From assembly GCA_017445115.1 (NCBI GenBank), contig JAFSUU010000021.1, positions 12,304-76,303 of the forward strand: DNA of 64,000 nucleotides, read 5' to 3'. The position numbers and the translations under genes are program-made. Source of the stretch: Clostridia bacterium. GTDB taxonomy: Bacteria > Bacillota_A > Clostridia > Oscillospirales > CAG-272. The notes below the pieces were generated by a model. That model saw only the letters and a list, made by a program, of their open reading frames with translations, ran no database searches and had not been told where the DNA came from. Positions 1 through 64,000 of the stretch are shown here, in pieces (position 1 is the stretch's first letter; the number at the start of each line of letters is the position of its first letter).

Positions 1-2
1 TC

Positions 3-56
3 TGTCTGTGCATCAAGCGCGCCGCCGCTGAGAAATTCCTTAAAGAAAAAGAATAA
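3..56 (+). CDS. 3' end of an unidentified gene
   Basis: An open frame enters from the left edge and ends at a TAA at 54-56, leaving 17 residues (CLCIKRAAAEKFLKEKE). The lysine/glutamate-rich helical tail and the hairpin that follows within about 15 bases fit the end of a real gene. Nothing in so short a piece identifies the family. It could also be chance open frame. Confidence 0.35.
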   Translation, partial: CLCIKRAAAEKFLKEKE

Positions 57-67
57 TGATACGATTT

Positions 68-124
68 CTTCAAAAGTTTTTTGAAGATGCGCGGGGGAAC
101 TTTTTTGCAAAAAAGTTCCCCCGC
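68..124. repeat. Two-hairpin intergenic repeat, copy 1 (terminator-like)
   Basis: The first hairpin has an 8-bp stem (CTTCAAAA / TTTTGAAG, 68-86). The second, 91-124, is a perfect 34-base palindrome with arms GCGGGGGAACTTTTTT and its complement, followed by a T-rich stretch. Related pairs lie at 13639, 15329 and 61550, always behind genes. It probably ends transcription from the left-edge gene before the ABC operon promoter. Confidence 0.8.
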
Positions 125-137
125 ATAATTTTTCCTC

Positions 138-166
138 TTTAAATATGTAAATATTTGTGATATAAT
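138..166 (+). promoter_or_regulatory. Sigma-A promoter with extended -10 for the ABC/GldG operon
   Basis: A perfect TATAAT at 161-166 is preceded by TGA (extended -10). A weak -35, TTTAAA at 138-143, lies 17 bp upstream. The first gene of the cassette starts 37 bases further on. Confidence 0.7.
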
Positions 167-202
167 AGTGTAAAATGAGGAAGTATGTGTTGAGGTCAGG
201 AT

Positions 203-1135
<933 letters not shown>

Positions 1136-1163
1136 CGTAGAGTTTTCAAACGGAGATATAAAA

Positions 1164-1868
1164 ATGTCTGCAATTTATAAAAGAGAGATGAGGGCGTTTT
1201 TCAAGACGCCGGTGGGGTACGTCTTTTCCGCGATATTCCTCGCGGCATCGGGCTTCCTGTTCTCGTTCAGCTGTCTCAGGAGCAAAACGACTGACGTTTC
1301 CGGCTATTACGTAATGCTGATGTTCGCCTACGTCGTCATTATACCGCTTCTCACGATGAAGAGCTTCGCCGAGGAGCGCCGCCAGGGAACGGAACAGCTC
1401 CTTATGACGTCGCCGGTCAGCATCGTGAAGCTCGTCGCGTCGAAATTCCTTGCGTGCTTTACGGTTTTCGCGATCACGCTCGCGGTGTCGACGTTCTATT
1501 TCATACCGCTTTTCATCTACGGCGACCCCAACGTCGGAAGGATATTCGGCTGCCTCGTCGGAATGACGCTTATCGCGGTGTGCTTCATTGCGATAGGTCT
1601 TTTCGTGTCGTCGCTGACGCAGAATCAGTTCGTCGCGGCGATGGGAACGATCGGTATCTTAACGTTCTTCCTCGCGCTCGGACTCGTCGAGGATTACGTG
1701 AATTCCGGCTTTATCAAAACGATAATCGGCTGGGTCTCGATCTATTCGAGATTCAACTATTTCACATACGGTCTGTTTGATCTGTCGGCGGCAGTATACT
1801 ACGTCTCCGTCGCCGCGATCTTCCTTTTCCTCACCGTGCGCGTGATAGAACGCCGCCGGTATGCGTGA
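1164..1868 (+). CDS. ABC-2 type permease, GldF/NosY-like
   Basis: A 234-residue integral membrane protein with about six hydrophobic segments. It begins with a short cytoplasmic stretch (MSAIYKREMRAFFKTPVGYV) typical of ABC-2 permeases and has the cytoplasmic SFAEERRQGTEQLLMTSP motif that contacts the ATPase. It starts 28 bases after the ATPase stop, behind a purine-rich CGGAG site. It should pair with the upstream ATPase as the membrane channel. What it moves cannot be told from sequence. Confidence 0.9.
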   Translation: MSAIYKREMRAFFKTPVGYVFSAIFLAASGFLFSFSCLRSKTTDVSGYYVMLMFAYVVIIPLLTMKSFAEERRQGTEQLLMTSPVSIVKLVASKFLACFTVFAITLAVSTFYFIPLFIYGDPNVGRIFGCLVGMTLIAVCFIAIGLFVSSLTQNQFVAAMGTIGILTFFLALGLVEDYVNSGFIKTIIGWVSIYSRFNYFTYGLFDLSAAVYYVSVAAIFLFLTVRVIERRRYA

Positions 1869-1881
1869 GGGGGGTGAGCGC

Positions 1882-3372
1882 GTGAAATTTGATCTCAGAT
1901 CGAGAAAATTCAAGCACGGCTCGCTCGCAGTCGTACTCACAGTCGTCGTTATCGCCGTGGTGATAGCGTTCAACGCCGCGCTCTCGGCGATGGCAAACTC
2001 CTATCTCTGGTATTTCGATATGACCGGAGATAACGTATTCACGCTTTCCGACGAGGCAAAAGAACTCCTCGAGCCGGTCACCGCAGAGGTCAGCATTATC
2101 TTTGCAAAAGACGAGGATTCGCTGATGAGCGGAAAGAACACGAACGAGTATATGAAGTATGTATACCGCACCGCGAGAGAGCTTGAAAACGAGTTTTCGA
2201 ACATAACCGTCAAGTGCGTCGACGTCATCGAGCACCCCGCGTTTTTCGAGTACTATTACAACACAGCCGCGACTAATATCCTCTCGACTTCGGTCATAGT
2301 CGACAGCGGCGGAGAATTCAGACTTTTCACGTCGGACGCGTTCTTCGTCTGGGACGAGGACAGAACTTATATCTGGGGCTATAACGGAGAGGCGAAGTTC
2401 GCCGCCGCGATACTTCAGGTGACTTCCGCCGAGGTCCCCGTGATCTGCTTCACGGAGGGGCACGGTGAAAAGGCGCCGGACGATACGCCTGCTTTCAAAC
2501 AGCTTTGTGAGAGCGCGGGATTCGCAGTCAAAACGATAGATCTCTCTAAAGACGAGATCGCCGACGACGTCAGAATAATCATAATAAACGATCCTCTTTA
2601 CGATTTCGCGGGGATCGAAGCGGGCGAGCTCGGAAACGAGATCGATAAGCTTTCTGCGTTCCTCGACGAGTACGGCAGCGTTATGATATTCGCTGACTCC
2701 GAAAAATCGAAAAATCTCAAAAATCTCTCCGAAATGCTCATCGAATGGGGCATAGAGTTCCGTCCCGGACAGACTGTCGTCGACGATCTCAATACGCTGA
2801 CTGTCGACGGCAAAACTCTCGTCGCGGAATATGAGACAGAGAACACGCTCGGCGCCAGCCTTTACAACGCTATCTCGTCGCTGTCTTCAATGCCGAAGAC
2901 GATAGTTCCCGACGCTATGCCGCTGAATCTGCTCTACGACACGTCGTCGGCACCGATGGCATCGTATCTCGCGAGTGCGGTGCTCTATTCGCACGCCTCG
3001 TCGTACGTCAGAGAGGGCGGCGAGAACAAGGACGGCGGCAGACTTCCGCTTATGACGATATCGAGAAAAGAGGGAATACGCGACAACGACTATATCTACG
3101 CATACCTCACCGTCTGCGGATCGCCCTCGTTCGTCTCGGATAAATATCTCAACAGCAATTCTTACGCCAACAGCGATATCCTCGTGAATACGATCCGCCT
3201 TACCGGGCGCGAAAAGATCGTCGCGGATATCGATATAAAGGTGTTTGACGACACCGAGCTCGACGTCACCACTTCGCAGACGAACGGCTGGACCGCAGTG
3301 TTCTCGATAGCGATCCCGGTCGTGATCGGAGTGTTCGGCTTTGCGGTCTGCTTCAGGAGAAAGAGAACATGA
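1882..3372 (+). CDS. GldG-like ABC-associated membrane protein
   Basis: A protein of about 496 residues with one membrane segment at each end (about 15-40, and near the C-terminus before CFRRKRT) and a large extracytoplasmic middle. This matches the GldG/PF09822 'ABC-type uncharacterized transport system' family. An in-frame ATG lies at 1861 inside the permease end, but the strong site GAGGGGGG at 1867-1874 places translation at GTG 1882. It is probably the auxiliary subunit of the ABC complex. It overlaps the next gene by 4 bases, so the two are translationally coupled. Confidence 0.85.
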   Translation: MKFDLRSRKFKHGSLAVVLTVVVIAVVIAFNAALSAMANSYLWYFDMTGDNVFTLSDEAKELLEPVTAEVSIIFAKDEDSLMSGKNTNEYMKYVYRTARELENEFSNITVKCVDVIEHPAFFEYYYNTAATNILSTSVIVDSGGEFRLFTSDAFFVWDEDRTYIWGYNGEAKFAAAILQVTSAEVPVICFTEGHGEKAPDDTPAFKQLCESAGFAVKTIDLSKDEIADDVRIIIINDPLYDFAGIEAGELGNEIDKLSAFLDEYGSVMIFADSEKSKNLKNLSEMLIEWGIEFRPGQTVVDDLNTLTVDGKTLVAEYETENTLGASLYNAISSLSSMPKTIVPDAMPLNLLYDTSSAPMASYLASAVLYSHASSYVREGGENKDGGRLPLMTISRKEGIRDNDYIYAYLTVCGSPSFVSDKYLNSNSYANSDILVNTIRLTGREKIVADIDIKVFDDTELDVTTSQTNGWTAVFSIAIPVVIGVFGFAVCFRRKRT

Positions 3373-4880
3373 TAAAGAGACAGAAAATCGCGATAATCGC
3401 AGCAGTCGTTGCGCTCGTCGCCGTCGCCGTTCTTTATTTCGCTCTCGTGAAGCCGATGATCGACGAGAATTCCGCCGTCGTTGAAGACCCGCCGGAGACG
3501 CTTCCGGGCGAGGATATCGGCACGTCGAACAGATATTATATGTATTCCCACCTCGACAGGAGCGAGATGAGATCCATCGAGGTCACGAACGAATACGGGA
3601 CTTATAAATTCATCGCCGACGGAGAGGGCTCGTTTTATATCGACGGATACCGCGGCATCGAAGTTGACGGGACGCTGCTGTCGTCGCTCGTTACGACTTG
3701 CGGCTCGACGCTTTCGAAGCTCAGAGTCACCGCGGACGCGTCCGACGAGAAGCTTGAGGAATACGGCCTGAAAAACCCGACGGCGTACTGGATACTGACG
3801 GATAATAGCGGCAAACAATACAAAGTCTACGTCGGACGAAAACTTCTGACCGGAGGCGGTTATTACTGCGCTTTTGCGGGCAGAAACAGCGTGTACGTCC
3901 TCGACACCACGCTCGCCTCGACGATCCTCGAACCGATAGAAACGTTCGTTACGCCGTACATCATTTACGGAGTTTCACAGGACGATTTTTATACGGTCGA
4001 AGATTTTACGATCTACAACGGTAACCAGAGATTCATCACCGTCGGAATGGTTGACAAGAACGAGTGGAGCAGCGAGGACGCGCTCGCAGAGTACGTGCTC
4101 TCGTACCCGGCGCCGTACACCCCGGATTCCGAAAAATACCTCTCGTTGCTTCTCGCTTTCTCTTCATTCACCGCCGACTCCACGTTCAAACTCGGCGTCG
4201 AAGAGAAGGACCTTGAGACGTACGGATTCACAAACCCCGACCACACCGTCTACTTCAGGTATAACGGCAGCGAATACTATTTCCTCATGAGCGACGACGG
4301 CGAGGGCGGATATTACGTGCTCTCCGGCATCTATCCCGACATCATCACGAGGATCTCCAAGGAGAACGCCGCGTTTGCGGACTACGATCTCCTCTCGTGG
4401 CTGAGCCCTTATTTCTTCAGACGTAACATCACCACGATCTCCTCGATAAGAGTACAGACGGGAAAGGTCGACGAGACGTTCAATCTCTCGCATTTCACCT
4501 CCGAGGACGGGACCGCGTCGTTCCAGATTCTGACCGACAGCGGAAGGGCGTTTACCTCCGCTTTCGATATCAAGAATTTCAGACACTATTACGGAAACCT
4601 GCTCGCGCTCGGAATAGTCGACTATCTTCCCGAGGAGGCGTCGGAAGGCGTCTCTATGGAGAGCTTCCTCGCGGACGAGGCGAACCGAACTATGAGGATA
4701 ACCTGCGTCACTCTGAACGGATATAAGTACACGTTCGATATTTACAGATATTCGACGAGAAGGTGCGCCGTATCGGTCAACGGCAGATTTGATTTCTGTA
4801 TACTGAATGATATCGTAAGCAGGATCGAGTCGGACACCGAAAAGTTTCTGAACGGAGAACAGGTGACGGGAACGTATTGA
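3369..4880 (+). CDS. DUF4340 domain protein, membrane anchored
   Basis: A 503-residue protein with a single N-terminal membrane segment (residues 7-27) and a long extracytoplasmic region. It contains two similar units, each with a phrase like EYGLKNPTAYW or TYGFTNPDHTVYF, the hallmark of DUF4340 proteins. The ATGA overlap with the GldG-like gene and the shared order show that it belongs to the same transporter complex. DUF4340 has no established function; a role as an extracellular partner of the GldG-like subunit is inference from constant linkage. It is the last gene of the operon. Confidence 0.85.
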   Translation: MIKRQKIAIIAAVVALVAVAVLYFALVKPMIDENSAVVEDPPETLPGEDIGTSNRYYMYSHLDRSEMRSIEVTNEYGTYKFIADGEGSFYIDGYRGIEVDGTLLSSLVTTCGSTLSKLRVTADASDEKLEEYGLKNPTAYWILTDNSGKQYKVYVGRKLLTGGGYYCAFAGRNSVYVLDTTLASTILEPIETFVTPYIIYGVSQDDFYTVEDFTIYNGNQRFITVGMVDKNEWSSEDALAEYVLSYPAPYTPDSEKYLSLLLAFSSFTADSTFKLGVEEKDLETYGFTNPDHTVYFRYNGSEYYFLMSDDGEGGYYVLSGIYPDIITRISKENAAFADYDLLSWLSPYFFRRNITTISSIRVQTGKVDETFNLSHFTSEDGTASFQILTDSGRAFTSAFDIKNFRHYYGNLLALGIVDYLPEEASEGVSMESFLADEANRTMRITCVTLNGYKYTFDIYRYSTRRCAVSVNGRFDFCILNDIVSRIESDTEKFLNGEQVTGTY

Positions 4881-4903
4881 ATATAAAACTGAATCCAGTC
4901 ATT

Positions 4904-4929
4904 TCGGGGCAGGGCATCCTGCCCCCGAT
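4904..4929 (+). terminator. Possible terminator hairpin of the GldG/DUF4340 operon
   Basis: Arms TCGGGGCAGG and CCTGCCCCCGA pair with one bulged C around a GCAT loop. Only a short mixed T tract follows (TCTTTG), so termination may be weak. Confidence 0.5.
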
Positions 4930-4980
4930 CTTTGTAAAAAACGCGGGGCGCAAATTTTTATAATTTGTTTAATTATGCTA

Positions 4981-5009
4981 TTGACCTTCTTCGCGCGCGG
5001 GTATATAAT
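4981..5009 (+). promoter_or_regulatory. Sigma-A promoter for marR-ABC exporter operon
   Basis: TTGACC (4981-4986), a 17-bp spacer and a perfect TATAAT (5004-5009). It is the best-matched promoter upstream of the MarR gene. Confidence 0.85.
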
Positions 5010-5019
5010 AAATGCGATA

Positions 5020-5037
5020 ATGTTAGATATAGAACAT
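5020..5037. promoter_or_regulatory. Candidate MarR operator (inverted repeat)
   Basis: Perfect 5-bp arms ATGTT and AACAT separated by 8 bases (AGATATAG). The site covers the expected transcription start about 10 bases below the -10 box, a usual place for autorepression by MarR proteins. The assignment is by position and symmetry only. Confidence 0.5.
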
Positions 5038-5056
5038 ATTTTCGAGGAGACTTGAC

Positions 5057-5518
5057 GTGACAAAAAGCAGAGAACGGGAGAAAAGCCCGGTCAAAGAGAT
5101 AATGTGTCTGTCGAACCTCATCAAAAGAGAACTCGACAGCGCGAGGTCCGAGAGAGACGATACGGTGACGCCGATGCACGGATTCATCATCGGGTACGTT
5201 GCGAAAAATCATGACCGCGACATATTTCAGAAGGATATTGAAAAAGCTTTTTCATACAGACGCTCCACCGCCTCGACGGTGCTCGGGCTTATGGAGGAAA
5301 AAGGACTGATAGAGAGAGTTTCGGTCCCCTACGACGCGAGACTCAAAAAAATAGTCCTCACAGAGGAGGCGAAGAGATTTGCCGAATCCTGTTACGAGGA
5401 CGGAAGGTCGCTCGACGAAAAGATACTCGCAGGGCTGACTCCCGACGAGACGGAAAATCTCTTTTCCGTGCTTGAAAAAATAAGAAATGAATTGAAAGGA
5501 GACGGACGGGAACAATGA
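5057..5518 (+). CDS. MarR-family transcriptional regulator
   Basis: A 153-residue winged-helix regulator. The recognition region (FQKDIEKAFSYRRSTASTVLGLMEEKGLIER) and wing (DARLKKIVLTEEAKRFAE) are clear. The GTG start at 5057 follows GAGGAG at 5044-5049. It overlaps the first exporter gene by 4 bases (ATGA), so all three genes are one operon. Proteins of this family usually repress their own operon and release DNA on binding a toxic ligand. By context it should control the ABC exporter pair, probably through the inverted repeat at 5020-5037. The ligand is unknown. Confidence 0.92.
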   Translation: MTKSREREKSPVKEIMCLSNLIKRELDSARSERDDTVTPMHGFIIGYVAKNHDRDIFQKDIEKAFSYRRSTASTVLGLMEEKGLIERVSVPYDARLKKIVLTEEAKRFAESCYEDGRSLDEKILAGLTPDETENLFSVLEKIRNELKGDGREQ

Positions 5519-7278
5519 AAACGTTAAAGCTGCTCGCCAAGAGCGTCAGACAGTATAAGAGACCGTCTATCCTGACGCTGCTTCTGATGGTGGGAGAAGC
5601 AGTCATAGAATCACTGATACCGTTCATAACGGCAAACCGCCTTATAAACACCATACAGGAGAAGGGCGCCGACCTTGAGATGGGAGACATACTGCTCACC
5701 GGTCTTCTCCTCGTCGCCATGGCTGTCTGCTCGCTCACCTGCGGCGGACTTGCGGGATTTACTGCAGCCAAAGCGTCTGCGGGATTCGCCAAGAATCTCA
5801 GATACGACGTTTTTTCCAAGATACAGACTTATTCTTTTTCGAACATCGATAAATTCTCGTCGTCCTCTCTCGTCACGAGGATGACGACCGATATATCCAA
5901 CGTACAGATGTCGTACGCGATGCTGATACGCATTGCGGTAAGAAGCCCGCTGATGCTCATTTTCTCCGTCATTATGGCGGCGATCATGGGCGGATGGCTC
6001 GCCGCGACCTTCGTAGTAGTTATCCCGGTGCTCGCCGTCGGTCTCATAATCGTCGGCAAAAAGGCAATGCCGGCGTTCCACCGCGTTTTCAAAAGGTACG
6101 ACAAGCTCAACGAGTCGATCGAGGAAAACGTCAGAGGAATGAGAGTCGTAAAGGGCTTTTCTCGCGAGGAATACGAAAAGAAAAAATTCGGACGCGAGGC
6201 TGATTCTATCCGCGACGATTTTACGAAAGCTGAACGCATCGTCGCGGTCAACACGCCGCTGATGAATTTCTGCATGTATTTCAACATGGCGTTCATACTT
6301 CTCGTCGGTTCGTACCTTGCGATAAACAAGATAGGCGGCGTCAACATCGGCCATCTGTCAGCGCTCCTCACTTACGGTGTGCAGGTGCTCATGTCCCTTA
6401 TGATGCTGTCGATGATATACGTGATACTGACTATCTCCGCTGAGTCCGCAAGGAGAATATGCGAGGCGCTCGAAGAGGTTCCGGATCTTGCTCAGCCCGA
6501 CAACGCCGTGTGTGAGGTCAAAGACGGTTCGATCGATTTTGACGGAGTTTCTTTCAAATATTCCAAAGAGAGCAAGCTCTCGGCGCTCTCGAATATCGAT
6601 ATCCACATAAGATCCGGCATGACGGTAGGTATCATCGGAGGAACGGGCTCGGGTAAGAGCTCGCTCGTTCAGCTTATCCCGCGTCTTTACGACGTGACGG
6701 AAGGAGACGTCAGAGTCGGAGGCGTGGACGTCAGAGAATACGGTCTTTCGACCCTTCGCGGCTCCGTTTCGATGGTGCTTCAGAAAAATCTGCTGTTCTC
6801 CGGTACGATCAAAGACAATCTGCGCTGGGGCAACGAGAACGCGACCGACGAAGAGCTCGAAGCGGCGTGCCGTCTCGCCCAGGCGGATGAATTTATAAAG
6901 TCGTTCCCGGACGGCTACGACACGTATATCGAGCAGGGAGGAACTAACGTTTCCGGCGGTCAGAAGCAGAGACTTTGTATCGCGAGAGCGCTTGTCGGAA
7001 AGCCGAAAATACTGATCCTCGACGACTCGACGAGCGCCGTCGATACGAGGACGGACGCGCTCATTCGCCGCGGGTTCAGGGAATATATCCCCGAGACCAC
7101 AAAGATTATAATCGCACAGCGCGTAGCGTCTGTCGAAGACGCGGATATGATAATCGTAATGGATAAGGGAGAGGTCGTCGGCGTCGGACGTCACGACGAA
7201 CTGCTCGCTTCCAACGAGATATATCGCGAAGTTTACGAACAGCAGACGGCGGGAGGTGATTTCGATGAAGAAAGATAA
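5515..7278 (+). CDS. Heterodimeric ABC exporter, subunit with degenerate ATP site
   Basis: A 587-residue half-transporter with six membrane helices followed by an ATPase domain (Walker A GGTGSGKSS at about 373, signature VSGGQKQR at about 478). Two catalytic features are altered. The glutamate after Walker B is aspartate (ILDDSTSAVD), and the switch histidine is glutamine (IIAQRVAS). This matches the non-consensus partner of exporters such as TM287/288 and BmrCD, so it should pair with the next gene. Likely exports drugs or lipids; the substrate is not evident. Confidence 0.93.
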   Translation: MKTLKLLAKSVRQYKRPSILTLLLMVGEAVIESLIPFITANRLINTIQEKGADLEMGDILLTGLLLVAMAVCSLTCGGLAGFTAAKASAGFAKNLRYDVFSKIQTYSFSNIDKFSSSSLVTRMTTDISNVQMSYAMLIRIAVRSPLMLIFSVIMAAIMGGWLAATFVVVIPVLAVGLIIVGKKAMPAFHRVFKRYDKLNESIEENVRGMRVVKGFSREEYEKKKFGREADSIRDDFTKAERIVAVNTPLMNFCMYFNMAFILLVGSYLAINKIGGVNIGHLSALLTYGVQVLMSLMMLSMIYVILTISAESARRICEALEEVPDLAQPDNAVCEVKDGSIDFDGVSFKYSKESKLSALSNIDIHIRSGMTVGIIGGTGSGKSSLVQLIPRLYDVTEGDVRVGGVDVREYGLSTLRGSVSMVLQKNLLFSGTIKDNLRWGNENATDEELEAACRLAQADEFIKSFPDGYDTYIEQGGTNVSGGQKQRLCIARALVGKPKILILDDSTSAVDTRTDALIRRGFREYIPETTKIIIAQRVASVEDADMIIVMDKGEVVGVGRHDELLASNEIYREVYEQQTAGGDFDEER

Positions 7279-9244
7279 AAACCTCCGCAAAGGCGGGATA
7301 AACGGGCAGGACGGAATGAACGGCATGATGCCGAAAAAGCCCGGAATGGATATGAAAGTGCTTCGCCGCGTGCTGAAGGATATGTTCCGCTTCTATCCGG
7401 TGATGGCTCCGCTTATGACGATCGGGATAATCTTTTCGGCGATAGTGTCATCAATACCCGCGATATTCCTGCAGCAGGTGACGAACGCGATCGACGTCAG
7501 CCTCAAAAACGATATACCGTGGGAGATCGCGAAGAGCGATATCATCCCGAAAGTAATACTTCTTATCGTCTTCTACGTTTTATCGATAATCTCCGTCACG
7601 ATCGAAACTCAGCTCGCCGCGATAGTAACGCAGGGATTTCTCGGCAAGATGAGAAAATCGATGTTCGACGGTATGCAGTATTTGCCGATCAAATATTTTG
7701 ACACGCACAAACACGGCGATATAATGTCGTATTACACAAACGACATCGACACTCTCCGTCAGCTCGTCGGACAGTCTTTCCCGACTCTTGTCAGAGCGGG
7801 TATGATAGTCATTTCCGTGTTCTTCATAATGCTGTACTACAGTGTACTTCTCACTTTCCTGATACTCATCGGCGTCATACTGATGATATTCGTATCGAAG
7901 AAGCTCGGCGGAGGATTCGCAAAGTATTTTATCTCGCATCAGAAAACCGTGGGTAAGGCAGAAGGTTACGTTCAGGAAATGATGAACGGTCAGAAGGTCG
8001 TAAAAGTATTCTGCCGCGAGAAAAAGTGCCTTGAAGGTTATGACGAGATAAACGAAGAGCTTTTCGAACAGAACTACAAGGCGAACGCAAACGCGAATAT
8101 GCTTGGGCCGATCATTATGAATATCGGTAACGTAATATACGTTATCGCCGCGATAACCGGATGTTTGCTTCTCGTGGGCGGAGTTACGAATATCGGCTTA
8201 CAGAGTATTTTCAAGGGCGCAGCTCCCATGTCCGTCAGCATTATTGTCGCGTTTCTGTCGATGACAAAGCAGTTCACGGGAAATATCAACCAGGTCTCCC
8301 AGCAGATCAACTCTATCGTCATGGCAATGGCGGGAGCAAAGAGAGTCTACGAGCTCGTAGACGAAAAACCGGAAACGGATGAAGGTTACGTCACTCTCGT
8401 CAACGCCGAAGTTGACGAGAACGGAAACGTCACGGAGACGGAGCGTCACACCGGGCACTGGGCGTGGAAACATCCTCATTCCGCCGACGGCAGCGTCACT
8501 TACACTCTCCTTCGCGGAGACGTGAGACTGACCGACGTTGATTTTGCGTACGTCGAAGGAAAGACGGTGCTCCACGATATAACGTTGTTTGCCAAGCCCG
8601 GTCAGAAGGTCGCCTTCGTCGGCGCGACCGGCGCGGGAAAGACGACGATCACGAATCTTATTAACCGCTTCTACGATATCGCCGACGGAAAGATCCGTTA
8701 CGACGGTATCAACATAAACAAGATAAAGAAATCGGATCTCCGCCGCTCGCTCGGCATAGTCCTGCAGGATACGAACCTCTTTACCGGCACAGTTATGGAC
8801 AACATCAGATACGGCAAGCTTGATGCGACGGACGAAGAGTGCATCAACGCCGCAAAACTCGCGGGAGCTGACGACTTTATCGTACGTCTTCCCGAAGGGT
8901 ATGAAACGATGCTGACGAGCAACGGAGCGAACCTTTCGCAGGGACAGCGTCAGCTGATCTCGATAGCTCGCGCCGCTGTTGCCGATCCGCCGGTCATGAT
9001 ACTCGACGAGGCGACAAGCTCCATTGACACGAGAACAGAGGCGATAGTTCAGCGCGGAATGGATAAGCTGATGGAGGGAAGAACGGTCTTCGTCATTGCT
9101 CACAGACTTTCCACCGTCATGAATTCAGACGTCATCATGGTGCTCGATCACGGAAGGATCATCGAACGCGGTACTCACGACGAGCTGATCGAGGAAAAAG
9201 GAGTCTATTACAGGCTTTATACCGGTGCGTTCGAGCTCGAGTGA
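7265..9244 (+). CDS. Heterodimeric ABC exporter, catalytic subunit
   Basis: A 659-residue half-transporter carrying consensus catalytic residues: Walker A GATGAGKTT, signature LSQGQRQL, Walker B ILDEATSSID with the glutamate, and histidine in VIAHRLST. ATG 7265 is preferred over GTG 7256 because GGGAGGTGAT (7251-7260) sits at the correct distance for it. The gene overlaps its partner by 14 bases. Between membrane and ATPase domains there is an extra segment of about 45 residues, roughly 375-420, rich in charged residues and containing HWAWKHPHS. Such inserts occur in some clostridial exporters; their role is unknown. Confidence 0.93.
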   Translation: MKKDKNLRKGGINGQDGMNGMMPKKPGMDMKVLRRVLKDMFRFYPVMAPLMTIGIIFSAIVSSIPAIFLQQVTNAIDVSLKNDIPWEIAKSDIIPKVILLIVFYVLSIISVTIETQLAAIVTQGFLGKMRKSMFDGMQYLPIKYFDTHKHGDIMSYYTNDIDTLRQLVGQSFPTLVRAGMIVISVFFIMLYYSVLLTFLILIGVILMIFVSKKLGGGFAKYFISHQKTVGKAEGYVQEMMNGQKVVKVFCREKKCLEGYDEINEELFEQNYKANANANMLGPIIMNIGNVIYVIAAITGCLLLVGGVTNIGLQSIFKGAAPMSVSIIVAFLSMTKQFTGNINQVSQQINSIVMAMAGAKRVYELVDEKPETDEGYVTLVNAEVDENGNVTETERHTGHWAWKHPHSADGSVTYTLLRGDVRLTDVDFAYVEGKTVLHDITLFAKPGQKVAFVGATGAGKTTITNLINRFYDIADGKIRYDGININKIKKSDLRRSLGIVLQDTNLFTGTVMDNIRYGKLDATDEECINAAKLAGADDFIVRLPEGYETMLTSNGANLSQGQRQLISIARAAVADPPVMILDEATSSIDTRTEAIVQRGMDKLMEGRTVFVIAHRLSTVMNSDVIMVLDHGRIIERGTHDELIEEKGVYYRLYTGAFELE

Positions 9245-9334
9245 AAACGCGCAAATTCGCGACGCCTCTTGAAAAGAGACGGAAAATGTGCTAATCTGTA
9301 TATACCGTAAAACGTCCCGAAAGGGAGAGAATCA

Positions 9335-10315
9335 ATGAACTTTAAATATACCGCCGTACTCGCGCCTATGGCAGGGGCGACCGACGCTTCTATGAGAAGA
9401 CTTTGCTTCTCGCTCGGTGCCGACGGCGCGGTCACGGAAATGATCTCGGCGAAAGCCGTATGTTACGGCGACGCGAAGACGGGCTCTCTCGCTTCGATAA
9501 CGGAGGGAGAGGGAGACGTCGCGCTCCAGCTTTTCGGTCACGAACCGGAAGTTGTCGCCGAAGCGGCGACCCGGGTCGCGGAGGGTGAACTTCCCGGCGC
9601 GTCTTTCGCGCATACACCCGTCGCAATAGACATAAATATGGGCTGCCCGGTCAAAAAGATTGTATCGTCGGGCGACGGTTCTGCACTGATGAAGGATCCC
9701 GCACTTGCGGCAAAAATCGTCAGAAAAACCGCCGACGCTCTGTCGAAGTACGGCGTTCCTCTCACTGTGAAAATTCGCTCCGGCTGGGACGCCGGAAGCA
9801 TCAATGCCCCGTATTTTGCATCTCTTATGGTCGAATCCGGCGCATCTGCCGTGACGGTCCACGCAAGAACGAGAGAACAGATGTACCGGCCTTTTGCCGA
9901 CCGTGAAGTGATAAGAGCGGTCAAAGAGGCGCTTCCGAATGTTCCCGTGATAGGAAACGGTGACGTTGAGTGCGCCGAGGACGCCGCAAAGCTTATGGAA
10001 TACACCGGCTGCGACGGCGTTATGATAGGACGCGCGGCGCTCGGAGATCCGTGGATTTTTTCCGCGATAAAATGCGCGGGAGAAGGAAGTACTTTCGTTC
10101 CTCCGACAAAGCGCGAAAGGGTCGAAACGGCGCTTCGTCTCATAAGGGATATAATTGAAGAAAAAGGCGAATACGTCGGGGTCCGGGAAGCGAGAGGCAG
10201 AGCGGCTCACTTCATTAAAGGACTTCGCGGCGCACCCGGCGTCAGGGATCGGATAAACCGCGCCGAAACGTATTCCGAAATAGAAAAAATATTATTTGAC
10301 GGGCTCTCGTTCTGA
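9335..10315 (+). CDS. dus: tRNA-dihydrouridine synthase, DusB-like
   Basis: A 326-residue flavoenzyme that reduces uridine to dihydrouridine in the tRNA D-loop using NADPH and FMN. The N-terminus LAPMAGATDASMRRL, the catalytic cysteine in NMGCPVKKIVSSGDGSALM, and VHARTREQMYRP with GNGDV in the barrel are all diagnostic. Length is normal. AAGGGAGAG lies just upstream of ATG 9335. In many Firmicutes dus genes lie beside unrelated housekeeping genes, and here a lipoprotein and a cysteine desulfurase follow closely. The bacterial DusB branch fits best, but the subfamily is not certain. Confidence 0.93.
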   Translation: MNFKYTAVLAPMAGATDASMRRLCFSLGADGAVTEMISAKAVCYGDAKTGSLASITEGEGDVALQLFGHEPEVVAEAATRVAEGELPGASFAHTPVAIDINMGCPVKKIVSSGDGSALMKDPALAAKIVRKTADALSKYGVPLTVKIRSGWDAGSINAPYFASLMVESGASAVTVHARTREQMYRPFADREVIRAVKEALPNVPVIGNGDVECAEDAAKLMEYTGCDGVMIGRAALGDPWIFSAIKCAGEGSTFVPPTKRERVETALRLIRDIIEEKGEYVGVREARGRAAHFIKGLRGAPGVRDRINRAETYSEIEKILFDGLSF

Positions 10316-10333
10316 GACGCCCGAGAGGTGAAA

Positions 10334-10891
10334 ATGAAAAGAATAATATCAGCAGTTATTGCGGCAATACTCGTATTTGCAGCGTTGGTCCTCACATCCT
10401 GCGGGAAAAACACCGACGGAACTCCGGACGGAATGAAGCTCGCTTCAGGCGAGGCCGCTTCCTATCTGTTTTACGTTCCAGAAACGTGGCAGTGTGACGT
10501 CGCGTCCGGCGCGACAAGCGCTTACTATTCAAACAGAGATACGTCAAGTGTCAGTGTCATGACTTTTTCAATGAATTATTCGGATGCGAGCGCCGCTGAC
10601 TGGTGGTCGGAATTCGAAGAGGATTTCAAAAAGGTTTACTCAGATTTTGAAGTCGTAAGCCGCGAGGCGACGACTCTCGACGGAGTTGAAGCCGAAAAGG
10701 TCGTTTTCACCGGAAAGCTCTCTCACGGAGAGGAAGAGGTGACGTTCAAGTTCATGCAGGTCGCTGCGGTAAAGAGAAAGACGCTCAGCGCCCCCGAAGT
10801 ATACGTGTTCACTTATACGTCGTCTCCGGAGGTCTATGACGAGCATCTGACAGACGTGCAGAGTATGCTCGATAACTTCAAGTTCAACTGA
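10334..10891 (+). CDS. Lipoprotein with PsbP/DcrB-like fold
   Basis: A 185-residue exported lipoprotein. The signal peptide ends in LTSC, giving lipidated Cys near residue 20. The rest is one compact domain starting LFYVPETWQ and containing VSVMTFSMNY and DGVEAEKVVFTG, a pattern seen in PsbP/DcrB/DUF1795-type domains; this is inference from pattern. ATG 10334 is preferred to GTG 10328 because GAGAGGTG ends just before it. The gene begins 18 bases after dus and ends 1 base before the cysteine desulfurase start, so the three are probably cotranscribed. Function unknown. Confidence 0.8.
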   Translation: MKRIISAVIAAILVFAALVLTSCGKNTDGTPDGMKLASGEAASYLFYVPETWQCDVASGATSAYYSNRDTSSVSVMTFSMNYSDASAADWWSEFEEDFKKVYSDFEVVSREATTLDGVEAEKVVFTGKLSHGEEEVTFKFMQVAAVKRKTLSAPEVYVFTYTSSPEVYDEHLTDVQSMLDNFKFN

Positions 10892-10892
10892 T

Positions 10893-12071
10893 ATGATTTA
10901 TTTTGACAACAGCGCGACGACGCCTCCCTGCCGTGAAGCAATAGGCGCGGCAAACAGAGCGATGAGCGAATGCTGGGGAAACCCGTCGTCGTCTCATGCG
11001 ATGGGCGTTGAAGCAAAGAGGATACTCGATTCGGCAAGGCAGAATGTCGCCGCATCCCTCGGGATAAGACGTCTCACTGAAGGAAAATGCGTTTTTACGT
11101 CCGGCGGGACCGAGGCGAACAACCTTGCGGTTTTCGGCTCTGTCTATTCAAAAGAGAGACCGAAAAAGGGCTCATCAAGGGGAAAGATAATTATCAGCGA
11201 CGGCGAACACGCGTCGATCGAAGCGGCGATCCCCGTTCTTGAAAAAGAGGGCTTTTGCGTTTTCAGGGTCCCGACTGTCGGCGGTGCGCTCGATCTTGAC
11301 GCGCTTGAGAGAGAAGCGACTTCCGACGTCATTTTTGCATCGGTGATGAAAGTCAACAATGAGACCGGCGCGGTATATGACACGAGAACGGCGTCGCGTA
11401 TCATAAAAGCAAAAGCGCCCGGCGCGATATTTCATACCGATTGCGTCCAGGCGTATATGAAAATGAAGCTTTCACCTCTCGAACTCGGCGCCGATATGAT
11501 AACGGTCAGCGCACACAAAATTTTTTCTCTGAAAGGCGCGGGCGCGCTGTGTTTTACAAACGAGATCGTCAAGACGAAAAAGCTCGTTCGCACATCCGCC
11601 GGCGGCGGACAGGAGGAAGGTTTCAGGGCAGGTACGGAGAGTATGCCCGCCATCGCCGCGTTCGGCGAAGCATCGTCGCTCGGTCAGGCTGAACTGCCGG
11701 AGAGGATCGCAAAGTGCCGCACCGTCGGAGAATACGCGGTAAAGAAGGTCGGCGCGCTCGACGGCGTGAGGCTGAATCTGCCGCGCGAGAGGATACCGAA
11801 CGTGCTCAGCGTCACTGTTCCCGGGATCAAGAGCGAGACGATGCTCAACTACCTTTCGGGCGAGGGGATATGTGTTTCGAAAAGCTCCGCCTGCTCGGCA
11901 AGATCGAAAAATCTCAGCGCCGCGCTTCTCGCTTTCGGGCTTACCGAGGAGGACGTGGACTCGACGATGAGACTCAGTTTTTCTCATCTCAACACAGAGG
12001 AGGAGATCGACTTTTTCTGCGACGTGCTCGAACGCGGTATAAGCTCTCTCGCGAGGATAAAGAAAAGCTGA
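10893..12071 (+). CDS. Cysteine desulfurase (NifS/IscS-like)
   Basis: A 392-residue PLP enzyme that takes sulfur from cysteine to form an enzyme persulfide. The substrate-binding GGTEANN motif, the PLP lysine in SAHK (Lys209) and the catalytic cysteine in SSACS (Cys334) are present. No iscU or iscR neighbour exists. A likely sulfur acceptor is ThiI, encoded at 42549-43739 in the same window, since NifS-type enzymes commonly feed ThiI for 4-thiouridine in tRNA. That pairing is inference. The start codon lies 1 base after the upstream stop with no separate strong ribosome site, which suggests translational coupling. Confidence 0.92.
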   Translation: MIYFDNSATTPPCREAIGAANRAMSECWGNPSSSHAMGVEAKRILDSARQNVAASLGIRRLTEGKCVFTSGGTEANNLAVFGSVYSKERPKKGSSRGKIIISDGEHASIEAAIPVLEKEGFCVFRVPTVGGALDLDALEREATSDVIFASVMKVNNETGAVYDTRTASRIIKAKAPGAIFHTDCVQAYMKMKLSPLELGADMITVSAHKIFSLKGAGALCFTNEIVKTKKLVRTSAGGGQEEGFRAGTESMPAIAAFGEASSLGQAELPERIAKCRTVGEYAVKKVGALDGVRLNLPRERIPNVLSVTVPGIKSETMLNYLSGEGICVSKSSACSARSKNLSAALLAFGLTEEDVDSTMRLSFSHLNTEEEIDFFCDVLERGISSLARIKKS

Positions 12072-12085
12072 CTGAAAAATACCAC

Positions 12086-12114
12086 TTGACAAATAATCTG
12101 CGTCAAGTTACAAT
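12086..12114 (+). promoter_or_regulatory. Promoter with overlapping inverted repeat, upstream of DUF1292 gene
   Basis: A perfect TTGACA (12086-12091), a 17-bp spacer and TACAAT (12109-12114). An inverted repeat, CTTGAC at 12085-12090 and GTCAAG at 12101-12106, overlaps the -35 box and spacer. This arrangement is typical of a repressor site, but no binding protein can be named. Confidence 0.75.
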
Positions 12115-12139
12115 ATAATATACAAAGGAGGTTTTGAAA

Positions 12140-12451
12140 ATGGCTGACGAAAAAAACCTTGAAGAAGAATATTTTGAATCCGAAATATACACTTTGATCG
12201 ACGAAGACGGCAACGAGGAAGAGTTCGAACTTATCGGCAAGTATATGGAGAACGGTATCACTTACAACGCTCTCGTTCCCGCCGAAGAATCAAAGCAGAA
12301 CGGTGAATACGTCATTTTCCGCCGCGAAGAAGATGAAAACGGCGACGTATATCTCGCAACGATCGAAGACGACGATGAATTCGACAGGATCGCGGATATA
12401 TTTGACGACAGCTTCAACGATTTCGACTACGACGAAGAAGTTGATAAGTGA
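12140..12451 (+). CDS. DUF1292 family acidic protein (YrzB-like)
   Basis: A 103-residue highly acidic protein. The core LIDEDGNEEEFELIGKYMENG followed by YNALVPAEE and YVIFRREEDENG is characteristic of DUF1292. Start ATG 12140 follows a near-perfect AAAGGAGG. In other Firmicutes the family is usually encoded with ruvX/yqgF and reoM-like genes, but here it stands alone with its own promoter, just ahead of a structured RNA. Its biochemical role is not established. Confidence 0.88.
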   Translation: MADEKNLEEEYFESEIYTLIDEDGNEEEFELIGKYMENGITYNALVPAEESKQNGEYVIFRREEDENGDVYLATIEDDDEFDRIADIFDDSFNDFDYDEEVDK

Positions 12452-12459
12452 CCGTGTTT

Positions 12460-12665
12460 TATATCTGCCTTGTGCGTGATGACTTGGCATTAAAACCCAC
12501 ATCATAAAATTGGAGCCCGCACCGTTTACGGGTATGCAGACCTCCCGCCTTCCGTCTCCTTTCGTGACACGGTTGCGCGGACGCTGGTAGCTCAAAGTCT
12601 ACGGATGGGCGCCGCCTTGCGTAAGCAGGGTTTGTATTGCGGAGTTACACGGCATGGCGGATATT
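12460..12665 (+). ncRNA. Structured non-coding RNA, candidate 6S RNA
   Basis: This segment has no plausible coding frame. The ends pair through ATATCTGCC (12461-12469) and GGCGGATAT (12656-12664), nine pairs with one G-U, then CGTG with CACG beyond an internal loop. Inside are TGATG/CATCA, CCCG/CGGG and a CCTTGC-GTAA-GCAGGG hairpin with a GNRA loop. A rod of about 205 nt closed by its ends fits 6S RNA in size and layout. The SRP GGAAGNAGC loop, RNase P core motifs and a tmRNA 3' end are not seen. The 6S label is inference. Confidence 0.5.
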
Positions 12666-12670
12666 CAAAT

Positions 12671-12700
12671 GAAACGGCGGGCGTGATCGCCCGCCGTTTC
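12671..12700 (+). terminator. Strong hairpin after the RNA gene
   Basis: A perfect 13-bp stem with arms GAAACGGCGGGCG and its complement around TGAT. No T tract follows, so it may stabilise the 3' end of the RNA or act as a partial terminator before the next lipoprotein gene at 12723. Confidence 0.6.
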
Positions 12701-12722
12701 TGGAAAGGCAAAGGAAAAGAAA

Positions 12723-13538
12723 ATGAAAAAACGCATTTGGTTTTATGTTTTATTAATTGTTATGTCGTTTACAGTCGCGTTCACTCTCGCCTCTTGCGGA
12801 AATGATGACGAACCGGAAACCTCGGATACAGCCGACAGTTCAACGACTCCCGTGTCGTCCGATTCGGAGGACACAGAGCCCATTATGTCCGGCTTGACAT
12901 ACGAGTTTATTCTTGACGATGAAGGAAATAACATCGGACAAAAAGGATTTTATGATGACGGCGCTCTCTGCTTTGAGGAGTATTACGACGCCGAGGGCAG
13001 AGTTACCGACCACACCGACTACAACGCCGACGGTACGGTAGCGGCTGTTTACAATTATACGTTTCTCGGTGGAGACACCCCGGATCACTACACGGTAGAG
13101 CAGTACAGTTATGATGCGGGTTCGCTGACGACCAAAGACGTCATAAAGTTAAACAAAGACAGGCTGATCGACAGCGTCTACACGTACGATGCGGAAGGGG
13201 CGCTTGTGGAAGCGTACCTTTACGAATACAACGACGGCGGCCAGCTCGTCAAAGAAGCGCTCGTCGGCTCAAACAACGCGTATCGGCTTATCACTGAATA
13301 CGAGTACACGGAAGACGGAAAAGTCGAAAAGGTAATTTACAAAAAAGGTTCCGGCGAGATGTCCACCTATTCGGTTTTCTCGTATAACGAAAACGGAAAA
13401 GTTGACAGAGAGTCCAATTACGATCTCGAAGGCACGATGACGTCGTATATTCAGTACACCTACGACGAGAAAGGCGATCTTGTCGAAGAGGAAGAGTATC
13501 TTCTCGACGAAGACGGCAATTATTATTTGTTCGGATAA
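12723..13538 (+). CDS. Lipoprotein with YD/RHS-like degenerate repeats
   Basis: A 271-residue predicted lipoprotein: lysine-rich start, hydrophobic stretch, lipobox LASC near residue 25, then a low-complexity D/S/T/E linker to about residue 55. The remainder is made of repeats of about 20 residues with cores such as EEYYDAEGRVTDHTDYNADG, YTYDAEGALVEAYLYEYNDG and YTYDEKGDLVEEEEYLLDED. These resemble the YD repeats of RHS and cell-surface proteins. ATG 12723 follows AAAGGAAAAG. No enzymatic domain is seen. Probably an envelope-attached repeat protein of unknown function. Confidence 0.82.
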   Translation: MKKRIWFYVLLIVMSFTVAFTLASCGNDDEPETSDTADSSTTPVSSDSEDTEPIMSGLTYEFILDDEGNNIGQKGFYDDGALCFEEYYDAEGRVTDHTDYNADGTVAAVYNYTFLGGDTPDHYTVEQYSYDAGSLTTKDVIKLNKDRLIDSVYTYDAEGALVEAYLYEYNDGGQLVKEALVGSNNAYRLITEYEYTEDGKVEKVIYKKGSGEMSTYSVFSYNENGKVDRESNYDLEGTMTSYIQYTYDEKGDLVEEEEYLLDEDGNYYLFG

Positions 13539-13546
13539 CAGGATGC

Positions 13547-13577
13547 GGGCCCGGAATTTTCCGAGCCCACGTTTTTT
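13547..13577 (+). terminator. Rho-independent terminator of the repeat lipoprotein gene
   Basis: GGGC-C-CGGA pairs with TCCG-A-GCCC around ATTT (one C-A mismatch), followed within four bases by six T residues at 13572-13577. Confidence 0.8.
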
Positions 13578-13638
13578 GCAGTATGAAACTCATAAAGTCT
13601 GCATACGGTTTTTCATGGATAATATCTCTGTTGTCCTG

Positions 13639-13701
13639 AAAACTTATTCAGAGAAGTTTTGAGGGGATCAAAAAGGGGGACTTTTTCAAAAGTCCCCCTT
13701 T
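13639..13701. repeat. Two-hairpin intergenic repeat, copy 2
   Basis: An AAAACTT/AAGTTTT hairpin (13639-13660) is followed by a perfect 14-bp stem, AAAGGGGGACTTTT (13672-13685) with its complement at 13688-13701. It lies between convergent genes, so it probably terminates the minus-strand GGDEF gene and backs up the plus-strand terminator. Related to the copies at 68, 15329 and 61550. Confidence 0.8.
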
Positions 13702-13717
13702 AAATATTCGTTTCTTA

Positions 13718-15205
13718 TCACCTGTAGCTGCCGTGTTCTTTTTTGAATGCGGCTTTGTTTTCGTACATTAATTTGTCGGCGCGTTTGAAGACAAGCTCGA
13801 CCGTGTTGTCGTCGGAGGCGAAGTCTGCGACGCCGACGGCAGCGGAGAATCTGAGCCACGGATCCGCGTCGGTTTTTGAATAAGACTTTTCGTATTCGGC
13901 TCTGAGACTGTTTGCTATCGCATGACGATTAGTGTAATCGTCACCCTGAAGCACGATGATGAATTCGTCGCCGCCTATTCTGAACACGGGCGAATTCTTG
14001 AATTCGTTGAGAGCTATGTCGCAGCAGCCCTTGATGTAGATGTCGCCGGCTTTGTGTCCGTAGTCGTCGTTGATCTTTTTCAGGTCGTTTATGTCGATCA
14101 TAACGAACGCGAACTCGGCGATCCCTTTCATGATCTGACTGTTTAGCTCTTCTGATTTCTTGATGTACGCGGCCTTGTTGCCGACACCGGTGAGAGAATC
14201 CTTGTATGATTCAATGCTGAGTTGATCGATCTGCTTGTCCTTGTCTTCGATCTCGATCTGGGCCTTCAGCTTGTCCTCCTGAAGCGAGGACACGTCTTTG
14301 AGGTAATCGACGATGTTGATCTGCATTGACCGTATGCTCTCATATATCTCGTTTATCTCATCCCGGCCCTTTATATCAAGATTCATAACGCCCGCATCCT
14401 CGTAAGAGAGATGCTCTGACGGTTCAAAACGCTTCATTTCGCGCGTCATAGCGTGAAGAGGTTTGACCACGACCTTGTTGATGAGCAGTACCGCGCCGAC
14501 CATCACAGCCGCAGTGAACAGAAGAGAACCGATGACGATGTACGCTAAGAGCTGATAGCGCTGCGCCATGACGTCATTCATACCGAAATCACATCCCGCG
14601 ACACAGACGCAGTTGCCGTTCGAATCGTATACCGGATAAAACGCCGAACACAGCCAGCCCCAGTTTCCGTGCGAGATCGTCGGCTCAGTCATAGCGGCGA
14701 GATCCATACCAAGAAGTTCCTCTTCCCGTTCCTCGTAGTATCCGGTCTCATAGACCTCAACGCTTTCGTCATCGATCAGATACATATCCTTATCCGCGTT
14801 TATGTCTCCATGTGCGGTAAGATAGAGATATTTGATGTCCTGTACGTTCTCTATGTATTCGGTCAGTATGTGACGGATCTTGGAGTATTCATCCCACAAG
14901 CCGTGTTCCTTGAGATACGAAATGACGGGCTCTTCGTCGTCTTTTTCCTCAGCCGCCTCGCGCAGCTGCTGGTATTCTTCGGTCTCTGCGGCGCTGCGAA
15001 GTTTTGCGAGGAAATCGCCGTCAACGAGAGACGCCATATTGCGGGCGTTGTCGCTGGCAGCCTGCTTGTAGTAGTTGTCTATTGTGTTGGCGCTCGTAAA
15101 GAACGCAATAGCCGCTGTTCCCAGAGCTGAAACGATGATAGTGAACGCGACGAAAATATACATCTTCTTTTTTACGGAAAATCTCTTTTTGGTTTTTTCT
15201 TCCAT
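13718..15205 (-). CDS. Membrane-bound diguanylate cyclase (sensor-HAMP-GGDEF)
   Basis: A 495-residue protein expected to make cyclic di-GMP. Order: TM1 (about 12-34), an extracytoplasmic sensor domain of about 190 residues that looks Cache-like, TM2, a HAMP-like linker (KPLHAMTREMKRF), a coiled coil, and a GGDEF domain with DSLTGVGNKAAY and intact RIGGDEF near residue 409. No RxxD inhibitory site precedes GGDEF (KNSP there), so product inhibition may be absent. An upstream in-frame ATG at 15271 overlaps the promoter, so ATG 15205 is chosen. Monocistronic. No cyclic di-GMP receptor is seen nearby. Confidence 0.9.
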   Translation of the reverse strand: MEEKTKKRFSVKKKMYIFVAFTIIVSALGTAAIAFFTSANTIDNYYKQAASDNARNMASLVDGDFLAKLRSAAETEEYQQLREAAEEKDDEEPVISYLKEHGLWDEYSKIRHILTEYIENVQDIKYLYLTAHGDINADKDMYLIDDESVEVYETGYYEEREEELLGMDLAAMTEPTISHGNWGWLCSAFYPVYDSNGNCVCVAGCDFGMNDVMAQRYQLLAYIVIGSLLFTAAVMVGAVLLINKVVVKPLHAMTREMKRFEPSEHLSYEDAGVMNLDIKGRDEINEIYESIRSMQINIVDYLKDVSSLQEDKLKAQIEIEDKDKQIDQLSIESYKDSLTGVGNKAAYIKKSEELNSQIMKGIAEFAFVMIDINDLKKINDDYGHKAGDIYIKGCCDIALNEFKNSPVFRIGGDEFIIVLQGDDYTNRHAIANSLRAEYEKSYSKTDADPWLRFSAAVGVADFASDDNTVELVFKRADKLMYENKAAFKKEHGSYR

Positions 15206-15241
15206 AACGACCGTCCCGTATTTTATTTTTTTCGATAAAAT

Positions 15242-15270
15242 AATTATATCACGTCCGCGTGAAGATTTCA
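15242..15270 (-). promoter_or_regulatory. Promoter of the GGDEF gene
   Basis: On the minus strand: TTGAAA (15270-15265), a 17-bp spacer and TATAAT (15247-15242). The start codon follows 36 bases downstream. Confidence 0.85.
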
Positions 15271-15328
15271 ACGGCTGAATGAATAATATACTCTTATCGT
15301 TGCCAGCCGAAAAATCCTTGCTTCACGC

Positions 15329-15389
15329 AAAACTTCTTCCAGGAAGTTTTGAAGGGTTATTAAGGGGGACTTTTTCGAAAGTCCCTCTT
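15329..15389. repeat. Two-hairpin intergenic repeat, copy 3
   Basis: AAAACTTC/GAAGTTTT around TTCCAG (15329-15350), then a stem of about 12 bp, AAGGGGGACTTT with its partner, capped by a TTCG loop (15362-15389). It lies just past the stop of the minus-strand DUF5107 gene and should serve as its terminator. Same family as the copies at 68, 13639 and 61550. Confidence 0.8.
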
Positions 15390-15409
15390 GATTTGCTCAC
15401 CCTTCAGTA

Positions 15410-17413
15410 TTATTTCTTTTTCTTCTGCGACGTGCGGTAGTCAAAGATCGCGGGGACTTCGCATTCGTTTCTGTCAAACGGGAGTCCTGCTTCCTTCGCC
15501 TTCGCTTCCTCGAGATCGAGATAGATATTCGTGATGATGTTCTCGCCTTCTCTGATGTCCGCTACCACAAGACCGCCGTTTTCCCGGAGAACGCTTTCAG
15601 CGTATTCAAGATCGCCGAGCTTGATGCTTGCTATCACAAGATAAAGCTTTATTCTGCCGATGGAGAGGAGTTCGGGCTCAAGAGCTTTTGCAAGTTCCAT
15701 CACTTCGCCGTACATTTCCGATGCGACGAGAGACGCCATTGCCTCTTTCGCGAGTGATTCGTCGCCCGGCATCATTTTTGACGCCTTCATCATTTTTTCG
15801 GCAGAGTCTTTGTTGTTCCCGCAAAGTTTAGCGATCATCGCAAAGCCGTACATCGCCCACGCAGACGGCGTAAGATCAAATGACTTTTCAAAGCAGTTGT
15901 AAGCGTCCTGAAGCTTCTCATATCCCGTCGCGCAGTATGCGGCGCCGAGTTCGAGGTAAGTGTACCAGTTTTCGGCGTCTTTGTCTTTTACAGCCGACTC
16001 AAGCATTTTTACGAACTCACCCTGAAGCATCCAGGAGTTCGGAACGTCTGCGGGGTCGTGATGACCCGTCGTTCCTTCGTTCATAAGGCGAAGCCAGTCC
16101 TCCTGCTCGCGCCCGGGAGCGCCGAAATCGAGATGCGGAGCGATCAGCGCTTCTCCGGATCTTTCGCGGCGTATGTTTTCGAGCGCGCACCAGCCGGAGC
16201 CTTCAAAGATAATGGCGTCGGCGCGCCGTTTTGCCATAGGTCTCGTCGCGTCGAGCATATTTTCGAGCTCTTCCTCGCCTATCATAGCTTCAAGCTTTGT
16301 CGCCACCTCGTTTTTCGCAGCTGCCCAGTCGTCGCCGTGAACTACCGCCGGGTCTGCGCTCATCGCGCCGTACGCCTCAAGCCATTCCCACGTTGTTTTC
16401 GGCGGCATCGGAACACACTCGTATTGAGACGAAGCGAGTCCCGCCTGTATCTCCGTGTATCTGAGATCGGAGCCGTCCTCGGTCAGATATTCCTGCCATC
16501 TGTCGCCGCCGGTGCCCTGGCCCCATGCGAAGAGTTTCCGTCCTTTCAGGAGGGAAGTTGAAGTCTGTATCAATCCGTAACCGTCGGCGTCAAGCTGCGC
16601 TTCGTATTTGCGTGCCCTGTCCGGGATCTTGTAGAAGTGATCCATCGCGTTCGGTATCTCGCACGGACGCGTACCGTCGAATCCGTCGTGCTCGGGAATA
16701 TTGACGAGAGAAATGTTGTTCTCCTGAACGTACGCGCCGTCGGCGTTTACGATTACGCGGCATCCCTTCGTTTCGGGGACCGCGATGTTGCTCCACCAGT
16801 ACATCGGTACGACGTCGTAGAGCGGATTTATTATCCTCATCCTCGCGAACATGAAGCGCGATCCTTCCGGAATGAAGAAATCCATCTGCTTCACAACGCG
16901 GCGTATCCTCTCAAATTCGTACATACGGAGAACGGGGGTGCCGTCGTCAAATTTCGTCACCGCCGTGAATAATCTCTCGCATGTGTGAACGTTGTGACCG
17001 AAAAAGCCGCAGTTCCACTCGACGCCTCCCGAGGTCCAGGCGTTTCTAATCGCAAGGTTGCACGGACGGAGCACCGGATTCACCGACAGAAGCTCGCGCC
17101 CCGCGTCTTTGTCGAAAAGCGACATCAGCTTACCGCCCCAGTCGGGAAGGAAGGTCGCCTTAAGATGCTCGTTCTCGAGAACGACGGCGTTCACCTTCGT
17201 CTCGTAAAGCTCCCTCGTGTACATATCCTGCATCCTGTACGGAAACGGACTCGGAACGTGACCGTAACCCACGAAAAGTCCGTCCTCTTCAGGAAGGTTC
17301 GTGTTTCCGCTTCTGTGCCAGAAGCATACATTCGACAGCGCGGGAAGAGAGGATTCTCCCCGCATATTGGCGCTCATCATCGTAAGAGTCGTCTGTTTCA
17401 GCGTTGAATTCAT
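15410..17413 (-). CDS. DUF5107 domain protein with C-terminal TPR repeats
   Basis: A 667-residue protein without signal peptide, so probably cytoplasmic. The first two thirds are a galactose-mutarotase-like beta-sandwich of the DUF5107 type (LLSVNPVLRPCNLAIRNAWT, SGGVEWNCGFFGHNVHT, MYWWSNIAVPETKGCRVI). The last third is helical TPR-type repeats (YTYLELGAAYCATGYEKLQD, SAWAMYGFAMIAKLCGNNKD). DUF5107 proteins are linked to carbohydrate metabolism, but no reaction is established for this one. ATG 17413 has GGAGA seven bases upstream. It is transcribed divergently from the polysaccharide export cluster. Confidence 0.88.
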   Translation of the reverse strand: MNSTLKQTTLTMMSANMRGESSLPALSNVCFWHRSGNTNLPEEDGLFVGYGHVPSPFPYRMQDMYTRELYETKVNAVVLENEHLKATFLPDWGGKLMSLFDKDAGRELLSVNPVLRPCNLAIRNAWTSGGVEWNCGFFGHNVHTCERLFTAVTKFDDGTPVLRMYEFERIRRVVKQMDFFIPEGSRFMFARMRIINPLYDVVPMYWWSNIAVPETKGCRVIVNADGAYVQENNISLVNIPEHDGFDGTRPCEIPNAMDHFYKIPDRARKYEAQLDADGYGLIQTSTSLLKGRKLFAWGQGTGGDRWQEYLTEDGSDLRYTEIQAGLASSQYECVPMPPKTTWEWLEAYGAMSADPAVVHGDDWAAAKNEVATKLEAMIGEEELENMLDATRPMAKRRADAIIFEGSGWCALENIRRERSGEALIAPHLDFGAPGREQEDWLRLMNEGTTGHHDPADVPNSWMLQGEFVKMLESAVKDKDAENWYTYLELGAAYCATGYEKLQDAYNCFEKSFDLTPSAWAMYGFAMIAKLCGNNKDSAEKMMKASKMMPGDESLAKEAMASLVASEMYGEVMELAKALEPELLSIGRIKLYLVIASIKLGDLEYAESVLRENGGLVVADIREGENIITNIYLDLEEAKAKEAGLPFDRNECEVPAIFDYRTSQKKKK

Positions 17414-17458
17414 TTCGGTTCTCCGTAAAAATACGCGTATTATTTATAGATCAAGATA

Positions 17459-17487
17459 AGTTTAGCATAAAGCTCCGGTTATGTCAA
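17459..17487 (-). promoter_or_regulatory. Promoter of the DUF5107 gene
   Basis: On the minus strand: perfect TTGACA (17487-17482), a 17-bp spacer and an extended -10, TGC-TAAACT (17464-17459). Confidence 0.8.
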
Positions 17488-17512
17488 GGCGGACGCGCAC
17501 CTTATAAAACTA

Positions 17513-17541
17513 TTGATTTTTTATATAATATATGGTATAAT
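17513..17541 (+). promoter_or_regulatory. Promoter of the polysaccharide export and rhamnose operon
   Basis: TTGATT (17513-17518), a 17-bp AT-rich spacer and perfect TATAAT (17536-17541). It is back to back with the DUF5107 promoter. All eight downstream genes are co-directional with short gaps, so this probably drives the whole cluster. Confidence 0.8.
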
Positions 17542-17596
17542 GCAGTGATAATGGAGTAATATGCCGCGATGCCGGTTTTACCGGAAAGGAAAGACA

Positions 17597-18385
17597 ATGA
17601 TAAAGAACTTGTGGTTCAGTTATAAGAAATACGGGTTTCTCTTAAAGCAGCTGATTATAAGAGATTTCAAGGTTAAATATAAGCGTTCGGTACTCGGCGT
17701 TCTGTGGAGCCTGCTCTATCCGCTCCTTATGACCGCGGTCATGGCGATCATTTTCTCGAACGTGTTCAAATTCTCGACGCCGGGAGTGAATTACGTCGCG
17801 TATCTTATCACGGGACTGACGCTCTTCAACTATTTTTCCGAAGCGTCGAACCTCGCGATGAGCAGCGTCGTCACCAACTTCCCGCTCATCAATAAGGTGT
17901 ATATGCCGAAATACATTTTCCCGCTGTCTAAAGCGCTGTTCGTCGGCATAAACTTCCTTCTCTCCCTGATACCCATGTATCTCGTCATATTGTTTACCGG
18001 TACGGGACTTAACTGGTATCATTTCCTGCTTCCGTACTGCTTCGTGTGTCTGTTTTTATTTACGCTCGGAATGGGATTCCTGCTTTCTGCGGTCTCGGTA
18101 TTTCTCCGCGATATGTTTTATATCTACGGGATCATCATAACGATTTGGACTTATATGACGCCGCTTATGTATGACGTCAGTCTCATATCGAACCGCGTGC
18201 TGCTCTTTATTATGAAGCTCAATCCCATGTACCAGTACGTCACCTTTGCGAGAACGATAATACTGTACGGACGTGTCCCGAGCCTTATGCAGTTCGCAGG
18301 CTGCGCGGTATCTGCGCTTCTTGTTCTGTGCATCGGCGCTTTCGTATTCAAAAAGACGCAGAACAAGTTCATCTATTATATGTGA
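17597..18385 (+). CDS. Polysaccharide/teichoic acid ABC exporter permease (Wzm/TagG-like)
   Basis: A 262-residue ABC-2 permease with about six membrane helices. The amphipathic N-terminus IKNLWFSYKKYGFLLKQLII and RDFKVKYKRSVLGVLWSLLYPL are diagnostic of the TagG/RfbD/Wzm family, which moves lipid-linked polysaccharide across the membrane. ATG 17597 is preferred to the in-frame ATG 17561 because AAAGGAAAG lies in front of it. The Wzt-like ATPase follows directly, then dTDP-rhamnose genes, so the cargo is likely a rhamnose-containing glycan. Confidence 0.92.
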   Translation: MIKNLWFSYKKYGFLLKQLIIRDFKVKYKRSVLGVLWSLLYPLLMTAVMAIIFSNVFKFSTPGVNYVAYLITGLTLFNYFSEASNLAMSSVVTNFPLINKVYMPKYIFPLSKALFVGINFLLSLIPMYLVILFTGTGLNWYHFLLPYCFVCLFLFTLGMGFLLSAVSVFLRDMFYIYGIIITIWTYMTPLMYDVSLISNRVLLFIMKLNPMYQYVTFARTIILYGRVPSLMQFAGCAVSALLVLCIGAFVFKKTQNKFIYYM

Positions 18386-18400
18386 TCGGAGGTGCGGCAA

Positions 18401-19171
18401 GTGAACGAAAAAACTGATTACATGGTCGAGGTCAACGACGTTTCGATGATGTTCAACCTCGGGATAGATAAAGGCTTCTCTCTGAAGCAGGGGTTTATAA
18501 ATCTTTTCAACAGAAAAAAGAGACTTGAAAAAAAGCAGAACCGCGAGAAGAACAAATTTCTCGCGCTGAAGGACGTCAGCTTCAAAGTCGAGCGCGGAGA
18601 GGTCGTCGGATTTATCGGGGCGAACGGCGCCGGAAAATCCACGATGCTCAAGGTCATAGCCGGAGTTATGAAGCCGACGGGCGGATCCGTGATCACCAGA
18701 GGCAATATCTGTCCTATGATAGAGCTCGGCGCGGGATTCGACACCCAGCTGACCGCGAGGGAGAATATTTATCTCGACGGTTCTATCATGGGCTACAGCA
18801 GAGAATTCATCGATCAGAAATTTGATGAGATAGTCGATTTTTCGGAACTTCGCGAGTTTCTCGACGTTCCGGTTCAGAACTTCTCGTCCGGTATGACGGC
18901 ACGTCTCGCGTTTTCGATAGCGACCGTCGTCGATCCCGAGATACTCATTGTTGACGAGATCCTGTCCGTCGGTGATATTAACTTTCAGGCAAAGAGCGAG
19001 AAAAAAATGATGGATATGATAAACGGAGGTACGACGGTACTTTACGTTTCCCATTCGCTCGAATCGGTAAAAAAGCTTTGCAATAAAGTGATATGGCTCG
19101 ATCACGGAACAATGCGCGCGGTCGGCGGCACCGAGGTGTGCGACGAATATCTGAGAGCTCAGATGATTTGA
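18401..19171 (+). CDS. Polysaccharide/teichoic acid ABC exporter ATPase (Wzt/TagH-like)
   Basis: A 256-residue ATPase. Walker A GANGAGKST is at 73-81, the FSSGMTARLAFSIA signature near 161, Walker B ILIVDEILSVGD near 185, and YVSHSLESVKKLC holds the switch histidine. The N-terminal FSLKQGFINLFNRKKR insertion before the ATPase core is usual for the TagH/Wzt branch. GTG 18401 fits CGGAGG at 18388-18393; the in-frame GTG at 18392 overlaps that site. No C-terminal glycan-recognition domain is present, so export probably does not depend on a chain-end modification. Confidence 0.92.
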   Translation: MNEKTDYMVEVNDVSMMFNLGIDKGFSLKQGFINLFNRKKRLEKKQNREKNKFLALKDVSFKVERGEVVGFIGANGAGKSTMLKVIAGVMKPTGGSVITRGNICPMIELGAGFDTQLTARENIYLDGSIMGYSREFIDQKFDEIVDFSELREFLDVPVQNFSSGMTARLAFSIATVVDPEILIVDEILSVGDINFQAKSEKKMMDMINGGTTVLYVSHSLESVKKLCNKVIWLDHGTMRAVGGTEVCDEYLRAQMI

Positions 19172-19208
19172 CAGAGAATTCAAATTTTAATATAAACGAG
19201 GTGCGAAC

Positions 19209-20093
19209 ATGAAAGGTATAGTTCTTGCAGGGGGAAGCGGTACGCGTCTTTATCCTCTTACGATGGTGATGTCCAAGCAGCTCCTTCCGGTATACGACAA
19301 ACCGATGGTATATTATCCTCTGTCGGCGCTCATGCTCGCGGGTATCCGCGACATACTGCTCATATCGACTCCGCGCGATCTGCCGAATTTCAAAAACCTT
19401 CTCGGCGACGGCAGTCAGTTCGGTATCAGTCTGTCATACGCGGAACAGCCGTCTCCCGACGGACTCGCACAGGCGTTTATTATCGGCGAGGAGTTCATCG
19501 GCGACGACAGCTGCGCGATGGTTCTCGGCGATAACATATACTACGGCAACGGGTTCAGCTCAGTTCTTGCATCCGCGGCAAAGAACGCGGAAGACGGCAG
19601 AGCGACCATTTTCGGATACTACGTGACCGATCCCGAAAGGTTCGGTATCGTCGAATTCGACGCCGACGGAAAAGTCATATCCGTTGAGGAAAAACCGAAG
19701 AATCCCAAGAGCAATTACTGTATCACCGGCCTTTACTTCTATCCTTCCGGTGTTTCGAAACTCGCGAAGGAAGTGAAGCCGAGCGCAAGAGGAGAGCTTG
19801 AAATCACGACTCTCAACGATATGTATCTCAAGAGAGGAGAGCTTGACGTAAAGCTTCTCGGAAGAGGATACGCGTGGCTCGACACCGGAACGATGGATTC
19901 GCTGACCGACGCTTCCGATTTCGTAAGGATGATAGAGACGAGACAGAGCAGCCAGATCGCGGCGCTCGAGGAGATCGCATACATAAAAGGATGGATCGAC
20001 CGCGAGACTCTTCTCGCGTCTGCCGAACGCTACGGAAAATCACCCTATGGCGCGCACCTCAAGAACGTCGCCGAAGGAAAGATAAGGTATTGA
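19209..20093 (+). CDS. rmlA: Glucose-1-phosphate thymidylyltransferase
   Basis: A 294-residue enzyme joining glucose-1-phosphate and dTTP to dTDP-glucose, the first step to dTDP-L-rhamnose. The nucleotide-binding [16 protein letters not shown], the [18 protein letters not shown] segment, GDNIYYG and [11 protein letters not shown] are near-invariant in RmlA. Full length for the family. ATG 19209 follows ACGAGGTG. The next gene starts one base after the stop. The order A, C, B, D downstream makes a complete pathway. Confidence 0.97.
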
Positions 20094-20094
20094 T

Positions 20095-20667
20095 ATGACG
20101 GTAGGGAATTTCACGTTTGAAAAAACGAAGATCGAGGGAGTATATATAGTGACTCCGAAGCTTTACGGCGACGAGCGCGGATATTTTCTCGAAACGTACA
20201 AGGAAAAAGATTTCGACGAAGCGGGGCTTGTTTACCGCTTTATCCAGGACAATCAGTCGAGTTCCCGCCGCGGGGTCCTTCGCGGACTTCACTTCCAGAA
20301 GACTCATCCGCAGGCTAAACTCGTCAGAGTTTTGAACGGCGAGGTGTTCGACGTCGCGGTGGATCTGCGCGAGGGAAGCCCCACTTACGGACAGTACGTC
20401 GGCGCGTATCTTTCGGCTGAAAACCATAAACAGCTGATGATCCCGAGAGGGTTTGCCCACGGGTTCGTCGTCGTCAGCGACTACGCCGAGTTCGCCTACA
20501 AATGCGACGAGGTATATCACCCGGAGGACGAGGGCGGCATTATGTGGAACGACCCGGACGTCGCGATCGAATGGCCGGACGCCGCGCCTTTCATACTCAG
20601 CGAAAAAGATAAACGTCATCCGACGCTTAAACAACTGAACTTTTCATTCAAGGAGGAGCAGAAATGA
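20095..20667 (+). CDS. rmlC: dTDP-4-dehydrorhamnose 3,5-epimerase
   Basis: A 190-residue cupin that epimerises dTDP-4-keto-6-deoxyglucose at C3 and C5, step three of the rhamnose route. The catalytic histidine in GVLRGLHFQ, the substrate contact AKLVRVLNGEVFDVAVDLR, and IPRGFAHGFVV are all present. ATG 20095 lies one base after the rmlA stop and the gene overlaps rmlB by 4 bases, so it is translationally coupled on both sides. Confidence 0.96.
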   Translation: MTVGNFTFEKTKIEGVYIVTPKLYGDERGYFLETYKEKDFDEAGLVYRFIQDNQSSSRRGVLRGLHFQKTHPQAKLVRVLNGEVFDVAVDLREGSPTYGQYVGAYLSAENHKQLMIPRGFAHGFVVVSDYAEFAYKCDEVYHPEDEGGIMWNDPDVAIEWPDAAPFILSEKDKRHPTLKQLNFSFKEEQK

Positions 20668-21683
20668 ACGTGATCGTAACCGGAGGAGCCGGATTTATCG
20701 GTTCAAATTTCATCTTTTACTATCTTGATAAACATCCTGAAGACAGGGTTATTTGCGTTGATAAGCTGACGTATGCCGGGAATCTCTCGACGCTGAAAGG
20801 CGTGATGGACGATCCGCGTTTCCGCTTCGTCAAAGCCGATATATGCGACGGCGCGGCGATGGACGCGCTGTTTGAGGAGGAGCGCCCCGACGTCGTGATC
20901 AATTTCGCGGCGGAGAGCCACGTCGACAGGTCCATTGAGGATCCGCAGTTGTTCCTTCGCACCAACATAATGGGTACGGCGACACTTCTCGACGCGTGCA
21001 GGAAGCACGGCATCAAACGGTTCCATCAGGTCTCGACCGACGAGGTGTACGGCGACCTTCCGCTCGACAGGCCCGATCTGTTCTTTACGGAGTCGACTCC
21101 GATCCATACATCGAGCCCGTATTCTTCCTCGAAAGCGGCGGCGGATCTTCTCGCGCTCGCTTACCACAGAACGTATGGACTTCCCGTTTCGATCTCGCGT
21201 TGTTCCAACAACTACGGTCCGTATCAGTTCCCCGAGAAGCTGATCCCGCTCATGATAGCGAATGCGCTCTCGGACAAGCCGCTTCCCGTTTACGGAGAAG
21301 GGCTGAACGTGCGCGACTGGCTCTACGTCGACGATCACTGCAAGGCGATCGACCTTATCGTTCATTCCGGACGCGTCGGCGAGGTCTACAACATCGGCGG
21401 ACACAACGAGATGAAGAATATCGACATCGTTAAGCTCATAGTTAAAGAACTCGGAAAGTCCGAAGATCTCATAACTCACGTCACCGACCGCAAAGGGCAC
21501 GATATGCGTTATGCGATCGATCCGGAAAAGATCCATACCGAACTCGGATGGCTTCCCGAGACGATGTTCGCGGAAGGTATCAAAAAGACGATACGCTGGT
21601 ATCTTGACAACCGCTCGTGGTGGAAGGAGATCATCAGCGGCGAGTACAGAGATTATTACGAGAGAATGTACGGCAACAGATAA
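20664..21683 (+). CDS. rmlB: dTDP-glucose 4,6-dehydratase
   Basis: A 339-residue extended short-chain dehydrogenase that makes dTDP-4-keto-6-deoxyglucose. The NAD+ motif VTGGAGFIGSNF is at residues 5-16. AAESHVDRSI, the catalytic STDEVYGDL (Thr, Asp, Glu) and the YSSSK tyrosine-lysine pair are intact. GGAGG ahead of ATG 20664 lies inside rmlC. It is the second enzymatic step although third in gene order. Confidence 0.97.
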   Translation: MNVIVTGGAGFIGSNFIFYYLDKHPEDRVICVDKLTYAGNLSTLKGVMDDPRFRFVKADICDGAAMDALFEEERPDVVINFAAESHVDRSIEDPQLFLRTNIMGTATLLDACRKHGIKRFHQVSTDEVYGDLPLDRPDLFFTESTPIHTSSPYSSSKAAADLLALAYHRTYGLPVSISRCSNNYGPYQFPEKLIPLMIANALSDKPLPVYGEGLNVRDWLYVDDHCKAIDLIVHSGRVGEVYNIGGHNEMKNIDIVKLIVKELGKSEDLITHVTDRKGHDMRYAIDPEKIHTELGWLPETMFAEGIKKTIRWYLDNRSWWKEIISGEYRDYYERMYGNR

Positions 21684-21710
21684 GTATTTTATCTGCTGCG
21701 GGAGGCAATA

Positions 21711-22637
21711 ATGAGAGTTTTTGTTACCGGTGTGAACGGTCAGCTCGGACATGACGTCGTAAACGAGCTTGCCGCGAGAGGCCACGACGTTGTCGCAAGC
21801 GATATAACGCCAGCTTATGCGGGACTTGACGACGGCACCTCTGTGACGACGGCAAAGTATATCCCTGCCGATATAACGGACGCGGCGTCTCTTGACAAAA
21901 TCATATCATCCGTAATGCCCGACTGCGTGATACATCCTGCCGGATGGACTGCGGTCGACGCCGCAGAGGATCCGGAAAACAGAGAAAAGGTCTTTGCCGT
22001 GAACGCAAAAGGGACGGAAAACGTCGCACTCGCCTGCCGCAAAGCCGGATGTAAAATGATATATATAAGTACGGACTACGTCTTCGACGGCAAAGGAACC
22101 GAACCGCGCCTTCCCGACGACGAGTCTTTCTCGCCTCTCGGAGTATACGCTGAGAGCAAACTCGAAGGGGAGCTTGCAGTAAAGCGCATACTTGAAAAGT
22201 ATTTTATAGTCCGCATCGCGTGGGTGTTCGGAATAAACGGAAAGAATTTTGTGAAAACAATGCTCTCACTCGGGAAGACTCATCCCGAACTCCGCGTCGT
22301 CTCCGACCAGATCGGAACGCCTACCTATACGCTCGACCTCGCGCCGCTCCTTTGCGATATGGCACAGAGCGAAAAGTACGGGGTGTATCACGCGACCAAC
22401 AGCGGAGGATTTATAAGCTGGTACGACTTCGCCTGCGAGATATTCCGGATTGCCGGGTACGAAACGAAGGTCGTTCCGGTGACCACCGCGGAGTATGGAC
22501 TTTCAAAGGCAAAGAGACCTTTCAACAGCAGACTTGACAAGAGCAAACTCGACGAGAACGGTTTTTCGCAGCTTCCCGACTGGCGCGACGCGCTGTTGCG
22601 GTATATCGAGGAGCTTCGAGCGAAAGAAATGATTTAA
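21711..22637 (+). CDS. rmlD: dTDP-4-dehydrorhamnose reductase
   Basis: A 308-residue NAD(P)H-dependent reductase, the last step to dTDP-L-rhamnose. The cofactor motif VTGVNGQLGHDV, YISTDYVFDG, YAESKLEGE (Tyr/Lys pair) and WVFGINGKNFVKTML are typical. It is slightly longer than the common length of about 280, with extra residues between strand 2 and helix 2 (ITPAYAGLDDGTSV). ATG 21711 follows GGGAGG. With rmlA, C and B it gives a full pathway. Confidence 0.96.
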   Translation: MRVFVTGVNGQLGHDVVNELAARGHDVVASDITPAYAGLDDGTSVTTAKYIPADITDAASLDKIISSVMPDCVIHPAGWTAVDAAEDPENREKVFAVNAKGTENVALACRKAGCKMIYISTDYVFDGKGTEPRLPDDESFSPLGVYAESKLEGELAVKRILEKYFIVRIAWVFGINGKNFVKTMLSLGKTHPELRVVSDQIGTPTYTLDLAPLLCDMAQSEKYGVYHATNSGGFISWYDFACEIFRIAGYETKVVPVTTAEYGLSKAKRPFNSRLDKSKLDENGFSQLPDWRDALLRYIEELRAKEMI

Positions 22638-22647
22638 GGAGCTGTCA

Positions 22648-24054
22648 ATGGACGAACAGAAGAACGTCAGAGAGGACGGCAAAGATCTCTATCTGAAAGA
22701 ACTGAGAGAGGCCGGCGACGATATCGAAGAGGTCATAGCCAAGGCGGTAAACCTTTCAAGCTCTCGCGGTATGAGAGTCGCTCGCTTTCTTCACAGACTG
22801 CGCGGCCGGGGAAAGACTCAAAACGATCCTATGTATGAGGATATAATAGAGCCTTTGAAGCGCCGCGCCGAAAAAATAGCGCGCGCGACCGGCGGCGACG
22901 TCGATCAGACGCGAGAGATAAAGTACGAACCTCTCGTATCCGTGCCGGAATGCAGATGCCTTGACGAAAAATACACGAAGTTCGACGTCATTTCGCTCTG
23001 CGGCGAAACGGAGAGCTCCGTAAAAGAGGCGCTTGGCATTTTCACGGAAAAAGGTCACAGGGTTTATTCTTTCGGCGTCGCGGAGAGTCGAGAATCTCTT
23101 GAAAGTCGTTTGATAAGAGAGGGAGTGCGCGACGCGCTCGTGATCGGTGACGGCGCATCGGAAAACGCGGAATATCTCAAGGATAAATACGGATTTTCCA
23201 TCGTATCGGAAAGCGACGTCAAAGCACGCGGCGCGGAAAACTTCGTCGCGGAGTGCCGAAACCTTTTCCCGAAAGTCAGCGTGATAGTTCTTTGTTACAA
23301 TCAGCTCGAGTACACGAAGCAGTGCGTTAAAAGCGTGCTTGAGAACACCGCTTACCCGAATTACGAGCTCGTTCTCGTCGACAACGCCTCGACGGACGGT
23401 ACTGCGGAATGGCTCGGCACACTGTCGGGAGATGACAGAATAAAGACAGTCGTCAACCGCGAAAACCGCGGATTCGCGGGCGGCAACAACGACGGGATCA
23501 AGGCGTCGGACGGAGACTATTTCGTGCTTCTTAATAACGATACTCTCGTGACAAGAGGGTGGCTCACCGGCCTTGTCAAATGGGTGTCGAGGAAAGACGA
23601 CCGCGTCGGCCTCGCAGGACCGGTGACCAATTCGATCGGCAACGAGGCGATGATCAATCTCGGGTACTTCAAAAAGGTCCGGAAGATGCCGCGTCTCGCG
23701 TACGGATACACCGCGAAAAATATGGGGAATGAATATCCTCACAACGGGATCCTCGCGATGTTCTGCGTCATCTTTTCAAGAGAGCTCACCGAAAAGATCG
23801 GTCTGCTTGACGAAGGGTACGGCGTCGGAATGTTTGAAGACGACGACTATTCGACATCGGCGAAGAAGGCGGGCTACAGGCTCGTTATGGCGGAGGACGT
23901 ATTCGTTCATCATTACGGCAGCGTGTCGTTCAAGAAACTCGAGGACGAAAAATATAAAGCTCTGTTTGAAAAAAACAAAGGGTATTATGAGAAAAAGTGG
24001 AATTCCGGGTGGAAGATGCCTCACTACCGTCCCGGTGTGAGACCGGAAATATAA
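22648..24054 (+). CDS. Family 2 glycosyltransferase with N-terminal extension
   Basis: A 468-residue protein. Residues about 208-440 are a GT2 (GT-A) domain: VSVIVLCYNQLEYTKQCVKS, VDNASTDGT, NRGFAGGNNDGI, the nucleotide-binding LLNNDT (in place of DXD), and GMFEDDDYSTSAKKAGYRLV, as in rhamnosyltransferases of the WbbL type. The first 200 residues are not recognised. They are charged helices followed by a possible small alpha/beta unit (FDVISLCGETESSVKEALGI). Cotranscribed with rml genes and ABC exporter, so it probably transfers rhamnose or another sugar to the exported glycan. Confidence 0.88.
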   Translation: MDEQKNVREDGKDLYLKELREAGDDIEEVIAKAVNLSSSRGMRVARFLHRLRGRGKTQNDPMYEDIIEPLKRRAEKIARATGGDVDQTREIKYEPLVSVPECRCLDEKYTKFDVISLCGETESSVKEALGIFTEKGHRVYSFGVAESRESLESRLIREGVRDALVIGDGASENAEYLKDKYGFSIVSESDVKARGAENFVAECRNLFPKVSVIVLCYNQLEYTKQCVKSVLENTAYPNYELVLVDNASTDGTAEWLGTLSGDDRIKTVVNRENRGFAGGNNDGIKASDGDYFVLLNNDTLVTRGWLTGLVKWVSRKDDRVGLAGPVTNSIGNEAMINLGYFKKVRKMPRLAYGYTAKNMGNEYPHNGILAMFCVIFSRELTEKIGLLDEGYGVGMFEDDDYSTSAKKAGYRLVMAEDVFVHHYGSVSFKKLEDEKYKALFEKNKGYYEKKWNSGWKMPHYRPGVRPEI

Positions 24055-24075
24055 AACGCAAGGAAGGTGTTGGAT

Positions 24076-25344
24076 TTGGGCGGTATGCGCTCCAAGCTTG
24101 CCAACGTGTATAAAAAGTACGGCTTTTTCGGCTTTTTTAAAAAGCTGTGGGCGTACGGTAAGGCGAACTATATCGACCGCTTAAGCCCTTCGGTGTCGCT
24201 TCGCAAAGGTAAATATACACGAATGATCGAGAAGATCCTTGAGGACGAAGAATACGACAGAGTGATACTCTGGAGAAGCATCGTCGGCTACGATATGCCT
24301 CTTTTTCAGCGTCCTCAGCACATAGCAAACAATCTGACAAAGCAGGGCTGTCTCGTTTTCTACGAGGTCACGACGATGACTGACCGAGAAAAGAAACTGA
24401 AGCGCAGAAGCGACAGACTGTATCTCTTCAATTATACCAACGCCCCTCTGAACAAGATACTGATGAAGTGTCTTGAAAAAACCGACAAGCCGAAATATCT
24501 TCAGCTTTATTCGACCGACTGGAAGCTCTCCGTGGACGATGTGAAGGCGTATGAAAACGCGGGCTTCGGATTCATTTACGAATATATCGACCACATCAGC
24601 GCAGATATCGCCGGGACGAAAGAGCTTCCGAAAAACATTGCGGACAAATACGATTATGCGATGAAGGATCGCGATGCATTTATAGTCGCGACCGCCGATC
24701 TGCTTTATGAGGACGTCGTTTCAAAGAGAGGGACGGATCGTCTTGCGTTCTCTTCAAACGGAGTCGATTACTCGTTTTTCAAAACTTTTGAGGACGGCGT
24801 GAAGCCGGATAAAGAATTCCTCGATATCGTTGAAAAAGGGAAGCCTGTCGTTATGTATTACGGCGCGCTCGCAACGTGGTTCGACTACGATCTTCTAAAG
24901 AGCATCGCGTCGACCGGAAAATACAGCGCCGTTCTTATCGGAGTCAAGTATGACGGTTCGTTCGACGAATCAGGCGCAAAGGATCTTGACGACGTTTATT
25001 TCCTCGGATCGAGAAATTATAAAGTGCTCAAATATTACGCGGCGCTCGCCGACGTGCTGACGATACCTTTTAAGATCAACGACGTCACCCGCTCGACGAA
25101 CCCGGTAAAGCTCTTCGAGTATATGGCGCTTCAAAAGCCGATCGTGACGACAAATATGAACGAATGCCGGAAGTATAAATCCGTCCTTATCGGAGACGCG
25201 GGGGAATTTGAAAGAAAGCTCGACAAAGCTCTCTCTCTTCGCGATGACGCGGATTACCTCGGACTTCTCGACCGCGAGGCGAGAGAAAACGACTGGTCGC
25301 ACAAAGCCGAAGCGATCGTCTCGCTTCTCAAAAAATACGAATGA
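24076..25344 (+). CDS. GT-B glycosyltransferase, TuaH/family 1-4 like
   Basis: About 422 residues. The N-terminal half has the phrase MPLFQRPQHIANNLTKQGC, seen in TuaH-type transferases. The C-terminal half has the GT-B donor site VMYYGALATWFDYDLLKSIA, YFLGSRNYKVLKYYAALADV and STNPVKLFEYMALQKPIV, where a glutamate contacts the donor. Start is uncertain: AGGAAGG at 24061-24067 best fits TTG 24076, with GTG 24067 and ATG 24085 as alternatives. It is the last gene of the cluster; its stop lies in the stem of the 25337-25394 palindrome. Confidence 0.85.
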   Translation: MGGMRSKLANVYKKYGFFGFFKKLWAYGKANYIDRLSPSVSLRKGKYTRMIEKILEDEEYDRVILWRSIVGYDMPLFQRPQHIANNLTKQGCLVFYEVTTMTDREKKLKRRSDRLYLFNYTNAPLNKILMKCLEKTDKPKYLQLYSTDWKLSVDDVKAYENAGFGFIYEYIDHISADIAGTKELPKNIADKYDYAMKDRDAFIVATADLLYEDVVSKRGTDRLAFSSNGVDYSFFKTFEDGVKPDKEFLDIVEKGKPVVMYYGALATWFDYDLLKSIASTGKYSAVLIGVKYDGSFDESGAKDLDDVYFLGSRNYKVLKYYAALADVLTIPFKINDVTRSTNPVKLFEYMALQKPIVTTNMNECRKYKSVLIGDAGEFERKLDKALSLRDDADYLGLLDREARENDWSHKAEAIVSLLKKYE

Positions 25345-25394
25345 TCACAGCAAAAGACCGCAGAATACTGCGGTCTTTTGCTGTGATCATTCGT
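25337..25394. terminator. 27-bp perfect palindromic bidirectional terminator spanning both stop codons
   Basis: The arms at 25337-25363 and 25368-25394 are perfectly complementary around AATA. The inner part (AAAAGACCGCAG and its complement) is a classic two-way terminator. The outer part contains GAA-TGA of the plus-strand gene and, symmetrically, GAA-TGA of the minus-strand radical SAM gene, so both stop codons sit in opposite arms of one hairpin. Confidence 0.92.
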
Positions 25395-26343
25395 TGAAAA
25401 ACTTTCCCTGATACGTTCCGCGCCGGTACAGTTCTTTGTCAATGTCGTTCGCTACGGCGGTCTTTCTCCTGCACCAGAGCGGGGCGAGAAGATCGTCCTC
25501 TCTCGCGTCCCCTGTCACTCTGCCTACGGCGCATTCCGGCGGCAGACGCTCTATCTGATCGCAAATCACGCGCACGTATTCTTCCTGCTCCATCGGAACG
25601 TATTCGCCCCGGCGCCACATCTTTTCAAGCGCAGTTTCACTCATGATGTGAAGCAGATGCAGCTTCACGACGTCCGGTCGGAGCGCGGCAACATCGACGG
25701 CGCTTTTTACCATATCGACATCGCTTTCTCCGGGGAGTCCGTTAATGAGGTGTATCGCGATCTTCACGTCCGGCGCTTTCCGCCGGAGTTTTTCATATCC
25801 TGCGATGAAGTCATTGAAAGTGTGACCGCGGTTTATCTTTTCCGCCGTATCGTCGCGTGTGCTCTGAAGCCCGAGTTCGACGGTGAGCGGTATTGTTTTC
25901 GACACCTCGTCGAGAAGCGCTACGACGTCGTCCGGCAGGCAGTCCGCGCGCGTTGCGATCGCGAGCATCACCGCCCCGTCGAACGATGCGGCTCTGAAAT
26001 ACAGATCTCTCAGAACGTCTGCCGGAGCGTATGTGTTTGTGTGCGCCTGAAGGTATGGGATAAATTTGTCGCAACCCCATTTTCTCTTTGCGACTTCGGC
26101 TCCGCGCCGGTATTGCTCAAAGAGAGTTTCTCCCGATGCTCCGGATGAGCCGTTTTTGCAGTATATGCACCCTCCGCGCGACACCGTGCCGTCGATGTTC
26201 GGACAGGTGAATCCCGCGTCGAGAGAGACTTTGGCGCACTTCCCTCCGAACAGAGACCTCAGATAGTAGTCGTACGTCTGGTATCTCTTGTTCGAATCTG
26301 AGTACGCGTACGGATTCGTGAGCCTCTGATTATCCTTTTTCAT
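25387..26343 (-). CDS. Radical SAM protein, YhcC/TIGR01212 family
   Basis: About 318 residues. The cluster-binding cysteines are in GFTCPN...GGCIYC (C-x11-C-x2-C), the usual spacing of the YhcC family rather than CX3CX2C. YLQAHTNTYAP, VELGLQSTRDDTAEKINRGH and HLINGLPGESDVDM are family hallmarks. ATG 26343 is supported by AAAGGAGG; an in-frame ATG at 26385 lacks such a site. It overlaps the upstream gene by 14 bases and is the last in the addAB operon. The reaction catalysed by this family is not settled. Confidence 0.88.
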   Translation of the reverse strand: MKKDNQRLTNPYAYSDSNKRYQTYDYYLRSLFGGKCAKVSLDAGFTCPNIDGTVSRGGCIYCKNGSSGASGETLFEQYRRGAEVAKRKWGCDKFIPYLQAHTNTYAPADVLRDLYFRAASFDGAVMLAIATRADCLPDDVVALLDEVSKTIPLTVELGLQSTRDDTAEKINRGHTFNDFIAGYEKLRRKAPDVKIAIHLINGLPGESDVDMVKSAVDVAALRPDVVKLHLLHIMSETALEKMWRRGEYVPMEQEEYVRVICDQIERLPPECAVGRVTGDAREDDLLAPLWCRRKTAVANDIDKELYRRGTYQGKFFNE

Positions 26344-27055
26344 CCGGTGCCTCCTTTTCCGCCTCGCGCCGCTTTTTCTTTTCAAGCAGGGCGAGCGTTA
26401 TGCCGCAGAGCGCCGCAAAAGCGAGCGTCAAGGAGACGACCGTTATTACAATCACAAAGACAGATCCGTTCGAGAGAGCGTTGACCGCTTCGTAGACAGT
26501 GAATATGCCGAAAAACGTAAAGATCGCAAACGATATCCAGCCGAGAGCGCGTTCCGGCAGCTTTTTTGCGAGAACGTGACCGACGATAATCCCGAGCGCG
26601 TCGGCGGCGAGAAGTCCGAGGGAGCAGGCGGCAAACAGACCGAGCGCTTTGACGATCCCTCCGCCTTCCGCCGAGGATTCCGCGGCGAGAGTCAGCGTCA
26701 TCAGCTGAGTTTTGTCTCCGAGCTCGGCGAGAAGGAACGAGAAGAACACCGCGAAAAACGCTCCGCGCCCTCCCTTGACGTCCTCTTCCTCGTCTTTTTT
26801 CGGGAGCAGTGAGGTGTATGCGAATCCGAGAAAAGCCACGCCGGCGACGATCTTTATTATCGTAGGATCGATCTTGCTCCCGACGAGAAAACCGAGCGCG
26901 ACCGCGGCTCCGTTCAGAACGGCGACTGCCGCGACGACGCCGAGGATGATGCTTCTCAGCTTATATTTTGTTGAAAGTCCGATCAGAAATAACTGTGTCT
27001 TGTCTCCCATCTCCGCTAAAAACACCATAGCGAAGGCGCTTAAAATGCTTGCCAT
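26330..27055 (-). CDS. TMEM165/GDT1 (UPF0016) family cation transporter
   Basis: A 241-residue membrane protein with about six helices in two homologous halves. Each half has the family motif E-x-G-D-K-T (FLAEMGDKTQL near residue 12, LLAELGDKTQL near 110), whose acidic residues bind Mn2+ or Ca2+. Bacterial members export manganese or calcium. Such genes often follow a yybP-ykoY riboswitch, but only 59 bases separate this gene from addA and no such fold is visible. It is expressed as part of the addAB operon. A short K/E-rich tail is cytoplasmic. Confidence 0.9.
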   Translation of the reverse strand: MASILSAFAMVFLAEMGDKTQLFLIGLSTKYKLRSIILGVVAAVAVLNGAAVALGFLVGSKIDPTIIKIVAGVAFLGFAYTSLLPKKDEEEDVKGGRGAFFAVFFSFLLAELGDKTQLMTLTLAAESSAEGGGIVKALGLFAACSLGLLAADALGIIVGHVLAKKLPERALGWISFAIFTFFGIFTVYEAVNALSNGSVFVIVITVVSLTLAFAALCGITLALLEKKKRREAEKEAPDEKG

Positions 27056-27114
27056 ATCTAATACTTCCTTTGGCTTTTGTAAAAGATTACTGGAGTGTCG
27101 CCGGATTTATACCG

Positions 27115-30100
27115 CTATTCTATGTCGGCGGTATCTCCGAGCGGCAGAGAATAGATGAGGATCCGGTCGATTTTTCTTCCGTAAATTTTCTCGCACGCCA
27201 TTTTGTAATAGGTGAGCTGAGAACGGTGGCGCTCCGCGAGGAGCTTTTTTGCGAAGTACGGATGTTCAAGCTCGAAATCGGAAAGGTGATCCGTCTTGTA
27301 GTCCGCAAGGATGAGTTTGCCGTCGGAAGTCTCGAAGATCACGTCGACGACTCCCTGTACCGTAACGTCCGTTCCTGAATCGTGAAGTCTTTTTGCGAGC
27401 TCGCTGTCTTTTGTGAATCCTTCGGCAGGAAGAGAGACGTTGAATCTGAACTCTCGCCTCACGTTTGCGGCGCTCTTAATTTTTGCAAAGAATTCGCTCT
27501 TCGCGAATTTTTCTATTTGTTTTCTGTTTACGAGCGACGACATCCCGGCGGTGATGAATTTATTTTTCAAAAGTCTGTCGAGCTCGGCGTCAAATCCCGA
27601 TTCTTCAAGGCGTGAAAAATCACAGAACTGCATAAAGACGTGAGTTGCCGTTCCGCGCTCAGCACCGCCCGGATCTTCGCCGGAAACGCGGAGCGTCGGG
27701 TACGGGACGCTTCGGGATTTTTCACTCTGCGGGTGCGAGAGCTCTACTTCCGGCGTTGCTTCACCTTCGTCGAGAAGGGAGGGCGAAAGCTTTGAAACCG
27801 TTATCTTCGCAGGAACGTTCGCAAGATGACGGTACGGATATACGAACGACAGCCGCTCTCTGAACAGCGAGGTAAGGTCCGTGTCTTCATTCGGGTCGTT
27901 TGCAGTCATTGCTGACATTTTGGTGAATCCCACGTCGTCATATCTGACTGTGTAAATATCGAACGGAGCGTTTTTATCATTTGAAGCGGAAAGAGAAGCG
28001 GAAAGTATGACCCGCGAAAAGTCTTTTATACTCATGATCGAATAGCCGTCAAGACATCCGAGGTCCTCTTGGCGCTTTGCGACGGCGTCGTCGGCGTCCG
28101 GAAAGGACATCGTGATGATGAGCCGCTCCATCGCTCTTGTCATGGCGACGTAGAGCACTCTCATCTCTTCCGATATCTGCTCGTACCTCTTTTTGATCTC
28201 CACTGCTTTGCGGACGGGGTTGTTGTATTTGACAAGTCCGGAAGGATCGCGCAGTCTCATCGCCGGACCGAGGTCGGGGTCAAACAGTATGTCGCATGAC
28301 AGATCTTTGAAGTAGAACTGCCTTGAACAGCACGCGAGGATGCAGACCGGGTACTCAAGTCCTTTGGATTTGTGCATTGTCGTTATCGAAACGGCATCTC
28401 CGGCATCGACGGCTCCTTTGCTCGTCTTCTTTTCCATTTTCTTGTTGAGATATGAAATGAATCCGTAAAGCCCGCCGAAGGATGACGACTCGTAGGTCCT
28501 TGCCATTTCGTACAGTGCGGTCAGATTGTCTCTTATCGACGCGCTGCGGCGGCTGTCAGGAGACGATCCGTCGGTCAACGACCACAGAGAAAGCTCATTA
28601 TATATCGACAGTATAAGCGAAGCGGAGTCACTTCTTTGCGACGCCTTGCCGTATTTCGATATAAAAGCCTTCGCTTTTTGACATTTTGCCTCGAGACGTT
28701 CGTCATTTCCTTCGTATTCGTTGATACAGAACCAAAGCGGCACACCGATCTTTCCTATGCGAAGTTTCATAAGATCGCCGACGGTGAAGCCGAACGCGGG
28801 ACTCTTCAGCGCACCCGCGAGGTAGATATCACGAAGCGGATTGTCGATCGCATTCAGTATACAGAGCGAGAGAAGTATCTCTTTTTGTTCGAAAAACTCT
28901 TCCGTTGCAAGATCAGCGGCGGATATTCCTCGCGCGGTCAGCGCTTCTTCGATGTCGGAAGCAGAGGCGCCGCTTCTGACGAGTATTGCGATGTCCGACT
29001 TTTTTATCGCGGAACCGTCTGAACGCTTTTCGTCGGTCAGAAGTTTTGCGACTCTTTCCGCGATATAGTCCGCTTCCGTCTTCGACGTGTCGGGAGGTGT
29101 GACGTCTTCGTTTTCCGTCTCCGGCAGTTTCTTTGAGATAAGCGCTAATTCGACCTTTTGATCCGTGTGATCTTCTCCGCGCGATTTTGACGCGATAAGC
29201 CTGTCGCCGTCTTCAAACGGAGTCGTCGTTCCCGGAAACATATAGCTTGACATCATATTGACAAAGTCTATAACGGGCGGGTCGGATCTGAAGTTGTCGC
29301 TCATGAAAAGCGTACGCCTTCCGCCGCCGTCTCCCGGCACGTTGGGATCGAGAGTCGGATACGCGTTTCTGTATGCGGTAAATACCGACGGCTCCGCGCC
29401 TCTGAACGAATAGATGCTCTGCTTTATATCGCCGACCATAAATCTCGGTGCGCTCTCGGCGAGCACCGAGAACACTGCGTCCTGGACGCGGTTGGTATCC
29501 TGATACTCGTCAACGAATATGTAATCGTATTTTTTTGCGAGTTCCCTTGCCTTGTCGGTAGCTTTGCCGTCCTCGCCGACAAAAAGCTTCACCGCGAATT
29601 TTTCCATATCCTCGTAGTCAACGACGCCGCGCCACTTTTTCTCCGCAGACAGACGCGACTCGAATTCACCGATGACGCGCGACAGTTCGCGAAGAAGGGA
29701 CGCCGTCTCTTTCTGCGCGGCGGAAATTTCCGCGGGCGTGAAAGGATAGTTTGGCTTTAATTCTTTTTTTAACGCTGTTGAAAGAGCGTCCTTGAATTCG
29801 CTGAATTTTACGGAGAGATCGGTCTTATCCGATTCCTTTATCGGAGAAAGACGAGGCAGTTTATAGTTTTCTATTGCGTCTTTCGCGTCGGCATATCCGC
29901 GTGTGATCGCACGGCGCATACCGTTAAGATCGTCGAGAATACAAGAAGCAGAAACGCCGTATTTTCCGAAAACGAATTCATCTTCTTTGATCTCTTCAAT
30001 TATATCTGTGATCTTTTGTTCCCAGTGAGAAATCAGATCAAGTGAAAAATCGCGTATTATCTTTCCGTGAGGCGATTCGAAAAAGTCATGCTCGGCGTTC

Positions 30101-30705
30101 TCTTCAAGCGACGACGCCCATTCGGAGACCGTCTCCGGAGAAAGCCCTTTTGCCGAGATCGAACCGGCAAGCGACAACAGCAGCGAGACGAACGATCTTT
30201 CGTCTCTCGACGATGAAAGCGTGTCTGCAAGAACTATGAAACTGTCTTTTCCCTCTTCGAAAAAGTCGTCGGTGACGTCGCTCATTGTCCTTTCGCGAAG
30301 CACTGCGATCTCCGATTCATCGGCGACGGTGAAGTTCGGAGGAAGTCCGAGCTCGGAAAAGTACGGGCGGATGCATTTAAGAAAGAAGCTCGAGATCGTG
30401 GAGATGTCCGCTCCTTCGAGAGCGACTATCTGGCGCGAGAATCTGGTCGAGGAGGGGTCATCGGCGATCTTTGCTTCAAGCCGTGACCTGACTCTGTCTT
30501 TAAGCTCTTTCGCGGCGGCTTTTGTGAAAGTTACGATAAGTATTCTCGATATGTCGACACCCTCGTCGCACACGAGACGGCAAACTCTCTCGGTCAGAGT
30601 CGCGGTTTTACCGCTTCCCGCTCCGGCAGAGAGCAGAAGGTCGCGCTCTTTTGAATTGATCGCGCAAAGCTGGGCGTTTGTCCACTTTCTGTCAGTCTTG
30701 CTCAT
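27115..30705 (-). CDS. addA: ATP-dependent helicase/nuclease subunit A (AddA)
   Basis: A 1196-residue UvrD-type helicase with nuclease, processing double-strand DNA breaks for RecA with AddB. Walker A SAGAGSGKT is at 26-34, the DEXX box YIFVDEYQDTNRVQD near 405, VGDIKQSIYSFRGAEP follows, and the late helicase motifs TTMHKSKGLEYPV and LYVAMTRA are clear. The nuclease active site GKLILADYKTDHL lies near the C-terminus. ATG 30705 has AAAGGAGGG; an in-frame ATG at 30726 lies inside addB. The 14-base overlap with addB implies coupled synthesis of the two subunits. Confidence 0.97.
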   Translation of the reverse strand: MSKTDRKWTNAQLCAINSKERDLLLSAGAGSGKTATLTERVCRLVCDEGVDISRILIVTFTKAAAKELKDRVRSRLEAKIADDPSSTRFSRQIVALEGADISTISSFFLKCIRPYFSELGLPPNFTVADESEIAVLRERTMSDVTDDFFEEGKDSFIVLADTLSSSRDERSFVSLLLSLAGSISAKGLSPETVSEWASSLEENAEHDFFESPHGKIIRDFSLDLISHWEQKITDIIEEIKEDEFVFGKYGVSASCILDDLNGMRRAITRGYADAKDAIENYKLPRLSPIKESDKTDLSVKFSEFKDALSTALKKELKPNYPFTPAEISAAQKETASLLRELSRVIGEFESRLSAEKKWRGVVDYEDMEKFAVKLFVGEDGKATDKARELAKKYDYIFVDEYQDTNRVQDAVFSVLAESAPRFMVGDIKQSIYSFRGAEPSVFTAYRNAYPTLDPNVPGDGGGRRTLFMSDNFRSDPPVIDFVNMMSSYMFPGTTTPFEDGDRLIASKSRGEDHTDQKVELALISKKLPETENEDVTPPDTSKTEADYIAERVAKLLTDEKRSDGSAIKKSDIAILVRSGASASDIEEALTARGISAADLATEEFFEQKEILLSLCILNAIDNPLRDIYLAGALKSPAFGFTVGDLMKLRIGKIGVPLWFCINEYEGNDERLEAKCQKAKAFISKYGKASQRSDSASLILSIYNELSLWSLTDGSSPDSRRSASIRDNLTALYEMARTYESSSFGGLYGFISYLNKKMEKKTSKGAVDAGDAVSITTMHKSKGLEYPVCILACCSRQFYFKDLSCDILFDPDLGPAMRLRDPSGLVKYNNPVRKAVEIKKRYEQISEEMRVLYVAMTRAMERLIITMSFPDADDAVAKRQEDLGCLDGYSIMSIKDFSRVILSASLSASNDKNAPFDIYTVRYDDVGFTKMSAMTANDPNEDTDLTSLFRERLSFVYPYRHLANVPAKITVSKLSPSLLDEGEATPEVELSHPQSEKSRSVPYPTLRVSGEDPGGAERGTATHVFMQFCDFSRLEESGFDAELDRLLKNKFITAGMSSLVNRKQIEKFAKSEFFAKIKSAANVRREFRFNVSLPAEGFTKDSELAKRLHDSGTDVTVQGVVDVIFETSDGKLILADYKTDHLSDFELEHPYFAKKLLAERHRSQLTYYKMACEKIYGRKIDRILIYSLPLGDTADIE

Positions 30706-33700
30706 CGTTCTCCCTCCTTTCGCCAATGTGACGGCAGACGGGTTTCATATCGCATTTTGAACACGGTCCATACATTGACATATCCGCCGGATCGCTGCTG
30801 CACACTCCCTCTGTTATTTCGTCCGAGATCTTGACTATGACTTCTTTGACCTGTTCGTAAAGCTGCTCGAATTCTTCAAGAGAAACGAGAGAATCGCTGT
30901 TGCCGGGACAGTATTTTCCTTTTTCCTCACAGCCCATGGCGCAAAGCGCGTCGTCATCGCGCAGGATAAGCCCGCTTCTTTTCGATTTGGAATACGCGAG
31001 CTTTTTTGCCTCGCCGAAATCCGAGGGCATTACGTCTGACGAGATCTCGTTGACGACGGGAAGATAGATCATCGACGCCGGTACTATCTCGCCGTCCTTT
31101 GAAATACTGCGCCTGAATCCGCAGTCCTTGCCCTTCCAAAGAGTGAAGAGATATATCATCAGCTGAAGGTTTAAACCTTTTTGTATGTCGGATCTGTTGA
31201 AATGCTTTTTGCCCGTCTTGTAATCGACTACTCTGACGTAGGTTTTTCCGCCGGACGTATACGTGTCAACACGGTCTATCGTTCCGGAAAGAACGACTTT
31301 TCTTCCGGATGACGCCGTGTATTCCAGCGGAAAGAGCGCCCCGTCATCTTCGGACATCCCGACTTCAAAAGCAAACGGACGGAATTTCGTTTCCGAAAAT
31401 TCGGTTATCAGATCTTTTATGAGGATCAGAACGTTTCTGTTCAGCCTTTTGAACAGGAATTTCTGGCGGGAAGAAGCGGAAGATCCTTCGGTCGCCTCGG
31501 CTACGGCGTCTTTTATCGCGTCTGCCGCCATCTTCTCGATCCTCTCGTCGTCGGGAGAGATCTCAAGCCCGGAAGTCCTGCTGAAGAACAGTTCGAGCGC
31601 GCGGTGTACTATCGTGCCGATATTCACGGCGGTGATCGCTGCGCGTTCAGACCGCTCGAGCTTCAGCCCGAATTCCATGAAGTAAGAGAACGGACATTCG
31701 GAGAAACGGTCTATTTTTGTTTGCGAGAGATACAGCCGGCGCTTTGCGAGCTCGCGCGATACGTCGCCGTCAATGCGATCGCCTTCTGCGGAAAGCGGAG
31801 CGTTCATATCGCTATTGAAGAACGCCTCCGGAAATTCATCGGAAATATCGCGCACCGCTTTTGCAGTGTTTCCTCCGACGAATACCGCGGCATCCTTTGC
31901 GCTGCGGACGCTCCAGACGGAGTCTTTCTTTGATATTTCTGACCAGTCATACAGCGGAGCGCCGGTGAGACGGAGTATCTGTCCCGCTCCGACGGACGGA
32001 GGAGAAGTCGCCTCTTCGCCGGAGACGTGATACGTTACGACGAGTTTTTCCGACGGCATCGTGACGCATCTCCAGAACCTGAAGAGCTCTTCGCTCTGCT
32101 CGATCTCTTTTCCGTCCGAGAGTATCACGCCGACACTCTCGAGAGTTTCTTTGTCATTATCGGTGAAAAATCCGCGCTGCGACGGAGGAGCGGGAAACTC
32201 TCCTTCGGAACATCCGATGAGGATCGCCAGTTTAACGTTTTCTGCGCGGACCCCGGTCGCGGAACCAAGCGTGATGACGTCGAGGGATGCGGGGATCGAC
32301 GAGACGTCAAAGGAAGACGCGACGGCGAAAAACAGCCTTGAAAACGTGTCCGGCGCGACCTCTTTGTCCGGTATCGTGACAGCCATCGCGCTCAGCGCAT
32401 CGACTACCGCGGAAAAGTATTTGTCAAGCCTGTCCGCCTCATCCGCTTTTCCGAGACGGCGAAGTTCTTCGGCATCTGATGACAGCGACTCGCCTATTCT
32501 GAATGAAACGAGGACGGAATATATCTTTTTGCATATTTCAACGACGGGGGCAGTGCCGGACGAGAAAAGCGAAAACATTTCGCCAAGCGGACCTTTTATC
32601 AGTTTCCTCACGGTGTTTGCGTCTTCAAGTACGACTTGTCCCCAGGTGGAGACACCGCATCTGAAGCCTGCCGGATTCATCCTCCAGTCTTCGTCTGAGA
32701 GATACGCTTTTTTGCCTCTGATATTCCAGGTAAAAACGTATTCTTCAAAGTCGTCGCTCTCGCGATCTGTGACAGGACAAAGTCCGGTCTTGACAAGCTT
32801 TACAACGGTTTCCGCTTTCGCTCCGTCCGAGACTGCCTCGAGAAGAGACGTGACGAATGTGAGAACTGGCGACGTCGCGATACCGACGCGCTTTGACAGA
32901 TGGTACGGGATATCCAGCGCGTCGAGTCTGACGTCGATTATCCCGCGGTATGCCTCAATATCGCGTGCGATAACAGCGATCTCCGAGTATTTCATCCCGT
33001 CGTGCAGTGCGCGCTCTATTTCAGCGCCGACGGCTCGTGCTTCTTCGTAACGGTCAAGACAGCGTATCACTTTTACGGAATCGCATTTTCCGTCGTACCG
33101 CGGAGCCGAGAAATCCCAAAGATTCTTTTCAAGATACAGAAGGTCGCCGCGCTCGCATTTTTTATTGCCTTCAAGCGTGACGCGCGTAACCTCTCTCGAA
33201 CATCTTGCGGCGTATGAAAGCGCTGAATTGTAAAACTTTTTGATGTGGTCGAAATGAACGCCGCGCGATGACACATCGAGAGTAAAGGTCATAAAAACGT
33301 CGTCGGCGTCTCTCATGATATAGTAAAGTATTTCCGATTCAACCGGTGTCAAGGAATAAAAAGAGTCGAAAAACACGTCGGTGCCTTCAAAGAATTTGTT
33401 TTCACGAAGCACCTTCGCAAGCATTTCAAGCACAAAATCCGGATCGGAATCTTCCGACTCTTCTTCAAGCGCGGAGTATGCGGAAAAGATCAGCGATATG
33501 TCGGAGAGCTTTTTGATCAGCTCGGAATTTCCGCCGTCATCAAGCTGTTCTCTCGCACTGTCGAGCGCTGACGGGGTAACGCCTCTTTTCCGAAGCTCCG
33601 ACAGTGTGTCAAGCAGAGATGCAACGTATCTTTCATCGTGACCTTCGGATGAGACGTAGATCGTGAGCGAGTCTCTGACTGACGAGACGGCGCTCCACAT

Positions 33701-33973
33701 CAGCAATATCTTTTTTGCCTCTCCGGTGAAAACGCGCGACAGGCCGCCCGTCGTTCTGAATACGGTGTCGGCGAGTCGCTTGAAGTTCACGATCTCGAGT
33801 TCGAGAGCAGAAGAGGCCGGAAGAGTACGGCAGATCTTTGCTTCCCAAAGGACCGCCTGCTGTTCCGGTACGATCAGATATTTCTTTTTTCCGTTGCCGA
33901 GGCGCTCTCTTATCTTTTCTATGATATAGGCGCCTTTTCCCGTTCCGGAAGAACCGGAAATGAATTCAGTCAT
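30692..33973 (-). CDS. addB: ATP-dependent nuclease subunit B (AddB)
   Basis: A 1093-residue partner of AddA. The P-loop GSSGTGKG is at residues 7-14. The iron-sulfur cysteines are SECPFSYF in the middle and CSKCDMKPVC at the end (C-x2-C-x5-C), as in AddB of Bacillus. The nuclease motif RVVDYKTGKKHF is present. ATG 33973 is chosen because GGAG lies six bases before it and MTEFISGSSGTGKG is the normal N-terminus; further in-frame ATGs upstream (33985, 34078) would add unconserved residues. It overlaps the QueG-like gene by 8 bases. Confidence 0.96.
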   Translation of the reverse strand: MTEFISGSSGTGKGAYIIEKIRERLGNGKKKYLIVPEQQAVLWEAKICRTLPASSALELEIVNFKRLADTVFRTTGGLSRVFTGEAKKILLMWSAVSSVRDSLTIYVSSEGHDERYVASLLDTLSELRKRGVTPSALDSAREQLDDGGNSELIKKLSDISLIFSAYSALEEESEDSDPDFVLEMLAKVLRENKFFEGTDVFFDSFYSLTPVESEILYYIMRDADDVFMTFTLDVSSRGVHFDHIKKFYNSALSYAARCSREVTRVTLEGNKKCERGDLLYLEKNLWDFSAPRYDGKCDSVKVIRCLDRYEEARAVGAEIERALHDGMKYSEIAVIARDIEAYRGIIDVRLDALDIPYHLSKRVGIATSPVLTFVTSLLEAVSDGAKAETVVKLVKTGLCPVTDRESDDFEEYVFTWNIRGKKAYLSDEDWRMNPAGFRCGVSTWGQVVLEDANTVRKLIKGPLGEMFSLFSSGTAPVVEICKKIYSVLVSFRIGESLSSDAEELRRLGKADEADRLDKYFSAVVDALSAMAVTIPDKEVAPDTFSRLFFAVASSFDVSSIPASLDVITLGSATGVRAENVKLAILIGCSEGEFPAPPSQRGFFTDNDKETLESVGVILSDGKEIEQSEELFRFWRCVTMPSEKLVVTYHVSGEEATSPPSVGAGQILRLTGAPLYDWSEISKKDSVWSVRSAKDAAVFVGGNTAKAVRDISDEFPEAFFNSDMNAPLSAEGDRIDGDVSRELAKRRLYLSQTKIDRFSECPFSYFMEFGLKLERSERAAITAVNIGTIVHRALELFFSRTSGLEISPDDERIEKMAADAIKDAVAEATEGSSASSRQKFLFKRLNRNVLILIKDLITEFSETKFRPFAFEVGMSEDDGALFPLEYTASSGRKVVLSGTIDRVDTYTSGGKTYVRVVDYKTGKKHFNRSDIQKGLNLQLMIYLFTLWKGKDCGFRRSISKDGEIVPASMIYLPVVNEISSDVMPSDFGEAKKLAYSKSKRSGLILRDDDALCAMGCEEKGKYCPGNSDSLVSLEEFEQLYEQVKEVIVKISDEITEGVCSSDPADMSMYGPCSKCDMKPVCRHIGERRENDEQD

Positions 33974-34784
33974 CGCTTTCTCCATGTGAGTCAATAATGT
34001 TGAAATTCCGTATGATAGTCTCGCGGCGGCGCCACGAGAAGGGATATTTTGCAAAATCTTCATCCGACATCGTCTCAATGTCCGAGGCGTGTTTCGGATC
34101 TATCGTTTCATTAAGAAAGAACTCGTTATATGCCGCCGTTTTTTCCTCGTTCATCGGACAGCACGCGCCGCAGATATCGCAGCCCCATGCCGACTTTCCG
34201 CTTCTTATTATATCGCATTCTGTGTCCGATAAAAGTCCCTTTTTCTGAGTCAGCGCGGAAATGCATAAAGACTTGTCCCCGCCGATGCACTCTGCCGGGC
34301 AGAGCGAGGCGCAAATCCCGCAGTGGAGACATTCCCCGTCGCCGTCGTCTTTAACTTCTATTCCTTCTGATATAAGATCTTTTTTTCCGAGAGAGCAGAC
34401 GATCTCGCCTAAAAAGACGAACGAGCCGTATTTTTCGGTAATGAAAAGACCGTTGTCGCCGCGTACGCCGAGCCCCGCGCGCACCGCGGCGCCGCGCTCG
34501 TCGATCGGAGAGTGGTCAGAGAATACTCCAACGCTGCATCCGGGGTACCTTTCGCCGAGCAGAGAACGTATCTCTTCTTCGAACGAGGCGAAGAAGGCGT
34601 GATAGTCGCGAAGGCGCGCGAAAGACGCGATGCGGCCCGCTCCGTGCGGATAAGGTACCGCCATCATAACCGCATGCGACATACCGTCCGTAATGAGCCG
34701 CTCTTTCACTATCAGGCACGACGAGAGGGGGATCGCCGCGAATGTATCGGTTATGTTGATTTTTATATATTCGGCAAGTGTCAA
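33966..34784 (-). CDS. QueG-like iron-sulfur protein (epoxyqueuosine reductase family, short form)
   Basis: A 272-residue protein with the QueG core. SDHSPIDERGAAVRAGLGVRG resembles the active-site region with its catalytic aspartate, and two 4Fe-4S motifs follow (CLHCGICASLCPAEC and CDICGACCPMNEE). QueG reduces epoxyqueuosine to queuosine in tRNA with cobalamin. This protein is about 100 residues shorter than usual, lacking the C-terminal HEAT-like part, and no other queuosine genes are in the window. Start is TTG 34784 with GGAGG six bases upstream. It leads the addBA operon. A role other than queuosine synthesis is possible. Confidence 0.75.
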   Translation of the reverse strand: MTLAEYIKINITDTFAAIPLSSCLIVKERLITDGMSHAVMMAVPYPHGAGRIASFARLRDYHAFFASFEEEIRSLLGERYPGCSVGVFSDHSPIDERGAAVRAGLGVRGDNGLFITEKYGSFVFLGEIVCSLGKKDLISEGIEVKDDGDGECLHCGICASLCPAECIGGDKSLCISALTQKKGLLSDTECDIIRSGKSAWGCDICGACCPMNEEKTAAYNEFFLNETIDPKHASDIETMSDEDFAKYPFSWRRRETIIRNFNIIDSHGESDD

Positions 34785-34829
34785 AATACGCCTCCGAAAC
34801 GGTTTTTTATAGAATTTATCATTTATTAC

Positions 34830-34858
34830 AGTATATCAAATAATTTGATTTTCTTCAA
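34830..34858 (-). promoter_or_regulatory. Promoter of the queG-like/addBA operon
   Basis: On the minus strand: TTGAAG (34858-34853), a 17-bp spacer and TATACT (34835-34830), in a strongly AT-rich gap between divergent genes. Confidence 0.8.
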
Positions 34859-34871
34859 TAGAATTAAAAAA

Positions 34872-34899
34872 ACCTTTGCGGAATATATTTTCCGTAAAG
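34872..34899 (+). promoter_or_regulatory. Hairpin covering the ribosome site of the small lipoprotein gene
   Basis: CCTTTGCGGAA and TTCCGTAAAGG form an 11-bp stem (one G-U) around TATATT. The 3' arm includes AAAGG of the AAAGGAG ribosome site (34895-34901) for ATG 34909, so the fold would hide it. Confidence 0.55.
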
Positions 34900-34908
34900 G
34901 AGTATTGT

Positions 34909-35421
34909 ATGAAAAGAATTATCTGTATATTTCTGATCGCTTTCGCGCTTTGTATCCCGTCGTGCGGCGCGAAAGTGTCTCCTCTCGCTTATCAGCAGGG
35001 GATAGATTCCGCCGTATTCGAAATTGATTTTGACAAATCCTCGTTTACCGTTGAGCTTTTTCCGATGCAAAACCGGCTGAGAGTAATATCGCCGGACAGA
35101 ATAGAAGGGATCGAGCTTGCGATCGAGGACGGAGAATACCGCCTTATCTCAGAAGACGCGGAGTTTGAACTGCCGGATCCGCTCATTTCGCTCGTGTCGC
35201 CGATCTTCCGCGCGTTTTCACTCCCCGACGACAAAGCAAAGACTTCGACCTCCGGCGACGACGTCAGAGTGGTGAGGGTGTCATGCGACGACGGAGACTA
35301 TGAGATCCGCCTCTCGCCTGGCGGTGAACCGTCCGAAATCGCGTTCAAAGGAACGAGAGACTTTACGATGAAAGGGATCGAATTGAGGTATGGGGAGGAA
35401 AAAGAAACGATCGGGAAGTGA
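34909..35421 (+). CDS. Small predicted lipoprotein
   Basis: A 170-residue protein. The N-terminus MKRIICIFLIAFALCIPSC is a signal peptide with a lipobox-like IPSC, so it is probably lipidated at Cys19. The mature part is one beta-rich acidic domain (VFEIDFDKSSFTVELFPMQN, IELAIEDGEYRLISEDAEFE, ISLSPGGEP-like DYEIRLSPGGEP). No family is recognised. ATG 34909 fits AAAGGAG; the in-frame ATG at 34876 lies in the hairpin and has no site. It stands alone between the addAB operon and the hairpin array. Confidence 0.75.
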   Translation: MKRIICIFLIAFALCIPSCGAKVSPLAYQQGIDSAVFEIDFDKSSFTVELFPMQNRLRVISPDRIEGIELAIEDGEYRLISEDAEFELPDPLISLVSPIFRAFSLPDDKAKTSTSGDDVRVVRVSCDDGDYEIRLSPGGEPSEIAFKGTRDFTMKGIELRYGEEKETIGK

Positions 35422-35455
35422 AGTATGCAGCGTGCCATACAGTTGTGCGGATTGA

Positions 35456-35648
35456 AACATCATTTACGCCGTAGGCGTAACATCATTTGCACAGAGTGCA
35501 ACATCGTTTGTCCCGGATGGGCAACCTCGTTTTGTGTCCGGAATTAACGATTCGGTCTTTCGGCCGAACGGTGTTGACCGTGCGAAACGCGCGGTCAAAT
35601 GATGTTTGCGGCAAGCCGCAAAACGATGTTGTGTTCTGCGGACACAAA
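35456..35648. repeat. Array of seven small hairpins with ACATCATTT-type spacers
   Basis: Hairpins lie at 35464-35480, 35487-35501, 35508-35524, 35551-35568, 35574-35598 (11-bp stem), 35605-35622 and 35629-35647. The hairpin bodies differ. The linkers are near constant and read AACATCATTT or AACATCGTTT left of the centre (35456, 35479, 35500), and the reverse complement, AAATGATGTTT or AAACGATGTT, right of it (35597, 35621). The whole is thus a large inverted structure centred on the fourth hairpin. A degenerate unit fills 35525-35550. No coding frame is credible. Confidence 0.85.
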
Positions 35649-35652
35649 CACA

Positions 35653-35696
35653 CCAAAAAATATGGCTCGTCATTTGGCGAGCCATATTTTTTGGTG
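35653..35696. terminator. Strong bidirectional terminator after tRNA-Thr
   Basis: Arms starting CCAAAAAATATGGCTCG and the complement ending CCATATTTTTTGG form a stem of about 19 bp with one G-T pair and an ATTT loop. Read on the minus strand it follows the tRNA CCA end at once and ends in T6. Read on the plus strand it closes the hairpin array. Confidence 0.9.
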
Positions 35697-35770
35697 GAGC
35701 TACTACCGGGATTCGGACCCGGGACCTCGTCATTACCAATGACGTGCTCTGCCAACTGAGCCATAGTAGC
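35695..35770 (-). tRNA. tRNA-Thr (GGU anticodon)
   Basis: A 76-nt cloverleaf on the minus strand. The acceptor stem GCTACTA pairs with TAGTAGC. The D arm is GCTCAGTTGGCAGAGC, the anticodon stem-loop CGTCA-TTGGTAA-TGACG gives anticodon GGU, and the T arm has GGTTCGAATCC. The discriminator and CCA are encoded (TCCA). It has its own strong promoter and terminator, so it is expressed separately from dnaB. Confidence 0.97.
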
Positions 35771-35786
35771 GCTTTTTTGCATTGAT

Positions 35787-35815
35787 ATTATATCAAACAT
35801 TATCATTTTTGTCAA
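35787..35815 (-). promoter_or_regulatory. Consensus promoter of tRNA-Thr
   Basis: Perfect TTGACA (35815-35810), a 17-bp spacer and perfect TATAAT (35792-35787) on the minus strand, 17 bases before the tRNA 5' end. Confidence 0.93.
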
Positions 35816-35848
35816 TAGTATTTTTGAGGTGAAAAACAGATAAAAAGA

Positions 35849-35879
35849 CGCCCGTTTTCCGTATCGAAAAACGGGCGAA
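35849..35879 (-). terminator. Terminator of the gdpP-rplI-dnaB operon
   Basis: On the minus strand, CGCCCGTTTT pairs with AAAACGGGCG, followed by a T-rich tail (TCTTTTT). It lies just beyond the dnaB stop. Confidence 0.85.
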
Positions 35880-35885
35880 ATATTA

Positions 35886-37253
35886 TTATTCCGGAAGGCT
35901 TTCTTCGTTTTCCACCGTGATGAATTTGGTGTACTGACCGAGCCAGTTCATCTTGATAATGCCTTGCGAGCCGTGGCGGTTCTTTGCGATGATGATCTCC
36001 GCCTGAGTCTGCTTTTCGGGGTCCTCCTTGTCGTACTCGCCGGGACGGTAGATGAACATAACGACGTCGGCGTCCTGCTCGATAGCGCCGGAGTCGCGCA
36101 GGTCTGAGAGCGTCGGGCGTTTTCCGCCGGGCGCGCCGTCTCTTCCGCCGGAGCGCTTTTCGGAGTCACGGTTGAGCTGTGCGCAGACGATGAACGGAAC
36201 TCCGAATTCCTTTGCCATACGCTTCAGATTGTTCGTGATCTTTTCGATCTCCTGCGCTTTGTTGTCCGTTTTGTACTCGCTCTGAACGAGTCCGAGATAG
36301 TCAACTACCACGAGTCCCAGATTCTTTATTCGGCGAAGCTGGGATTTCATTCCGGAGACGGAGATGCCGGGGGTATCGTTGATATATATATCGCATCCTG
36401 CAAGGCGCGATGCCGCTTCGCAGAGCCTCGTCCACTCTTCGCTGTCGGTCTTTATGCTGCCTGTGCGCAGCATATTGGAGTTTACGAGCGCCTCGCTGGA
36501 AAGAAGTCTCGTTGCAAGCTGTTCCGCGGTCATCTCAAGAGAGAATACGCAGACAGATTTGTTCGATCTGAGCGCCGAATTTACGACGATATTCATGGCG
36601 AGCGAGGATTTTCCGACGCCGGGCCTCGCTCCGACTATGATAAGGTCGCCTTTTCCCATTCCGACGAGAGTGCGGTCGATGCCGGAAAAACCGGTCTTCA
36701 TTCCTACGGTTTCCGCATAGTTCGTCTGAAGGTCATTGATCCTTTTGAACGACATCATCAAGGCGTCTCTTATGTGGACGAAATCGTTGTTCGAGTTGCC
36801 CGATGAGATCGAATATATGCGGTCCTCGGCAAGCTCGATCAGCGTTTTCGCGTCGCATTCCTCGGAGTAAGCCTGTTCCGCGGTCGTCTCGCAGGCGTCG
36901 ATCAGCGCACGTAGGACGCTCTTGTCCTTCACGATCCTGGCGTAATCCTTCACGTTCGACGCAGTCGGTACGATGTCGGAAATAAGACCTATATAGTTTT
37001 TGCCGCCGGTGTCGTCGTAAACGCCCTCTTTAACGAGTTCGTCTATAAGCGTTACGACGTCGATATTGCGGCTCTTTATGTACATACTCTGCATCACGGA
37101 GAATATCTTCTGATGCTCGGGCATATAAAAATCGTTCGGACCTATCATCCCCGTGAGCATATCCATACTGTCCGGCTTTATCAGCACGGCGCCGAGTACG
37201 GATTGTTCCGCGACGAGAGAGAACGGAACTTTTCTTGAAAGGTTATCGCTCAT
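35886..37253 (-). CDS. dnaB: Replicative DNA helicase DnaB
   Basis: A 455-residue hexameric helicase that unwinds DNA at the fork. The N-terminal primase-interacting domain begins VPFSLVAEQSVLGAVLIKPD. The RecA-like C-terminal domain has Walker A GARPGVGKSS at 208-217, LVVVDYLGLVQ (Walker B), and the arginine-finger region NRDSEKRSGGRDG/DLRDSGAIEQDADV. Full length with no intein. It follows gdpP and rplI, the usual Firmicute order (called dnaC in Bacillus). ATG 37253 is preceded by a GGAGG-type site. Confidence 0.97.
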   Translation of the reverse strand: MSDNLSRKVPFSLVAEQSVLGAVLIKPDSMDMLTGMIGPNDFYMPEHQKIFSVMQSMYIKSRNIDVVTLIDELVKEGVYDDTGGKNYIGLISDIVPTASNVKDYARIVKDKSVLRALIDACETTAEQAYSEECDAKTLIELAEDRIYSISSGNSNNDFVHIRDALMMSFKRINDLQTNYAETVGMKTGFSGIDRTLVGMGKGDLIIVGARPGVGKSSLAMNIVVNSALRSNKSVCVFSLEMTAEQLATRLLSSEALVNSNMLRTGSIKTDSEEWTRLCEAASRLAGCDIYINDTPGISVSGMKSQLRRIKNLGLVVVDYLGLVQSEYKTDNKAQEIEKITNNLKRMAKEFGVPFIVCAQLNRDSEKRSGGRDGAPGGKRPTLSDLRDSGAIEQDADVVMFIYRPGEYDKEDPEKQTQAEIIIAKNRHGSQGIIKMNWLGQYTKFITVENEESLPE

Positions 37254-37290
37254 TTGCCACCTCCGGCGCGATGATTATCGAAAATTACAG

Positions 37291-37734
37291 TCAGTCGCAG
37301 ACTACTATGTTGATCGTTCCCGTGATCTCGGGGTAAAGCTTTACGCTCAGCGCGTACGGACCGAACGCTTTGATCGGAGCGTCGATCGAGATCTTTTTCT
37401 TGTCGACCTCTATTCCGTACTGCTTCTGAAGTTCGTCGGCGACGTCTGCGGAAGTCACAGAGCCGAAGAGCTTACCGTCGTTGCCCGCTTTTCCGCGGAT
37501 CTTTACGACGATACCTTCGAGTTTTGACTGTATTTCTTTAGCCGCGGCGATTTCCTGCTCGATCTTGTGCCGGCGTGCCGCTTCGCGGTTTTTAATGTCA
37601 TTCATCATCTTTGCATCCGCTTCCGCCGCAAGTCCGCGCGGGATGAGAAAGTTTCTTGCATATCCGTCGGAAACGTTTACTACGTCGTCTTTTTTACCGA
37701 CATTTTTTACGTCTTTGAGAAGTACGACTTTCAT
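37291..37734 (-). CDS. rplI: 50S ribosomal protein L9
   Basis: A 147-residue protein. The N-terminal RNA-binding domain [20 protein letters not shown] followed by [13 protein letters not shown] is the L9 signature, joined by a long charged helix to the C-terminal domain ([20 protein letters not shown] and the terminal [14 protein letters not shown]). AAAGGAG lies upstream of ATG 37734. Its position between gdpP and dnaB is conserved across Firmicutes. Confidence 0.97.
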
Positions 37735-37770
37735 TATATTGTTCTCCTTTGAGTTATTAACGTTGTATCT

Positions 37771-39786
37771 TTATTTTTTGTCACTCGACTCGTCAAGATA
37801 TTTATCTATCGCGTCTTTCAGAAGCGCTACGACTTCACCCGTCGTCGCTCCCTTGATTTGCGCGCCTGCGGAGTCAAAGTGACCGCCTCCGCGAAGCTGT
37901 TCGAGAATAAGCTGAACGTTTATCGATCCGGCGCTCCTTGCGGACACGTGGATCGCATCTTTGATCTTGATCAGAACGAAAGACGCTTTTATTCCGTCAA
38001 GCTCAAGCAGCTTGTCCGCGGCGCGCGAAGCGGGGATCGTATCCTCCTCGTCTCCGGGTTCTTCTGCCGCAGAGATCGCGGTGACGTCTCTGTATATCGT
38101 GACGTTGGAACGGAATTTGTTTTCTCTCTCGTAGTCGTCGAGAGTTGTTTTGAAAAACTCCTGGACCGAGGAGATATCCGCTCCGCGGTCGCGCAGATAA
38201 AGCGCCGTGCTGAAAGTTCTCGTGCCGGTATTCTTTCTGAACTGGTTCGTGTCGAGAAGGATCCCGGCGAGCATGAGATCCGCTTCGCTCTTGAGAAGGA
38301 GGTCTTCGGGAAGGACAAGTTCAAGCATCTCGCACACAAGTTCGCACGCGGCGGACGCCGACGGTTCGATGTAGGAGATCAGCGGCTCCTTCGGGAATTC
38401 TGCGGTCTTTCTGTGATGGTCGATTATGATGATCTTGTCGCAGCTCTCGGCGAGATGCGGTTCTTCGTACACGTATTTATTGTTGACGTCGGTTATGATA
38501 AGGAGCGTGTCGGGAGTAACGAGATCCATCGCCGCGTCGCGGCTGACGAGAACGCCTTTGTAGTCCGGCTCGTCCTTTATGCGGTCAAGACATTTTTTGA
38601 TACCGCCGAACGAGAAATCCGTGACGACGTTGACCGGCACGCCGCAGAACATCACGAGACGGGCAAGTCCGATGGACGATCCGATCGCGTCGAAATCCGG
38701 GCGCTTGTGAGCCATAATAATGACGTTAGACGCTTTTGAAATGTGAACGAGAAGCTCGTTCGCGATGATCCTCGCGCGCACTTTCGCCTTTTTCTGTATC
38801 GTTTTAGTTCTGCCGCCGTAGATGCTTTGCGTGCCGTCGCGGTTTTTGACGACGACCTGGTCGCCGCCGCGCTGAAGCGCCATTTCAAGGGATATCTGCG
38901 CTGCTTTTTCCTTTTCCGCAAACGTACCGTCCACGTTGCCGACGCCGATCGAGACTGTGATCGGGATACTTCCGGTGCCGACTCTTATCTCTCTGATCTT
39001 ATCGAGAACGTCGAATCTCTTTTCAACGAAGGTGTTGAATTTTTCCGCTTCGAAAATGAAAATATATCTGTCGGACTGATATTCTTTCAATATGCCGTCG
39101 GATTCCGCTGCCCAGGCGCGGAGTATCGCCTCGGTGCCTGCCGCGGCGACTCTGTATTCTTCCTGTTCGTGGTGGAGCAGCTCGTCGAGGTTGTCCACCA
39201 TTACGTATGCGACGATGAGATCGCGCGACGCGAGAAGCGCTTTTGCACTGTCAAGCTCGGTTGCGTCGGTCAGAGAATAGAGACCGTATTTTTTGTCACC
39301 CGCGGTGATCTCGGAAAACCTGACGCTGTAAACTTTTCCGTCCGCTTTTGCGGTCGCGTCGCCGGACGTTTCTCCCTCGCTCTTCACGAATTCAAGTATG
39401 TCGCCGACGGAAGCTCCCTTCAGCTTGTCTTTTCCGCCGAGGGAGGAAGCCGCGTGGTTGTACCAGATGACCGAATCGCTTGCCGAATCGGTTATCAGCA
39501 CTGGAGAGGCGATCTTCGACATTGATTTCAGCATTATTTCGCCGAGGAGCGGATGAAGCTCGGATTCTTTTATTTCAAGGTCGATTTTCGGCTTTGAGAA
39601 TACGGCGTAAAGTGCGATCGCCGCGGCATAAACCGCAACAACGATGATCGCCGCGTAAAGCTTCGACAATGATGTGAACGACGTCAGAAGCGCGTATATC
39701 ACTATAGCCGCAACAGCCGACGCCGCCGGTATCAGCAGCAGCGAAAACGAGCCTTGCGATTTTTTGTTTTTATCTTTTACGTTCAC
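37771..39786 (-). CDS. gdpP: Cyclic-di-AMP phosphodiesterase GdpP
   Basis: A 671-residue membrane protein that hydrolyses c-di-AMP. Order: two membrane helices (about 12-62), a PAS-like region, a degenerate GGDEF domain in which the signature is replaced (YQSDRYIFIFEAEKF), then DHH (VIIMAHKRPDFDAIGSSIGL, IIIIDHHRK) and DHHA1 (GGGHFDSAGAQIKG). The metal-binding residues of DHH are intact. Start is GTG 39786 with AAAGGCGG six bases upstream. c-di-AMP controls potassium and osmotic balance and affects wall integrity. Encoded with L9 and DnaB as in Bacillus (yybT). Confidence 0.95.
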   Translation of the reverse strand: MNVKDKNKKSQGSFSLLLIPAASAVAAIVIYALLTSFTSLSKLYAAIIVVAVYAAAIALYAVFSKPKIDLEIKESELHPLLGEIMLKSMSKIASPVLITDSASDSVIWYNHAASSLGGKDKLKGASVGDILEFVKSEGETSGDATAKADGKVYSVRFSEITAGDKKYGLYSLTDATELDSAKALLASRDLIVAYVMVDNLDELLHHEQEEYRVAAAGTEAILRAWAAESDGILKEYQSDRYIFIFEAEKFNTFVEKRFDVLDKIREIRVGTGSIPITVSIGVGNVDGTFAEKEKAAQISLEMALQRGGDQVVVKNRDGTQSIYGGRTKTIQKKAKVRARIIANELLVHISKASNVIIMAHKRPDFDAIGSSIGLARLVMFCGVPVNVVTDFSFGGIKKCLDRIKDEPDYKGVLVSRDAAMDLVTPDTLLIITDVNNKYVYEEPHLAESCDKIIIIDHHRKTAEFPKEPLISYIEPSASAACELVCEMLELVLPEDLLLKSEADLMLAGILLDTNQFRKNTGTRTFSTALYLRDRGADISSVQEFFKTTLDDYERENKFRSNVTIYRDVTAISAAEEPGDEEDTIPASRAADKLLELDGIKASFVLIKIKDAIHVSARSAGSINVQLILEQLRGGGHFDSAGAQIKGATTGEVVALLKDAIDKYLDESSDKK

Positions 39787-39819
39787 TTGTTACCGCCTTT
39801 CAAAGGGAATAGCGCACGT

Positions 39820-40845
39820 TTAACGTTCGTTCCCTTTTTTTGAGTTAACAATGATCTCTTTTATGGTACCCCAAACGGAATATACAAGGGTGAGTATTAT
39901 CGGAAAGATCGGACTTATGATCGCCGAGCCCGCGATAAGAACGACGGGAAGGACCGGAGATCGCCGTATCTGCTTTCCGTCGGGAAGATTCACGACGGGA
40001 GGATTTTTGAATCTGTCGACGAGTCTTGCGATCCCGTCAAACAAAGTCGGAAGCGACAGCGCAAAGCATATATTCAGCGCGGCAAGTTCCGCTACAGCCG
40101 TAGCATTGAATATCGAAAAGATGCCGGCGAGCACCGCGGAAACGGCGAAGAATACGACTGACGTTCGCGGTATCTTATACTCGTTTGCGGCGCGTACCGT
40201 AATTTTGAAGAACCGGCAGATCAGTTTGAAGAGCATATATGACGCCGCGCCGAGCGCTTCGAATATCGCGGCTGCGATCCCCGGTATCATCGCTATTGCA
40301 AGCGACACCAGCTCCTCGATCAGGTTGTCTGATATCAGCTGAACTCCCGAAGAATCGGTTAGGGACGTCCTTAAATACAGCGTCAGCGCGGATCTGAATT
40401 CCTCTCCGTATTTCGTCACGCCTTCGGCAACGCTGCCGTATTCGGAATAGAGCGCAACGGCAAGAAGCGACGCCATCACCGCCGCCGAAACCGCGCCGAC
40501 GGCAAAAGACGATTTGAAGAAGTTGAGCTTGAATTTCTTACAGACTCCGAGCGACGCTCCTGCGAGAATTATCGCACCGGTAAGTTTTGCCGCCGTGAGA
40601 ACGTCTTTTGAAATGATATATATGACTCCGAAAGAGAGCACGACGGCGCATGCCGCGAAGATCGGGCGTTCCGAGCCGAAAGCGAGATATGCGCCGAACG
40701 CCGCGCTGACGGCAAGGGTGAAATACAGCGACGCCGCGGCGGAGATCGCCGCAAATCCGACCGTCGCCGCGAGGGCGACAAAGCAGAACGCAAGGCCGTA
40801 ATTCTTTTCATTTTTCGGCTCGGAGCGATCCGCGTCACCGTTCAT
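39820..40845 (-). CDS. DUF2232 (YybS-like) membrane protein
   Basis: A 341-residue integral membrane protein with about eight hydrophobic segments and no obvious catalytic motif. In Bacillus, YybS (DUF2232) is encoded directly upstream of yybT/gdpP, and this gene holds the same place, with AAAGAGG before ATG 40845. The match rests on context and topology more than on a distinctive motif. The family may be a substrate-binding component of an ECF-type transporter, but this is not established. It leads the gdpP operon. Confidence 0.72.
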   Translation of the reverse strand: MNGDADRSEPKNEKNYGLAFCFVALAATVGFAAISAAASLYFTLAVSAAFGAYLAFGSERPIFAACAVVLSFGVIYIISKDVLTAAKLTGAIILAGASLGVCKKFKLNFFKSSFAVGAVSAAVMASLLAVALYSEYGSVAEGVTKYGEEFRSALTLYLRTSLTDSSGVQLISDNLIEELVSLAIAMIPGIAAAIFEALGAASYMLFKLICRFFKITVRAANEYKIPRTSVVFFAVSAVLAGIFSIFNATAVAELAALNICFALSLPTLFDGIARLVDRFKNPPVVNLPDGKQIRRSPVLPVVLIAGSAIISPIFPIILTLVYSVWGTIKEIIVNSKKGNER

Positions 40846-40901
40846 AAAATACCTCTTTCAAAATGGAATTATAGAAACACTACTCCAATATATACATAGT
40901 C

Positions 40902-40930
40902 ATTATACCAAATATTTTTATATTTGTAAA
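40902..40930 (-). promoter_or_regulatory. Promoter of the DUF2232-gdpP-rplI-dnaB operon
   Basis: On the minus strand: TTTACA (40930-40925), a 17-bp AT-rich spacer ending in TGG, and TATAAT (40907-40902). Confidence 0.82.
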
Positions 40931-41014
40931 CATATTTTTCAAAAAAGGGATCCCGTTGACTTCTGATGCCTTCGTCAAAAAAACGCGAAATTCCGGCGAA
41001 TTTATTTTTCGGTG

Positions 41015-41043
41015 TTGCATTGACTGCGGTATTCAGATATAAT
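41015..41043 (+). promoter_or_regulatory. Promoter of murD
   Basis: TTGCAT (41015-41020), a 17-bp spacer and TATAAT (41038-41043), divergent from the gdpP operon promoter. Confidence 0.75.
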
Positions 41044-41085
41044 AATAAGAGTAAACAAACCGTGCGGCAGAGCCGCGGAGGGGCT

Positions 41086-42501
41086 ATGAACAGTATTGAC
41101 AGCGTACTGAAAGAGAAGTTCTCGGGGAAAAAGGCTGTATTGCTCGGAGCAGGCGTTTCAAACACTCCGCTCGTAAAATTTCTCTCGTCATACGGCGCAA
41201 AGATTGAGATAAGAGATAAAAAAAGCAGGGATGAAATGAAACCGGAGGCGCTATCCGGATTCGACGCGGCAGGCGCAGTCCTTGTGACCGGCGAAGAGTA
41301 TCTGAGCGGAATAAAATGCGATTATCTTTTCCGTTCGCCCGGCTTCAGACCGGATCTTCCGGAGATAAAAGAGGCGGTAACGCGCGGAGCGTTTCTCACT
41401 TCGGAAACTGATCTTTTCACCGAGCTCTCTCCGGCTCATCTTATCGGCGTCACCGGAAGCGACGGCAAGAGCACGACGACGACGGTGATCTATGAAATAA
41501 TCAAGCGTTCGCGCGGCGACGCGGCTTTTCTCGGAGGGAATATCGGTTATCCGCTCCTTGACAGAGTGACGTCTATGAATAAAGATTCCGTTGTTTCATG
41601 CGAGCTGTCGAGTTTTCAGCTTATGACGATAGACGCCCCGTTCGACGTCGCCGTGATAACGAATATCACGCCGAACCACCTCAACTGGCACACCGGAATG
41701 GATGAGTACGTCGGGGCAAAAGCGCGTATCCTGAAAAAAGCCTCTCGCGCCGTGTTGAACTACGGCTGTGAGATAACGAGGGAACTCGGCAGAAAGCGCG
41801 AGTGCCCGGTAACTTATTTTTCAAAATATCCGATCCCGGAAGACGATATCGAAGAAAAGGATTCTCTTATCACGCTCGACGGGGAAAATATCGTCGTATT
41901 TGAAAAGAAGACGGGTTCGCGCCGCGTCGTTATGAAGAAGAGCGATATTCTGATCCCCGGGCTCCACAACTGCGAAAACTATATGGCGGCGATAGGAGCC
42001 GTTGCGGGATTTGCTTCGGACGACGACGTGAGAGAGGTCGCGAGATCTTTCGGAGGCGTAAAACACCGCTTTGAACTCGTGCGCGTTTTGAACGGCGTGT
42101 ATTATTACAACAGCTCTATCGACTCCTCGCCTACAAGGACGATCGCCGCGATATCGAATCTCGTCGACAAGCCCATCAATATCATTCTCGGCGGCTCGGA
42201 CAAAAATATTCCGTACGATCCTCTCGCCGAGGCGATCGCGGCGCACGGCAACGTGAAATGCGCCGTAGTGACAGGGCAGTCCGGACCGAAGATACTCGCC
42301 GCGTTTGAAAAATTCGGCGTTGAAAAAGCCGGTGTGAAGGTCATTCGCGCGGAGAGCTTCAAAGATGCGGTGCTCTCCGCGGCGGGAAACGCCGCGAGCG
42401 GAGACGCGGTGCTCCTGTCTCCCGCGTCGGCGTCGTTCGACTCGTTCCCGAACTTCGAGGTCAGGGGCGATACGTTCAAAGAAATAGTCAACAGTTTATA
42501 G
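41086..42501 (+). CDS. murD: UDP-N-acetylmuramoyl-L-alanine--D-glutamate ligase
   Basis: A 471-residue cytoplasmic ligase that adds D-glutamate to UDP-MurNAc-L-Ala in peptidoglycan synthesis. The N-terminal KKAVLLGAGVSNTPLVKFLS binds UDP. The ATP loop GVTGSDGKSTTTTVIYE, NITPNHLNWHTGMDEY, and the C-terminal YYNSSIDSSPTRTIAAI with LILGGSDKN-like ILGGSDKNIPYDPL are typical. ATG 41086 has GGAGGGG; a longer frame opening at 40966 would run through the promoter. It stands alone, away from the mre and ddl genes. Confidence 0.95.
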   Translation: MNSIDSVLKEKFSGKKAVLLGAGVSNTPLVKFLSSYGAKIEIRDKKSRDEMKPEALSGFDAAGAVLVTGEEYLSGIKCDYLFRSPGFRPDLPEIKEAVTRGAFLTSETDLFTELSPAHLIGVTGSDGKSTTTTVIYEIIKRSRGDAAFLGGNIGYPLLDRVTSMNKDSVVSCELSSFQLMTIDAPFDVAVITNITPNHLNWHTGMDEYVGAKARILKKASRAVLNYGCEITRELGRKRECPVTYFSKYPIPEDDIEEKDSLITLDGENIVVFEKKTGSRRVVMKKSDILIPGLHNCENYMAAIGAVAGFASDDDVREVARSFGGVKHRFELVRVLNGVYYYNSSIDSSPTRTIAAISNLVDKPINIILGGSDKNIPYDPLAEAIAAHGNVKCAVVTGQSGPKILAAFEKFGVEKAGVKVIRAESFKDAVLSAAGNAASGDAVLLSPASASFDSFPNFEVRGDTFKEIVNSL

Positions 42502-42509
42502 GATAATAC

Positions 42510-42545
42510 AAAAAGCCGCGGGCATATGAGTCCGCGGCTTTTTTG
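42510..42545. terminator. Bidirectional terminator between murD and thiI
   Basis: AAAAGCCGCGG and CCGCGGCTTTTTT pair around GCATATGAGT. A runs on one side and T runs on the other serve both convergent genes. Confidence 0.92.
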
Positions 42546-42548
42546 CTT

Positions 42549-43739
42549 TTAATCTTCAAACTGCTTGAACAGTACCGAATATCTTGTGGAATACGCCTCT
42601 TCGATCAGCGCCTTGCGGTCGAGCCTCTGCTCTTGCGCGATGACTTTTTCAAGCGCGGGGTTCGTTCTCGGATGGCGCGGCGTGAAGACCGTACAGCAGT
42701 CCTCGTACGGAAGGACCGAAGTGTCGAACGTGCCGATCTTTCTCGCTATCGCGACGATCTCGTCTTTATCCATACCTATACACGGGCGGAAAACGGGACG
42801 GTCGGATACGGGATCCGTCACGCAGAGCGCCGGAAGCGTCTGGCTTGCGACCTGTCCGAGGCTCTCGCCGGTTATTATCGCCGGAATGTCGAATTCTTTT
42901 GCAACGCGCACCGCGAGCTCCATCATGAAACGGCGGAGAAGGAGCGTGAAATAATCCTCATCACAGGTGTCGCGAAGGACTTCCTGTATACGTGTGAGCG
43001 ATATTACGTGAACTCTTATTCTCCCTGTGTATTCCGTCAGCTCTTTTGCAAGGGTGAATACTTTTTCTCTTGCAAGTTCGCTCGTGTACGGAAAACTTTC
43101 GAAGTGGAGAGCGTCGATGAACATTCCGCGCTTCGCCATCATAAATCCCGCGACCGGGGAATCTATGCCGCCGGAGAGGAGAAGAAGACCGCGGCCGGAG
43201 CTTCCGGGCGGGTTTCCTCCCGCGCCTTTTTCCTGTCCGGCGTGGATGAACGCCTCTTTTTCGCGGACTTCAACTCTGACCTCGATATCGGGAGACGTGA
43301 GATCAACTTTGATTTTCGGCACCGAGGCGAGGATCGCCCCTCCGACTTCGGCTGCGATCTCGGGGGACGTCAGCGGGAAATTCTTGTCGCTGCGCTTGGC
43401 GCTGCATTTGAATTTTGTATATCCCCGCAGCCTTTCCGGCAGATACTCCTTCGCCACCCGGATAATGTCGTCCATATCTTTTTTCGCGCACGCCGCAACG
43501 GTGACTCCGGCGAAGCCGAACACTTTTTTTGCCTGGGAGAGCATTTCTTCGAGTTCGAAGTCGGAGACGTCGTCTCCTTCCGGCTCGATCATTACTGTGC
43601 TCTGACTGTAGGAAACTTTGAAATTTCCGACAGAGGCGGCGCGGCGTCTGACCTCTTTGAGGAGCATCGCTTCAAAACGCGATTTGTTCGCGCCTTTGAG
43701 AATTATCTCTCCGTATTTGCAAAGGATGACTTTTTTCAT
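42549..43739 (-). CDS. thiI: tRNA 4-thiouridine synthase ThiI
   Basis: A 396-residue enzyme that adenylates U8 of tRNA and inserts sulfur. The N-terminal CKYGEIILKGANKSRFEAML is followed by a THUMP domain and the PP-loop LLLLSGGIDSPVAGFMMAKRG. There is no C-terminal rhodanese domain, as in Gram-positive ThiI, so a NifS-like enzyme (perhaps the one at 10893) should donate sulfur. ATG 43739 fits AAGGACAG; an in-frame ATG at 43763 would overlap gpsA. Third gene of a minus-strand operon. Confidence 0.94.
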   Translation of the reverse strand: MKKVILCKYGEIILKGANKSRFEAMLLKEVRRRAASVGNFKVSYSQSTVMIEPEGDDVSDFELEEMLSQAKKVFGFAGVTVAACAKKDMDDIIRVAKEYLPERLRGYTKFKCSAKRSDKNFPLTSPEIAAEVGGAILASVPKIKVDLTSPDIEVRVEVREKEAFIHAGQEKGAGGNPPGSSGRGLLLLSGGIDSPVAGFMMAKRGMFIDALHFESFPYTSELAREKVFTLAKELTEYTGRIRVHVISLTRIQEVLRDTCDEDYFTLLLRRFMMELAVRVAKEFDIPAIITGESLGQVASQTLPALCVTDPVSDRPVFRPCIGMDKDEIVAIARKIGTFDTSVLPYEDCCTVFTPRHPRTNPALEKVIAQEQRLDRKALIEEAYSTRYSVLFKQFED

Positions 43740-43755
43740 ATTTTTTCTGTCCTTG

Positions 43756-44715
43756 TCATTCAAGTTCCCATTTGAGGCTTCTGTTGAAAAGTCCGGTAAG
43801 CTCCGCCTTCGGATCCGCGCCCTCGTAAAGCGTCTCGTAGACCGCGGTGCAGATAGGCAGATCGACCTTATATTTATTCTTGAGCGTCATCATGGCCTTG
43901 GCGGTATAATATCCTTCGGCGAGCGCTCCGAAAGTTTCTCCTTTGACGAATGCTTCTCCGAACGCTCTGTTGTGGCTGTGCTTTGAGAAGAGAGTCGCTT
44001 CGTAGTCGCCGAGAAGACAAAGACCGTAAGCGGAAAGCTCGTTTCCTCCCATAGCTTTCATAAGGCGTGCGATCTCTCTCGTTCCGCGCGACATTAATGC
44101 GCCCTTCAGCGTCGTCATCGAAAGGCCGTCGAGCATTCCCGCCGCGATGCCGAGCACGTTTTTGGCGGCGCCTCCGATCTCGCTTCCGATGAGGTCCGTG
44201 CCGTAGTAAAATCTTATGAGCTCGCTTGAAAATTCATTTACAAGCTTAAGTTTCAGCTCGTCGTCGTCGCTGTCGATGACCATGCAGTTGGGAACTCCGC
44301 GATAGAATTCCTGAACGTGACCGGGACCGAGCCAAACGGCGATGCGGTTCGTCACGGAGACTGCGCTTTTTACTATTTCGGAGAGACGGCAGCCGGTCTC
44401 GATCTCGACGCCTTTCATGCAGAGCACGAAGTTTTTGTTTTCGAGTTTCAGCTCGTCGAGTTCTTTCATAAGGGAGCGGAGCCCCTGACAGCCGATGCTG
44501 ATGACGATAGTTTCGGCGTCCTTTATCACTGATTTGTCGGTGGAAAGCTTCGTCGTGTCGGAAAGGGTGAGCAGATCGTTCCGTCTCTCTGTGAGAAACC
44601 GCTTCATTTCAGGCGCGTCGGCAAGACCGTAGATCGTTACGTCGTGACCGATCTTATCGAGATAATACGCGATAAACGAGCCCCAGCGCCCGCATCCTAT
44701 GACAGTGATCTTCAT
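43756..44715 (-). CDS. gpsA: NAD(P)H-dependent glycerol-3-phosphate dehydrogenase
   Basis: A 319-residue enzyme reducing dihydroxyacetone phosphate to sn-glycerol-3-phosphate for phospholipids. The nucleotide-binding motif ITVIGCGRWGSFIAYYLDKI is at residues 2-21. AVWLGPGHVQEF, the catalytic lysine in IGGAAKNVLGIAAGM, and the C-terminal FGALAEGYYTAKAM are present. Slightly shorter than the usual 330 or so. AAGGAG precedes ATG 44715. It lies between thiI and a methionine gamma-lyase family gene with short gaps. Confidence 0.93.
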   Translation of the reverse strand: MKITVIGCGRWGSFIAYYLDKIGHDVTIYGLADAPEMKRFLTERRNDLLTLSDTTKLSTDKSVIKDAETIVISIGCQGLRSLMKELDELKLENKNFVLCMKGVEIETGCRLSEIVKSAVSVTNRIAVWLGPGHVQEFYRGVPNCMVIDSDDDELKLKLVNEFSSELIRFYYGTDLIGSEIGGAAKNVLGIAAGMLDGLSMTTLKGALMSRGTREIARLMKAMGGNELSAYGLCLLGDYEATLFSKHSHNRAFGEAFVKGETFGALAEGYYTAKAMMTLKNKYKVDLPICTAVYETLYEGADPKAELTGLFNRSLKWELE

Positions 44716-44748
44716 GTGATTCTCCTTGTTCCGCGTCCCGCGGGTGTT

Positions 44749-46014
44749 TCAGTTGTTTGATTTCGCCGCCTCGCAGCATTCCGCCGCGGCGAGTATACCG
44801 AGTTTCCCCGCTTCAAATGTGATACCGCCCTGAAGAAAAGCGGTGTAGGGCGGGCGGAGCGGACCGTCGGCGGAGAGCTCTATCGACGAACCTCCGACGA
44901 AAGCGCCTGCCGCCATTACGACGGGATCGGCGTAGCCGGGCATTGCCCAGGGCTCCGGCGAAACGTAAGAATCGACGGGAGACGCCGACTGGATCCCGCG
45001 GCAAAATCCGACGAGACCTTCCGGTGTGCCGAGCGAGACTGTCTGTATTATATCCGATCTGCGCTCGGACGCTTCGGGTGAGACTTTATAGCCGAGCGAG
45101 TCGAAAACGTAAGCGGCGAAATGCGCCGTTTTGAGCGCTTCGGCGACAACGTGAGGCGCGAGAAAGAGTCCGCGGAGCATATTTCTGTTCTGTCCGAGGG
45201 AAGCCCCCGCCTCGATCCCGATTCCGGGGGACGAAAGCCTGTATCCGCAAAGCTCTACGGCGCGCGGAGAACCGACGATGTAGCCGCCGATATCCGCCAT
45301 TCCGCCGCCGGGATTCTTTATGAGAGATCCGATCATGAGATCCGCGCCGACCGACGCGGGCTCTTTAGTTTCGGTGAATTCTCCGTAACAGTTGTCGACA
45401 ACGACGTATATATCGCGCCCTGCCCATTCTTTTGCAAGGCGAGCGATCTTGCCTATCTCGTCTACAGTCAGCGTTTTGCGGTTCAAATATCCTTTTGAGC
45501 GCTGGATGAACACGACTTTTAGCGTGTCACGGCAATTTTCTATCGCGGCTTTGAGCGCGGGAAGATCGACCGTTCCGTTTTTCAGCGGTACTTCACGGTA
45601 TGAGACTCCGAAATCCGCGAGCGATCCGTCGCCGGATTTTCCTGTCGTTCCGATCACGTCGCCGAGCGTGTCATACGGCGCGCCTGTCGCTGAAAGCAGA
45701 GTGTCGCCGGGGCGGAGAAGTCCGAAAAGCCCTATGGTCAGCGCGTGAGTTCCGCAGATTATGGCGGGGCGCATAAATCCCGCTTCGCCGCCGAAGATCT
45801 TTGCGGCTATTCTGTCTATCGCGTCGCGCCCCGAGTCTCCGTAACCGTAACCTGTCGATCCGGCGAACATTGCCTCGGAGACCCTTTCCTCCCGAAAAAC
45901 GTCGAGAACTTTTTCCGTGTTTTGAAACGCGACGCAGTCTATTTCATCGAAAATACTCTTCAGAGACGCTTCCGCTTCCGCACCGAGCGCGCGGAGCTTT
46001 TCCGATATCTGCAT
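44749..46014 (-). CDS. Methionine gamma-lyase family PLP protein (YnbB-like)
   Basis: A 421-residue fold-type I PLP protein of the family once called 'aluminium resistance protein'. TGYGYGDSGRDAIDRIAAKIFGGE-like N-terminal segments, FIQRSKGYLNRKTLTVDEIG, VVDNCYGEFTETKEP and the PLP lysine in LIKNPGGGMADIGGYIVG identify it. The substrate is unproven; family members are predicted to split C-S bonds. ATG 46014 follows AAAGGACG; an in-frame ATG at 46104 lies upstream of the promoter. First gene of the gpsA-thiI operon. Confidence 0.9.
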   Translation of the reverse strand: MQISEKLRALGAEAEASLKSIFDEIDCVAFQNTEKVLDVFREERVSEAMFAGSTGYGYGDSGRDAIDRIAAKIFGGEAGFMRPAIICGTHALTIGLFGLLRPGDTLLSATGAPYDTLGDVIGTTGKSGDGSLADFGVSYREVPLKNGTVDLPALKAAIENCRDTLKVVFIQRSKGYLNRKTLTVDEIGKIARLAKEWAGRDIYVVVDNCYGEFTETKEPASVGADLMIGSLIKNPGGGMADIGGYIVGSPRAVELCGYRLSSPGIGIEAGASLGQNRNMLRGLFLAPHVVAEALKTAHFAAYVFDSLGYKVSPEASERRSDIIQTVSLGTPEGLVGFCRGIQSASPVDSYVSPEPWAMPGYADPVVMAAGAFVGGSSIELSADGPLRPPYTAFLQGGITFEAGKLGILAAAECCEAAKSNN

Positions 46015-46059
46015 ATTTTTCGTCCTTTCGGAACATTTTTTATTTGTGATACAAAAAAT

Positions 46060-46088
46060 ATTATACACCGACAGAACAAAAATGTAAA
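46060..46088 (-). promoter_or_regulatory. Promoter of the methionine gamma-lyase family/gpsA/thiI operon
   Basis: On the minus strand: TTTACA (46088-46083), a 17-bp spacer and TATAAT (46065-46060), about 45 bases before the start codon. Confidence 0.8.
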
Positions 46089-46170
46089 TAGCAACTCTCC
46101 TCAATTATTTCCACTTATGAAACGCGAAAATGCGCGAAAAATAACAGTGAAAACAATATGGGGGAACGGT

Positions 46171-46419
46171 ATGAAAAACAAAAACGAAAATGCAGATAAA
46201 ATCAGTGTGATACCCGACGGAGACACGGCGTGGGATCCGTTCGAGAGTATGCCGCTCGAGCTTATGATGCTCGTCGAGACGAGAGTCGACGCGCTTTCGA
46301 GATACCGGATGCTCGGTGATGACGCGAAGGAAAGAGCGGAAGCGCGTGCGAGAGCGGCGAAAGGGAGAATTGAAAAAGAGAGAGTGATCGACGCCATTGA
46401 AAGAGGAGAGATATTCTGA
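46171..46419 (+). CDS. Small hypothetical protein
   Basis: An 82-residue soluble, charged, mostly helical protein. It has a recognisable ordered middle (AWDPFESMPLELMMLVETRVDALSRY, split here only for length) and an arginine/alanine-rich helix near the end (AKERAEARARAAKGR). ATG 46171 is favoured because GGGGGAA lies just upstream; ATG 46117 has no site. A terminator follows at once, which supports a real gene. No family recognised. Confidence 0.55.
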   Translation: MKNKNENADKISVIPDGDTAWDPFESMPLELMMLVETRVDALSRYRMLGDDAKERAEARARAAKGRIEKERVIDAIERGEIF

Positions 46420-46440
46420 CGCGTTGAAAAAAGCGAGCGG

Positions 46441-46470
46441 AAAACGGGTTTTAACGCCCGTTTTTCTCTT
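46441..46470 (+). terminator. Terminator after the small hypothetical gene
   Basis: AAAACGGG pairs with CCCGTTTT around TTTTAACG, followed by T-rich sequence (TTTTTCTCTTTTTT). Confidence 0.82.
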
Positions 46471-46506
46471 TTTTGCGCCGTATATAATATTTTTTTAAGA
46501 AACCTA

Positions 46507-46549
46507 TTTATTTTTTCAAAAAAATATATTATAATATTATGAATATAAT
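46507..46549 (+). promoter_or_regulatory. AT-rich promoter region of zapA and the envelope gene run
   Basis: Two perfect TATAAT boxes lie at 46530-46535 and 46544-46549. The first has a weak -35, TTTATT at 46507-46512, at 17 bp. Which is used cannot be told from sequence. Confidence 0.55.
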
Positions 46550-46607
46550 GGCTCAATATGCGCTGTTTTGAAATTATTATTTTAATATTTTAAGAGGAGA
46601 TAGAATC

Positions 46608-47117
46608 ATGGAAAAGAAAAGGTACGAAATTCTCGTAGCAGGCTGCCAGCTCGCCATCATCACAGACGAGAGAGAAGAGTTCGTGAACTCCGTTGTCGAG
46701 ACGATCGACCGCGAGATCCGCGAAGTCACCGCCGCAACAAAGCGCAGCTCCAATCTCGACGCGGCTATCCTTTGCGCCATCGAGTATTACAGCGAGAAGG
46801 TAAAGGCGGAGAAGAGAGCGAGAAATCTCGAGGCGCAGATCTCGCTTTACGACGCTAACCTCAGACGTTTCCGCGAGGAGAACCTTGCGCTTCGTTCAAA
46901 GCTCGAAGAACTCGGCGTTACGCCTGAGACAGCTCCCGTTGAAGCATCTGTGAAGACCGAGGAACCGAAAGCCGAAACGCCGAAGAAGAGCGCAAAGGCA
47001 GAAGAGCCGAAAGCTGAAAAGTCGGAGCAGATACCGCTTGAAGGCGCCGCAAAGGACGAGGCGAGAGCCGCAAGACTTCGCGCGATAGACGAGCTTCTCG
47101 GAAGAGGAAAGAAATAA
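46608..47117 (+). CDS. zapA: Cell division protein ZapA with charged C-terminal tail
   Basis: A 169-residue protein whose first 95 residues match ZapA, which bundles FtsZ filaments at the division site: YEILVAGCQLAIITDEREEF, a helix with SNLDAAILCAIEYYSEKV, then coiled coil. Residues about 105-150 are a low-complexity K/E/P/A segment (EEPKAETPKKSAKAEEPKAE) followed by an R/A-rich helix, making the protein longer than typical ZapA of 80-110 residues. AAGAGGAG precedes ATG 46608. The U32 peptidase gene starts one base after the stop. Confidence 0.9.
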   Translation: MEKKRYEILVAGCQLAIITDEREEFVNSVVETIDREIREVTAATKRSSNLDAAILCAIEYYSEKVKAEKRARNLEAQISLYDANLRRFREENLALRSKLEELGVTPETAPVEASVKTEEPKAETPKKSAKAEEPKAEKSEQIPLEGAAKDEARAARLRAIDELLGRGKK

Positions 47118-47118
47118 T

Positions 47119-49212
47119 TTGTCGGTGAAACAAGGCAAATTACCCGAACTTCTCGCGCCCGCGGGCTCTCCCGAGGCGCTTGACGCCGCGATCGAGGCGG
47201 GAGCCGACGCCGTATATTTCGGAGCGGGTTCTTTCAACGCGAGAATGAGGGCGAAGAATTTTACAGAGGGGGAACTTGCGGACGCGCTCTCGAAATGCGT
47301 CGCGTACGGAGTAAAAACGTACGTGACCGTCAACACGAGAGTGAAAGATCCCGAACTGCCTGCAGTTCTGTCTCTTGCCGAGGATCTGTATCTCGGCGGC
47401 GCAGCGGCGCTCATAGTTGCCGATATCGGCGCCGCGTCGATGATACGGGAGAGGATCCCGCGCTTTGAGCTCCATGCGAGCACACAGCTTTCCGGACACT
47501 CCGTTTTTGATGCCGCAGAACTTCAAAGACTCGGGTTTTCGAGGATGGTTTGCCCGCGCGAGATATCTTGCCGCGAACTTGCAAGTCTTTGTTCCGACTC
47601 GCCGATAGAGATAGAGGCGTTCGTACACGGAGCGCACTGCGTTTCGTTTTCGGGGCAGTGCCTTATGAGCTTTGCGATGGGCGGACGAAGCGGGAACCGC
47701 GGTATGTGCGCGCAGCCGTGCAGACTTCCTTTTTCGATCGAGGGAGTGAAAAACTCACACCCGCTGAGCTTGAAAGATATGTGTCTTGCGGGAGATATCC
47801 CGGAGCTCATATCCTGCGGAGTGTCGTCTCTCAAGATCGAGGGAAGACAGAAAAGCGCTGATTACGTTTACGGCGTAACAAAGATATACAGACGGCTTCT
47901 CGATGAGAGACGCCGCGTTTCGGAACAAGAACTTCGCGAACTGTCGGATCTTTTCAGCCGCGACGGCTTTTCGGACGGATATTTCAAAGGGAATTACCGT
48001 TCGATGCTCGGCGTCAGAGACGAGGATGAAAGGCCGTACGCTTCAGGCTTCCCCGGGCTGACGAGAAAAATACCGCTTGATGCGAAACTCGTCGTGAAAG
48101 AAGGGGAAAGACCTGTTCTTTCGTATACGGACGGGAAAAGGACCGCTTCCGCGGAGGGAGAGGTGTCGCCGCGCCGTGAAGCCGGCGTACCGATGGACCC
48201 CGCCGTTGCGCGTGAAAAAGCGGGAAAGCTCGGCGGTACTCCGTTCGTTCTCCGTTCTTTTGAGACGGAAATAGATGATTCTGCCGCGTTCTCGCTGTCT
48301 GAACTGAACGCGATGAGGCGGGAGGCGGTAAAATCTCTTTCGTCGCCGAATAATGTCTCGAAAAATGATTTTTCTGTACTCACGCCACCGGATCACGGAA
48401 AAAAGAGCATTCCCGCCCGCCGTATTCTGACGGCGGAGTTTGCAGACTATTCGCAGATCCCGGGCGAGGCTTTTGAATTCTTCGATAAGATATACGTACC
48501 GCTCACAGACGCAAAGAACGCCGACGGCGAAAAGATCTGCGTCGCAGCGGATCCTCTGACGTACGACACGGAAGCGGAAAGTTTTGTACGCGAAGTCAAG
48601 GCGATCGGAGGCGAGGTGCTCGTGAACGGTATGGGACAGGCTGAACTTGCCGTATCGGCAGGCGCCGTTCCGGTCGGTTCTTTCAGATTAAACGTGACGA
48701 ACTCCCGCGCTGCCGAGGCACTGTCGGATCTGCTGTCTGTCGTTACGGTATCACCCGAATCTCCCGCGGCGATCTGCAGAGATATCGCGGGCGAGACGTC
48801 GCTTATAGTTTACGGAAAATTGCCGTTGATGCACACGGAGAGGTGTGCGCTCTCGGACGGCGGTGCCGTTTGTCCTTTCGGCGGAGCGGGAGGCAGAACG
48901 TATCCGCATCCCGAAAAAAGAGCGGGAAAGGCTGCCGGAAAATTCTGCGACGGGACAAGATGTCTCGGCGTAATGACCGACAGGACGGGGACTTCGTTTG
49001 AAATACGCGGTCTTTCGGATTGCTCGAACATAATATATAACTCCGCGCCGATATATATGGCTGACAAAAAGGAGTTTCTTGACAGTTGTTTTGCCGACAG
49101 ACTTCATTTTATTTTCACGACCGAGAGTAAGGCGGAGTGCGCCGGTGTTATCGCGGCGTACAAAAATGGACTTCCGCCGCGCGACACGGCGAAGATCAGA
49201 AGGCTGAAATAA
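47119..49212 (+). CDS. U32 family peptidase / RlhA-like protein
   Basis: A 697-residue protein of the U32 (DUF3656-containing) type. The N-terminal half is a barrel-like domain starting LPELLAPAGSPEALDAAIEA. The cysteine motif EAFVHGAHCVSFSGQCLMSF followed by GGRSGNRGMCAQPCRL is the U32 signature. E. coli RlhA and related proteins hydroxylate 23S rRNA C2501, so an RNA-modifying role is as likely as proteolysis. TTG 47119 best fits AGAGGAAAG; GTG 47125 is an alternative. Downstream of zapA in one operon. Confidence 0.9.
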   Translation: MSVKQGKLPELLAPAGSPEALDAAIEAGADAVYFGAGSFNARMRAKNFTEGELADALSKCVAYGVKTYVTVNTRVKDPELPAVLSLAEDLYLGGAAALIVADIGAASMIRERIPRFELHASTQLSGHSVFDAAELQRLGFSRMVCPREISCRELASLCSDSPIEIEAFVHGAHCVSFSGQCLMSFAMGGRSGNRGMCAQPCRLPFSIEGVKNSHPLSLKDMCLAGDIPELISCGVSSLKIEGRQKSADYVYGVTKIYRRLLDERRRVSEQELRELSDLFSRDGFSDGYFKGNYRSMLGVRDEDERPYASGFPGLTRKIPLDAKLVVKEGERPVLSYTDGKRTASAEGEVSPRREAGVPMDPAVAREKAGKLGGTPFVLRSFETEIDDSAAFSLSELNAMRREAVKSLSSPNNVSKNDFSVLTPPDHGKKSIPARRILTAEFADYSQIPGEAFEFFDKIYVPLTDAKNADGEKICVAADPLTYDTEAESFVREVKAIGGEVLVNGMGQAELAVSAGAVPVGSFRLNVTNSRAAEALSDLLSVVTVSPESPAAICRDIAGETSLIVYGKLPLMHTERCALSDGGAVCPFGGAGGRTYPHPEKRAGKAAGKFCDGTRCLGVMTDRTGTSFEIRGLSDCSNIIYNSAPIYMADKKEFLDSCFADRLHFIFTTESKAECAGVIAAYKNGLPPRDTAKIRRLK

Positions 49213-49223
49213 AGGTATTTTTT

Positions 49224-49670
49224 ATGGAAATTTGCGTTAAAGTCAAAAAACTGCGCGACGACGCGAAACTGCCCGTCTATGCGACGGACGGTTCCGCCGC
49301 CGCGGATATATGCTATGCGGGCGACGGCGATATCGTGATCGCGCCCGGTGAGACTGCGATGGTCCCGAGCGGACTTTCGATCTCAATGGGAAGACGCGAC
49401 GTTGCGGCGTTCATATACGCGAGAAGCGGGCTTGCTTCAAAAAGAGGCATCGCTCCCGCCAACTGTGTCGGCGTGATAGACAGCGATTACAGAGGTGAGA
49501 TAAAAGTCGCTCTCAGAAATCATTCGGCGGAACCGTTCACCGTTTCGCCCGGCGACAGGATCGCTCAACTTGCGATAGCTCCCGTATTTCGCGCCTCGTT
49601 TGAAGAGGCGGACGCTCTTGACGAGACAGAACGTGCCGAAGGTGGATTCGGCTCGACGGGAATAAAGTAA
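49224..49670 (+). CDS. dut: dUTP diphosphatase
   Basis: A 148-residue trimeric dUTPase giving dUMP and keeping uracil out of DNA. The five motifs are present, including GSAAADICYA, YARSGLASKRGI, NCVGVIDSDYRGEIKVAL, GDRIAQLAI and the C-terminal RAEGGFGSTG that closes over the site. ATG 49224 follows AAAGG. It starts 11 bases after the U32 gene. Confidence 0.95.
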   Translation: MEICVKVKKLRDDAKLPVYATDGSAAADICYAGDGDIVIAPGETAMVPSGLSISMGRRDVAAFIYARSGLASKRGIAPANCVGVIDSDYRGEIKVALRNHSAEPFTVSPGDRIAQLAIAPVFRASFEEADALDETERAEGGFGSTGIK

Positions 49671-49687
49671 ACGGTAAGGTTTTTAAG

Positions 49688-50269
49688 ATGAAAAGACTGA
49701 TACTTGCGTCAAAATCTCCGAGACGCGATGAGATACTTGATCTTGTAGGCTATCGCCACGAGATCGTCGTCTCAGATGCCGATGAAGCCGTCCCGGAAGG
49801 AACTGCGGCGAGTGACGCCGTCGCGGTAATTTCGCAAAGAAAGGCTGCTGCGGTACTCGCGGAAACGGAGGGCGACAGAGTCGTGCTCGCCGCTGACACC
49901 GTTGTAGAGTCACGCGGCAAAATATTCGGCAAGCCGAAGAGCGCTGACGACGCGAGAGCCATGCTGAATGAGATGTCGGGAGGATGTCACCTTGTCCACA
50001 CCGGCGTTACGGTGACCGACGGAGAAAAAACGGTCACGGAAACTGTTACGACAAAGGTATTTATGAGAACTCTGTCGGAAAAAGAGACAGAAGGATACAT
50101 CGCGAGCGGAGAACCTTTCGACAAAGCGGGAGCTTACGGCATCCAGGGGATAGCCGGAGCGTTCGTGGAAAAACTCGAAGGCGATTATTTTAACGTGATG
50201 GGACTGCCGATCTGCCGTGTTTCCGAAATTCTGAAAGATTTCGGAATAGATCTTTTCGGCAAAAACTGA
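49688..50269 (+). CDS. maf: Maf family nucleotide pyrophosphatase
   Basis: A 193-residue protein of the Maf/YhdE family, which hydrolyses dTTP, UTP and modified nucleotides. LILASKSPRRDEIL near the start, VVLAADTVVESRGKIFGKP, and EPFDKAGAYGIQGIAGAFVE hold the conserved active-site residues. AAGGTT-type weak site upstream of ATG 49688. Family members affect septum formation in Bacillus, and the gene often precedes mreB, as here. Confidence 0.94.
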   Translation: MKRLILASKSPRRDEILDLVGYRHEIVVSDADEAVPEGTAASDAVAVISQRKAAAVLAETEGDRVVLAADTVVESRGKIFGKPKSADDARAMLNEMSGGCHLVHTGVTVTDGEKTVTETVTTKVFMRTLSEKETEGYIASGEPFDKAGAYGIQGIAGAFVEKLEGDYFNVMGLPICRVSEILKDFGIDLFGKN

Positions 50270-50282
50270 TTCAGAAAACCGC

Positions 50283-50302
50283 GCGGCGGAGTCGCCGCTT
50301 TT
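50283..50302 (+). terminator. Weak hairpin between maf and mreB
   Basis: GCGGCG and CGCCGC pair around GAGT, followed by TTTT. It could attenuate read-through into mreB. Confidence 0.4.
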
Positions 50303-50316
50303 GAAAGGGATAAAAA

Positions 50317-51327
50317 ATGAGTAAAAGTATAGGAATAGATCTCGGTACCGCCAATACGATAGTGTACGTCAGGGGACGCGGCATCGCGCTTCGCGAACCG
50401 TCTGTCGTCGCCGTGGAATCGAGAAGCAAGAGAGTCGTCGCAGTCGGAAACGAAGCAAAGCTTATGCTCGGCAAAACCCCCGGCTCGATCGTAGCCATGA
50501 GACCGCTTAAGGACGGCGTTATCGCCGAATTCGACTACACAACGCAGATGCTCCGCCACTTCTTTAAGAAAGTCTCCGGCAACACCGTGTTTTCAAGACC
50601 GCGCGTTATGATCTGCGTGCCTTACGGAGTTACCGAGGTCGAAAAAAGAGCGGTGCAGGACGTCACTCTCGAAGCGGGAGCGCAAAGTGTCGGACTTATT
50701 GAGGAACCTATCGCCGCCGCAATAGGATCGGGACTTAAGGTCGAATCCGCAAGAGGAAGCATGATCGTCGATATCGGCGGCGGCACGACCGAGGTCGCAG
50801 TGACCAGCCTTGGCGGCATCGTTCTTTCGACGTCGCTTCGTACCGCGGGCGATGAACTTGATGACGCGATCGTTTCCTACATAAAGAGAAAATATAATAT
50901 TCTGATCGGCGAGGTCACCGCAGAACAGCTTAAAAAGAGTATAGGAAGCGTCCATCCAGCCGCGGACCGCGGGTCGATGGAAGTCAGAGGCAGAAATCTC
51001 AGAAACGGACTTCCCGCAATAATCACCGTTAATTCAGCCGAGATAAGGGAAGCTATGGGTGAACAGCTCACGCACATTATAGAGTGCATCAGGACCACCC
51101 TTGAGAATACACCGCCCGAGCTGTCGAGCGATATATACGACAACGGCATAATGCTGTCCGGAGGCGGAGCGCTTCTCGCGGGACTCGATATCCTTATAAC
51201 TCAGATCACCGGGATCAGAGCGATCATTTCAAAGAATCCGCTCGACAGTATCGCGGTTGGCATCGGACACGTGATCGAGAACGATACAGAGGGTATAAGC
51301 TACAGAAACCGCAACAAAGCTCTGTGA
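50317..51327 (+). CDS. mreB: Rod shape-determining protein MreB
   Basis: A 336-residue actin-like protein that organises cell-wall elongation. GIDLGTANTIVYVRGRGI (phosphate 1), MIVDIGGGTTEVAVTSLGGI (phosphate 2) and MLSGGGALLAGLD (adenosine) mark the actin fold. Normal length. GAAAGGGAT lies upstream of ATG 50317. First gene of the mreBCD block. Confidence 0.97.
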   Translation: MSKSIGIDLGTANTIVYVRGRGIALREPSVVAVESRSKRVVAVGNEAKLMLGKTPGSIVAMRPLKDGVIAEFDYTTQMLRHFFKKVSGNTVFSRPRVMICVPYGVTEVEKRAVQDVTLEAGAQSVGLIEEPIAAAIGSGLKVESARGSMIVDIGGGTTEVAVTSLGGIVLSTSLRTAGDELDDAIVSYIKRKYNILIGEVTAEQLKKSIGSVHPAADRGSMEVRGRNLRNGLPAIITVNSAEIREAMGEQLTHIIECIRTTLENTPPELSSDIYDNGIMLSGGGALLAGLDILITQITGIRAIISKNPLDSIAVGIGHVIENDTEGISYRNRNKAL

Positions 51328-51348
51328 TAATTATCGAAGGAGGGCAAA

Positions 51349-52191
51349 ATGCCTCGTTTCGTAAAAACTAAATTCTTCCTTGTCCTCGTGATACTGATGA
51401 TAGTGTTTACGGTCGTGCCGTCGGTAATGTCGATGGTCGGCGCGGGCGGCTACGTCAGAAACGCGGTCAACGTGATATTGACGCCGGTCAGAAGTCTTTT
51501 CTCATACGCTTCGGACGCGTTCTCCGGCTTTGCTTCGTATTTCACGAAATTCGATGAGATCGTTGACGAGAACAACCGCCTTCGCGATGAGCTCTCGTCG
51601 CTCAAGGACAGGTTGTCAAACGCCGAAGAGATCGAGAAGATGAACGAATGGCTGTACGGATATCTCGAATTGAAGCGTGAGCGCGAGGATTTCAAATACG
51701 TCGATTGTAAGGTCACGGGGTCTGAATCGGGCAATTATATGACTGTCTTTATCCTTGACCGCGGCTCTACGAGCGGGATCAAAAAGGATATGTGCGCTAT
51801 CACCGAGTACGGCGTCGTCGGCTACGTCAAAGAGGTCGGCGCGACCTGGTGCAAGGTCGTGACTTTGCTTGAATCAAAGACCGCGATCGGCGCTTACATT
51901 CAAAGGACCGACGAGATCGGAGTCGTTGAGGGCGATTTCAATCTCGCGTCGTCCGGGCTCTGCAAAATGCTGTATATCTCATCCGAGTCGGACGTAAAGC
52001 CGGGAGACCGTATTCTGACGAGCGGTTACGGCAGCGTTTATCCGCGCGGACTTTTGATAGGATACGTTGAGAGCGTCGAAGCGGATCCGAATATGCAGAC
52101 TCTCGTCGCGTATATAAGACCGTCTGAAGAGCTTAAGGATATCAAAAAGCTCATGATAATCACCGATTACGAGGTGACGCCCGATGAGTGA
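51349..52191 (+). CDS. mreC: Rod shape-determining protein MreC
   Basis: A 280-residue bitopic membrane protein. One N-terminal helix (about 8-28) is followed by a coiled coil (ENNRLRDELSSLKDRLSNAE) and the beta-barrel-like extracytoplasmic domain (VTGSESGNYMTVFILDRGST, GVVGYVKEVGATWCKVVTLL, GDRILTSGYGSVYPRGLLIG). It links MreB to the wall synthases. GAAGGAGGG precedes ATG 51349. It overlaps mreD by 8 bases. Confidence 0.96.
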   Translation: MPRFVKTKFFLVLVILMIVFTVVPSVMSMVGAGGYVRNAVNVILTPVRSLFSYASDAFSGFASYFTKFDEIVDENNRLRDELSSLKDRLSNAEEIEKMNEWLYGYLELKREREDFKYVDCKVTGSESGNYMTVFILDRGSTSGIKKDMCAITEYGVVGYVKEVGATWCKVVTLLESKTAIGAYIQRTDEIGVVEGDFNLASSGLCKMLYISSESDVKPGDRILTSGYGSVYPRGLLIGYVESVEADPNMQTLVAYIRPSEELKDIKKLMIITDYEVTPDE

Positions 52192-53068
52192 CGACAGACG
52201 AAAGAGAAACGCGTCCGAAAAGCAGAGGATGCGCCTTCCCGACGGGACGTGGGGATTTTATATGGGAGAGACCGGCGGTCAACAAAAAAGGACGCCCTCT
52301 CACAGCGCACCTCAGCGCGCCGTGTCAGATACAAACGATGCAGGGAAGCACAAACTTTTTCCATCTCTCTCTTTGAACGCCAAAGAGCGTCTTGAAGCCG
52401 AGGAGAGGAAAAAGAGTATAAGAGCGCGCCGTGCCGCGGCGACCGCAGAGAACAGAAAAAAGATCGCGGAAAGGGCGCCGGAAAACAAAAAGTTCTATCA
52501 CGTTATACTCGACCGTTTGAATATGTGGCGGCTCGGTATCTCGGTCAATCTCGACAGCCTAGTAAAGGCGTTGATAATCGGGGCGCTTATCATAGTGTTT
52601 TCAATGCTCCAGATAACGGTGTTTTCCAAACTCCGTCCTTTCGGGGCGACACCTGATCTGATGCTTCCGCTCGTTGTGGCGATAGGCATCACCGAGGGAG
52701 AGAGATGGGGAGGCGTCTCAGGTCTTGCCGCGGCGTTCATCATAGAGTGCCTCGGCTCTGCCGGCATTACGCTTTTGCCGCTTCTTTACGTTCCGTGCGG
52801 GTTTATTGCGGGCGTGCTCGGAACCTATTATATGAGAGATTCTTTAGCGCTTCGAGCGCTGTTCACCGCTTTGTCCGGTTTGCTTCGTTCGGCAGTTACG
52901 CTGATATACGTCTATGTATCGTTTAACTCGCCTTCCTTCTCCGAGGTCATCGGAAAGGTGATAGCGCCGGAATATTTGTCCACTGTCGTATTTGCGGTAC
53001 TGCCCCACGTCGCAGCCTGGCTTGCGATGAAGCCGTACCATAAAACAAGGGCCGAAAGAGTGGAGTAG
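52184..53068 (+). CDS. mreD: Rod shape-determining protein MreD with long N-terminal extension
   Basis: A 294-residue protein. The C-terminal 170 residues are a five-to-six helix MreD domain (FGATPDLMLPLVVAIGITEG, PCGFIAGVLGTYYM). The first 125 residues are hydrophilic and strongly basic (KRNASEKQRMRLPDGTWGFY, RKKSIRARRAAATAENRKKI), predicted cytoplasmic and disordered. MreD is normally about 160-180 residues, so this extension is unusual. An overlap of 8 bases with mreC supports the start at ATG 52184. It bridges MreC and the PBP2 encoded next. Confidence 0.88.
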   Translation: MSDDRRKRNASEKQRMRLPDGTWGFYMGETGGQQKRTPSHSAPQRAVSDTNDAGKHKLFPSLSLNAKERLEAEERKKSIRARRAAATAENRKKIAERAPENKKFYHVILDRLNMWRLGISVNLDSLVKALIIGALIIVFSMLQITVFSKLRPFGATPDLMLPLVVAIGITEGERWGGVSGLAAAFIIECLGSAGITLLPLLYVPCGFIAGVLGTYYMRDSLALRALFTALSGLLRSAVTLIYVYVSFNSPSFSEVIGKVIAPEYLSTVVFAVLPHVAAWLAMKPYHKTRAERVE

Positions 53069-53109
53069 GCGCGTTTTACAGTTAAATTAATGAGAGAGGA
53101 GGTTTTTCC

Positions 53110-55206
53110 GTGAAAAGAAAAGAACACGCGGCTCGCTATATCTTTATTGCTGTTCTGATGATCGCGTTCGCGCTCGCCGCGGCGGTGCGTCTTGTAAATA
53201 TTGACGTGACGGGTCAGGGATACACGGAGGATTCCTCCCGCTCGAATTATAAAAAGAGGACGGTCACGGTCCAGGCGCTTCGCGGCGAGATATTTGACCG
53301 CAACGGAAAAGTCCTTGTAAAAAACAAATATTTTTATGACATCTATCTTGACGCGGGAAGTCTTGCAACGAAAAACGCGGAGAGAAACGAAGTCATTCTG
53401 AAAGTGCTTTCGGCGTGTAAGGAGAGCGGGGAGTCGGATTCGTTCACCCTTCCCGATTATCCGTTCCTCGAAATACCGAATCAGTCGGGAACTCTCGTAA
53501 ACTACGAATACAGCGCTTCGTATATGAACACCGTCTACGGCAGGAGACTTGAAAAGCTGCTCCTCAATATAACGGAAGAGGAGGAGCTTCCCGAGGCAGC
53601 GGAGGCGATCAAGCTTCTTAAAGAGAGATACGGGATAGTCGACGGCGACGGAAAAGCGGTCTACTCTAAAGATGATGAAAAAGTGCTCTTCCGCGTGAGG
53701 ATCGATATGGAGGTCAGAAATTTCTCCACCGTCGAACCTTATACTCTGCTCAAAGACGTCGGCATTGAGCTTGTCACAAGACTCGGCGAATATGCGATCC
53801 GCGGCGTCGAAACCATGACTGTCACGGAGAGAGAGTTCGTATATCCCGGATATGCAACTCACATCCTCGGCAGGACCGGCAAGATCCAGGCGGACAAAGC
53901 CGATTATTATAAAGAGCTCGGCTATCCCGGAAACGCGATAGTCGGAACTTCCGGCGCCGAGGAGGCGTTTGAGGAGTATCTTCGCGGGATCGACGGGGAA
54001 AAGACTATAGTCGAGGACGAGTACGGGAACGTTGTGGACGAATACATTTCAAAAGAACCTATTCCCGGATGCAACGTGTATCTGACTATAGACATTGACG
54101 TTCAGATCGCTGCGGAAAATGCGCTCAAAGATAACGTCGACCGCATCGTCGCCTCGGCTCTCGACCGCGACGACGGTAAAACACAGGTGGGCGAGGACGC
54201 CGACGCCGGCGCCATCACGCTTATCAAGGTCAAAACGGGGGAGATAATCGCCTCCGCGTCATATCCGACGTACGACCTATCGACTTTCGACGAAGATTAT
54301 GCATCGCTTCGCGAGGACGAAAGATCTCCGCTCTTTAACAGAGCGCTCGAGGGAACTTACGCCCCCGGCTCGACGTTCAAACCCGGCGTTGCGGCTGCGG
54401 CGCTTCAGGAAGGCGTTATCACGCCGTATACGGAGTATTATTGCGGCGGACAGTATACGAGATTCAAAGAGTCCGGTTTCCATCCCGCCTGCTGGATCTA
54501 CAATATGTACGGCGGAAGTCACGGATCGCTCGCCGTCACCGAGGCGATAAAAGTCTCGTGCAACTGCTTCTTCTATGAGGCGGGTTACAATCTCACGATC
54601 AAGAATATGAACAGGTACTGCAAGAGCTACGGTCTCGGGCAGCCGACCGGTATCGAGCTTCCGGAAAAGACCGGGGTTCTGGCGGGACCGGAATACAGAG
54701 AAGAAAACGGACTTGAACCGTGGACCGACGGTCAGACTATCACCGCCGCCATCGGTCAGTCCGACAACCTTTTCACTCCGCTTCAGATCAGCGTTTACAT
54801 ATCGACGCTCATCAATCACGGAGAGAGATATAAGGCGCACTTTCTCTATCAGGTAAAGTCATTTTACGACGGCGAGATCATCAAAGAGACGGAGCCTGAG
54901 GTCATCGGAAACACCATCCCGCTGTCCGACAGCGTTGTAACTACCGTCCTCGGAGGTATGAGGGAGATGATCGAGAACGGAACGAGCGCCCTCGTCTTTG
55001 CAAACTATCCCATAGCCGTCGGAGGTAAAACCGGTACGGCTCAGGTCAAGAGCACCGAATCGGACAACGCGATCTTCACCGCGTTCGCGCCGTTCAACGA
55101 TCCCGAAGTCGTCGCGACCTGCGTCATCGAACACGGAGCAAACGGAGCAAGCGTAGGCTACGCCGTGAGAGATACGTTTACGGAATATTTCAAATTCGAT
55201 AAATGA
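53110..55206 (+). CDS. mrdA: Penicillin-binding protein 2 (elongation transpeptidase)
   Basis: A 698-residue class B penicillin-binding protein. One N-terminal helix (about 8-28) is followed by a pedestal domain (RGEIFDRNGKVLVKNKYFYD) and the transpeptidase: STFK at 421-424 with the catalytic serine, SCN at 483-485, and KTGTA from 640. It cross-links peptidoglycan with the MreBCD elongasome. No rodA is found next to it. Start is GTG 53110 behind AGAGGAGG. Confidence 0.95.
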   Translation: MKRKEHAARYIFIAVLMIAFALAAAVRLVNIDVTGQGYTEDSSRSNYKKRTVTVQALRGEIFDRNGKVLVKNKYFYDIYLDAGSLATKNAERNEVILKVLSACKESGESDSFTLPDYPFLEIPNQSGTLVNYEYSASYMNTVYGRRLEKLLLNITEEEELPEAAEAIKLLKERYGIVDGDGKAVYSKDDEKVLFRVRIDMEVRNFSTVEPYTLLKDVGIELVTRLGEYAIRGVETMTVTEREFVYPGYATHILGRTGKIQADKADYYKELGYPGNAIVGTSGAEEAFEEYLRGIDGEKTIVEDEYGNVVDEYISKEPIPGCNVYLTIDIDVQIAAENALKDNVDRIVASALDRDDGKTQVGEDADAGAITLIKVKTGEIIASASYPTYDLSTFDEDYASLREDERSPLFNRALEGTYAPGSTFKPGVAAAALQEGVITPYTEYYCGGQYTRFKESGFHPACWIYNMYGGSHGSLAVTEAIKVSCNCFFYEAGYNLTIKNMNRYCKSYGLGQPTGIELPEKTGVLAGPEYREENGLEPWTDGQTITAAIGQSDNLFTPLQISVYISTLINHGERYKAHFLYQVKSFYDGEIIKETEPEVIGNTIPLSDSVVTTVLGGMREMIENGTSALVFANYPIAVGGKTGTAQVKSTESDNAIFTAFAPFNDPEVVATCVIEHGANGASVGYAVRDTFTEYFKFDK

Positions 55207-55210
55207 GCGT

Positions 55211-55900
55211 ATGAAAAAAGAAACGAAAAACAAAGCATTTTCCCGTTCAGAAGAAGAGAGGCTGAAAGCAAAAGGCGCACTTATCGCCGAGCGGATGAAA
55301 GAAGTATATCCCGACTCCGCCTGCGCTCTCGAATATGAGGGCGATCCGTGGCGGCTTCTCGTCATGGCGCGCCTTTCGGCTCAGTGTACCGACGCGAGAG
55401 TGAATATAGTCTGCCGGGAACTGTTTGAAGTTTTTCCGGACTGCGGTGCTATGGCGTCGGGCGAGCTCTTCGAGATCGAGCGGATAGTGAAGCCGTGCGG
55501 ACTTTACCGCGGTAAGGCAAAGAGTATAAAAGAGGCGTCGGAGCTGATAATAAACGAGTACGGCGGAAAAGTTCCGGACACGATGGAAGAGCTTCTGTCA
55601 CTTCCGGGCGTCGGGAGAAAGATCGCGAATCTTATTCTCGGCGACGTTTACGGAAAGGGCGGCATCGTCGCCGACACACACTGTATGAGGATCTGCGGAA
55701 GATTCGGATTTTACGACGAAGACCTTCGCGATCCCGTCAAAACCGAAATGATAATGGATAAATACGTCGAGCGCGCCGAGCAGAGCGCTTTCTGCCACAG
55801 AATAGTGAATTTCGGCAGAGAATACTGCGACGCAAGACGCCCGAAGTGTGATATATGCCCCGTCGCCGATCTTTGCGACGCGGGGAAAAAACAGAACTGA
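55211..55900 (+). CDS. nth: Endonuclease III
   Basis: A 229-residue base-excision glycosylase/AP lyase for oxidised pyrimidines. The helix-hairpin-helix LLSLPGVGRKIANLIL holds the catalytic lysine, and GGIVADTHCMRI the aspartate. The C-terminal iron-sulfur cysteines are C-x6-C-x2-C-x5-C (CDARRPKCDICPVADLC). ATG 55211 lies four bases after the PBP2 stop, so translation is probably coupled. It has a short basic N-terminal extension. Confidence 0.94.
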   Translation: MKKETKNKAFSRSEEERLKAKGALIAERMKEVYPDSACALEYEGDPWRLLVMARLSAQCTDARVNIVCRELFEVFPDCGAMASGELFEIERIVKPCGLYRGKAKSIKEASELIINEYGGKVPDTMEELLSLPGVGRKIANLILGDVYGKGGIVADTHCMRICGRFGFYDEDLRDPVKTEMIMDKYVERAEQSAFCHRIVNFGREYCDARRPKCDICPVADLCDAGKKQN

Positions 55901-55922
55901 TACTATAAGCGAGGCAATACGA

Positions 55923-57098
55923 ATGAGCAAAAAAGAAAAGAATCCGAGACTCGGGAGAGTCGGCGGACAGGCGGTGCTTGAAGGCGTAATGATGAGGAGC
56001 GGCGACGATATTTCGATCGCGGTCAGACGTGAAGACGGCGAGATCGTCTCCAAAAACTCAAAGTTCACGTCGGTCAGAAAGAAGCACAAATTTTTGAATA
56101 TACCGATACTCCGCGGCTGCGTCAACTTTGTTGAGATGATGAAGATGAGCTTTTCCACCATGAAGGACTCGACAAAGCTGCTCGGTCTTACCGAATTTGA
56201 CGAGGAAACGAAATTCGACCGCTGGCTGAAAAGAAAATTCGGCGACAGGATAATGAACGTCATAATGGCGATTGCCACCGTGCTGGGCGTACTGATCGCG
56301 ATAGGGCTCTTTACCGTCCTGCCGATGCTGATAACCACGTGGATCAAAGGACTTGTCGGCGGAGACGAGACGAAGTGGAGCTACAACTTCCTGTTCTCCC
56401 TGATTTCCGGCGTGATAAGGATAATCATTTTCATAGTCTATATGATCCTCGTTTCGCTGATGAAGGATATCAAGCGCACGTTCGAATATCACGGCGCGGA
56501 GCACAAGTCGATCGCCTGCTACGAGTCGGGCATGGAACTGACACCCGCAAACGCGAAAAAATGCACGAGATTCCACCCGAGATGCGGGACCAGCTTCATT
56601 TTCGTTATACTGATCCTCTCGATACTGATCTTCTCGCTCGTTCCGTGGAAGACGGATACGTTCACGGACAAACTCGTTATGCTCCTTCTCAGATTCGCGC
56701 TTCTTCCTGTCGTCACAGGTATCGGATACGAGTTTCTGATGTATGCCGGCAAGCATCCTAACAAGTGTTCGCTCGCGCTTTCGTTCCCCGGTCTTCTTAT
56801 GCAGAGGATCACGACGAAGGAACCGGATGAGGAGCAGCTCGAGGTAGCTATAAAAGCGCTGAAACTTGCAATGCCGGAGGAATTTCCGGAGGAGGCGGCG
56901 CTTGAAGTTGAACGGCTTGCGAAGATAGCCGAAGAGGACGCGAAAAAGAAAGCGGAAACCGAGGCGGAAACGGCATCGGACGGTGAAACGGACGAGGTGA
57001 TCGCGGAAGAGCCCGCGAAGGCGGAGCCTGAAGAAGCGGATAAGACCGAAGAGACTGCCGAAGAAGCCGAAAAGCCTTCGGATACGGACGCGGAATGA
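55923..57098 (+). CDS. DUF1385 (YqhQ-like) membrane protein
   Basis: A 391-residue protein. GGQAVLEGVMMRSGD near the start and EYHGAEHKSIACYESG in the middle are the DUF1385 hallmarks. About four membrane helices lie between residues 100 and 290, including a pair around the HGAEHK loop. The last 70 residues are an E/A/K-rich, very acidic tail. The family is commonly encoded beside prmC and prfA in Firmicutes, as here. Function is not established. ATG 55923 is the first good start; it overlaps prmC by 4 bases. Confidence 0.88.
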   Translation: MSKKEKNPRLGRVGGQAVLEGVMMRSGDDISIAVRREDGEIVSKNSKFTSVRKKHKFLNIPILRGCVNFVEMMKMSFSTMKDSTKLLGLTEFDEETKFDRWLKRKFGDRIMNVIMAIATVLGVLIAIGLFTVLPMLITTWIKGLVGGDETKWSYNFLFSLISGVIRIIIFIVYMILVSLMKDIKRTFEYHGAEHKSIACYESGMELTPANAKKCTRFHPRCGTSFIFVILILSILIFSLVPWKTDTFTDKLVMLLLRFALLPVVTGIGYEFLMYAGKHPNKCSLALSFPGLLMQRITTKEPDEEQLEVAIKALKLAMPEEFPEEAALEVERLAKIAEEDAKKKAETEAETASDGETDEVIAEEPAKAEPEEADKTEETAEEAEKPSDTDAE

Positions 57099-57910
57099 CG
57101 TTTTACGAACTTATCTCCCGCCTCGAAGCGGCGGGAGTGGAGAACGCTTCTTTTGAAGCGGAAATAATTGCCGAAATATTCTGCGGTCTTACGAGGGCAG
57201 AGATCCCGTTTTCGCGGGATAAAGAGCTTTCGGGCGATGGTTTAGCGGATGCTTTAAGACGGCGTGAGTCCGGCGAGCCGCTCCAGTATATCGCCGGCGA
57301 GTGGGAGTTTATGAACGAGGTCTACGAGGTCACTCCCGCGGTGCTGATACCGAGGCAGGACACCGAAACTCTCGTTGAATGGGCGATAAAGAATGCGCCG
57401 CAAGACTCATTGTTTGCCGATCTCGGGACCGGCAGCGGATGTATTGCGATATCTCTTCTCGCCGCAAGGCGGGACCTTCGCGGCGTCGCTCTCGACGTTT
57501 CTGCAGAGGCGCTCGAAGTTGCGAAGAGGAATGCTGAAAAAAACGGAGTTGCGGACCGGATATCGTTTGTCCGCGGAGATATTCTTTCCGAAGAGGGATT
57601 TTCCGGGGAGTACGACCTGATCCTTTCAAACCCGCCGTACGTCAGCGCCGAAGAATACGGAAAACTCGACAGAGAACTTTATTTTGAGCCGAAATGCGCG
57701 CTCACCGACGGCGGCGACGGACTGTCGTTTTACAGAGCGATAGTCGGATCGTTCCCGAAGAATCTCAAGGACGGCGGAGCGTTTGCTTTTGAGATCGGCG
57801 CGTCTCAGGCGAAAGGCGTTTCGTCTGTCGCGGAAGGCGCGGGATTTGATACGGAGATATTGAAAGATCTCGCCGGGCGCGACCGCGCGGCGATTCTGAA
57901 AAAACGGTGA
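57095..57910 (+). CDS. prmC: Peptide chain release factor N5-glutamine methyltransferase
   Basis: A 271-residue SAM-dependent enzyme that methylates the GGQ glutamine of release factors RF1 and RF2. The helical N-terminal domain ends in LQYIAGEWEFM. The methyltransferase domain has FADLGTGSGCIAISL (SAM site) and the catalytic NPPY at 179-182. The ATGA overlap with the DUF1385 gene shows coupling. Release factor genes themselves are not in the window. Confidence 0.95.
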   Translation: MTFYELISRLEAAGVENASFEAEIIAEIFCGLTRAEIPFSRDKELSGDGLADALRRRESGEPLQYIAGEWEFMNEVYEVTPAVLIPRQDTETLVEWAIKNAPQDSLFADLGTGSGCIAISLLAARRDLRGVALDVSAEALEVAKRNAEKNGVADRISFVRGDILSEEGFSGEYDLILSNPPYVSAEEYGKLDRELYFEPKCALTDGGDGLSFYRAIVGSFPKNLKDGGAFAFEIGASQAKGVSSVAEGAGFDTEILKDLAGRDRAAILKKR

Positions 57911-57924
57911 AAGGCGGAGACTTT

Positions 57925-58320
57925 ATGAAGCGTTTTCTCGGCGCTGCGACGGGAATCTGTTCTATCGCGGCTGCGATCGTTATATATATTACCGTGACGA
58001 AGGCGGCGGGCGGTGACGCCGATATTCTGCCTTACGTTCTCTCTTCGGTCCTTGCCGTCTGTCTCTCGGCGTCGCTGCTCTGCCTTTTGTCGGTCACGCG
58101 AAGGGTCGAGAATCTTGAGAGCATTGTGAAAGATCTTGCAGAGTCTCCTTACGGCGAGGAATACGAAGGTGACGGCGGGACGGTCGAACCTGACGAGCCC
58201 CGGATCGTACCGGAGGACAGCGGCGAATATTTCGCTACGGAAGATCCGGATTACAAAGGGACCGATTTCAGTGAAGAATACCCTGTCAGCGCGAATGCGG
58301 ACGACGAGGAAAAGATATAA
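57925..58320 (+). CDS. Small membrane protein, unknown function
   Basis: A 131-residue protein with two membrane helices (about 5-25 and 34-58), a short basic turn (SVTRRVENLESIVKDLAES) that could form a coiled coil, and a very acidic tail (DSGEYFATEDPDYKGTDFSE). No family is recognised. ATG 57925 has AAGGCGGAGA in front; GTG 57907 lies too close to that site. It sits 14 bases after prmC and 21 bases before ddl, so it is in the same transcript. Confidence 0.68.
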   Translation: MKRFLGAATGICSIAAAIVIYITVTKAAGGDADILPYVLSSVLAVCLSASLLCLLSVTRRVENLESIVKDLAESPYGEEYEGDGGTVEPDEPRIVPEDSGEYFATEDPDYKGTDFSEEYPVSANADDEEKI

Positions 58321-58341
58321 AACTACGGAGAAAAGATTTTT

Positions 58342-59409
58342 ATGAAAAAGAAACTTTGCATACTGTTCGGAGGAAGGTCGTCGGAATACGAGGTGTCCCT
58401 CGTTTCGTCGTACGGCGTTCTGACGAACGTTGACCGCTCGGCATACGACGTGATACCGGTCGGTATAACCAAAGCGGGAAAGTGGTTTCTTTACCGCGGA
58501 GAACTTGAGAAGATAAAGAGCGGAGAATGGGTATCGGATGAGAATAATCTGTATGACGTCGCGATCGATCCGACGCCCGGCGCCGCAAATATTATAGTAT
58601 TCGGAAATGACGGCGAAGTATCCGAAAGGATCAAGCCGGACGTCGTATTTCCCGTGCTTCACGGGGCGAACGGCGAGGACGGGACCGTTCAGGGACTTTT
58701 TGAAGTCGCGGGTATACCGTTCGTAGGCCCCGACCATACGTCCGGCGGCGTTTGCATGGACAAGGCGTTCACGAAATGTATCGTCGGCGCGCGCACCAAG
58801 GTGAGACAGGCGAAGGCGGTCATTCTCGAAAAATGCGGAGACAGAATACCGGACGACGCCGCACAACAGGTCGCAAAACTCGGCTATCCCGTTTTCGTAA
58901 AGCCGGCGAGGGCGGGTTCTTCGGTCGGAGTGACGAAGGTAAAGGATGAAAAAGGTCTCGGCGCGGCGCTTGAGGTCGCTTTCCGCGAGGACTCAAAAAT
59001 ACTCGTCGAAGAGGCGATAGCGGGGCGCGAGATCGAGGTCGCCGTAATGGAGACGGAAGGAAAGTGTGTCGCTTCCGTGCCGGGAGAGATAGACCCCGGA
59101 TTTGAATTTTACGACTACGATACGAAATATCAGAACGACACGGCGTCATATTACATACCCGCAAGACTTGACGATGCGGCAGCGAAAGCGATCAGGGACG
59201 CCGCAGTGGAGATCTTCGAATGTCTCGGATGCAGAACGCTCTCCCGCGTCGATTTCTTTGTGAAAGACAACGGAGACATGATATTCAACGAGATAAACAC
59301 GATCCCCGGCTTCACGCCGATAAGTATGTATCCGAAACTGTTTATGCATTCGGGCATGACCTACACGGAGGTCATCTCGGCGCTCGTAGAATCGGCGCTT
59401 AAAAAATAA
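58342..59409 (+). CDS. ddl: D-alanine--D-alanine ligase
   Basis: A 355-residue ATP-grasp ligase making the D-Ala-D-Ala dipeptide of peptidoglycan. FGGRSSEYEVSLVSSYGVL, FPVLHGANGEDGTVQGLFEV, the ATP-binding FVKPARAGSSVGVTKV and the C-terminal FNEINTIPGFTPISMYPKL are intact. The FYDYDTKY segment carries the tyrosine-lysine typical of D-Ala-D-Ala rather than D-lactate ligases, so vancomycin sensitivity is expected from this enzyme; that is inference. ATG 58342. Confidence 0.95.
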   Translation: MKKKLCILFGGRSSEYEVSLVSSYGVLTNVDRSAYDVIPVGITKAGKWFLYRGELEKIKSGEWVSDENNLYDVAIDPTPGAANIIVFGNDGEVSERIKPDVVFPVLHGANGEDGTVQGLFEVAGIPFVGPDHTSGGVCMDKAFTKCIVGARTKVRQAKAVILEKCGDRIPDDAAQQVAKLGYPVFVKPARAGSSVGVTKVKDEKGLGAALEVAFREDSKILVEEAIAGREIEVAVMETEGKCVASVPGEIDPGFEFYDYDTKYQNDTASYYIPARLDDAAAKAIRDAAVEIFECLGCRTLSRVDFFVKDNGDMIFNEINTIPGFTPISMYPKLFMHSGMTYTEVISALVESALKK

Positions 59410-59498
59410 CGTTTCCCGCCCGGACAGCGAATAATACTCCGGCAGGTATGGCAATAATCAATACAGCCGAAAATCAGGAAATGATGCCGGAGGTGAGT

Positions 59499-59768
59499 AT
59501 GGTAAAGGGCTGCCAGAGAAAAACGATCCGCGTTAAAGATACGGAAAGCCGCTTTTATGAGGAGGCGTATTTTGTCCTGCGCCCGGGCGTTGAGATCACG
59601 GGCGTGAACGACTCCGATATAATCGAAGAAGCGATGAAAATAGCAAACGGCACAGACACGATTGCAGATGCGCCGTCCCGGCGCGATGCGGTGACCCGAG
59701 CTCTGTTTTTCGTTGCAGGCGGTGCTTTCGGAGCATCGCTCCTTGCGGCGCTTCTCCTTGTGTTTTGA
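59499..59768 (+). CDS. Small single-span membrane protein
   Basis: An 89-residue protein. The N-terminal 60 residues are soluble and charged (KGCQRKTIRVKDTESRFYEE, YFVLRPGVEITGVNDSDIIE) and the C-terminus is one hydrophobic helix (ALFFVAGGAFGASLLAALLL). ATG 59499 with GGAGG five bases ahead is preferred to ATG 59448. Family not recognised. Its place between ddl and RNase J with the same orientation suggests cotranscription. Confidence 0.68.
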   Translation: MVKGCQRKTIRVKDTESRFYEEAYFVLRPGVEITGVNDSDIIEEAMKIANGTDTIADAPSRRDAVTRALFFVAGGAFGASLLAALLLVF

Positions 59769-59833
59769 GGGGCGCGGTACATAGTTTATCAGGATCGGGA
59801 AACGTATTGATATTTATAGAAACGAGGTACAAA

Positions 59834-61531
59834 ATGGCAAAAGGTGAAAGGGCGGCAAAAGCCGCTCAGAATAAGTCAAAATTAAAAGTCATGCTGCTCG
59901 GCGGGCTTTGTGAGATAGGAAAGAATCTCACGGTCATCGAGTATGAGGATGACATCATTATCATAGACTGCGGGTTGGCGTTCCCGGACGAAGATATGCT
60001 GGGAATAGACCTTGTTATACCCGACATAACTTATCTTGAAAAAAACAAGGAGAAGATACGCGGGATCCTTCTGACTCACGGTCACGAGGACCATATCGGC
60101 GCGATCCCGTACGTTCTCCGCAGTATTGATCCGCCGATCTACGGCACTCCGCTGACGCTCGGGATAGTCGAGAACAAGCTTGAGGAGCACGATCTTCTCT
60201 CAAGCGCGAAGCTCGTCACGGTGACGCCGGGCAGCGTCGTCAAACTCGGCGTTTTCTCGGCGGAGTTCATAAGAGTCAACCACTCGATCCCCGACGCTTG
60301 CTGTATCGCGGTCAAGACGCCGGTCGGCGTTGTTATGCACACGGGCGACTTCAAACTCGACGTCTCGCCGATAGGCGGCGAGATGATGGACGTGACGAGG
60401 ATAGGCGAGTACGGCAGAAAGGGCGTAGTCCTTCTCATGTGCGAGTCAACGAACGTTGAGCGTCCCGGCTTTACGCCGTCGGAGCGGAAGGTCGGCTCGT
60501 CGCTCGATCAGATATTCAGATCGAACGTCGACCGCAGGGTGATCGTTGCGACCTTCTCGTCGAACGTTCACCGCGTTCAGCAGATAATCGACGTCAGCGT
60601 GAAGTACGGCAGAAAAGTCGCGATAACGGGGCGCAGCATGATAAACGTGATCGGCGCCGCCGTAAATCTCGGATATATGAACGTGCCGTCCGACGCGTTG
60701 ATCGACATCTCCGAGATCGGCAGGTATCCGGCAAACCGTCTGACGATTGTCACCACCGGCTCGCAGGGTGAGCCGATGTCGGCGCTCTACCGTATGGCTT
60801 TCGCAGATCACAGCGCGGTCGAGCTCACGTCGAGCGATCTTGTCGTTCTGTCGTCTCACGCGATCCCCGGCAACGAGCTTCTCGTCGGCAGGATCGTGAA
60901 CGAGATGTACAAGCGCGGCGTCAACGTGTATCACGATGAGGCGGAAGTTCACGTCTCCGGGCACGCGTGCCAGGAGGAGCTGAAGCTTATGCACGCGCTC
61001 GTGAAGCCGAAATATTTCGTCCCGATCCACGGCGAATACAGGCATCTCATGCAGCACAAGGAACTCGCGGAGTTTATGGGAACTCCGGCGTCGAACATAT
61101 TTGTTCTTAATATCGGCGAAGTGATCGAGATCGGTCACGACGGTAAGTGCAAGAGAGCGGGCACTGTGCCTGCGGGGCACGTGCTCGTCGACGGTTACGG
61201 GATCGGAGACGTCGGAAACATCGTCCTTCGCGACAGACGTCATCTTTCGCAGGACGGCCTGATAGTTTTAGTTTCGGCGGTCGACGAGAACACCGGAGAG
61301 ATAGTTTCCGGTCCGGACATAATCACACGCGGATTCGTCTACGTAAAAGAGTCCGAGGAACTTCTCGAGGAGGTCAAAAAACTCGCGGAAGAGGTGCTTC
61401 GCGACACCGTCGGTTCTGGATACGTCGAGTGGAACCAGATCAAGGCGAGCGTCAAAGAGGTGCTCACAAAGTATATTTACAGCAAGACCAAGCGCAAGCC
61501 GATGATCCTGCCGGTAATAATGAATGTGTAA
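59834..61531 (+). CDS. rnj: Ribonuclease J
   Basis: A 565-residue metallo-beta-lactamase/beta-CASP nuclease with endo- and 5'-exoribonuclease activity, central to mRNA decay in Firmicutes. The zinc motif HGHEDH is at 82-87, MHTGDFKLD further on, the beta-CASP RVIVATFSSNVHRVQQIIDV and VHVSGHACQEELKLM follow, then a C-terminal domain ending TKRKPMILPVIMNV. ATG 59834 follows ACGAGGT; upstream in-frame ATGs have no site. Last gene before a double terminator. Confidence 0.96.
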   Translation: MAKGERAAKAAQNKSKLKVMLLGGLCEIGKNLTVIEYEDDIIIIDCGLAFPDEDMLGIDLVIPDITYLEKNKEKIRGILLTHGHEDHIGAIPYVLRSIDPPIYGTPLTLGIVENKLEEHDLLSSAKLVTVTPGSVVKLGVFSAEFIRVNHSIPDACCIAVKTPVGVVMHTGDFKLDVSPIGGEMMDVTRIGEYGRKGVVLLMCESTNVERPGFTPSERKVGSSLDQIFRSNVDRRVIVATFSSNVHRVQQIIDVSVKYGRKVAITGRSMINVIGAAVNLGYMNVPSDALIDISEIGRYPANRLTIVTTGSQGEPMSALYRMAFADHSAVELTSSDLVVLSSHAIPGNELLVGRIVNEMYKRGVNVYHDEAEVHVSGHACQEELKLMHALVKPKYFVPIHGEYRHLMQHKELAEFMGTPASNIFVLNIGEVIEIGHDGKCKRAGTVPAGHVLVDGYGIGDVGNIVLRDRRHLSQDGLIVLVSAVDENTGEIVSGPDIITRGFVYVKESEELLEEVKKLAEEVLRDTVGSGYVEWNQIKASVKEVLTKYIYSKTKRKPMILPVIMNV

Positions 61532-61549
61532 AAATGGATTAATTGAATT

Positions 61550-61650
61550 GCGGGGAGGACTTTTTTCAAAAAAGTCCTCCCCGCGCCCCTTTCAAAAAAC
61601 TCCCCGCTCCCTTTTCAAAAACCTTTTTGAAAGGGGCTTTTTCTTTTTTG
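61550..61650 (+). terminator. Tandem double terminator after RNase J (two-hairpin repeat, copy 4)
   Basis: First stem: 17 perfect pairs, GCGGGGAGGACTTTTTT (61550-61566) with 61568-61584. Second stem: GCCCCTTTCAAAAA (61585-61598) with 61624-61637, 14 perfect pairs, followed by a long T-rich tail. The internal CCCTTTTCAAAAA could compete for the second right arm. Related to the repeats at 68, 13639 and 15329. Confidence 0.92.
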
Positions 61651-61711
61651 CTGGAAGAGTAAACGGGTGAGCAAATCGCGAATAAATCGAGCTTCAATTC
61701 GTTTTTATATA

Positions 61712-61750
61712 TTGCTTTTTTTATAAATTACTGGTATCATATATTATAAT
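61712..61750 (+). promoter_or_regulatory. Promoter of the RNA methyltransferase gene
   Basis: TTGCTT (61712-61717), a 17-bp spacer ending TGG and TATCAT (61735-61740). A perfect TATAAT follows at 61745-61750 and could be an alternative -10. Confidence 0.65.
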
Positions 61751-61797
61751 AGGTGTAATATGGACTAATAGTAGTTTCAGAAAGGAGGAGAGGCGCC

Positions 61798-62952
61798 GTG
61801 AGATACGACGAAGAGTGCAAATATTACAAGAAATGCGGCGCGTGCCAGCTCCGTAATATGACTTACGAAGAGCAGCTCTCCTTCAAGATGAGCCGCGTGA
61901 TAAAGCTGCTCGGAAAATACTGTCACGTGGACGAGATCGTTCCTATGGCGAATCCCTCCGCGTACCGAAACAAGGCGCAGGCGGCGTTCTTCGAGCAGAA
62001 CGGTAAAGTGGCGTACGGCATATACCAGTCCTCGTCGGGAAAGGTCATACGGTGCGAGGGGTGTCCGGTCGAGACGCCCGCCGCATGGGAGCTCTTTTCG
62101 GGGATAAAGAACATTATGAACGAGCTGAAGCTCCGCGCGTTCGATCCTGCGACCGGCAGAGGATTTCTGCGTCACGTTCTGATACGTCAGGGCTTTTCGA
62201 CGGGAGATATAATGGTCGCTCTCGTCGGCGCGGGCCCGATCTTTCCGAAAGAAAAATTGTTCGTCACTCTTCTGACGGAGCGCTTTCCGCAGATAACGAC
62301 GGTCGTTTACAACGTGAACGACACGGACGTTCCTCTCTGGCTCACCGAAAACGAGAGAGTGCTTTACGGAAGCGGCTACATAACCGACGTTTTGTGCGGG
62401 CGCGTTTTCAGAATATCGTCGCGCTCGTTCTATCAGATAAATCCCGTTCAGACGGGAAAGCTCTACTCAAAAGCCGTAGAGCTCGCGGGGCTCACGGGCA
62501 GTGAAAGAGTATTTGACGCGTATTCCGGCATCGGCACCATCGGTATCGTAGCCTCGCGGAATGCGTCGAAAGTTGTCTGCGTCGAGTCGAACCGCGCCGC
62601 AGTTGAAGACGGCATCTGGAACGTGAAGTGCAACGGCATAGGAAACGTCAGATTCTACGCCGCCGACGCCGCTAAATACATAAGAGGCGCCGTGTCGAGA
62701 GGCGAAAAATTCGACGCGGTCTTCGTCGATCCGCCGAGAGCGGGGTGCAGCAGGGAGTTCTTGTCGGGACTCACATCCCTCGGCCCGAAGAAGATAGTCT
62801 ATATTTCGTGCAATCCGGAAACTCTCGCCCGCGACCTCGTTCAGCTCCGCGGGAAATATAAGGTCAGAAGAATAGTTCCGTTCGATATGTTTCCTCATAC
62901 GAACCATTGCGAGGTAGTAGTCTCGATGTCTCGAGTCGGGTCGAAGCTATAG
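61798..62952 (+). CDS. RNA (uracil-5-)-methyltransferase, TrmA/RlmD family
   Basis: A 384-residue SAM-dependent methyltransferase for 5-methyluridine in rRNA or tRNA. N-terminal cysteines CKYYKKCGACQL and later RCEGC suggest a 4Fe-4S cluster as in RlmD. The SAM region VFDAYSGIGTIGIVASRN, FVDPPRAGCS and catalytic Cys338 in YISCNPETLARDL are intact. The usual N-terminal TRAM RNA-binding domain is absent; the protein begins directly at the cysteine motif. GTG 61798 follows AAAGGAGG. It could modify 23S U747 or U1939; sequence alone does not decide. Confidence 0.92.
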   Translation: MRYDEECKYYKKCGACQLRNMTYEEQLSFKMSRVIKLLGKYCHVDEIVPMANPSAYRNKAQAAFFEQNGKVAYGIYQSSSGKVIRCEGCPVETPAAWELFSGIKNIMNELKLRAFDPATGRGFLRHVLIRQGFSTGDIMVALVGAGPIFPKEKLFVTLLTERFPQITTVVYNVNDTDVPLWLTENERVLYGSGYITDVLCGRVFRISSRSFYQINPVQTGKLYSKAVELAGLTGSERVFDAYSGIGTIGIVASRNASKVVCVESNRAAVEDGIWNVKCNGIGNVRFYAADAAKYIRGAVSRGEKFDAVFVDPPRAGCSREFLSGLTSLGPKKIVYISCNPETLARDLVQLRGKYKVRRIVPFDMFPHTNHCEVVVSMSRVGSKL

Positions 62953-62989
62953 AACTATTGTCAAATTCAATTCATATTGGAGGCTGCAT

Positions 62990-64000
62990 TTGAATAAAGA
63001 ATGGTCGGAAAAGAATAAGAAAATGCAATCCTTGATAGGGAAAGCGGCGACTTTTCGGAAAGGAATCGACATTCTTATTGAACTGAGAGAAGATCTGTTT
63101 CAGCAGATTACGTCGATTGTGAATACATATCCTCCGGAAGCGTTCTATCAAATGCCGTTTGCCAAAGCGGAAGGATACCACAGCAAGACACTGGCTTATT
63201 CCATGTGGCACATATTCCGGATTGAAGATATCGTGGCGCATACCGTCATTATGCGGGACAGTCAGATTCTTTTTACTGAGGACTTTCTTGAAAAAACAGG
63301 AAGTCCGATTATCACCACGGGAAACGAATTGAAAGGCGATGCTATTGCGGCCTTCTCAAAACAGTTAGATATAAAAGCTGTATGTGAATATTGTTTGGCA
63401 GTAAAAAATTCAACCGAAGAGATGCTGAAAAACCTCGAATATAGGGATCTGAAAAGAAAGTTTACTGATGAGGATAAGAAAAGAGTAGCATACAGTCGTT
63501 CGGTGAGTGCGGATGAAGATGCTGTCTGGTTGATCGATTACTGGTGTAATAAAGATATCGGTGGATTGATCAGGATGCCGTTCTCAAGACATTGGATCAT
63601 GCATACCGAGGCTATGTGCCGGATCAAAAACAAACTTTGTCAGATCGCCAGAAAAGGGGTGGATGCCATTGCGTATTGCGGTCTGTCCTGTAATCATTGC
63701 TTCCTGATGGAATGGTGCGGTTCCTGCAGAACAAAATATAATACCTGTTCGTATGCTGTGTGCTGTCCCGAAGGAGTCTGTCCAAATGCAGCCTGCTGCA
63801 AAGAAAGAGGCATTGACGGCTGTTATGAATGTGAGTATCTGATCGATTGCCAAAAGGGATTCTATGCAAACGGAAACGATGGAGATGCTGTAAAAGCGTT
63901 GGCACTATTTATCCGAAAGTATGGAAAAAAAGAATTGTCCGCAGTTATGGATAATCTCCACAAGAAATATGATTTTCAGAAGATCCAGGAAATCATTGGC
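62990..64000 (+). CDS. DinB-like plus DUF3795 cysteine-rich protein, 3' end cut by window
   Basis: Open for 337 codons to the window edge. TTG 62990 has GGAGG six bases upstream; ATG 63023 is an alternative. Residues about 10-215 are helical and resemble the DinB four-helix fold, with histidines in YSMWHIFRIEDIV and FSRHWIMHTEAM that could bind metal. Residues about 228-300 are cysteine-rich (YCGLSCNHCFLMEWCGSC, CCKERGIDGCYECEYLIDC), the DUF3795 pattern. Codon use is visibly more A/T rich than in every neighbouring gene, suggesting recent transfer. Function unknown; a metal-binding role is inference. Confidence 0.8.
   Translation, partial: MNKEWSEKNKKMQSLIGKAATFRKGIDILIELREDLFQQITSIVNTYPPEAFYQMPFAKAEGYHSKTLAYSMWHIFRIEDIVAHTVIMRDSQILFTEDFLEKTGSPIITTGNELKGDAIAAFSKQLDIKAVCEYCLAVKNSTEEMLKNLEYRDLKRKFTDEDKKRVAYSRSVSADEDAVWLIDYWCNKDIGGLIRMPFSRHWIMHTEAMCRIKNKLCQIARKGVDAIAYCGLSCNHCFLMEWCGSCRTKYNTCSYAVCCPEGVCPNAACCKERGIDGCYECEYLIDCQKGFYANGNDGDAVKALALFIRKYGKKELSAVMDNLHKKYDFQKIQEIIG

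Follow-up and report, generated by a model that had tools for sequence, protein, structure and literature searches.

REP and BIME elements are short dispersed palindromes that occur with a presumed cognate protein, RAYT (Y1), and integron cassettes (attC, IntI) are varying small genes next to folding DNA. In the accessible text of its original report, Gut-1 is a noncoding RNA found in human gut and environmental sequence only (Weinberg et al. 2010, PMC2864571). The available text on the Coxiella intervening sequence (IVS) describes IVSs as lying inside the 23S rRNA, having a terminal stem, being transcribed and being excised by RNase III; the Coxiella IVS, with its S23/bIVP protein, is called selfish there, and the function of the protein family is given as unknown (PMC4990558).

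We analyzed a 64-kb stretch of DNA, hereafter the window, in which positions 35456–35648 hold seven near-perfect hairpins when read on the + strand (Table 1). The stems differ, and each carries TT at its 5' foot and AA at its 3' foot, as an earlier sequence-only reading had reported. Four of the seven contain one wobble pair each on this strand, and none contains an A-C pair. The hairpins are separated by linkers of 5–6 nucleotides, reading CATC(A/G)T in the left half and its reverse complement in the right half. The earlier description of near-identical linkers arranged in this manner is correct overall, although two of them are more degenerate than stated, and the view that the linker is constant while the stem is variable is supported, as is the complementarity of the two halves. 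Element X is exactly complementary to X', so that the outermost arm is able to pair either locally or over a long range. This second long-range pairing goes beyond those proposed earlier, in which the two halves pair across the fourth hairpin. That proposal is recovered in part by the RNA minimum-energy fold, where the left and right linkers are partly paired, but the outermost pair is an A-C mismatch.

Table 1. Features of the hairpin array and its neighborhood (window coordinates)
Feature	Position	Strand	Remarks
tRNA-Thr (GGT), anchor	35695–35770	-	its CCA end is followed by the terminator and the array
Terminator hairpin	35651–35696		22-nt arms, A-run and T-run, 95% complementary; between tRNA and array
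Outermost hairpin	35629–35648 (hairpin proper 35629–35647)	-	adjoins terminator; includes X' = TTTGTGTCCG on - strand
Hairpin	35605–35622		sequence reading
Hairpin	35574–35598		one wobble pair on + strand
Hairpin	35551–35568		one wobble pair on + strand
Hairpin	35508–35524		one wobble pair on + strand
Hairpin	35487–35501		sequence reading
Hairpin, distal array end	35464–35480		sequence reading
Inner element X	35531–35540		perfect 10-nt complement of X' (35639–35648)
Left-hand linkers	35458–35463, 35481–35486, 35502–35507, 35525–35530		CATCAT, CATCAT, CATCGT, CCTCGT (last one degenerate)
Right-hand linkers	35546–35551, 35569–35573, 35599–35604, 35623–35628		AACGAT, CGGTG (degenerate), ATGATG, ACGATG
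Convergent 181-aa ORF	34876–35421	+	far side of array; no Pfam or NCBIfam match

The window array together with its terminator folded better than all of 200 dinucleotide shuffles (z about -8), as did the array without the terminator (200/200), with z values of -4.3 for RNA and -4.1 for DNA. All five exact matches to AACATCRTTT in the 64 kb are inside the array; with one mismatch allowed, 14 matches were found in the window against 10 expected, showing no window-wide enrichment. The array reached a crude 6-mer linker score of 7, a value shared by one other of the 579 window tiles in total. Thus, the window-internal linker score is not decisive, and the proof of the array rests on the comparison among relatives. 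Elsewhere in the window, a 6S RNA was matched at 12459–12667 with a score just over the gathering threshold, and perfect inverted repeats with arms of 17–27 nucleotides, perhaps terminators, were observed at 25337–25394, 91–124 and 61550–61584.

The nearest relative identified by the dnaB search was RUG14199, "uncultured Ruminococcus sp." (G001; 74% identity), a name that NCBI places within Clostridia and in which RUG denotes rumen genomes. A tRNA-Thr gene follows dnaB there too (L001), and the contig stops right at this place. Among 30 dnaB loci of relatives, the tRNA-Thr gene was kept in this genome only, and the search with the CATC-type pattern detected arrays within 1500 bases of dnaB in 0 of the 30. 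In the family of the nearest relative, however, a pattern of two linkers around a gap was present in 104 of 196 genomes. The hand count gave about 318 matches, as compared to 39 matches in 34 genomes for the reversed control pattern, so that some of the single matches are due to chance. The loci that were read contained true arrays at tRNA ends or gene ends, often adjoining terminators, with variable numbers of units; some genomes carried several of them. These loci support the earlier proposal of a class of elements with varying unit number and, in some relatives, several copies per genome; with arrays found outside the window, the claim was not refuted.

We aligned nine arrays of the window class, all in tRNA-first orientation. 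Both sides had changed in 17 of 39 stem pairs, a number not reached in any of 500 shuffles (mean 9.3), and sliding the partners gave at most seven such pairs; one helix in this alignment was misaligned in some rows (70% paired). The changes in the stems are thus compensatory. The outermost T-A pairs seldom varied, whereas the inner pairs were variable. Covariation within elements at the A/G position of the linker, judged by eye in a few arrays, was mixed and was not counted. Among 385 distinct inter-linker stretches, 291 formed a hairpin by the set criterion and 94 did not; the 291 stems contained 1597 Watson-Crick pairs, 18 G-T pairs and 9 A-C pairs. An RNA-strand bias was sought in these numbers, and the ratio of 18 to 9 was not decisive. 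Across all classes, X and X' were complementary over at least 8 nucleotides in 55 of 96 arrays, a length that the other 41 did not attain, compared with 0/96 when the outer segment was shuffled and 5 when any other hairpin arm was used.

The small ORFs beside several arrays belong to the family PF05635/TIGR02436, annotated as "23S rRNA-intervening sequence protein" or "four helix bundle protein" (bIVP), for which the structural match is a solved relative (PDB 2rld). Matches to PF05635 were present in 120 of the 196 genomes. We read 155 bIVP loci, 30 of them from 18 genomes chosen for having arrays or close kinship and 125 from among the matches listed in score order; at least nine matches of the score-ordered list, all partial or near contig ends, were left out. 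Loci without 480 nucleotides upstream (17/155) or without 300 nucleotides (10/155) were dropped from the respective counts. In its full form, the arrangement recurs in an order in which a tRNA gene (once a tmRNA) is followed by a terminator, the hairpin array, a promoter, the bIVP gene and a next gene that varies. A same-strand tRNA gene was located upstream in 78 of 138 loci, at a distance of 198–285 nucleotides from the ATG in 61 of the 78. Within the last 330 nucleotides before the bIVP gene, 96 of 145 loci have a paired-linker array with a score of at least 8; none of 4350 shuffles attained this score, and among 377 tiles taken from dnaB loci 2 did. Another 22 upstream regions scored 6–7 (a score of 6 was reached by 105 of the 4350 shuffles), and 27 had no paired linker. 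Only a few bases separate the tRNA from the start of the module: in 58 of 60 tRNA-anchored arrays, the tRNA is followed by a stem with a minimum length of 10 bp, which in 56 begins 0–2 nucleotides past it. A promoter was recognized in 55 of the 96 arrays (2/96 after shuffling); for 40 of these 55, the -35 box lies at -2 to +8 nucleotides from the last linker.

The arrangement did not extend to a phylum-wide sample of bIVP loci, of which 25 of the 30 returned were tested: a score of at least 8 was found in 0/25, a score of 6 in 2/25 and a tRNA gene within 900 bases in 0/25. It was also absent from three plasmid loci (Monoglobus, Treponema and Nostoc), a subset of 25 plasmid records with a bIVP match. 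Conversely, arrays were present in three genomes in which no PF05635 match was detected (G025, G168, G078). Variants of the upstream region and of the gene were also observed. Two human fecal records filed as phage (MT835815.1 and MT835590.1; L336, L337) each contained an array and a bIVP gene, located behind tRNA-Arg in MT835815 and with no tRNA nearby in MT835590. The bIVP frame of L160/L048 (G161) is lengthened by about 55 codons through an in-frame insert and stays open. In L069 (G037), an array after tRNA-Met precedes an ORF whose first five codons resemble a bIVP start, as if the bIVP gene had been deleted. Seven loci (L148, L151, L146, L153, L321, L325, L329), most of them behind tRNA genes, show another kind of upstream region, with long inverted repeats of TTCACTATTC-like words instead of hairpin arrays; where a bIVP was seen, these repeats precede bIVPs of another clade.

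Measured against this arrangement, the window locus shows the tRNA, the terminator and the paired-linker hairpin array in the expected order, but no bIVP gene follows the array. No bIVP gene was found anywhere in the 64-kb window by tblastn with five bIVP queries (best E 0.18). The window copy is thus a solo array without a bIVP of its own, yet it aligns with a class that has bIVPs of its own, as at tRNA-Gln in L139 (G071) and tRNA-Cys in L258 (G072).

The linker word varies among modules (ATGATG, GTGAAG, GTGATA, TGAAAT, AGTTAT, GCTAAA and others), and the word in the right half is the reverse complement of that in the left. The linker was common to 98.7% of 79 bIVP pairs with at least 90% identity and to 4.1% of 2205 pairs with 50–60% identity. 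Among nearest neighbors from other genomes with less than 80% identity, it was shared in 60 of 92 cases (permuted mean 11.8, maximum 30). For the protein comparison, 4 of the 96 arrays were left out because the protein was shorter than 95 amino acids, and the remaining 92 proteins were placed on a FastTree phylogeny with linker classes grouped by single linkage. The linker words follow the bIVP clade, with 18 class changes on the tree compared to a mean of 61.5 and a minimum of 55 in 300 shuffles. The anchor tRNA changed 39 times among 59 rows (300 shuffles: mean 44.2, minimum 39); since 39 equals the lowest of the shuffles, the tRNA anchor keeps at most a weak signal. It is certain that linker and bIVP belong together while the tRNA anchor is exchanged. 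As protein and array travel together, the agreement between linker and clade alone is no proof of recognition; it would also arise if the entire block had been inherited together.

The next genes were selected by script in 54 loci. In 17 of these, a four-base overlap was present between the bIVP stop codon and the beginning of the following gene, and 9 had no same-strand ORF within 260 bases. A Pfam match at E 0.001 was obtained for 9 of 20 next genes and none for the other 11; the families were DUF218, DUF4279, WapI-like, pyrophosphatase, nucleotidyltransferase (twice), histidine phosphatase (twice) and GNAT (below its cut-off). A comparison of 10 proteins with anti-phage families in PADLOC gave no match for bIVP and weak or partial matches for two next-gene proteins. 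Related next genes were found behind different bIVP classes with different linkers, in one pair with 64% identity and bIVPs 53% identical, and in a second pair with 68% identity and bIVPs 56% identical over 79 residues. Tandem module units were present in L138/L161 and L176/L265. In the pairs examined, modules at different tRNAs were homologous from the 3' part of the tRNA to about the end of the bIVP gene.

The occupants of one tRNA locus were compared at 14 tRNA-Gln loci (L324 and L331–L335 were left out). Four of the 14 have a flanking gene in common, with matches that cover two thirds or most of the query. Different array classes occupy this shared locus in three genomes: the ATGATG class with a bIVP gene in G161, the window class in G348, with no bIVP within the available 619 bases, and the GTGAAAT class in G347. 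For the fourth (G345), only 10 bases past the tRNA were available, and these match the native downstream sequence of G352. The other ten match over the tRNA and about 50–80 further bases or less; eight of them have an array or a long inverted repeat, and G351, where the match is confined to the tRNA and the adjacent upstream sequence, has neither in 330 bases. Directly after the CCA, 11 of the 14 loci carry one of six kinds of array or long inverted repeat. G345 and G351 could at most tentatively be taken as empty tRNA-Gln sites.

At L322 (G352), the 3' end of tRNA-Gln is present twice, with a short terminator-bearing insert in between and the native downstream sequence after the second copy. 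This was the one case of a tRNA-end repeat at the far border, which was not a rule in the 28 loci; as a candidate far border, a copy of the anchoring tRNA end performed no better in these loci than other tRNAs. A T-arm-like right-end motif was also discarded, since 853,262 bases contained it at no more than 4 distinct places. In eight loci (L034, L035, L065, L069, L136, L137, L138, L200), similar stretches of about 55 nucleotides were observed downstream of the next gene and before the following terminator, in several cases containing two direct half-repeats of the ACACCTTTTnnnTCGTTT kind and mostly ending in GCA or ACA exactly at the start of that terminator; they represent a candidate cassette border. 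Two enzyme families were considered as movers. Y1_Tnp was above its cut-off in 9 of 20 array genomes and below it in 11, including the array-rich G113, and the integron integrase (TIGR02249) was above its cut-off in 0 of 25 relatives. General tyrosine recombinases were present in the 25 genomes, as in 14/14 control genomes.

Based on these comparisons, we consider it probable, at roughly 0.6, that the window array represents, as a solo copy, the cis-acting component of a module that occurs in a family of Clostridia and is mobile or exchanged horizontally. The best reading of the array itself is a DNA site that would fold and be recognized by the bIVP of the module. From the sequences we infer both this recognition and the movement of the module: the bIVP would bind the repeated linkers, which the folded stems may present as cruciform or single-stranded DNA, and binding would label the module so that it is maintained or transferred. 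The window array and other solo arrays would then be non-autonomous relatives that depend on a bIVP elsewhere, or leftovers. We only tentatively extend this to a new mobile gene-cassette system, in which each family of bIVPs would read its own linker word on a DNA array that folds by itself, and small genes would thereby spread from one tRNA end to another. Several observations run against the best reading: of 145 bIVP upstream regions, 27 lack a paired linker and a further 22 reach no more than 6–7; 94 of 385 stretches form no hairpin; some genomes with arrays gave no PF05635 match; the tRNA anchor retains some order on the tree (39 being the lowest of 300 shuffles); a tRNA-end repeat at the far border is not the rule; the window copy lacks a bIVP; and neither of the two enzyme families accounts for movement. 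The alternatives discussed below overlap in their odds with one another and with the best reading.

The most serious alternative, possible in our view though not favored, is a static regulatory or insulating block that is inherited vertically, where the array reinforces the terminator or acts as an operator for bIVP autoregulation and exchange occurs by homologous recombination between tRNA loci. The location of the array between terminator and promoter, with the -35 box adjoining the last linker, is consistent with such a block, as are the homology blocks that stop at gene borders in the pairs examined and the weak signal of the anchor tRNA on the tree. However, the same anchor changes 39 times among 59 rows, related next genes stand behind bIVPs that are only 53–56% identical and have different linkers, and different array classes occur at one tRNA locus.

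A different alternative arises from the resemblance of one array class to Gut-1 (RF01706). The gathering score of 50 bits was reached in 10/10 loci of the GTGAAAT/TGAAAT class, where Gut-1 matches one half of the array at 50–70 bits, in L143, where the array follows a tmRNA, and also in two human fecal records. None of five other-class loci (of 16 loci tested) was above the threshold, and the window array gave no match up to E = 5. Other Rfam families tried as the identity of the array remained below threshold. Gut-1 thus appears to be half of one module array class. Accordingly, the array could be a structured noncoding RNA like Gut-1, transcribed as an sRNA or 3' UTR, and the compensatory stem changes, the four wobble pairs that the window array shows on its + strand, where no A-C pair occurs, and the convergent window ORF, from which transcription could run through the array, would fit with this. 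We nevertheless regard it as unlikely. Each half of the array is matched by Gut-1 in 4 of the 11 passing loci (L138, L143, L156, L261), with the two matches on opposite strands, which is what an inverted DNA array would give. Furthermore, with a terminator before the array (58/60 tRNA-anchored arrays) and a promoter after it (55/96), the array should be mostly untranscribed in the modules, and wobbles are rare and not clearly one-sided over the 291 stems, which together favor a role at the DNA level. The earlier suggestion of a protein-binding RNA scaffold therefore stands in part: a protein-binding site is plausible, whereas the RNA form is less likely because of this position between terminator and promoter. 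The tRNA with its terminator, the bIVP and next genes of relatives and the connection with Gut-1 were beyond the stretch described by the earlier reading. Finally, functionless selfish hairpins perfected by template-switch correction of palindromes would account for the very few non-Watson-Crick pairs, but are very improbable since the constant linker words and their reversal between halves, the X/X' pairing and the order of tRNA, promoter and bIVP would all be left unexplained.

In the open-access literature, a full-text search assessed by titles and the starts of abstracts returned no description of bIVP modules. For the bIVP family, the modules offer a candidate partner in cis, a putative recognition word in many natural variants, and a pairing that can be tested. 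If the cassette reading is true, an orphan protein family gains a role and Gut-1 becomes half of a DNA site, so that a catalogued RNA family would be reclassified. The modules may also explain why some draft contigs break off just after a tRNA gene, and small genes may move among gut bacteria by this route.

How the array and the module compare with described systems can be summarized as follows. The array resembles CRISPR in its regularly spaced repeats, but the roles of repeat and variable part are swapped and the linkers reverse in mid-array; the best CRISPR family match of the window array was 16.7 bits, with 45 needed. With Gut-1 it shares hairpins with variable stems (three in the Rfam consensus) and constant linkers (GUGAAAU), although the bIVP, the tRNA anchor, the second half and the other linkers receive no mention in the accessible text of the Gut-1 paper (PMC2864571). 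The 23S rRNA IVSs have in common with the module the protein family (PF05635, TIGR02436) and a structured element at a stable-RNA gene. The module, however, is located behind a tRNA and has many hairpins, its own promoter and a varying next gene; the window array is not an IVS of this kind, as it lies between tRNA-Thr and a protein ORF, and no rRNA match was found in the 64-kb window. As in REP/BIME, short dispersed palindromes occur with a presumed cognate protein, but it is the linker and not the palindrome that is constant, and the partner is a bIVP and not a Y1 transposase. The module is similar to integron cassettes in having varying small genes next to folding DNA, with some units in tandem, and differs from them in that its units bring their own promoter and terminator.
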